Assembly: GCA_022866645.1 (NCBI GenBank)
Contig: JALHUQ010000049.1
Location: forward strand, 1 to 33,816
DNA length: 33,816 bases
DNA from: Woeseiaceae bacterium
GTDB taxonomy: Bacteria > Pseudomonadota > Gammaproteobacteria > Steroidobacterales > Woeseiaceae
Reading direction: 5' to 3'
How positions within the stretch are numbered: the first letter of the stretch is position 1; every line of letters begins with the position of its first letter. The position numbers were made by a program, and so were the translations under genes. A model generated the notes under the pieces. That model was not told the origin of the DNA, ran no database searches, and saw only the letters and a list, made by a program, of their open reading frames with translations. Below are positions 1-33,816 of the stretch, in pieces.

Positions 1-1
1 T

Positions 2-88
2 ACTGTCAGCATAGACCGCGATGGCCAGATTGAAACCCTGACTCTAAAAACCAGTCAGCTCGATCTCAGCGACGAGCAAACACAATGA
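2..88 (+). CDS. C-terminal tail of the upstream gene, probably gspC (partial)
   Basis: Open frame from base 2: TVSIDRDGQIETLTLKTSQLDLSDEQTQ*, ending at TGA 86-88 immediately before gspD. Called as GspC from position and C-terminal flavour only. Confidence 0.45.
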   Translation, partial: TVSIDRDGQIETLTLKTSQLDLSDEQTQ

Positions 89-100
89 AAAACAAACACA

Positions 101-2056
101 ATGAATATGATGAATAAAACGAAATCCAACACTCTTGCGCTTTTGCTGCTGGTGCTCGTCTTTCCAGGGATGTCTTCGTCGTATGCCGAAGACGCTGGAA
201 TTTCGTTGAACTGGAAAGACGCCGATATTCGTATCGTGGTCGAAGCCGTCAGTGAGGCAACCGGCAAAAACTTTATTCTCGATCCGCGCGTGACAGGAAA
301 AGTGAATCTGCTATCCGCCCAACCGATGTCCAAGGAAGCGTTTTACGAGGCATTCCTGTCGATATTGCAAGTCCACGGATACGTTGCGATTGAAAGTGGC
401 AATTTGGTCAAGATACTACCGGACGCAACGGCGCGACAGTTCCCCATGCCATCCAGTGCCGACGGCGCCGCCGGTCCTGACGATATGGTAACCCAGGTGA
501 TACAGGTGCAGAACGTTGGCGCCATGCAACTCGTACCCATCCTGCGTCCTCTCATACCCCAATACGGACACATGGTGGCTCACGCCGGCTCAAACATGTT
601 GATCATTTCTGATCGGGCAGGAAACCTCGCACGAATGGTCAGCATCATCCGGCGTATCGATTTGGCCAGCGACGATGACATCGAAGTCATTTCCATGCAA
701 AACGCGTCGGCAACGGAAATCGTTCGTATCATGACGGCGTTGACTCAAACTCAGCGTGCGGATGACGCGCCGGTCACGACCAGTCTCGTTGCGGACCCTC
801 GTACTAACAGCGTCCTGATCGGCGGTGACAAGAGCGAACGCCTGCGTCTGCGCACTTTGATCGCACATCTGGACACGCCGCTGGAAGATGGCGGTGACAC
901 CCAGGTTCGTTACTTACGATACGCCGACGCCGAAGAATTATCCGGCAAACTTCAGTCGCATTTTGCAGGTCAGGCGGCTGGGCAAGCAGCGGCTCCGGGT
1001 TCGGCCGACAGCATCAGCGTATGGGCCGATACTCAGACCAATGCTCTTATCATAAATGCGCCGCCGAAAATGATGCGCTCGCTAATGCTTATTGTAGACA
1101 AGCTGGATATTCGCCGTGCACAAGTTCTGGTAGAGGCAATTATCGTCGAGATCATTGCCGACAAAAATAACCAGTTCGGAGTTACCTGGGGTGTCGAAGG
1201 CAGCGGCAGCAACGCGCCAATCGCCGTAACGAACTTCCCCGGTACGTTGGGAGTTGTGCAATTGGCTACGGCAGCAGCCGGAGGTGCAGTCACCGGAGAC
1301 TTGATCGGCGGTGGCATTACCGTCGGCGGTGGACGACTATCGGATTCCGGCGTCAGCTTCGCCGCGATTTTGACCGCCCTGCAAGGGGATGCCAACACTA
1401 ATATCATCTCTACGCCGTCAATTGTTACCACGGACAATGAAGAAGCCACGCTGAATGTCGGTCAGGAGGTGCCGTTCGTCACCGGTTCTTTCAGCAATAG
1501 CGGCTCCGTCGGTGGCGCCGTGAATCCGTTTCAAACGATCAATCGCGAACAGGTCGGCGTAAAGCTCTCGATTACGCCAAAGATCAATGACGGAAACGCG
1601 ATGGAATTGAAAATCTCTCAGGAAATTTCAAATATTGCGCAGTCAGCGGCCGGCGCTGTTGATCTGATAACTAATCAGCGCACAGTCGAAACAACCGTCA
1701 TCGTCGACGACGGTGAGATTCTGGTTCTAGGCGGCCTGATCGAAGATACCATGCGTGAAAGCGATCAGTCCGTTACGTTTCTGGGGAAAATCCCGGTGCT
1801 TGGCGCACTGTTCCGTTCCCGTACGACCGAGAAGAAGAAAACGAATCTGATGATTTTTATCCGCGCGAAAATTATGCGAGATACGGCTGAAACTTCGTTT
1901 GAAACCAATGCGAAATACAACATGATTCGTGACATTCAGGAAAGCAATGACGCGAATCCCGTTCAATTGATGCCAAATGAATCGCGGCCGATAATGCCGC
2001 CGTTGAGTGAAGAGCAGCTAAACAGGACTGAAAGCCAAAGCGATGGAAGCGAATAG
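101..2056 (+). CDS. gspD: Type II secretion system secretin GspD
   Basis: 651 aa with a signal peptide, an N0 domain (LNWKDADIRIVVEAVSEATGKNFILDPRVTGKVN), repeated N1-N3-like modules and a C-terminal secretin domain (VGQEVPFVTGSF...VETTVIVDDGEILVLGGLIEDT...KIPVLGALFRS). Confidence 0.95.
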   Translation: MNMMNKTKSNTLALLLLVLVFPGMSSSYAEDAGISLNWKDADIRIVVEAVSEATGKNFILDPRVTGKVNLLSAQPMSKEAFYEAFLSILQVHGYVAIESGNLVKILPDATARQFPMPSSADGAAGPDDMVTQVIQVQNVGAMQLVPILRPLIPQYGHMVAHAGSNMLIISDRAGNLARMVSIIRRIDLASDDDIEVISMQNASATEIVRIMTALTQTQRADDAPVTTSLVADPRTNSVLIGGDKSERLRLRTLIAHLDTPLEDGGDTQVRYLRYADAEELSGKLQSHFAGQAAGQAAAPGSADSISVWADTQTNALIINAPPKMMRSLMLIVDKLDIRRAQVLVEAIIVEIIADKNNQFGVTWGVEGSGSNAPIAVTNFPGTLGVVQLATAAAGGAVTGDLIGGGITVGGGRLSDSGVSFAAILTALQGDANTNIISTPSIVTTDNEEATLNVGQEVPFVTGSFSNSGSVGGAVNPFQTINREQVGVKLSITPKINDGNAMELKISQEISNIAQSAAGAVDLITNQRTVETTVIVDDGEILVLGGLIEDTMRESDQSVTFLGKIPVLGALFRSRTTEKKKTNLMIFIRAKIMRDTAETSFETNAKYNMIRDIQESNDANPVQLMPNESRPIMPPLSEEQLNRTESQSDGSE

Positions 2057-3551
2057 CGAGATCGTGTTGGCTACGGACGACGCGGTTAAAACAACGCGTC
2101 GAGCCCTGCCCTTTTCATTCGCGAAACGCCACGGGGTTTTGATTCGCGAAATCGTCGGTGGCCGCGGCGACGCTGTATATCGCAGTGGCGCATCACCGCT
2201 GAGTCTCGCCGAAGCCCGACGATTTGCCGGCGTGCCATTAACGCTATCGCGAGTAAGCACGGAAGTTTTCGATTCGTTATTGCAGCAGTCTTACGAACAG
2301 GACTCCGCCAATGCCGCACAGATGGTCGATGGCCTCGATGAGGATTTCGATCTGACACAAGTGGCGCAACAGCTTGAGCCATCGGATCTTTTGGACAGCA
2401 ATGACGATGCGCCAATAATTCGCTTCATTAATGCCGTCCTCACCGAAGCAGTCAAAGTAAACGCGTCGGACGTACACATCGAGACCTATGAAAATCGCCT
2501 CGGCGTGAGGTTTCGGATAGACGGCGTGTTGCGTGAAATATTGCAGACTCGACGCGCTCTCGCTCCACTGGTGGTGTCGAGAATAAAAGTCATGTCCCGT
2601 CTCGACATCGCAGAGAAACGCCTGCCGCAGGACGGACGAATTTCCTTGAAGGTCGCAGGGCGTGCCGTCGACGTGCGCGTGTCAACGATGCCGTCCGGTC
2701 ATGGCGAAAGAGTCGTATTGAGATTGCTCGACAAACAAGCGGGTCGCCTCAATTTGACGACGCTGGGCATGGACGAAGTTGCTACAAAGTCGATGGACAA
2801 GCTGATACATACACCGCACGGCATCATCCTTGTTACCGGTCCAACGGGTTCGGGCAAGACCACGACACTGTACGCGGCGCTTGAGTGCATCAACGACAAC
2901 AGTCGAAATATTATGACCGTCGAGGACCCCATCGAGTACCTGATCGATGGCATTGGACAGACGCAAGTCAATACCAAGGTCGAAATGACGTTTGCGCGTG
3001 GCCTGAGGGCTATTCTTCGTCAGGACCCCGACGTAGTGATGGTCGGTGAAATACGAGATCTCGAAACCGCTGAGGTCGCAGTGCAAGCCAGTTTGACTGG
3101 CCATCTCGTGTTGTCCACGTTGCACACCAATACCGCGAGTGGCGCTGTCACCCGGCTGCGTGATATGGGTGTCGCGCCGTATTTGCTGTCATCGAGCCTC
3201 ATCGGAGTTCTCGCGCAACGGCTGGTTCGGGTTCTTGATGATGGAACGAAAATTCCCTATACCGCGTCGGAGTACGAATGCGAAGTTCTCGGTGTCGATC
3301 CGTCAGATCCGCCAACACTCTATAGGGCCGGCACCGGCGGAAATCGCGGATTCGTTGGACGGACCGGAATATATGAGTTGATTACGCTCGACGATCGTAT
3401 GCGGGAGATGATCCACGAAGGCATTAGCGAGCATGAATTCGAGCGCTACGCGCGTAACAGCAGCCCAAGTATTCGAGCAGACGGTCGCCGCCAGGTTTTG
3501 CTGGGCCGCACGACGGTCGACGAAGTTCTGCGCGTCACACGCGAAGACTAG
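2043..3551 (+). CDS. gspE: Type II secretion ATPase GspE
   Basis: 502 aa. Walker A GPTGSGKTTTLYAAL, Asp box TVEDPIEY, Walker B RQDPDVVMVGEIRD, His box TGHLVLSTLHTN. Overlaps the end of gspD. Confidence 0.95.
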   Translation: MEANSEIVLATDDAVKTTRRALPFSFAKRHGVLIREIVGGRGDAVYRSGASPLSLAEARRFAGVPLTLSRVSTEVFDSLLQQSYEQDSANAAQMVDGLDEDFDLTQVAQQLEPSDLLDSNDDAPIIRFINAVLTEAVKVNASDVHIETYENRLGVRFRIDGVLREILQTRRALAPLVVSRIKVMSRLDIAEKRLPQDGRISLKVAGRAVDVRVSTMPSGHGERVVLRLLDKQAGRLNLTTLGMDEVATKSMDKLIHTPHGIILVTGPTGSGKTTTLYAALECINDNSRNIMTVEDPIEYLIDGIGQTQVNTKVEMTFARGLRAILRQDPDVVMVGEIRDLETAEVAVQASLTGHLVLSTLHTNTASGAVTRLRDMGVAPYLLSSSLIGVLAQRLVRVLDDGTKIPYTASEYECEVLGVDPSDPPTLYRAGTGGNRGFVGRTGIYELITLDDRMREMIHEGISEHEFERYARNSSPSIRADGRRQVLLGRTTVDEVLRVTRED

Positions 3552-3558
3552 GCAGTCT

Positions 3559-4773
3559 ATGGGCGCGTTCGAATATGTTGCGATGGATCCGTCCGGCAAG
3601 CAGACCAAGGGCTTGCTTGAAGGCGATACTCCGAGGCATGTAAGGCAGGTCCTGCGTGACCGCGGATTACTCCCCGTTACAATTACTGAAGTCGCACAAA
3701 AAGAAGCACGCCGGCAATCGACTTTTTCATTCCGCAAGGGCATGTCCTCTGCAGAACTTGCCCTCGTAACCCGGCAGCTGGCTTCGCTATCACAGTCCGG
3801 CATGCCGCTGGAGGAGTCGTTGCTCGCAGTGTCCCAGCAAAATGATAATGCGCGGACTCAGAGCATACTGCTCGGCGTTCGTGCGAAAGTCATGGAAGGT
3901 TATACGCTGGCTGACGGACTCGCCGACTTTCCCCAGGCGTTCCCTGACCTTTACAGAGCGACGGTCGCTGCCGGAGAGCAGTCCGGTCATCTGGACGTCG
4001 TCCTCGAACGCCTCGCTGACTACACCGAGTCTCGTCAGGAACTGCGGCAGCACATTACCAACGCCATGGTTTATCCGGTCGCGCTGATCGTAATGGCAGT
4101 TGGCATTATCAGTTTCATGCTCGCAACGGTCGTACCAAAAATTGTCGGGGTCTTTCAAAGCACTCAGGCCGAGCTACCAGGACTAACGCGCGGCCTGATC
4201 GCGACCAGTGACTTTCTGGTGGATTTTTGGCCGGCGATAATTATCGGGCTGGCAGCTCTGATTTACGGAATTTGGTGGATTCTGCAACAGGACGGCCCGC
4301 GCCGCGGCTACCACCGTTTTCTGCTCCGCATGCCGATCACTGGCCGGCTAACCAGGGGCATCAACACCGCGCGATTTACGCGTACGCTGAGTATCCTCGC
4401 CGGCAGCGGCGTGGCGATACTCGAGGCACTGAAAATCTCGGCCGAAGTTATCGAGAATCTGCCGATGCGAGACGCTGTTACGGAAGCGACCATCCGTGTC
4501 CGCGAAGGTGGGGCAATAAGCAAATCCCTCGCTGCCAGCAAGCTATTCCCGCCCATGATGATTCATTTGATTTCCAGTGGCGAAGCTGGAGGAAGACTGG
4601 AAGAAATGTTGGGTCGTGCGGCGACAGGGCAGGAACGTGAAGTCAATGGCCTTATCGCTGCATTACTTGGTATATTGCAACCGCTGGTGATCGTACTGAT
4701 GGGCGGCGTTGTGCTGACAATAGTTCTGGCAATTCTGTTGCCCATTTTTGAGATCAATAATCTTATTCGTTAG
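3559..4773 (+). CDS. gspF: Type II secretion inner-membrane protein GspF
   Basis: MGAFEYVAMDPSGKQTKGLLEGDTPRHVRQVLRDRGLLPVTI... with two T2SSF domains. ATG at 3559 is preferred over the longer provided ORF that starts at 3433. Confidence 0.95.
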   Translation: MGAFEYVAMDPSGKQTKGLLEGDTPRHVRQVLRDRGLLPVTITEVAQKEARRQSTFSFRKGMSSAELALVTRQLASLSQSGMPLEESLLAVSQQNDNARTQSILLGVRAKVMEGYTLADGLADFPQAFPDLYRATVAAGEQSGHLDVVLERLADYTESRQELRQHITNAMVYPVALIVMAVGIISFMLATVVPKIVGVFQSTQAELPGLTRGLIATSDFLVDFWPAIIIGLAALIYGIWWILQQDGPRRGYHRFLLRMPITGRLTRGINTARFTRTLSILAGSGVAILEALKISAEVIENLPMRDAVTEATIRVREGGAISKSLAASKLFPPMMIHLISSGEAGGRLEEMLGRAATGQEREVNGLIAALLGILQPLVIVLMGGVVLTIVLAILLPIFEINNLIR

Positions 4774-4822
4774 TTTTTTTTGATCTGCTTATTGCTAAGC
4801 TTAGTTGCGAACGAGGTGTGCA

Positions 4823-5128
4823 GTGACCGGTGAGAATACCGACAATGATCTGGATGACGACGACGTGTCTGACGATGCGTCTGATGACGTATCTGACGAT
4901 GATGCAGATGATGATGCAGATGATGATCTGCTTCTGGGCGACGACGACGGTTTCGCCGACACGATCGTGGAAGCGAATGTTGATGCTTTGTTTGCCAGAA
5001 TTGAGTTGACTGACGCCGAAGAAGCAGCGCGGAAACGACTAGCTCGCAAACGGCTGGAAGAATTGCGGGAACTCAAGAGCATCGAGCTGGACGACACCTT
5101 TAACTTCGATCTCGAAGGCGAGGACTAG
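4823..5128 (+). CDS. Small, highly acidic hypothetical protein with a charged helical C-terminus
   Basis: The provided ORF begins with TTG at 4805. GTG at 4823 has a better upstream AG-rich site (acgagg). Asp/Ser/Ala low-complexity N-half, then LTDAEEAARKRLARKRLEELRELKSIELDDTFNFDLEGED. Confidence 0.6.
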   Translation: MTGENTDNDLDDDDVSDDASDDVSDDDADDDADDDLLLGDDDGFADTIVEANVDALFARIELTDAEEAARKRLARKRLEELRELKSIELDDTFNFDLEGED

Positions 5129-5134
5129 GCGGCG

Positions 5135-8100
5135 TTAGCGAAAGTCTCGCGACCGCACGCTGAGCTCCCCGAGCATTTCGGTGTGATCAAATAGCTGACG
5201 CGCGATGACGTGAATTACCCTCCCTTCGATCTGCAGTTCCCCAGCGACACCGAGCAAGCGCGCGTTCAATAACACCGACCTGAATTCCTCGGCGATCTTC
5301 TTCCAAACGATCAGGTTGACATGCCCGCTCTCGTCTTCCAGCGTTACGAACGTGACGCCACTCGCGGTTCCGGGGCGCTGCTTGGTAATGACCAGCCCGG
5401 CCACGTTGGTACTCTGTCCATTACTCATGGTGGGAAGCCGCCCGGCTGCTACGTACTGGTAACGATCCAGATGACGACGCAACAGGCACATAGGATGTCG
5501 CTCGAGCGTTAACCCGGTACTTTGATAATCAGCAACGACATTCTGGCCTTCGGTCGGTTTCTTTAAGAGCGCCGCCGCTTCATAGCGCTCGATGGAGCGA
5601 AACAAGGGCAGCGGTTTCTCAGCCCCCGCAACCGCCCAGCGCGCCTTGTGCCGATCACCGGATAAGACGCGCAATGCGCCGGATGTCGCAAGCACACCCA
5701 GTTCACGCCTGTCGAGCTGCGCTCTCTCCAGCAGGTTTTGCACTTTCTCGTACTGACCATTGTCACGTTCGGCAACAATCCTCTGCCCTGCGTCCTCGGA
5801 AAGTCCCTTAACCATGCGCAGACCAAGCCTTAGGACAGCGGCGCCATCCTCCGCCAGCTCCAAACTGCAATCCCAGTGACTGCTATTGATATCAACAGCT
5901 CGCACTTCGACGCCGTGACGACGAACATCCTGCACCAGCTGTGATGCCGAATAAAAACCCATCGGCTGGCTATTCAACAAAGCACACGTGAATGCGGCCG
6001 GCGTATGACACTTCAGCCAGCACGATACGTAAACGAGCAGCGCAAAACTGGCCGAGTGCGACTCCGGAAAGCCGTATTCGCCAAAGCCTTCGATCTGACG
6101 AAATATCTGGCGTGCGAAATCTTCTGCATAACCCCGTTCGCGCATGCCGTTAATCAATTTGTCTTCAAACGGACCCAGCCCACCCCGCCGCTTCCATGCC
6201 GCCATCGCACGGCGCAAACGGTCTGCCTCGCCGGGCGTAAAACCAGCCGCAACAACCGCCAGCTGCATAACCTGCTCCTGAAAGATCGGTACCCCCAGGG
6301 TGCGCTGCAGGACGCCTTTTACTTCCTCACTGGGATAATCGACTGCCTCTTCGCCATTTCTGCGCCGTAAATACGGATGCACCATGTCGCCCTGAATCGG
6401 GCCCGGTCGAATGATTGCAACTTCAATAACGAGATCGTAATAACAGCGTGGTTTAAGCCTGGGCAACATCGCCATCTGCGCGCGCGATTCAATCTGAAAT
6501 ACACCCATCGTGTCGCCGGCACAAATCATGTCGTACACCAGCGGGTCTTCCGCCGGCACGCTCGCCAGGGTGTAATCGCGTCCATCGAAGTCGCGTATCA
6601 AATCAAAACTGCGGCGAATGGCCGTCAACATACCGAGGCCGAGCACATCGACTTTCAGCAACCCCATGTCCTCAAGGTCGCTCTTCTCCCACTGAATAAC
6701 TGTGCGCTCCGGCATCGTTGCGTTTTCGATAGGCACGAGTTCATACAGCGGCGCATTGGAAATAACGAAACCACCGACATGCTGCGAAAGATGCCGCGGA
6801 AAGCCGATGATTTCGCGGACCAGGTACAACAAACGCCGGATAATCGGGCTGTCCGGATTAAGCCCGGCTTCAATGATGCGGCTGTCATCGACCGTACGAC
6901 CATCCCACCACTGCATCGACCGCGAGAGGCGGCTGATCTGCAGATCACTTAAGCCCAATATTTTGCCAACATCGCGCAATGCACTGCGCGGACGATAGGT
7001 GATGACGGTCGCCGCCAGAGCCGCCCGCTCGCGCCCATACTTGCCATAGATATATTGGATAACTTCTTCGCGACGTTCATGCTCGAAATCAACATCGATG
7101 TCCGGTGGTTCATTACGCTCTTTCGAGATAAAGCGCTCCACGAGTACTTCCATGCGTCCGGGATCGACCTCTGTAATCCCTAAACAAAAACACACCGCAG
7201 AGTTCGCGGCCGAACCCCGACCCTGACAGAGAATATTTTTTGAGCGGGCAAAAGCGACGATGTCCTCGACGGTAAGAAAATACGATTCGTATTCGAGATC
7301 GGCGATCAGTTCTAATTCATGCTCCACCAGTGCGATGACCTTGGCCGGCGTGCCACCTGGCCAACGACGTCGCATACCCTTTTCGGTGAGCTTTCTGAGG
7401 TAACTGCCCGCGGTTTCCTCATCAGGCACCAGCTCATTCGGGTATTCGTAGCGGAGTTCATCCAGAGAAAAATGCAGGGTGTCGGCGATACGCACTGATT
7501 CGTCGAGTAAATCCGCCGGGTATGCGCGCGCAAGTACGGCGAGCGAACGCAAATGCCGCTCACCATTGGAGTACAACGCAAAGCCGGCCTTATCAACGGT
7601 GGTACGCAGTCGAATGGCAGTCACCGCATCCTGCAATATGCGGCGCGCGCGAATATGCATATGAACATCGCCGCTAGCCACCAGCGGCAACTTCAAGCGA
7701 CGGCCTTCTTCACGCAGCCTCTCAAGCTGCTCTCGCTGCCGTCCATCGGTCATCAATTCAACAGCGATCCAGAGGCGGTCACGAAAGGTTTCTCGTATCC
7801 AGTGATCCTCGACATCAAGTGTCAGGTCCTTATCCGGGACCCATAACACAAGGCAGCCAGGCAGGCCGCTTTCGAAATCCAGCCGTGTCAGCTCATAGCT
7901 TCCCTTCGGTGCTGCACGGCGTGCAGTGCTGATCAGCTGGCAAAGTGCGCTGTAACCACCCTTGTTCTGCACAAGGACCACCAGCTTTCGGCCGCTGCGC
8001 AGATGCAACTCGGAACCGACAATCAGTTTTTTAAGTCCGGCTTCCTTTGCCGCGGCGTGCGCCCGCACGATGCCGGACATCGAGCATTCGTCGGTGATTG

Positions 8101-8215
8101 CGAGTGCTTCGTAACCCAACGCCGCTGCGGTCTCTACCAGTTCTTCGGGATGGGAGGCACCGCGCAGAAACGTAAAGTTGCTCAGCGCATGTAACTCCGC
8201 GTAGCGAGTGGTCAT
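5135..8215 (-). CDS. imuC: Error-prone DNA polymerase III alpha-like subunit ImuC/DnaE2
   Basis: 1026 aa. PHP N-terminus (YAELHALSNFTFLRGASHPEELVETAAALGYEALAITDE), DnaE catalytic region (PPDIDVDFEHERREEVIQYIYGKYGRERAALAATVITYRPRSALRDVGK) and C-terminal OB fold. Lies in an imuA-imuB-imuC cassette. Confidence 0.95.
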   Translation of the reverse strand: MTTRYAELHALSNFTFLRGASHPEELVETAAALGYEALAITDECSMSGIVRAHAAAKEAGLKKLIVGSELHLRSGRKLVVLVQNKGGYSALCQLISTARRAAPKGSYELTRLDFESGLPGCLVLWVPDKDLTLDVEDHWIRETFRDRLWIAVELMTDGRQREQLERLREEGRRLKLPLVASGDVHMHIRARRILQDAVTAIRLRTTVDKAGFALYSNGERHLRSLAVLARAYPADLLDESVRIADTLHFSLDELRYEYPNELVPDEETAGSYLRKLTEKGMRRRWPGGTPAKVIALVEHELELIADLEYESYFLTVEDIVAFARSKNILCQGRGSAANSAVCFCLGITEVDPGRMEVLVERFISKERNEPPDIDVDFEHERREEVIQYIYGKYGRERAALAATVITYRPRSALRDVGKILGLSDLQISRLSRSMQWWDGRTVDDSRIIEAGLNPDSPIIRRLLYLVREIIGFPRHLSQHVGGFVISNAPLYELVPIENATMPERTVIQWEKSDLEDMGLLKVDVLGLGMLTAIRRSFDLIRDFDGRDYTLASVPAEDPLVYDMICAGDTMGVFQIESRAQMAMLPRLKPRCYYDLVIEVAIIRPGPIQGDMVHPYLRRRNGEEAVDYPSEEVKGVLQRTLGVPIFQEQVMQLAVVAAGFTPGEADRLRRAMAAWKRRGGLGPFEDKLINGMRERGYAEDFARQIFRQIEGFGEYGFPESHSASFALLVYVSCWLKCHTPAAFTCALLNSQPMGFYSASQLVQDVRRHGVEVRAVDINSSHWDCSLELAEDGAAVLRLGLRMVKGLSEDAGQRIVAERDNGQYEKVQNLLERAQLDRRELGVLATSGALRVLSGDRHKARWAVAGAEKPLPLFRSIERYEAAALLKKPTEGQNVVADYQSTGLTLERHPMCLLRRHLDRYQYVAAGRLPTMSNGQSTNVAGLVITKQRPGTASGVTFVTLEDESGHVNLIVWKKIAEEFRSVLLNARLLGVAGELQIEGRVIHVIARQLFDHTEMLGELSVRSRDFR

Positions 8216-9855
8216 CCAAAGATGCCGTGCAAATACCAGTTCGGCGTTCGCTGCCGGTTACGAAACACCCACAAACGCATGCCCACTCCGCTAACTGCCG
8301 TGTAGTAATCACGGGAGATGCCCTGCTCATCCCACCAGCCCGTCTCGAGTCGTTCGGGACCCTCCAGCAGCGTTAGCCGACATCCCTGGTGCAGTGGATA
8401 GCCGCTGTCCGCCGGTAACAAGGCAGGCTCCGGTAACATCCACAACGGACGTTTACTGTCAGCGATCATCGTCAAGGTATTGGCCGACCAGTCCGATAAA
8501 GGACCTCGCACACTCCAGGCATACTCGGGGCGATGCTCCGCTACCATCGTCAGCGCATTCACGGCATGATCCCCGATACGGGCCACGAGGCGCTCTGCAA
8601 GCTGCGTTATGGAGTAGCGGCGTTTTTGTTTTGCTGGTGCGTTGTTGTTAAATGAAAGTCGCGCGGTCTCGGCCTGCAGCGGCTGTGACAGACCGCTGCG
8701 TAAACGCACGGCGATAACCGGCTCAGGAAGTCGCAGCACCTCGAAACGAATTTTAAGAAGATCAAACCAGTGACTCGCGGAGCGGTCAGCAAGCGCTGCG
8801 CCCAGATGCAATTCTGTCGCAACACTTTTGAAATGGAAAAAACTGAAACACAAGCGTTGCGTGCCGAGCTGCCGTGCCAGTAAGAACTGCTCATGTGATA
8901 ACAACAACTCCCGACAGATGTGAAGGAGTAACTCGCGATCTGATTGCTCCTCGGTCATCTCGTAATCGGCACAGAAACGTTCGGGGGCACGCCATGAATC
9001 ACGCGGGTCCGGCAGATGTCCGAGGGCACGATCCAGATCGAGCAAACGTTCCACGCCAAAACGTCGTGCAAAGCCTTCACGCGGCAGGCGCAAACAATCG
9101 CCAATCGTGGTGATACCCATACCGGTCAGTGACTCGCGCTGACCCGCCGGCCAATGCAGACAAGCCAGTGGTAGTTGACGCAATGCAGGACCTAAGTTTT
9201 CTGCGGCGCGTATACAGACCCGGCGTCCCGCCCTTGCCAGCCAGGTTGCAGCCAGCGGTGTTGGTGCGATAGCCACCGCCGCCGAAAAACCCAATACGCC
9301 GAGACCCTGCGAGATTTCCTGTCGCAGGTTTGGCAGCCCGCCGAACAATCTCAGGCTCCCGGCAATCTCCAGCAACAACAGATCCTTGTCAGCAATGCTG
9401 ACAAACGAGGAAAAACGCTCCAGCCAGCTAGCAAGCCGCTCCAGTACCTGTTGTTCGCGAACATGGCTGCGCTCTTCGAGTTTCAGCGTCGGCAACAAAG
9501 CGAGCGCGGCGTTAGCCGACTGGCCCGTCATTATGCCAGCAGCCAGAGCCGCCGCATCCGCCAGCAATACCCGATGGTTGCCGTGCTGCTCTTCGACGAT
9601 TGCCAGTGCCTCGGTGGAAGAACGGCAGGCCTCCAGCGGCAGCTTGGGTAAGCAGACACAAAACCATAAGCGCCGAACCGGCGTTGGCGTGACGGAGACG
9701 GGCGGTGCCAGCGGCAACGGTTCAGCGAAGGGTAAGACCTGCTGTCTTGCAGAGGAAGTCGCACTATCAGCGCGCTTTACTCTCCGCCCTGCGGGCATCG
9801 AAAATCGCGACGCGGTGTCCCGTGCCACGACGGGTGATTTCCATGCCCGGGACAC
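8212..9855 (-). CDS. imuB: Y-family polymerase-like mutasome protein ImuB
   Basis: 547 aa with LWFCVCLPKLPLEA and HhH-region GITTIGDCLRLPREGFARRFG. Sits between imuA and imuC, with a 4-nt ATGA overlap with imuC. Confidence 0.9.
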   Translation of the reverse strand: MSRAWKSPVVARDTASRFSMPAGRRVKRADSATSSARQQVLPFAEPLPLAPPVSVTPTPVRRLWFCVCLPKLPLEACRSSTEALAIVEEQHGNHRVLLADAAALAAGIMTGQSANAALALLPTLKLEERSHVREQQVLERLASWLERFSSFVSIADKDLLLLEIAGSLRLFGGLPNLRQEISQGLGVLGFSAAVAIAPTPLAATWLARAGRRVCIRAAENLGPALRQLPLACLHWPAGQRESLTGMGITTIGDCLRLPREGFARRFGVERLLDLDRALGHLPDPRDSWRAPERFCADYEMTEEQSDRELLLHICRELLLSHEQFLLARQLGTQRLCFSFFHFKSVATELHLGAALADRSASHWFDLLKIRFEVLRLPEPVIAVRLRSGLSQPLQAETARLSFNNNAPAKQKRRYSITQLAERLVARIGDHAVNALTMVAEHRPEYAWSVRGPLSDWSANTLTMIADSKRPLWMLPEPALLPADSGYPLHQGCRLTLLEGPERLETGWWDEQGISRDYYTAVSGVGMRLWVFRNRQRTPNWYLHGIFG

Positions 9856-9857
9856 AG

Positions 9858-10493
9858 CTAAAGTAAATCGTTCAGAACAGTCGGGCGTCCACCACGACTC
9901 TTTAAGATATGAACACGAGTGCCCTGTCCTGTGAACTGCAGTTCCAGACGTAACGCAGCCGCCGAAGCTTGCTGGCGCGCCGCGAGTGGCCGAAACGCAA
10001 TGGCCCAGCTATTCCCTTTCTCTGCCGCCAGTTGCAAGCGTCGGCTGGCTTGATCATCGAGTTTATCGGGCCACAACAATACGGCGGCACAGGTGCCTGA
10101 CGATAATGCCTGCTCAGCCGACCACAATAATTCGCTGTCATCCTTCGGCCGTACGATGAGCATGCGCGACAAATCAATGCCGTGCTGCTGCAATGCCGGC
10201 GCATAGGGTTGAAATGGAGGGGCCACCCAGGCTATCCAGCCCGGTTCTGTGACCTCGCCAGTGTAAGCGGGTGTTTCCTCAGCACTGAGTTGTGCGAGCG
10301 CCGGCATCAACAAGCGCAGTTCGCCAATACCGTACTGCCCGATCAGAATTTCAGTAAGTGCCCCACGTGGCCAACCACCTCCGGGCAGACAGCGATCAAG
10401 CTTGGGATAACCACTGGCAAGTCCCGACCGAGTACCGACCTGACTGCTGCCGCGCCAGACACGCGGGTTCTCGAGTAGCTTCTCCAAACTCAT
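9858..10493 (-). CDS. imuA: Translesion DNA synthesis-associated protein ImuA (SulA/RecA-like)
   Basis: 211 aa: LASGYPKLDRCLPGGGWPRGALTEILIGQYGIGELRLLMPALAQLS... Directly upstream of imuB. Confidence 0.9.
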   Translation of the reverse strand: MSLEKLLENPRVWRGSSQVGTRSGLASGYPKLDRCLPGGGWPRGALTEILIGQYGIGELRLLMPALAQLSAEETPAYTGEVTEPGWIAWVAPPFQPYAPALQQHGIDLSRMLIVRPKDDSELLWSAEQALSSGTCAAVLLWPDKLDDQASRRLQLAAEKGNSWAIAFRPLAARQQASAAALRLELQFTGQGTRVHILKSRGGRPTVLNDLL

Positions 10494-10505
10494 GCCAGAA
10501 ATCCA

Positions 10506-11123
10506 TCAGTGCAGCGACAAGCCATCGCGTATAACACCAACGACAACGCCTTCGATGACCAGCGCCTGTGTTTTTAAATCAACGATGATGGGTTCAAAGT
10601 CTTCGTTTTCCGGCAATAGCGATACGATTGATCCGGTTTGCCGGTAACGTTTCACCGTCACCTCGTCATCCAGGCGCGCAACGATGATCTGCCGACTGCG
10701 AACTTCAGGTGTGCGATGCACGGCCACAAGATCGCCATCGAGTATGCCGGCATTCTTCATACTCATGCCTTGTACGCGCAACAGATAGTGTGGTTTGGGA
10801 TTGAAAAACTGCGGATCAATCCGGTAATGCGTCTCAATATGTTCTTCCGCGAGGATAGGACTACCGGCTGCGACCCGGCCCACCAGTGGCAAACCCATCT
10901 GATCACGCAAAGAATCCTTCAATTGAATGCCGCGTGATGCCCCGGGCACCAGGTCCAGCACACCCTTGCGTTGCAACGCTCGCAAATGTTCTTCCGCCGC
11001 ATTGGCGGACTTGAAACCCAGCTCCCGGGCGATTTCTGCACGGGTTGGAGGCATGCCTGTTTCGTAGATAACATCTTGAATCAGTTCAAGAATTTGTTTT
11101 TGTCTTGGGGTCAGTTCGCGCAT
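10506..11123 (-). CDS. lexA: LexA SOS repressor
   Basis: 205 aa. Wing-helix N-terminus [28 protein letters not shown], cleavage site VAAGSP, catalytic GMSMKNAGI and Lys region [13 protein letters not shown]. Confidence 0.97.
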
Positions 11124-11134
11124 TTCAGCCGTTC

Positions 11135-11150
11135 CTGTATGTATTCACAG
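11135..11150. promoter_or_regulatory. LexA (SOS) box 1
   Basis: CTGTATGTATTCACAG fits CTG-N10-CAG; 11 bp from the lexA start codon. Confidence 0.88.
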
Positions 11151-11154
11151 TATG

Positions 11155-11170
11155 CTGGGATTATATACAG
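11155..11170. promoter_or_regulatory. LexA (SOS) box 2, overlapping the -10 element
   Basis: CTGGGATTATATACAG fits CTG-N10-CAG; separated from box 1 by 4 bp, so the centres are 20 bp apart. Confidence 0.85.
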
Positions 11171-11187
11171 TACTTCGGACAGTGCAA
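11160..11187 (-). promoter_or_regulatory. Predicted sigma70-type promoter of lexA-imuA-imuB-imuC
   Basis: On the minus strand TTGCAC (11187-11182), 16-bp spacer, TATAAT (11165-11160). Confidence 0.75.
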
Positions 11188-11364
11188 GCCCCTGGATGAG
11201 ACTTGTGACGATCTGTCCGTTAGCGTCCGATTGGCCGGCAGGACCCTTTCACCGGTGAGTAAAGAAATTGTTCGGCCTGCCATTCGGGTGCTAGCGAGCG
11301 CTGTCAGACACTCCCGTACAGTGTCGCTCTGTACCGGAAATAGTAAATAAAAACAGACAATTCA

Positions 11365-11393
11365 TTGCAGCAGGAGAGAGATTAGGAAATAAT
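11365..11393 (+). promoter_or_regulatory. Candidate promoter of the Lpp-like lipoprotein gene
   Basis: TTGCAG (11365-11370), 17-bp spacer, AATAAT (11388-11393), about 40 nt before the ATG. Confidence 0.4.
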
Positions 11394-11434
11394 GCGCCTG
11401 CTGTTTTAGCCAACTATTGAAGGGATCTTCTAAA

Positions 11435-11734
11435 ATGAAAAAGACCGCACTCCGAGCTAGCGGACTCGCACTTATACTGGCCTTGGCCGCAGGCTGCGCA
11501 ACAACCGGTTTGGACGACGTTAAAGCAACGGCCGATCGTGCCGCTGCTGATGCCGCTGCTGCAGCTTCTGCTGCTGAAGCTGCACGCGCTTCTGCTGACC
11601 GCGCTGGGCAGGCTGCTGCTGCTGCTCAACGCACTGCTGATCAAGCATTGTCTGCTGCAACTGCAGCTCAGTCTTGCTGTGACGCAAATCGTGAAAGCAT
11701 GGAACGTATGTTCAAGAAATCGATGTCCAAGTAG
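11435..11734 (+). CDS. Lpp/OprI-like alanine-zipper outer-membrane lipoprotein
   Basis: 99 aa. Lipobox signal LILALAAGC, Ala-rich heptads, and C-terminus ANRESMERMFKKSMSK ending in Lys. Starts at ATG 11435, downstream of the longer ORF-track start. Confidence 0.85.
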   Translation: MKKTALRASGLALILALAAGCATTGLDDVKATADRAAADAAAAASAAEAARASADRAGQAAAAAQRTADQALSAATAAQSCCDANRESMERMFKKSMSK

Positions 11735-11759
11735 TCTTTTAGACTACCGACAACATCTG

Positions 11760-12773
11760 TCAGAACGCCGCGCTAGTCGCGGCGTTTTTTATGCTAATCC
11801 CAACCGTCTCCGGAATACCGTCCGAGCGTTTGACCATCGCCTCGATGACATCCCAGTCTATCTGACCGGGCTTCACAGACGTCGCTGAGATGAATTGTTC
11901 AGTGACGTGCGTCAACGGATCTTTGTGGACAACATCCATTTTGGGAATCTCGATGTCCGCGTCGAGTTTTTCGATCTGTTCCGGTGATGCCTGTACCGGC
12001 GGCCGCGCGACTTCCAGCAAGGGATGTACTTCGGCGACCAAAGTCTCTCCATCCCAGCCTACTTTCACCGGCACATCGATAATGCGGACTTGTGTCTTTA
12101 CGCTAACGTGCTCAAACAAGAACTCGATGTCTTCCGGAAACATTCGAATACAGCCATGCGAAACGCGCATCCCAACTCCGGCCGGACGGTTAGTTCCGTG
12201 GATCAGATAAGTCGGTATCGCCAGGCGCAGTGCACGCGTACCCAGTGGGTTCTTCGGTCCCGGCGGCACTACTTTCGGCAGCGGGTCTCCGTCCGCCGCA
12301 TGTTCATCGAGGACGGACTGCGGTGGATACCATGCAGGGTTCTTTGCCATCGCCGCGATGTACGTCAGGCCCAATGGTGTTTCCCAGTCCATCCGCCCTA
12401 TGCTGATTGGATAAGTATGAACCTTGGCGGTCTCGCCGGGTTTGGGTTGCGGATAGTAGTACATGCGATATTCAGGAAGGTTCAGAACCAGACCTCTTCG
12501 CGGTCCGGGGGGCAATACGAATCGATTCGGGAGCACGATTTCCGTGCCCTCGCCAGGCACCCAGACGTTTACCCCTGGATTGGCAAGAACCAGATCCTGA
12601 TAACCCAGACCGTAGCGTTGCGCGATGTCGACCAAGGTGTCGTCATACGTCGCGACTATGGTCGACATCTCGCCGATAACATCCTGACCCTCCGGCGGCA
12701 ATTCGTAGATTGCGGCATAGCCGGGTGCGATCGCTGCGATCGTCGCTGCGATTATGAGTATGCGTTGCATCAT
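11760..12773 (-). CDS. L,D-transpeptidase (YkuD/ErfK family) with LysM-like N-terminal module
   Basis: 337 aa. LysM-like DDTLVDIAQRYGLGYQDLVLANPGVNVWVPGEGTEIVLP and catalytic SHGCIRMFPEDIEFLF. Confidence 0.93.
   Translation of the reverse strand: MMQRILIIAATIAAIAPGYAAIYELPPEGQDVIGEMSTIVATYDDTLVDIAQRYGLGYQDLVLANPGVNVWVPGEGTEIVLPNRFVLPPGPRRGLVLNLPEYRMYYYPQPKPGETAKVHTYPISIGRMDWETPLGLTYIAAMAKNPAWYPPQSVLDEHAADGDPLPKVVPPGPKNPLGTRALRLAIPTYLIHGTNRPAGVGMRVSHGCIRMFPEDIEFLFEHVSVKTQVRIIDVPVKVGWDGETLVAEVHPLLEVARPPVQASPEQIEKLDADIEIPKMDVVHKDPLTHVTEQFISATSVKPGQIDWDVIEAMVKRSDGIPETVGISIKNAATSAAF
11764..11790 (+). terminator. Rho-independent terminator of the lipoprotein gene
   Basis: AACGCCGCG-ctagt-CGCGGCGTT followed by a T run. 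Confidence 0.9.
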
Positions 12774-13426
12774 TAACCTGTTTCGTCCCCGTCAATCACT
12801 TCGATCTCAGATTCAGCGGCCAGTAGCCACTCCTGCATTGCTGCGCTTTCGAGCAAGCGGTGTGGATAGTAACCAGCAGATTCCGGCAGATTGATGCCGT
12901 AGGTTCTAAAACGCAATACCACCGGCGCAAACATCGCATCGGCAATCGAAAAATCGCCGAATAACCAGCCCCCCTTATCGCCGTATTTTTTGTGGCACTC
13001 CGCCCAAATCGCGATGATGCGATCAATGTCCCTACCCAACTCGTCCGGCAGTGGGACCTTGCGCCCCATCGCACGGCAGTTCATGGGCATACAGGATCTC
13101 AGGACAGAAAATCCGGAATGCATTTCTGCCGAGATGGCGCGCGCGTGTGCCCGCTCGGCGCTATCCGTCGGCCACAGGTTTTTCTCGGGCCATCGCTCAG
13201 CAATAGTTTCAGCGATCGCCATCGTATCCCAGACGGTGACATCGTCAAGTTGCAGAATGGGAACGCGCCCCGCCGACGAAAACGCCGCTATTTCGCTGAC
13301 TGAATTCGGCAAATCCAGGGCAATTCGGTGCTCTTCGAAGGGAATACCTGCTTCCCTGAGCAGCAACCAGGCACGCAGGGACCACGAGGAATAGTTCTTG
13401 TTACCAATGATGAGTTTGATTTTCAT
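12773..13426 (-). CDS. Glutathione S-transferase family protein
   Basis: MKIKLIIGNKNYSSWSLRAWLLLREAGIPFEEHRI...GRVPILQLDDVTVWDTMAIAETIAERWP. TAATG overlap with the L,D-transpeptidase. Confidence 0.9.
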   Translation of the reverse strand: MKIKLIIGNKNYSSWSLRAWLLLREAGIPFEEHRIALDLPNSVSEIAAFSSAGRVPILQLDDVTVWDTMAIAETIAERWPEKNLWPTDSAERAHARAISAEMHSGFSVLRSCMPMNCRAMGRKVPLPDELGRDIDRIIAIWAECHKKYGDKGGWLFGDFSIADAMFAPVVLRFRTYGINLPESAGYYPHRLLESAAMQEWLLAAESEIEVIDGDETG

Positions 13427-13504
13427 AGTACTGCCCGTTTAACTGTGCACATGGTAAACCATCGCGCATTGACCGATATAGGGATTTCCCGGTAGCCTGC
13501 TCGT

Positions 13505-14050
13505 ATGACTATGAAAATCTCTTTCGAGCTCTCGGATAGCGACCTGAATTTTTTTCGCAAAGCTCTGAAGCAGTCCCGTGAAGCGGTACATGACGCCGAG
13601 GAGTCCGAGATAATTGAGGCTGTAAGCGATGTTCTCAATGGAATTCGCCGCAACGAGCCATTGCCTGACTTTGTCGGGAAGCGCATTCCACAACTTGAGT
13701 CATTCATCAGCATGTTGACTGACGACGAATGGCAGTTGCCGGAGGTTGATCGGGAACGATTGCTCGCGACCTTCGTTTACTTTGCCGATCCGGAAGACAT
13801 CCTGCCCGACGACATTCCGGTCATAGGTTATCTCGACGATGTGATCATCATCGAACTCGTCGTCCGCGAACTGCATCACGTACGCATTGCCTACGACGAC
13901 TTTTGTCAGTTCCGCAATGAATTTGACGAAGCCAACGGGAAGGATGTTGATCCGGTAATTCGGCGCGACCGAATCGATCGTCAACGGCAAAAACTGCATC
14001 AGCGAATGCAGCGCCGCTCAGCGCAGCAAAAGAAAAGTGAACTCTGGTGA
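13505..14050 (+). CDS. DUF1232 (YkvA-like) family protein
   Basis: YFADPEDILPDDIPVIGYLDDVIIIELVVRELHHVRIAYDDF matches the DUF1232 pattern (D-x-IPD..P.iGylDD). Confidence 0.8.
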   Translation: MTMKISFELSDSDLNFFRKALKQSREAVHDAEESEIIEAVSDVLNGIRRNEPLPDFVGKRIPQLESFISMLTDDEWQLPEVDRERLLATFVYFADPEDILPDDIPVIGYLDDVIIIELVVRELHHVRIAYDDFCQFRNEFDEANGKDVDPVIRRDRIDRQRQKLHQRMQRRSAQQKKSELW

Positions 14051-14070
14051 GAGCACAGCGCAGCGGTGCG

Positions 14071-15039
14071 TCAAAGACGCATTAATACAGAACCCCAGGT
14101 AAAGCCGCCGCCAAAGGCTTCCATCAGAATCAACTGACCCCGTTTCAGCCTTCCATCGCGAATGCCGACGTCGAGTGCCATCGGTACGGAAGCCGCAGAA
14201 GTGTTGCCATGGTCCTGAACGGTTACGATGACTTTTTCCATGGGCATGTCGAGGCGTTTCGCCATTGCCTGAATAATGCGAATGTTTGCCTGGTGCGGCA
14301 CCAGCCAATCGAGTTCCTCTTTCGAGACGCCAGCATCGTCCAGCGTTTCCATTGCGATTTTGCCCAGTGTCTTTACGGCAACTTTAAAGACCTCATTACC
14401 GGACATCATAATTTTCGCACCCGCTGTGCCAGCAGTCGCCAGATCCTTGGATGCGCCGACCGGGTAGTACAACAAGTCCTTGTATTGCCCATCGGCGCCA
14501 AGGTGACAGGAAATAATCCCTGGCTCCTCGGATGGCTTCAATATGACAGCGCCGGCGCCATCCCCGAACAAGACGCAGGTATTGCGATCGCTCCAGTCGA
14601 CTAGTTTGGTGATGCATTCAGCACCCATAACCAAAGCGCACTTTACTTCGCCGGCCTTAATGAATTTGTCAGCCGTGGTCAGTGCGTATATGAAGCCTGT
14701 GCATGCTGCTTCGAGACTAAAGGCTGTGCAGGCCGGGATGCCGAGCTTGTGCTGAATAATGGTGGAAATGTTCGGGAAAATAAGATCGGGCGTCGTTGTG
14801 CCGGTGATAACCATGTCGATTTCGGAGACACTAATTCCGGCGTCCTCGATCGCGACTTTCGCCGCCTCAATGCACATATCCGAGGTCGTCTGATCTTCAG
14901 CGCAGACGTGTCGCCGTTCTACACCGGTGCGAGTACGAATCCACTCGTCCGACGTATCAACTATTTTTTCCAGATCGGCGTTCGTCATGATTCGTTCGGG
15001 CAGGTAACGACCCGTTCCAACGATGCGCGAATACGTCAT
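14071..15039 (-). CDS. fabH: 3-oxoacyl-ACP synthase III FabH
   Basis: 322 aa. Active-site Cys in ACTAFSLEAACTGFIYAL, LVPHQANIRI, and VQDHGNTSAASVPMAL. Confidence 0.97.
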   Translation of the reverse strand: MTYSRIVGTGRYLPERIMTNADLEKIVDTSDEWIRTRTGVERRHVCAEDQTTSDMCIEAAKVAIEDAGISVSEIDMVITGTTTPDLIFPNISTIIQHKLGIPACTAFSLEAACTGFIYALTTADKFIKAGEVKCALVMGAECITKLVDWSDRNTCVLFGDGAGAVILKPSEEPGIISCHLGADGQYKDLLYYPVGASKDLATAGTAGAKIMMSGNEVFKVAVKTLGKIAMETLDDAGVSKEELDWLVPHQANIRIIQAMAKRLDMPMEKVIVTVQDHGNTSAASVPMALDVGIRDGRLKRGQLILMEAFGGGFTWGSVLMRL

Positions 15040-16046
15040 GCGATTTCCTTTTGCAGCAAGGTGCCGATTTGTTGTGGCAACTGATTCCTGACTTCAACAA
15101 TTGCGGTATCAATCGCGTGCTGAAACGCGAGAGAATCCGCGCTGCCGTGGCTCTTGATCACAATACCATTAAGGCCAACCAGAGTCGCACCGTTGTATTT
15201 TCGGGAATCCATTTCCACCGCGAGGCTTCCAAGAACTCGGCTTGCGAGTATGCCTTGCAGCTTGGACAACCAGTTACGTGTGAACCCACGTTTCAGGAAA
15301 TGGTGCACGAGTCCAACGGCACCCTCAATGGTTTTAAGTGCAACGTTGCCAGTAAATCCGTCAGTCACGACAACATCGGCTTTACCGGAAAAAAGATCGT
15401 TTCCTTCAATGAAGCCGACGTAGTTCAAGGTGCTCGCACTCAGCAAATCCGCGGCTGCTCGGACAGTGTCGTTACCTTTGGTGTCTTCGACACCAATATT
15501 GAGCAATGCGATGCGCGGACGATCGATGCCGACAATGTCCGAACTCACGATGGACCCCATCATCGCATATTGAAAAAGCTGTTCGGCAGTCGCCGCCGTA
15601 TTCGCGCCGAGATCCAACATGTGCAGGGTTCCGCCCTTCGCAGGAAGCTCCGCGATAAACGCGGGTCGATCGACACCGGGCAGCATCTTCAGTACGAATT
15701 TCGCCGTCGCCATCAGCGCACCGGTATTGCCGGAACTGACGCAGGCGTCCGCAGCACCCTCTTTCACAAGATTGATCGCAACTCGCATTGAAGAATCTTT
15801 TTTCTTGCGAAGTGCATCGGCGGGCGGTTCGGCCATGTCCACAACTTCGGACGCATGGACGATCTGCAGTCTCGGATTGTCACCGACGATGCGCGTAACC
15901 AGAGTCTGCAATTCGGTCTGATCGCCTACCAGCCGCAATTCTATGTTGCGGTATTTCTGAAGTGTTGCGGCGGCCGCGCGCACGACCACCTCGGCACCGA
16001 GGTCGCCGCTCATCGCATCGAGGGAAATGGTTGAGTGTGATCCCAC
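15036..16046 (-). CDS. plsX: Phosphate acyltransferase PlsX
   Basis: ISLDAMSGDLGAEVVVRAA...VSSGNTGALMA...VVTDGFTGNVALKTIEG. Confidence 0.97.
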   Translation of the reverse strand: MGSHSTISLDAMSGDLGAEVVVRAAAATLQKYRNIELRLVGDQTELQTLVTRIVGDNPRLQIVHASEVVDMAEPPADALRKKKDSSMRVAINLVKEGAADACVSSGNTGALMATAKFVLKMLPGVDRPAFIAELPAKGGTLHMLDLGANTAATAEQLFQYAMMGSIVSSDIVGIDRPRIALLNIGVEDTKGNDTVRAAADLLSASTLNYVGFIEGNDLFSGKADVVVTDGFTGNVALKTIEGAVGLVHHFLKRGFTRNWLSKLQGILASRVLGSLAVEMDSRKYNGATLVGLNGIVIKSHGSADSLAFQHAIDTAIVEVRNQLPQQIGTLLQKEIA

Positions 16047-16090
16047 TAATAGTCAGACCGGCAATACAAACCGGCCAGGCTAGGGACTAC

Positions 16091-16282
16091 TTACTCGACG
16101 TCTTCAATCTCAGGTTGCTTGACAACCTGGACACCGCGGTAAAAACCGTCGGGGGTTACGCAATGACGCAAGTGAGTTTCACCTGAGGTCGGGTCTACGG
16201 ACAATGCCTGACCCTTGAGCTTGTCGTGTGAACGACGCATGCCTCGAGTCGATGGTGTCCTGCGACTTTTTTGAACGGCCAT
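16091..16282 (-). CDS. rpmF: 50S ribosomal protein L32
   Basis: [54 protein letters not shown]. Confidence 0.97.
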
Positions 16283-16307
16283 AACTTTCTCCAGTGAGAC
16301 CCGGGGA

Positions 16308-16943
16308 TTAATCCGAGTCCGTTTTGTTCTGTGTCATTTGCGAACGCAGCGCTGCAAACGGTCTCTTTAAATCTTGAACTCCCTCGTCATCCGAGGCTTC
16401 GGCTGGAAGCAATGCTTTGCACTCAGCCATCCTGTCGTGCATTGCCGAAAATGGCATTGCCATGATCAGCAGTTCTTCAACTATATCCTGCGGCCGCAAA
16501 GCCGGCTCATCAAGTTCCCAGACCTCGAACTCTTCGTACCCGTCAACGATTTGCTCTGCGTCCACCAGCAACAATTTCAGCTCTACACTGAGCTTCAGTC
16601 GAAACGGCTCCAGGCATCGCTGGCAAACGGCTACAACATGGGTTGTCGCGTTTCCCGATACCATCGGAAACCGTCCCGCGACGTCCACGAATCCGAACTG
16701 CAGCTGACCCGATACCGTGCTTTCGCGCCAATCGGATGGCGTTCTAGCAGGATCGAGCGCAGCAAGATCAGCCTCAACAATGGCCGCCAGACCCTCAAAT
16801 GAACTAACTTTATCAGTAAATTCAATAACTTGTCCGACCGATGCAAGTTCTGCAGCGGTGCGGCGATCTCGCAGCGGATTGCCCATGGCGCGCGCATCAT
16901 AAGGATCAGAGCCGCCGCTGTCAAAGCCTGGTCGATCACCCAC
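16308..16943 (-). CDS. yceD: YceD/DUF177 family protein
   Basis: [22 protein letters not shown] motif, adjacent to rpmF. The real start may be the internal Met at 16886 ([14 protein letters not shown]). Confidence 0.88.
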
Positions 16944-17017
16944 AAGACAAAATCGTCGGTGGCCGGCCGCAAACCCGGTAAACTGCTCTCTTACCGCCTT
17001 AACAGTATGATTTATTT

Positions 17018-17611
17018 ATGCAAAACCCGTCAGCACCGACAATAGTCCTGGCCTCGTCCTCACCGTATCGGCGCAGCCTGTTGGACCGTTTCCTCGACGA
17101 CTACGAGGCGATTTCACCCGACGTCGACGAGTCCAATGGACGCGGTTTGGCGCCGGCTGAGCTCGCGACTCATCTGGCCCGAATGAAGGCCGAGGCCGTT
17201 GCTGTCATCGCTCGGGAGGCACTGGTCATCGGTGCCGATCAACTGGCGGTTCTCGACCACAAAGTCCTGGGCAAACCGGGAGATCATCAAAAAGCGGTGG
17301 AACAACTGCTCGCCGCCTCGGGCAAGGCCGTCACCTTCCTGACCGCGGTCTGCATACTCGATCCTATCGGTCGTGCACGCTACGAACACACCGACAAGAC
17401 TACCGTGCGTTTTCGGCAATTTGACCGGCGTCTGGCGGAGGCTTATCTCCGGCACGACAAACCCTACGACTGTGCTGGCAGCTTCAAACTGGAAGGCGCG
17501 GGATTTGTACTTTTCGATTCAGTGACGGCTGACGACCCAACGGCGCTGATTGGCTTGCCGATGATCTGGGTCGCCGACCGTCTGTTGCAGTTGGGTTACT
17601 TGCTTCCGTAA
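17018..17611 (+). CDS. maf: Maf/YceF-family nucleotide pyrophosphatase
   Basis: IVLASSSPYRRSLLDRF, ALVIGADQLAVLDHKVLGKPGD, YDCAGSFKLEGAG, ALIGLPM. Confidence 0.95.
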   Translation: MQNPSAPTIVLASSSPYRRSLLDRFLDDYEAISPDVDESNGRGLAPAELATHLARMKAEAVAVIAREALVIGADQLAVLDHKVLGKPGDHQKAVEQLLAASGKAVTFLTAVCILDPIGRARYEHTDKTTVRFRQFDRRLAEAYLRHDKPYDCAGSFKLEGAGFVLFDSVTADDPTALIGLPMIWVADRLLQLGYLLP

Positions 17612-18610
17612 TTACCGTCTGCGTCGGGTCTCGGTTATTCCGTCCGACAAAAACCTCTCAAGGTCTTCAGCCAGCGGTGCCGTGAAGTGCAGGTCATTGC
17701 CGCTATCGTCCGCAAATGCGATCGACTGTGCGTGCAAGAACAATCGGGTTAGTCCTGATTTCTTCGCCTTGCGATTGGCGTCGTCATCGCCGTAGCGCTC
17801 ATCCCCAACTATCGGATGCTCGACATGATCCAAATGGACACGAATCTGATGAGTGCGTCCGGTCAGTGGCGCGCACTGTAACAAACTGTAGGGACCGTAT
17901 TTGCGCGACAGGCTCACCCGGGTTTGCGCTGGTTTACCGTGCTTGCCACTGACGACAACGTGACGCTCACCGTCTTTGCGGTGTTGCACGTACAGCGGCG
18001 CATCGATCAGCTGCTCGCCAAGCTGCCAGTGTCCGACGACCAGTGCCAGGTAGTTTTTCTCGACCTTACCCTCGCGAAAGCGCTCATGAAGGTCACGCAA
18101 GGCACTGCGGCGTTTCGCCATGACGAGACATCCAGAGGTCTCGCGATCAATACGATGGACCAGCGCCAGCTCCTTCAGGTCCGGACGCGCGTGGCGCAAC
18201 AGCTCAATGACGCCATGGCTGATTCCGCTGCCACCATGTACGGCGACCCCTGTTGGCTTGTTGAGAACCAGCAATCGCTTGTCTTCGTATAGCACCCGAT
18301 CGAGCATATCCGTGGCCATTTTCGCGGACGGCGGCGCGCCCTCCGCGCGGATGTGCGCCGGGGGTATGCGTACTTCGTCGCCCTCCACAAGCTTGTGTTC
18401 AGCCCGGACCCGGCCGCCATTGACGCGAACCTCTCCGCGACGCAACAGGTTGTATACACGGCCTTTCGGCACCCCCGGCAACTCGCCGCGCAGGAAATTG
18501 TCAATACGCTGCCCGGCTCGCTCGGCATCGATTGCGACTTTGCGGACCTCGGTTTTCGTCGTGTTGACGGAATCTTGCGATTTCGCACCGTACGGTGGCT
18601 TTTCTTGCAT
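17612..18610 (-). CDS. rluC: 23S rRNA pseudouridine synthase RluC
   Basis: S4 domain (AGQRIDNFLRGELPGVPKGRVYNLLRRGEVRVNG), catalytic HRIDRETSGCLV, and GRTHQIRVH. ATG at 18610 chosen; the provided ORF begins at an in-frame TTG at 18616. Confidence 0.95.
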   Translation of the reverse strand: MQEKPPYGAKSQDSVNTTKTEVRKVAIDAERAGQRIDNFLRGELPGVPKGRVYNLLRRGEVRVNGGRVRAEHKLVEGDEVRIPPAHIRAEGAPPSAKMATDMLDRVLYEDKRLLVLNKPTGVAVHGGSGISHGVIELLRHARPDLKELALVHRIDRETSGCLVMAKRRSALRDLHERFREGKVEKNYLALVVGHWQLGEQLIDAPLYVQHRKDGERHVVVSGKHGKPAQTRVSLSRKYGPYSLLQCAPLTGRTHQIRVHLDHVEHPIVGDERYGDDDANRKAKKSGLTRLFLHAQSIAFADDSGNDLHFTAPLAEDLERFLSDGITETRRRR

Positions 18611-18620
18611 GATCAATAGC

Positions 18621-18648
18621 TTGTAGTGAGGTTGCGGTGTGCTATATT
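18621..18648 (+). promoter_or_regulatory. Candidate rne promoter
   Basis: TTGTAG (18621-18626), 16-bp spacer, TATATT (18643-18648). Confidence 0.5.
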
Positions 18649-18654
18649 ACCGCC

Positions 18655-18870
18655 CTGTGGTGCTCTGGCATACCAGTGCTCACAGCTCAAACGATTTTAT
18701 TTTGGTTCCGCGATCTGCGAAACCTGATTCCAGAAGGCAGCAAAACCGGATTCCGGATTGCGCCGAAGCGGCAGAGCCGCAGGGAAATCATGCTGATTTA
18801 TTTATGGGTGCTGGCGACATTGCGCCAGACCCGAAACGAGATGACTGATCTGATCGATGGCGCAATCCGG
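18655..18870 (+). ncRNA. Structured 5' leader of rne (candidate cis-regulatory RNA)
   Basis: Hand-read pairings: 18655-18685 hairpin, 18704-18724 hairpin, and a 12-bp perfect stem CCGGATTGCGCC (18753-18764) / GGCGCAATCCGG (18859-18870) enclosing hairpins at 18768-18780, 18785-18799 and 18806-18832. Confidence 0.6.
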
Positions 18871-18955
18871 CGCCGTGTTCGTTTGCATGACCTCCCCTCT
18901 GCCCGTATAGCGCCCTCCACCGTATTGCTGTCCTCACTTACACAAGTAGGACAAC

Positions 18956-21424
18956 ATGAAAAGAATGCTAATCAATGCAACTCAGGAAGAAGAGTTGCGC
19001 ATGGCGATGGTCGATGGCCAACGTCTTTACGATCTCAATATCGAAGCGCCGGCTAGCGAACGCAAAAAAGCCAATATCTATAAAGGAAGAATAACGCGCG
19101 TCGAGCCCAGCCTCGAAGCCGCCTTCGTCGATTACGGCGCTGATCGCCACGGATTCCTGCCGCTGAAAGAAATTTCCAGCGAATACTTTGTCAAAGAAAA
19201 CAAATCCGGCGGCAAACCCAATATCAAAGACGTTCTCAAGGAAGGTCAGGACATTGTCGTCCAGGTCGATAAGGAAGAACGAGGCAACAAGGGCGCAGCG
19301 CTAACGACCTTTGTCAGCCTCGCCGGTCGCTTCGTCGTTTTGAAGCCGAACAAGGACCGTTCCGGCGGCGTTTCACGTCGTATTACGGGTGAAGACCGCG
19401 ATCTCGCGCGCAAAGCGCTGCATGAGATTGAAATCCCTGAGAATATGAGTGTCATCCTGCGCACGGCTGGCATCGACCGCAGCGCCGAAGAGCTGGCGTG
19501 GGATCTGCAAAACCTGATGACCATCTGGGCTGCGATTCTGAACGTCGTGCTGGAGCGCCCGTCACCTTTCCTGATCTACCGCGAAGGCGACTCGGTCGTT
19601 CGTGCACTGCGCGATTACCTGACGGACGATATCGGCGAAATTCTGATCGATGACGAAGCGACCTATAAAGATGCCTATGAGCATGTCGAGCAGACAATGC
19701 CACAGAATCTTAAAAGGCTGAAACACTACGTCGACCCGGTTCCGCTGTTCACGCGCTTCCAGGTTGAGTCGCAGATCGAATCGGCGTTCGCTCATAACGT
19801 CACCCTGCCGTCCGGCGGCAGCATTGTAATCGATCATACCGAAGCACTGGTATCCATCGATATCAACTCGGCTCGCGCCACAAAAGGCGGCGATATTGAA
19901 GCAACCGCTTTGAACACCAACCTCGAAGCGGCTGACGAAATTGGCCGCCAATTGAGAATTCGCGATCTTGGCGGCCTCATCGTTATCGATTTCATCGACA
20001 TGGGACCGCAGAAAAACCAGCGTGATGTTGAAAATCGATTGCGCGATGCGGTAAACCAGGACAGGGCCCGGGTTCAGATTGGCAAGATCAGTCGTTTCGG
20101 CTTGCTCGAAATGTCTCGACAACGCATGCGCCCATCGATCGGTGAATCGGCTTACAAGACCTGCCCGCGTTGCACAGGCTTCGGCACTATTCGCGGTACC
20201 GAATCTTTGGCACTGGCTATCCTGCGCATAATCGGCGAGGAGGTGCTCAAGGAGCGTACCGCGAAGGTTATCGCCCAATTGCCGGTCGAGGTGGCAACGT
20301 ACCTGTTGAATGAAAAGCGCGACTGGGTACAGAACCTGCAGATTCGGCATGAGACCGAGGTTGTGCTGGTCGCAAATTCGAATCTCGAGACGCCGCACTA
20401 CGAAGTTCGCCGCGTACGCGACGATCAATTGGATTTGCCGGAAAACATGGGTGCGAGTTTTACGCTCGTACACGCTCAGATCGAGCCCGAATCTCCGCAG
20501 GCTGTCCTCGAACGCAAAGGTGCTGAGCTTGCGGCAGTCGCTACAATGAAACCATCGACGCCCGTACCAGAACCCAGGAAACCAGCAGGTATTGGGTTGT
20601 GGGCCAGGATTATTGCCTTCTTTACGGGCGGCGACAGCAAGAAGAAATCACATAAAGGACGCGACAAGACTACGCAGGGGAATCGGGGTAAACGCACGCA
20701 GCAACCGTCGCGTAATCGCAATGATTCACGGTCGCGTAGTGACAGCCGCGGTAGCCAGCGCAAGGCAACTGGCAAGAAAGCGCCAGCCAAACGACAGCCC
20801 AAAGCGCAGGAGCCGAAAGACACTGAGCAAAAGGCGAAAAGCCCGCAACAGCCCCTTGAACAAAAGCCAAAGCAGGCGGAAATCGAATCGTCTGAGGAAG
20901 GGAATGGCGAGCAAAAGAAAACTCGCAGTCGTCGAAGTCGCGGTGGCCGCAGGCGTCGCCGCGGTGCCGGAGACAAGTCAGAGCAGGCGGCGGAAAACCA
21001 GACGCAGAATGATGAGTCTTCTGTTGCCACTCTGGACCAAAATCCTCAGGAAGAAAGAACGCAAGACAGCGAGACGGACAACAATCGAAAGCCGCGACGA
21101 CGGGCATCGAAGAATGACGGTCCGCCAAAAGTAAGAACTGACACGGAACGGGCCAATGAAGCTGGCAGTACTGACGACACAGCGTCGCACAGGGTTCCGG
21201 CGACGCCCAAAGCTGACGCCAGTCCCGACGCTAAGCCAGCGCCAGCAGCAGTGGCTGAGACCAAGCCTGAGCCGAAACCGGTCGCTGAGCCGAAACCGCA
21301 AGCTATCGTTGAGGTAAAACCGGAACCGAAACCGGTCGCTGAGCCGAAACCGGTCGTTGAGGTTAATCCGATAGTGGCTGAAGCTAAGCCTGCCGCTCGC
21401 CTGTTACCGTGGGATGAAAACTAG
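18956..21424 (+). CDS. rne: Ribonuclease E
   Basis: 822 aa. MKRMLINATQEEELRMAMVDGQRLYDLNIE, S1 domain, DNase I-like domain, Zn-link CPRCTGFG, and a long basic low-complexity C-terminal half. Confidence 0.97.
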   Translation: MKRMLINATQEEELRMAMVDGQRLYDLNIEAPASERKKANIYKGRITRVEPSLEAAFVDYGADRHGFLPLKEISSEYFVKENKSGGKPNIKDVLKEGQDIVVQVDKEERGNKGAALTTFVSLAGRFVVLKPNKDRSGGVSRRITGEDRDLARKALHEIEIPENMSVILRTAGIDRSAEELAWDLQNLMTIWAAILNVVLERPSPFLIYREGDSVVRALRDYLTDDIGEILIDDEATYKDAYEHVEQTMPQNLKRLKHYVDPVPLFTRFQVESQIESAFAHNVTLPSGGSIVIDHTEALVSIDINSARATKGGDIEATALNTNLEAADEIGRQLRIRDLGGLIVIDFIDMGPQKNQRDVENRLRDAVNQDRARVQIGKISRFGLLEMSRQRMRPSIGESAYKTCPRCTGFGTIRGTESLALAILRIIGEEVLKERTAKVIAQLPVEVATYLLNEKRDWVQNLQIRHETEVVLVANSNLETPHYEVRRVRDDQLDLPENMGASFTLVHAQIEPESPQAVLERKGAELAAVATMKPSTPVPEPRKPAGIGLWARIIAFFTGGDSKKKSHKGRDKTTQGNRGKRTQQPSRNRNDSRSRSDSRGSQRKATGKKAPAKRQPKAQEPKDTEQKAKSPQQPLEQKPKQAEIESSEEGNGEQKKTRSRRSRGGRRRRRGAGDKSEQAAENQTQNDESSVATLDQNPQEERTQDSETDNNRKPRRRASKNDGPPKVRTDTERANEAGSTDDTASHRVPATPKADASPDAKPAPAAVAETKPEPKPVAEPKPQAIVEVKPEPKPVAEPKPVVEVNPIVAEAKPAARLLPWDEN
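21269..21352 (+). repeat. In-frame 30-nt repeat pair in rne encoding EPKPVAEPKP
   Basis: gagccgaaaccggtcgctgagccgaaaccg (21269-21298) and gaaccgaaaccggtcgctgagccgaaaccg (21323-21352), differing at one base. Confidence 0.9.
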
Positions 21425-21437
21425 ATCGTCCTGGAAC

Positions 21438-21914
21438 TTATGAGAGCGTCTCGAGCAATCCTCGGGACGCCTCTTCCACCAGATCAAGCACGCGCTCGAA
21501 TCCAGCGCTACCGCCATAATACGGGTCAGGAACCTCTGTCTCACCGACAGACGCGTAGCTCAAAAACATCCGCACCTTATGACGATGTTGTTCCGGGGCC
21601 TGCTCCAGAAGTCGCGACTGATTATCGACGTCCATCGCAATGATGTAGTCGAAAATCTCGAAATCCTGATCGCTAACACGCCGCGCCCGAATGTTCGCCA
21701 GCGACACGCCACGGCGTTCGGCTGCAGCGGTCGCGCGCCGATCGGGCGGCTCACCAACGTGATAGGCGTGGGTGCCAGCGGAGTCGACTTCGATTCGATC
21801 TGCAAGGCCAGCCTCATTGACGAGATGGCGGAATACTCCTTCCGCCGTTGGCGAGCGGCAGATGTTGCCCATGCAAACGAATAGAACTGAATATTTTGTT
21901 TTAATTTCAAGCAT
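21438..21914 (-). CDS. Low molecular weight protein tyrosine phosphatase
   Basis: P-loop VLFVCMGNICRSPTAEGVF and DPYYGG near the C-terminus. Confidence 0.95.
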   Translation of the reverse strand: MLEIKTKYSVLFVCMGNICRSPTAEGVFRHLVNEAGLADRIEVDSAGTHAYHVGEPPDRRATAAAERRGVSLANIRARRVSDQDFEIFDYIIAMDVDNQSRLLEQAPEQHRHKVRMFLSYASVGETEVPDPYYGGSAGFERVLDLVEEASRGLLETLS

Positions 21915-21987
21915 TTATATAACTTTCTTCCAGTCAATTCTTCAAAAAATCAAGTCCGATTTCGTACCCCCCCCTGACAACGCTGAC

Positions 21988-22296
21988 CTACTGACCGTCC
22001 GGCGCTTGCCAAAGTTCGATGCGATTGCCCTCCGGGTCCATGACCCATCCAAATTTGCCGAACTCAGACTCTTCGTACTTTACGGTGAGAACAGATAACC
22101 ATAGCCGCAGGCCAGCGACCCAAGCACTGCCAATAACAGTCGCCCGTTTCCTGGCAACGCGCTTCAATTCGGCTGAGGATGCCGATTTGAATTTCGCGTT
22201 GATGTCAGGGTGTGGTTCAAGAAAGCGCTTTGCGAGGTCCATCGCGGCCGCCGGAATGTCGTGCTCTCTCTTCATCAGGTATCCAGCCTCTATCAC
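21988..22296 (-). pseudogene. Probable remnant carrying a VOC/glyoxalase C-terminal segment
   Basis: Only the last ~30 aa (KYEESEFGKFGWVMDPEGNRIELWQAPDGQ) look like a VOC C-terminus; the N-terminal ~70 aa do not contain the rest of a VOC fold. Confidence 0.45.
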
Positions 22297-22609
22297 ATCG
22301 AAATCGCGTCACCACTGTAATGAGTCAGGAGACGCGGGTAAACAGCTATACGCCCACAGCTTGGGCCCTGGAGGGGGATAAACGCGGTACGTGGCCAAGG
22401 AGATGTCACGGCCCGTGTTATGACAATTGGCGTAGTAGCGCTGCTTGATCCGGCCATTACCGGCGAGCGCCGGGTGGCCGCGACGTACATTCCACCAACC
22501 GCCGCTCCGGACACATCGATTGCTTCGGTATTTGCTGATCGCAAATCCCTCGAAAACCGCGTAGGCTCTGCGGAATTCCGTATATCTTGCTTTTTTTCGG
22601 GGGTTCAAG

Positions 22610-25132
22610 ATGAGTGCATTTAAGGTTCACAGAGGTCTTCTCGGCATCGTCGCAGCAACGCTGGTGACGCCTGTCATAGCGCAAGACAACATATCGTTCA
22701 TTGAAGAAATTGTCGTCACATCGACCAAGCAAGCAAGGACACTGCAAGAAGTGCCGCTCGCCGTAACGGTCGTCAGCGCTGAGGAACTAAAGCAGTCGCA
22801 AATTCTTGATGTCAAGGATCTGCAATTCCTGGTGCCTTCACTGCGCGTAGGCCAGTTGCAGAGTTCGGGTAACACCAACTTCTTTATCCGTGGCTTTGGT
22901 AACGGCGCCAACAACGCCGGCATCGAGCCGTCGGTGGGTGTCTTCATCGATGGCGTCTATCGTTCGCGCTCCGCATCGGCGCTCAACGACCTGCCGAACC
23001 TCGAGCGCATCGAGGTATTGCGCGGACCACAGAGCACACTGTTCGGCAAGAACGCTTCAGCGGGCGTCATCAGCATCATAACGGCAAAGCCGAGCCTTGA
23101 TGAAACAACGGGTTCCGTCTCGCTGACCGCCGGTGACTACAACCAGTTTATCGTCAAAGGCGACGTTAACGGGCCCTTGTCGGATACCGTTGGCTTCAGT
23201 CTGTCTGGCAGTTACAACCAGCGCGATGGTTACTACGAGAATCTTGCCGGCGGTGACCCGTTGGGTGAACTCAATCGCTACGGCGTACGTGGCCAGTTGT
23301 TATTCGCTCCCTCTGATGCGCTCGAAGTTCGGGTCATCGCTGATTATTCGAATTTCGACGAAGCCTGCTGTGGTGTCGCCAACTTGCAGAGCGGACCAAC
23401 GGCTGGAGCTATTGTCGCTATCGGCGGCAACCTGGTGCCGAATGCACCTTTCGCCTACCAGGGCTATTACGATTTCACACCGGTCAACGAAGTCGAGAAC
23501 AGCGGCGCATCAGTGCAATTCGACTACGACTTCAACGATTCGGCGACGCTGACATCGATCACTTCCATGCGTAATCTGGCGCGATTCGAAAACGGCGACG
23601 TCGACTTCACGAGCGCGGCATTGATCGATCCTTCCAGCGGCAATCTGACCGATGTTGATATCGATACATTTACACAGGAGTTTCGTCTGGCCGGATCGAC
23701 GGAGCGCTTGGATTGGATGGTCGGCGCGTACTTTTTCGATGAGAAAATAGATCAACGTACGGGCCTCGTCTACGGTCCGGGATTCCGCCCGTATGCCGAT
23801 ATACTCTCGCAGGGCGTGCCGGGCAATTCCATACTGAATGTATTCGAACTCCTCGGGGGAATGACGCCCGGAACGCTGTTTGGCCCAGGTCAGGGTTTGA
23901 TCGAACTATCGACCATGGACGACCAGGCGTTTTCGGTTTTTGCGCAGGTCGACATCGACTTGGGCGACCGGGCGACGCTGACGCTCGGCGCCAACTACAC
24001 CGAGGATGAGAAAGACGTCAACTTCAATTCGACGCAAACTGACGTATTCTCGGCGCTGCCCAGAGCCGCATTCCAGGCGGTTGGTCAGGCCGTGATATTT
24101 AACGCCCTTGAGACTGCCGACCCCGGAAATCCAGCCAATGGGCCAACGGCCGCGTTTCTGAGCACAATACAATGTTCAGCAACAAACCCGCCGCCGGCGT
24201 GTAACCCGGTGTTCGGGCTGCAAGCACTTCAGTTCCTGCCGCCGAACATCAGTTTTCCGAACTCCGTTGAAACGGGCAATACGAAAGACGATGACACGAC
24301 CTGGACCGTGCGGCTTGCCTTCGACCTCACGGACGATGTCAACGTCTACGCGAGTGCGGGCACGGGATTCAAGGCCAGCTCATGGAACCTGTCGCGTGAT
24401 TCGCGTCCGTTCGCAAGCGATCAACAGGCTCTGGAAGACGCTGGTCTGACCGCCGGCACGCCGAACCTGAATTACACACAGCGTTACGCGCAGCCCGAAT
24501 CGGCAACAGTGTACGAATTGGGCCTGAAAGGTAGCTGGGATACTATCGCTATGAATCTCGCGATTTTCGATCAGGAAATCGAGAACTTTCAGTCCAACAT
24601 TTTCGTCGGCACTGGCTTCCAACTGTTGAACGCCGGCAAACAATCGACGACTGGCCTGGAGGTCGATTTCCGTTGGCAGCCAACTGACTCATTCCAGGGA
24701 ACGCTTGCCGCGACTTACCTCGATCCTCTGTACGACTCGTTCCCGACGGCGTCGTGCGTGGGGGGTGACTGTGACCTTAGTGGCACCAAGCCGCCTGGCA
24801 TCAGTGAGCTGAGTGTCGTCGCTTCCGGCACTTTCAATTTCAACGTCGGCAACGCTTCAGCCTTTATCCGCGGCGAGTACATCTACGAGGACGAAGTGCG
24901 GGTTATCGAGAACGTACCTGCAAACGTTGCCTCGCGCGAAGTCAGCACGTTCAACGCAAGCTTCGGTCTTGCCTGGGATAATGGCTTCGAGGCCATGCTC
25001 TGGGGTCGTAACCTTAATAACGACGAGTATTTGCTGAGCGCGTTCCCGTCGGTCGCGCAAAGCGGCAGCTACTCAGGCTACCCGAATCAGCCAGCAACCT
25101 ATGGCGTGACGGTGCGCAAGTACTTCGACTAG
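22610..25132 (+). CDS. TonB-dependent outer-membrane receptor
   Basis: 840 aa. Signal peptide, TonB box-like IEEIVVTSTK, plug domain (VPLAVTVVSAEELKQSQILDVKDLQFLVPSLRV...IEVLRGPQSTLFGKNASAGVISIITAKPS), C-terminal beta strand ending in YGVTVRKYFD. Confidence 0.95.
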   Translation: MSAFKVHRGLLGIVAATLVTPVIAQDNISFIEEIVVTSTKQARTLQEVPLAVTVVSAEELKQSQILDVKDLQFLVPSLRVGQLQSSGNTNFFIRGFGNGANNAGIEPSVGVFIDGVYRSRSASALNDLPNLERIEVLRGPQSTLFGKNASAGVISIITAKPSLDETTGSVSLTAGDYNQFIVKGDVNGPLSDTVGFSLSGSYNQRDGYYENLAGGDPLGELNRYGVRGQLLFAPSDALEVRVIADYSNFDEACCGVANLQSGPTAGAIVAIGGNLVPNAPFAYQGYYDFTPVNEVENSGASVQFDYDFNDSATLTSITSMRNLARFENGDVDFTSAALIDPSSGNLTDVDIDTFTQEFRLAGSTERLDWMVGAYFFDEKIDQRTGLVYGPGFRPYADILSQGVPGNSILNVFELLGGMTPGTLFGPGQGLIELSTMDDQAFSVFAQVDIDLGDRATLTLGANYTEDEKDVNFNSTQTDVFSALPRAAFQAVGQAVIFNALETADPGNPANGPTAAFLSTIQCSATNPPPACNPVFGLQALQFLPPNISFPNSVETGNTKDDDTTWTVRLAFDLTDDVNVYASAGTGFKASSWNLSRDSRPFASDQQALEDAGLTAGTPNLNYTQRYAQPESATVYELGLKGSWDTIAMNLAIFDQEIENFQSNIFVGTGFQLLNAGKQSTTGLEVDFRWQPTDSFQGTLAATYLDPLYDSFPTASCVGGDCDLSGTKPPGISELSVVASGTFNFNVGNASAFIRGEYIYEDEVRVIENVPANVASREVSTFNASFGLAWDNGFEAMLWGRNLNNDEYLLSAFPSVAQSGSYSGYPNQPATYGVTVRKYFD

Positions 25133-25157
25133 CAAGCTTGCTTATGGCTACAGGAAG

Positions 25158-25186
25158 ACGGGCTCCGAAAGGGGCCCGTTTTTTTT
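25158..25186 (+). terminator. Rho-independent terminator after the TonB-dependent receptor
   Basis: ACGGGCTCC-GAAA-GGGGCCCGT stem (one G-U) with a GAAA tetraloop, followed by a T8 run. Confidence 0.92.
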
Positions 25187-25216
25187 GACGACCTGGATCG
25201 CGAGTTCGTCTGCCGC

Positions 25217-26224
25217 TCACGGGCTGTCACCGCAGCGCTGCAGGCAGAGGTCAATTTGTTCGATGAGCGCAGCCGATCTCACTGCATCCATCGTCAAATC
25301 CACAGGGACGTACCAATATTGATCGGGAAGATCTCGCCCGACTTTGACGGCATCTTTCTCGGTCATGAAGACATTGAAATCATCGCCAAACTGCAGATCC
25401 GCTTTGCTGAGCGCCGCGTGGTCCGGAAAACTGTGCTCGATGACCTGAATTCCGTGCGTGCGCAGCAAATCAAAAAACCGTTTCGGATTTCCGATACCGG
25501 CAACGGCGTGCACGGTAGTATCTTTAAATCCCTGCAGCGGGCGCGCTAATGAACCATTCAAACGAGTCGCCTCGCGCGCTACCAATTCAAACGCGATAGC
25601 GCCCGGAAGCTCGGTCGTGCCGTTGACCAGCACCTGATCGACACTCTGCAGTCGTTCCGGAGCTTCCCTGAGCGGCCCTGCAGGCAACAAACGGCGATTG
25701 CCTAATCCACGTTCGCCATCGACAACACAGATCTCGAAGTCGCGTTGCAGACGCAGGTGCTGCAATCCATCGTCGGCAATAATGACATCGACGCCATCGT
25801 CGACCAGCATGGCCGCCGCTCTGACCCGATCCGAATCGACGGCAACCGGACAGCGTGCTCGACGTGCCAGCAGGACCGGCTCGTCTCCGACGACCGCGGC
25901 GTCGCTGTCGATATCGACTCGCATCGAGGTACCCGATTTGCTGCCGCCGTAGCCGCGACTCACAATGCCTGGCGTGTAGCCCTTCGCGCGCAATTCATTG
26001 ACCAGCCAAATGACGGTCGGCGTTTTACCGGTGCCACCTGCCGTGATATTGCCGACGACAATGACCGGTGCGTGGGCTTTGCAGGTACGAAATAAGCCGC
26101 AACGAAACAGCAGTGATCGCAGGCTGAGCAGCAGCCAATACAGTCCACTGAGTGGCAGCAATACCCAACCTGATGCCGCACCGTCGTACCAGACTCTGTG
26201 TATCCATCGGTAGGTCGCGCTCAC
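25217..26224 (-). CDS. lpxK: Tetraacyldisaccharide 4'-kinase LpxK
   Basis: VIVVGNITAGGTGKTPTVIWLVNEL...GIVSRGYGG...IIADDGLQHLRLQRDFEICVVDGERGLGNRRLLPAGPLREAPERL. GTG start. Confidence 0.96.
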   Translation of the reverse strand: MSATYRWIHRVWYDGAASGWVLLPLSGLYWLLLSLRSLLFRCGLFRTCKAHAPVIVVGNITAGGTGKTPTVIWLVNELRAKGYTPGIVSRGYGGSKSGTSMRVDIDSDAAVVGDEPVLLARRARCPVAVDSDRVRAAAMLVDDGVDVIIADDGLQHLRLQRDFEICVVDGERGLGNRRLLPAGPLREAPERLQSVDQVLVNGTTELPGAIAFELVAREATRLNGSLARPLQGFKDTTVHAVAGIGNPKRFFDLLRTHGIQVIEHSFPDHAALSKADLQFGDDFNVFMTEKDAVKVGRDLPDQYWYVPVDLTMDAVRSAALIEQIDLCLQRCGDSP

Positions 26225-26233
26225 AGCAGAGCA

Positions 26234-27985
26234 CTACGCGTCACTGAATTGCATGCGATACAGCGCGGCATAATGCCCTTCCTGCGCCACCAGCTCAGCG
26301 TGGGTACCGGACTCCACAATTTTTCCGGCATCCAGAACGACAATCTGGTCGGCCTTCTCAACCGTCGACAGCCGGTGAGCGATAACCAGGGTCGTCCTGT
26401 CCTTCATCAGTACATTGAGTGCATCCTGAATACGTCGCTCGGACTGCGTATCGAGTGATGAGGTTGCCTCGTCAAGAATCAGCACCGGTGCATTTTTCAA
26501 CAGCGCCCTGCCGATCGCAATGCGCTGCCGCTGGCCGCCCGACAACAACACGCCACGATCACCCACCATGGTTTCCAATCCACGGGGCAGCTCGTTGGTA
26601 AAGTCGAGTACATGCGCCGCTTCAGCCGCCTTCATCAATTCCTCTTCTGAGTAAGATCTCAATTGCCCATACGCCAGATTATTTCGAATCGTGTCGTTGA
26701 ACAAAATGACGTCCTGACTGACGAGACTGATATTGTTGCGCAGACTAGCCAGCGTGAAATCGCGTATCGATACGTCATCGATCAGGATGTCGCCGGAATC
26801 AAACTCGTAAAACCTTGGCAGCAAACTGACCAATGTCGATTTGCCGCTACCCGAGTGGCCGACGATCGCCAGGGTCTTGCCGGCGCCGATGGAAACAGTG
26901 ATGTTCTCGACGACTGGCGAATCCTCGTCGCCATAAGAAAACCCGACATTGTCGAAGCGAACTCGACCGCGAACACGCTCGATCTCATGGGTACCCGTGT
27001 CTGATTCGTCTTTCTCATCAATAATCATGAACAGGCTGTCGGCGCCGGCGACACCGCGCTGCAGAGTGGCATTGACGTTAGTGATACGCCTTACCGGTTG
27101 CAGCATCAGTGTCATCGCGGAGAAGAAAGAAATAAACTGACCCGGCGAAAGTACGCCTTCGATCGATTGCTTCCCAGCCATGAAAATGACCAGCGCGATG
27201 CCGAACCCGAACACCATCTGCGTAACCGCGACGCCCATCGATCGAACTCGAATGAGTTTGAGATTTTGTTTTCGGTTGCGCTCATCGACGGCGGCCAATC
27301 TGTCGCGTTCGTACTCATAGCCACCAAACGCTTTAACAACCGAATTGCCACGAATGATCTCGTCAGTAACCTGGGTCACCTCACCAACGGTGTCCTGTAT
27401 ACGATTGCTGTAGCGTCGAAACGCAATGCCGAGCAGCCAGACCAGCGCGCCGACTATCGGAATAAGAATGGCGACAAATACCGTCAGTGAAGGACTTTGA
27501 TAAAGCATCACGCCGATAGCGGCGACGACGGTCAGAATATCGCGCACCCCGATCGTTACGACGCTGGTCACCGACTCCGCGACCATCTCCACGTTGTACG
27601 TTAATCTCGACAACAAGGGGCCCGCCGCCTGTCCGTCGAAAAATTTGACCGGCAACGTCAGGAACTTGTTGAATACCTGCCGTCGCAAGTCGCTGATGAC
27701 GCTGCGCCCGATCCACCCGAGCGACGCCTCGGTGGCAAACCCGGACAAACCGCGCAGCATAAATATCACCATGAAAGCCAGCGGTATCCAGCGACCGGAC
27801 TCGACCTGTTTGGCGACCAGGGTATCGTCCATCAGCGGTTGCAACAGATACGCGAGACTCGCTTCAACGACAGCCGTGGCTGTCATGCCCACAACCGCGA
27901 TAAAACCAACCAGCTTGTGCGGTGTCACGTACTGCCAGAGACGGCCGTAGACGACTCGAACTTCAGGACCGATACGCTTACTCAC
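26234..27985 (-). CDS. msbA: Lipid A export ABC transporter MsbA
   Basis: 583 aa ABC exporter with Walker A GHSGSGKSTL and signature LLSGGQRQRIAIGRALL; adjacent to lpxK. GTG start. Confidence 0.94.
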   Translation of the reverse strand: MSKRIGPEVRVVYGRLWQYVTPHKLVGFIAVVGMTATAVVEASLAYLLQPLMDDTLVAKQVESGRWIPLAFMVIFMLRGLSGFATEASLGWIGRSVISDLRRQVFNKFLTLPVKFFDGQAAGPLLSRLTYNVEMVAESVTSVVTIGVRDILTVVAAIGVMLYQSPSLTVFVAILIPIVGALVWLLGIAFRRYSNRIQDTVGEVTQVTDEIIRGNSVVKAFGGYEYERDRLAAVDERNRKQNLKLIRVRSMGVAVTQMVFGFGIALVIFMAGKQSIEGVLSPGQFISFFSAMTLMLQPVRRITNVNATLQRGVAGADSLFMIIDEKDESDTGTHEIERVRGRVRFDNVGFSYGDEDSPVVENITVSIGAGKTLAIVGHSGSGKSTLVSLLPRFYEFDSGDILIDDVSIRDFTLASLRNNISLVSQDVILFNDTIRNNLAYGQLRSYSEEELMKAAEAAHVLDFTNELPRGLETMVGDRGVLLSGGQRQRIAIGRALLKNAPVLILDEATSSLDTQSERRIQDALNVLMKDRTTLVIAHRLSTVEKADQIVVLDAGKIVESGTHAELVAQEGHYAALYRMQFSDA

Positions 27986-28003
27986 CGTGGCAGGTTTCCC
28001 TCG

Positions 28004-28426
28004 CTACTCGACCGGATCATTGACGGTCGCGATGCTGATATGGGTAAATCCGAGTCGCCCGGCGACGTCCATCGCAGTGACAACGTGCTGGTGTTTGGCG
28101 TTGGCGTCGGCACTGATCGTCAGCGGCAGGCGATTGTCGCCGGCAGATACTTTTTGCAGCGCATTACGAATCGTTTCCGGTCGGTTGTTAATCAATTCGC
28201 GCCCGTTGACCAGGTAGACGCCGGTTGCCGTGATCATAATGTCGATTTGCTCGGCTGGCTCTTCAACGATCGCAGAGCTATCCGCTTGCGGCAAACTGAT
28301 ATTGATTTGCGATTGCTTCACAAAGCTGGTCGACACCATGAAAAAAATCAGCAATAGCAGCACAACATCGATCAACGATGTGAGGTTGACCTCTGGCTGC
28401 GTTCGCACCCGCAGGCTGAGTTTCAT
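28004..28426 (-). CDS. exbD: ExbD/TolR family biopolymer transport protein
   Basis: VNLTSLIDVVLLLLIFFMVSTSFVKQSQINISLPQA. Confidence 0.94.
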   Translation of the reverse strand: MKLSLRVRTQPEVNLTSLIDVVLLLLIFFMVSTSFVKQSQINISLPQADSSAIVEEPAEQIDIMITATGVYLVNGRELINNRPETIRNALQKVSAGDNRLPLTISADANAKHQHVVTAMDVAGRLGFTHISIATVNDPVE

Positions 28427-29043
28427 TTTTTGCTCTTCTCACTTCGTCGATGCAGTGCCTCAACAAGTTTGATGGCTTCTTTTTCCATGTCGACGACCAG
28501 CGTATCGACGCGTGTTCGGTAGTAGCGGTAGCCGATCAATGCCGGAATGGCCACAGTCAAACCCGCGGCAGTTGTGATCAAGGCTTCGGCAATGCCGCCG
28601 GCAAGCACGGTCGGATCACCAACGCCGTGCGTCGTAATCGCCGAAAATACCTTGACCATGCCGATGACCGTGCCCAGCAGTCCGAGTAATGGGCTGATCG
28701 CGGCAACGGTACCCAGGGTCTCAAGATAACGTTCCAGCTCGTGGACAACATGACGGCCGGTATCCTCGATTGAATCTTTCAGGACGGCACGTTCGCGATC
28801 ACGGTTGATCAGGCCGGCCGCGAGTATCTGTCCGAGTGGCGATCCCTGGTGCAGCGTCTGGATCTGCTTCTGATCCAGCTGGTCTTTCTTGACCCATCCC
28901 CACACCTTGCTGGTGAGATCTTCCGGGATGACGCGCTTTTGTTGCAGTGTCCAGAAACGCTCGAGAATAATGCCCATGGCGATGATGGCGCACAGGATAA
29001 TGGGCAGCATCAGCCAGCCACCCGATTTGACTATCTCAACCAT
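28423..29043 (-). CDS. exbB: ExbB/TolQ family (MotA/TolQ/ExbB proton channel) protein
   Basis: MVEIVKSGGWLMLPIILCAIIAMGIILERFWTL...ISPLLGLLGTVIGMVKVF...GGIAEALITTAAGLTVAIPALIGY. The ORF-track start at 29238 is extended; ATG at 29043 fits the family. Confidence 0.93.
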   Translation of the reverse strand: MVEIVKSGGWLMLPIILCAIIAMGIILERFWTLQQKRVIPEDLTSKVWGWVKKDQLDQKQIQTLHQGSPLGQILAAGLINRDRERAVLKDSIEDTGRHVVHELERYLETLGTVAAISPLLGLLGTVIGMVKVFSAITTHGVGDPTVLAGGIAEALITTAAGLTVAIPALIGYRYYRTRVDTLVVDMEKEAIKLVEALHRRSEKSKK

Positions 29044-29101
29044 AAGAACCTGAATCTGGGAGGAAAATGGAAATATACAGTGACAGCGCCAAAAATTCTC
29101 C

Positions 29102-31429
29102 CTAAAGCGCTGCAGAATCGTGCCAGAAACGTTGTCGCCGCAGCCTTTCCTGGCGCAACAGACTGACTCCATCCCTCGCGCAGAGCCTGAAACTGATAGC
29201 ACCGGAGCTCGCGGTATCCAGCACGAGCGCGCCACCACCCGCCCAGCGCTCTGTCACACGTTCTTTGGGAAAGCCCCAGCGGTTGGCATGCCCGACCGAC
29301 GCGATCGCGAGATCAGGACTCAGACGACTGACGAATGGCGGGCTGGAGGACGTCAGGCTACCGTGATGTGGAATCAGGACCACGCTCGCTGCGGCTAAAG
29401 GCTCTCGCGCCAACAGGATTTTTTCCCCTGCAAGCTCGATATCACCGGTCAGGACAAGTCGATATGGCCCCACGCTAATAGCCAGCACACACGATGCGTC
29501 ATTACCGAGCAATCCGGCATTGGCGGGTGGATGCAAAATCTCGAAAGTTGCACCGTCGGCATGCCAGATCTGTCCGGCGGTGCAGTCGAATACCTTTTGG
29601 CCGACGTCTGCAAGCGGCTCCCCGGCGAGAATCCGGCCAACCTCGATCTCGCGTACCATCGCTGCTACGCCCCCGGCGTGATCATCATCGGCGTGCGAAA
29701 CGACCAGCCAATCGAGTACCGCTATCCCGCGGTAGCGCAGGAACGGCAATAGCAGTTGTTCTGCAGCACTGCCGCCGCCTCGATAGCTTGCGCCCGTGTC
29801 AAATACCAGCGTGTGCTGCCGGCTTTGCACGACCACAGCCAGTCCCTGCCCCACATCCAGCACGTGCGTATCGATACAGGCGCTCGGTGGTGGAGCAGGT
29901 TTGTACAGTAGCAAGGCCATGACAGCTAACACGGCCACCCAGCGGCCCGGCCAGCCGCGTGGCAGGATAATCCAAAGCACTGGCAGAAAAATGACACACA
30001 TCATTTTGCTGTCGAACCCGTCGACGCCCGAAACGAAACCGTCGGTGATCGGGAGATGCGCGAACTCGATGATGACCCGTTCAATGACGCCCACGCTCGC
30101 CGCAGACAGTTGCAGCAGGACGAGACTTGCCGAGTCCCAGAGGGGCTCGATTACCATGCTGGCCAGCGTCAGGGGAACGGTGATCAGACTGAAGACCGGC
30201 ACCGTAATCAGGTTCACCGCCGGCGCAACAAGACTCAGCCGCTGGAAGACCAGCACCGTCAGTGGCATCAGTCCAAACAGCAGGACAAACTGCATATGAA
30301 CGAGTTGGCGGACCATGGATGCAGGCCTCGCGACGTAAGCAGGACCGTCGAAAGGACGTAAATAGATGCTGACAAGAAATATCAAAAGCGCGACAGCGCC
30401 GAAAGACAGGCTGAATCCTGGCGTCATCGTTGACACGGGATCCAGAATGAATATCAGCATAGCGGCCAGCGCGACGATTCGCACTGGGTCAGGACGTCGC
30501 CGGCCCAGAAGTGCGACTGCGGCCAGTGCCAGCATGATCGTCGCGCGCTGCGATGGTACCGCCAGGCCGGACAGGCAGGCGTAGGCCACGGCCATTCCAA
30601 GCGCCGCGATAGTCGCCTGGTCGAGATGATTACCGCGAAAACGACAGCCGCCCGACAATAGAGTGAAGACTGTGAATGCGGCCGCCGCCGCCAGTCCAAT
30701 ATGCAGACCGGAGATGGCCATCAGGTGGCTGCTGCCGGTTTTCGCGTACCGATCCCATTGCTCACGCGAAATGAGATGCCGCGCCCCGACGCCGATCGCT
30801 GCGAGCACCGGCTGCGAGGCTTTGCCCGCCTTTTCGGCGCGCGACACAAAGTCGCGTCGGTAGGCGTCCAGTGGTGACAGGGAGCCGCGCTCCAACAACC
30901 GATTTCGCTTGCCGCTGACGATGTAGCCCGCGGCATGCAGTTTTTCCCGAAACATCCAGTCTTCAAGGCTGAACAGTCCCGGATTGCTATTGCCACGCGG
31001 CCGCCGCAAGCGCACTTCGAGTTCCCAGATGTCACCGATTTGCGGCAACTCCGGCGGATCGATCCAACTGACACGCGACCGCGGCGGAATCCTCGCGTCG
31101 TCGATGGGCTTGATCAGCATCGATACCGAGGCGCCCGTTAGCTTGGGAAAGTCAGCTATGCGCACGCTCGCCATCATGCTGTCGCCCGCGAATCGTGGCT
31201 CGAGTCGCGCATCAATGATGTTGTTGGCTGCGTGTACAAAAAGGCTGAACCCCAAGAGCAGGAAAGCGATCCACCGTGCACGCCGAATGAAAAAAATCAA
31301 AATTATCGCAACAAAAAGCAGCTTGCAGAGGTCAGAGTCTAAACGAACCCTGTTATGCTGCGCCGCGAAGCCGCCCGCCAGAACCAGCAGGCAAATTCGC
31401 ATCATCGTTGTCGTATTTTTCAGCACCAA
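29102..31429 (-). CDS. comEC: ComEC/Rec2 family DNA-uptake protein
   Basis: 775 aa. Competence domain (HLMAISGLHIGLAAAAAF) and C-terminal metallo-beta-lactamase domain (VLDVGQGLAVVVQ...VVSHADDDHAGGV). Confidence 0.95.
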   Translation of the reverse strand: MVLKNTTTMMRICLLVLAGGFAAQHNRVRLDSDLCKLLFVAIILIFFIRRARWIAFLLLGFSLFVHAANNIIDARLEPRFAGDSMMASVRIADFPKLTGASVSMLIKPIDDARIPPRSRVSWIDPPELPQIGDIWELEVRLRRPRGNSNPGLFSLEDWMFREKLHAAGYIVSGKRNRLLERGSLSPLDAYRRDFVSRAEKAGKASQPVLAAIGVGARHLISREQWDRYAKTGSSHLMAISGLHIGLAAAAAFTVFTLLSGGCRFRGNHLDQATIAALGMAVAYACLSGLAVPSQRATIMLALAAVALLGRRRPDPVRIVALAAMLIFILDPVSTMTPGFSLSFGAVALLIFLVSIYLRPFDGPAYVARPASMVRQLVHMQFVLLFGLMPLTVLVFQRLSLVAPAVNLITVPVFSLITVPLTLASMVIEPLWDSASLVLLQLSAASVGVIERVIIEFAHLPITDGFVSGVDGFDSKMMCVIFLPVLWIILPRGWPGRWVAVLAVMALLLYKPAPPPSACIDTHVLDVGQGLAVVVQSRQHTLVFDTGASYRGGGSAAEQLLLPFLRYRGIAVLDWLVVSHADDDHAGGVAAMVREIEVGRILAGEPLADVGQKVFDCTAGQIWHADGATFEILHPPANAGLLGNDASCVLAISVGPYRLVLTGDIELAGEKILLAREPLAAASVVLIPHHGSLTSSSPPFVSRLSPDLAIASVGHANRWGFPKERVTERWAGGGALVLDTASSGAISFRLCARDGVSLLRQERLRRQRFWHDSAAL

Positions 31430-31453
31430 CCATCAAAACCGGACCACCCGTCA

Positions 31454-31981
31454 ATGCCAAGACGCTTTTTCAGGAAATTCGCGTTCAAACGCCATCACGT
31501 CAGTGAGCAGTGGTTCATGACGCCGTTTCGGCATTTGCTGCACGACCACAATTTGTGGGGCATACGCCGACGGACGGTCGTGCCGGCGTTCGCGATCGGC
31601 CTGTTCATCGCCTTCATGCCTACGCCTGGCCACACACTGACGGCTGCGCTACTGGCGCTGGGCCTGCGAATCAATATTCCGGTGGCTGCGTTAACAACCT
31701 GGGTCTCGAACCCGGTGACGATGGGGCCGATGTATTACTTTGCCTATCGTTTCGGCCGCAGCCTCCTCGACACGCCTTTACGACAATTCAAGTTTGAAAT
31801 GTCGTGGGACTGGGTAACGCACACGTTTGTGACGATATGGCAGCCGATGTTGCTGGGCTGCATTATTTTGGGGGCCACCGCGGCGCTTGTAGGCTACGTC
31901 ACGCTGGACCTGCTTTGGCGATCGTCAATAGCCGACTACAAATCCCGCAAACAAGACAGCCGCCGCGATCGCGAATCCTAA
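31454..31981 (+). CDS. DUF2062 domain protein
   Basis: GLFIAFMPTPGHTLTAALLALGLRINIPVAALTTWVSNPVTMGPMYYFAYRFG. ATG at 31454 (MPRRFFRKF) preferred over 31355. Confidence 0.88.
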   Translation: MPRRFFRKFAFKRHHVSEQWFMTPFRHLLHDHNLWGIRRRTVVPAFAIGLFIAFMPTPGHTLTAALLALGLRINIPVAALTTWVSNPVTMGPMYYFAYRFGRSLLDTPLRQFKFEMSWDWVTHTFVTIWQPMLLGCIILGATAALVGYVTLDLLWRSSIADYKSRKQDSRRDRES

Positions 31982-32661
31982 CTCGACGGTTTCAGAGTCC
32001 CGTCCTCAAGCAGAAGGATTCGATCCATCCTGGCCGCGATCGAGTGATCGTGAGTCACGATGACCAGGCTGGTTTTCAATTCCTGATTCAGTTCCAGCAT
32101 CAGGTTCAAAACGTGAGCGCCGTTTCCAGCGTCCAGGTTGCCTGTCGGCTCATCCGCCAATACAAGTTGTGGTCGTGTGATCAACGCACGTGCCACCGCG
32201 GCGCGCTGACGCTCACCGCCGGACAGTTCGCCCGGTTTGTGATTGAGTCGCCCGCCCAGACCGACCCGGCCCAACAATTCCCGCGCCTGCAGGATTGCCG
32301 TCGCTTTCGGCTCACGGCGAATCATCAGCGGCATGGCGACGTTCTCTTCGGCCGTGAATTCCGGCAGGAGATGATGAAACTGGTAGACGAATCCGACGTT
32401 CCGATTACGCAGCTCACCTTTCGCCGACTCGTCGGTGCCATGCATCGCCTCGCCATTGATAAAGACTTCCCCCTCGTCAGGTTCGTCGAGCCCTCCCATT
32501 ATTTGCAATAGCGTGGTTTTGCCCGACCCCGAAGTACCGATAATGGCAACGCGCTCTGCTGGCTGCACCTTAAGATCAACGCCGTGCAGCACGACCAGCG
32601 TCGACGCACCTTCGTTAAAGCGTCGAACAACGCCACGGCAATCAAGAACAGGGTTAGTCAT
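31978..32661 (-). CDS. lolD: Lipoprotein-releasing system ATP-binding protein LolD
   Basis: Walker A GTSGSGKTTLLQIMGGLD and signature LSGGERQRAAVARAL. ATG at 32661 (MTNPVLDCRGV) preferred over the 32766 ORF start. Confidence 0.95.
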   Translation of the reverse strand: MTNPVLDCRGVVRRFNEGASTLVVLHGVDLKVQPAERVAIIGTSGSGKTTLLQIMGGLDEPDEGEVFINGEAMHGTDESAKGELRNRNVGFVYQFHHLLPEFTAEENVAMPLMIRREPKATAILQARELLGRVGLGGRLNHKPGELSGGERQRAAVARALITRPQLVLADEPTGNLDAGNGAHVLNLMLELNQELKTSLVIVTHDHSIAARMDRILLLEDGTLKPSS

Positions 32662-33816
32662 ATCGTAGGGCCTCAGCCGGCGCTGTTTTTGCAGCAACCC
32701 AGGCGGGGTAAATGGTTGAAAGCAACGCGAGCGCGAGTGCAATGGCGGCGACCAGTGCCACATCACCGTATTTCAGATCCGCTGGCAGGTCACTAATGAA
32801 ATAGACGTCGGCAGCGAGAAATTTGATGCCGAATACCGATTCGAAAAACCCAATTATCGACTCAAGATTTAACGCCAACAACATTCCGAACACAACGCCC
32901 GCCAGCGTGCCTGCGATACCGACGATGCTGCCTTGCGTCACAAAAATCTTGAGTATGCTCATAGGGCTTGCGCCGATCGTGCGCAGTATGGCGATGTCCG
33001 ACTGCTTGTCTTTCACCACCATGACCAGCGTCGAGACAATATTGAAAGCGGCAACTGCAATCACCATCATCAAAATCACGAACAAAATGGATTTTGTAAT
33101 TTGAATGGAACGGAAGAAGTTGACGTGCCGGCGTGTCCAGTCGCTGACAAGAACGAGTTCACCGTTCTCTAACGCGACTTCACGAACAATCGCAGGAGCA
33201 TTGTAGATTTCCGTTACGTTGAGCCGCACGCCGCTAACCGCGTCGCGCATTCGATACAATTTCTGGGCGTCGCCAATATTGATAAACGCGAGTCGACGGT
33301 CGAATTCATACATTCCAACGCGGTAAATTCCACTGACTGTGAATCGTTTGGTTCTTGGAACAATCCCGGCGGGAGTCACTATTCCTTCGGCAAGCGTTAC
33401 CGTCACCTTGTCACCGACACTGACCTTGATGGCAGCGGCTAACTCGACTCCCAGAACAATATTAAAATCGCCACGCGCAAGATCGGTGAGTTTGCCGGTC
33501 TGCATTACGCCGCCAACTCCGGAAACGGTGGCTTCCTGCTGCGGATCGATGCCTCGTAACTCGGCACCGCTCAATTGTTTTTCGAACACCAGCAAAGCCT
33601 GACCTTCTACATAAGGCGCAGCTGCAGTGACTCGGGGATTTTTGACTGCGATCTCGATCAGTTCTGTCGGATCGTCCAACTCGCCGTCGACCCCCTCAAT
33701 GACGGCATGGGCGGTCATCGCCAATAGCCGATCTTTTAGTTCCCGCTCGAAACCGTTGACGACGGACATTACGACAATCAATACCGTCACAGCGATAGCG
33801 ATGCCCAACATCGAAA
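32654..33816 (-). CDS. lolC: Lipoprotein-releasing system permease LolC/LolE (5' end outside window)
   Basis: LGIAIAVTVLIVVMSVVNGFERELKDRLLAMTAHAVIEG...DIAILRTIGASPMSILKIFVTQGSIVGIAGT...YPAWVAAKTAPAEALRYD. The N-terminal part is cut off by the window edge. Confidence 0.93.
   Translation of the reverse strand, partial: SMLGIAIAVTVLIVVMSVVNGFERELKDRLLAMTAHAVIEGVDGELDDPTELIEIAVKNPRVTAAAPYVEGQALLVFEKQLSGAELRGIDPQQEATVSGVGGVMQTGKLTDLARGDFNIVLGVELAAAIKVSVGDKVTVTLAEGIVTPAGIVPRTKRFTVSGIYRVGMYEFDRRLAFINIGDAQKLYRMRDAVSGVRLNVTEIYNAPAIVREVALENGELVLVSDWTRRHVNFFRSIQITKSILFVILMMVIAVAAFNIVSTLVMVVKDKQSDIAILRTIGASPMSILKIFVTQGSIVGIAGTLAGVVFGMLLALNLESIIGFFESVFGIKFLAADVYFISDLPADLKYGDVALVAAIALALALLSTIYPAWVAAKTAPAEALRYD

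Follow-up and report, generated by a model that had tools for sequence, protein, structure and literature searches.

The 5' leader of rne, the gene for RNase E, is structured and conserved in Woeseiaceae, a family of uncultured marine bacteria, and probably regulates rne in cis. On balance, we lean towards a reading in which translation of an upstream open reading frame (uORF) that overlaps the start of rne, together with a switch at the rne Shine-Dalgarno (SD) sequence, sets the level of rne translation. The leader studied here lies in the gap between the divergent genes rluC and rne in the window, that is, the whole 33,816-nt stretch of DNA that was analysed, which belongs to a metagenome-assembled genome placed in Woeseiaceae by the names of its closest relatives, and four of its hairpins (P2, P4, P5 and P6) are conserved across Woeseiaceae leaders. 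The features of the locus are collected in Table 1.

Table 1. Features of the rne leader and its flanking genes, with positions in the window.
Feature	Coordinates	Strand	Sequence	Remarks
rluC	17612-18616	-		Divergent from rne
Candidate promoter	18621-18648	+	-35 TTGTAG; extended -10 TGTGCTATATT	TTGAAG-like -35; conserved -10
P1, 5'-terminal hairpin	18655-18685	+	CTGTG..CACAG, CATA loop	Uneven conservation
P2 hairpin	18704-18711 with 18717-18724	+	GGTTCCGC/GCGAAACC	z 2.3 against tree-based null; 10 double changes
Anti-anti-SD arm	18736-18743	+	GGCAGCAA	Complementary to 5' arm of P6
12-bp long-range stem of the original prediction	18753-18764 with 18859-18870	+	CCGGATTGCGCC/GGCGCAATCCGG	Fails covariation test
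P3 hairpin	18768-18780	+	GCGGC/GCCGC	Directly before uORF SD; all 5 pairs in 66/82 leaders
uORF SD	18781-18784	+	AGGG	CCGCAGGG-N(3-7)-ATG conserved in Woeseiaceae
AAATCA/TGATTT pairing	18785-18799	+	AAATCA/TGATTT	56 breaks, 1 double change
uORF, 88 aa	18790-19056	+	TAG at 19054-19056	166 nt from start to rne ATG; out of frame with rne
U-rich stretch, uORF codons 2-5	18793-18804	+		Candidate RNase E site (RNWUU); TTTT and RNWUU counts in text
P4 hairpin	18806-18832	+		Within uORF; inner stem 18811-18816/18823-18828, outer 3 pairs
P5 local hairpin	18859-18874	+	GGCGC-AATCCG-GCGCC	Within uORF; arms 18859-18863/18870-18874
P6, hairpin over rne SD	18925-18953	+	5' arm TGTCCT (18929-18934) with rne SD AGGACA (18948-18953)	Covariation
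rne, RNase E, 822 aa	18956-21424	+		NCBIfam TIGR00757, 508 bits; PRK10811, E 1e-248

The original prediction had proposed a promoter (TTGTAG / TATATT) in this gap, and the assignment proved plausible and conserved: the -10 element TGTGNTATATTA or its one-base TATG variant, in the forms TGTG(N)TATATTA or TATG(N)TATATTA, was found in all 28 close relatives. A transcription start near 18655 would be a reasonable reading of the promoter, since the -10 element is kept in all of these relatives. The RNA beginning at 18650 (309 nt) was predicted to fold with -110.7 kcal/mol, compared with -93.1 ± 5.5 kcal/mol for 100 dinucleotide-shuffled versions, none of which folded as well (z -3.2). Similarity of the leader to same-genus genomes was 70-84% across its full length, and no match to it was found in the sampled genomes from other families. 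For the comparisons below, rne starts were collected from about 200 genomes and 86 non-identical Woeseiaceae leaders were aligned, with conservation of pairing counted over 82 Woeseiaceae leaders. Covariation was scored against a null in which each column's own substitutions were re-placed on the tree; this tree was derived from the leader itself, and z-scores of about 2-3 are modest. Because a screen of all pairs brought only those of P4 near significance, the helices were scored one by one, and among the helices tested P4 alone is beyond doubt.

The uORF ATG at 18790 is preceded by GCAGGGAAATC and opens a frame that passes the rne ATG and ends at 19056; alignment gaps were of any size upstream of 18790, whereas those downstream were multiples of three. 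In all 81 Woeseiaceae leaders having the start motif, its ATG kept one and the same frame with respect to rne, with 11 different distances to the rne start (-148 to -214) that were all 1 modulo 3; one further motif hit, in another family (L126), lay in a different frame. When mapped onto a tree built from the coding sequence of RNase E, these distances required at least 21 independent changes, all of them multiples of three (P about 1e-10, assuming a chance of 1/3 per change). Among 79 sequences the uORF frame contained no stops, compared with 105-326 stops in the other five frames; since these sequences had been chosen for their open frame, the unbiased count is that of the 81 motif leaders, 80 of which remained open past the rne start, against about 22% expected to be open for random sequence of the same composition. 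The frame stays open for at least 77 nt beyond the rne start and encodes a product of 80-98 aa. From this conserved frame, free of stops and with indels in threes, we infer that the uORF is translated.

The sole Woeseiaceae leader with a uORF stop (L112, at -37 from the rne ATG) owes it to a single substitution, A where L172 has C, which represents either a real loss or an assembly error. In another leader (L019, G036:C118), a deletion that may be an assembly gap removes P3, the uORF SD and the start codon, while the flanking leader is normal. In a sample of 369 genomes spanning the class, the combined P3-SD-ATG motif turned up in the window's own genome only. Two other coding interpretations of the stretch were rejected: an RNase E extended in frame at its N-terminus would meet stops in 79 of 79 leaders, and an antisense gene across the uORF would meet 138-163 stops per antisense frame in the 79 sequences.

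Translation of the uORF probably matters more than the peptide it would yield, because selection on the amino acids is weak. In three clades, dN/dS was 0.63-0.67 in the uORF frame versus 0.83-1.3 in the remaining frames, with RNA structure overlapping the frame, and the middle of the peptide is poorly conserved between clades. Both observations weigh against the idea that the uORF, in its overlap with rne, is a genuine gene for a small protein with an independent function, which the hydrophobic N-terminus might place at the membrane; we consider this explanation improbable. Such a gene would fit the strict retention of the frame and the content of hydrophobic residues, 74% in codons 2-10 versus 43% later, and comparable hydrophobic starts (MTAFLWLLLAL, MLLVLLAML) are found in overlapping uORFs of two other families; yet four uORF products had no Pfam match up to E 1, rne codons dictate the C-terminal third, and the frame is lost in AT-rich relatives. 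At fourfold-degenerate sites, variation in rne codons 1-34 (18956-19057 and the corresponding codons of relatives with the uORF) was 0.23, well below the 0.56 seen downstream. This synonymous constraint was not counted as proof of dual coding, since some close pairs lacking the uORF show a similar dip in the early rne codons.

All of the pairings in the original prediction were found at, or no more than one base from, their predicted positions, and three of its hairpins sit at or within the uORF. Their fate across the family differed. The inner six pairs of P4 covaried strongly (z 5.5, 20 double compensatory changes, 0 of 300 nulls, 82 leaders) and the outer three pairs had z 2.8; P2 was likewise present and supported by covariation. 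P3 was also confirmed in the window, and covariation speaks neither for nor against it because it is near-invariant. The hairpin predicted for the 5' end, P1, was present with uneven conservation, its inner stem (18665-18668/18673-18676), which shows C-G/T-A exchange, being paired in 20-23 of 28 close relatives and its outer pairs being poorly kept (9-27 of 28). The AAATCA/TGATTT pairing can form in the window and was unsupported across the 82 leaders; it covers the uORF start codon, and we rejected it as a hairpin, the conservation of the site being that of a Shine-Dalgarno sequence and a start codon.

The 12-bp long-range stem was given up as a conserved core of the leader. Among the 82 leaders, only five had its 12 pairs complete, each of them closely related to the window, and 94 breaking changes stood against 7 double changes (z 1.8). 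The stem failed on compensatory substitutions, the test named for it beforehand, and the data favour the alternative in which its 3' arm participates in the local hairpin P5 (z 2.9, 9 double changes, 1 of 300 nulls). The uORF, P5, P6 and the anti-anti-SD arm were absent from the original prediction.

Covariation of P4, P5 and P2 would suit a purely structural leader of the rne5 kind, in which hairpins such as P2 or P4 would serve as RNase E binding sites through which the enzyme controls the decay of rne mRNA, with the open frame as a by-product. A precedent exists in E. coli, where RNase E binds a stem-loop of its own rne leader and autoregulates through it, as cited in PMC3997798 and PMC10989929. 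We regard this explanation as very improbable for Woeseiaceae: a by-product frame would not survive at least 21 indels without any falling out of frame, and cmscan matched neither rne5 nor rne-II.

The idea of a diverged rne5, raised in the original prediction, did not hold, as a cmscan of 18500-19100 returned no rne5 or rne-II match even at E values up to 10. Above the Rfam gathering threshold of 180 bits, rne5 (RF00040) was found neither in the window nor in 17 other leaders, compared with 260 bits for the E. coli K-12 positive control, and rne-II (RF01756) likewise had no match at its gathering threshold in the window or these 17 leaders; membership in both families was therefore rejected. 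The Woeseiaceae leader does occupy the corresponding place, directly before the rne start at 18956 with a conserved promoter about 300 nt upstream, and like the enterobacterial rne5 it is a long multi-hairpin rne leader, divergent from rluC, with about 300 nt from promoter to ATG. It differs in lacking a match to the model and in having the overlapping uORF and the SD hairpin; in E. coli, the frame corresponding to the uORF is closed just upstream of rne and open only from -10. The rne5 leader of E. coli K-12 (L221, 1503-1823) contains the annotated yceQ (DUF2655) in antisense orientation. The rne-II motif of Pseudomonadales is comparable in being a candidate structured RNA, conserved and named after rne, from a different gammaproteobacterial order (PMC2864571), but its model does not match the Woeseiaceae leader.

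A covarying hairpin over the rne SD was found in P6 (z 2.4, 3 double changes); in 17 leaders its pair 18931-18951 has changed from C-G to T-A. An alternative partner for the 5' arm of P6 lies upstream: TTGCTGTC (18925-18932) can pair with the anti-anti-SD arm, in which GGCAGC (18736-18741) is complementary to GCTGYC (18927-18932), and this overlap with the P6 arm makes the two pairings mutually exclusive. The first six positions of the anti-anti-SD helix were paired in 78-100% of 82 leaders, and its covariation was weak (z 1.4) because the helix hardly varies. Cognate GGCAGC and P6 arms paired better than arms swapped between genomes (0 of 10000 permutations, a result that relatedness inflates). 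In partition-function predictions, which ignore ribosomes, the rne SD was unpaired at 31% in the full leader, 15% in a leader truncated at the uORF start and 16% after GGCAGC was altered, whereas random 6-mer changes elsewhere left it at 29%. Predicted SD accessibility in the full leader exceeded that of the truncated form in 78 of 82 leaders and that of the GGCAGC-altered form in 75 of 81, and it fell when the anti-anti-SD arm was complemented in silico. These predictions are consistent with a switch in which pairing of GGCAGC with the P6 arm would free the rne SD.

AT-rich, reduced-genome Woeseiaceae (L123/L181, L124/L184, L128/L182, L131/L186 and L187) lack the uORF and yet keep P6, which indicates that the uORF is dispensable in these relatives. 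Their complementary upstream arm is longer, and in L182, L186 and L187 both arms have changed, for example to GGCAATGAGCAT with ATGTTCATTGCC, which by direct reading can pair at 12 of 12 positions.

The start of the uORF is also U-rich: TTTT occurred within its first 24 nt in 60 of 79 sequences, compared with 0.11 per later block, and RNWUU was present at the uORF start in 73 of 79. These motifs mark the uORF start as a putative site of RNase E cleavage. In the mechanism we propose, ribosomes would initiate at 18790, behind P3, read through P4 and P5, cross the rne SD and start codon in the other frame, and stop about 100 nt inside rne. P6 would hold the rne SD, which would become exposed when uORF ribosomes open P6 or, alternatively, when the 5' arm of P6 pairs with the upstream GGCAGC, and the net effect of the uORF on rne would be activation. 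If RNase E cut the leader in the stretch separating GGCAGC from P6, the conserved U-rich start of the uORF being one candidate site, both routes to opening P6 would be lost and rne translation shut off, which would produce negative feedback with RNase E as the sensor. We tentatively raise the possibility that this constitutes an undescribed class of RNase E autoregulation, in which an out-of-frame overlapping uORF is combined with an SD/anti-SD/anti-anti-SD switch; a cut by RNase E at the start of the uORF would then disconnect rne from translation upstream of it and close the SD.

As in translational coupling by way of overlapping genes and SD-sequestering hairpins, translation upstream would here open the SD hairpin of the gene that follows. 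Classical coupled gene pairs terminate close to the downstream start, whereas the Woeseiaceae uORF stops 77-128 nt inside rne. This long overlap is as expected if ribosomes must transit the rne start, which fits the main rival to an activating uORF, namely repression by occlusion: ribosomes crossing the rne SD and start codon could equally well block initiation there, so that efficient uORF initiation would mean less rne, with P6 lowering the basal level. The frame of the uORF avoids both a TAG at -6, available in the rne frame, and an ATGA overlap, available in the third frame, as such transit would favour, and repressive leader ORFs have been documented for corL/corA (PMC11552253). We nevertheless judge repression unlikely, though it is the most serious of the rivals, as the strong conservation of P6, which translation would open, suggests that transit serves to open this hairpin, and the predicted SD strengths of the uORF and rne are similar (-4.7 versus -4.9 kcal/mol).

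Individual parts of this mechanism have counterparts elsewhere. According to PMC10989929, RNase E of Synechocystis cleaves its own leader at a run of six U, which resembles the Woeseiaceae case in having a U-rich leader stretch as an RNase E target and a proposed negative feedback, but which works with premature transcription termination; the passages describing it mention no uORF. In corL/corA and mgtL/mgtA, the downstream gene is under the control of a short ORF whose leader has two mutually exclusive structures, but this ORF lies within the leader and acts via Rho, whereas the Woeseiaceae uORF overlaps the start of the regulated gene (PMC11552253). Literature searches turned up no relevant account of an upstream ORF ahead of rne or of RNase E in Woeseiaceae.

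In many Gram-negative bacteria, the lifetimes of mRNAs are set by RNase E. The enzyme's self-control proceeds by different leader mechanisms in E. coli and Synechocystis. Our analysis suggests that the Woeseiaceae leader is another rne leader, with a control logic that differs from that of E. coli and is absent from the literature searched. If the proposed mechanism is true, translation of an overlapping ORF as the sensor would be a third, independently evolved solution for RNase E control; it would couple RNA decay capacity directly to the availability of ribosomes and provide a clear bacterial example of an overlapping reading frame maintained for its regulatory role.

Overlapping ORFs in the same relative frame were also observed before rne in one family of the same order (L216, L217 and L224-L227) and in another family (L198, L201, L205 and L222). 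Their starts are hydrophobic (MTAFLWLLLAL..., MTGIFYWVLIAWL... and MLLVLLAML...) and lie at positions -139 to -157, or -103, and these uORFs are possibly of the same kind or class at the level of the order.
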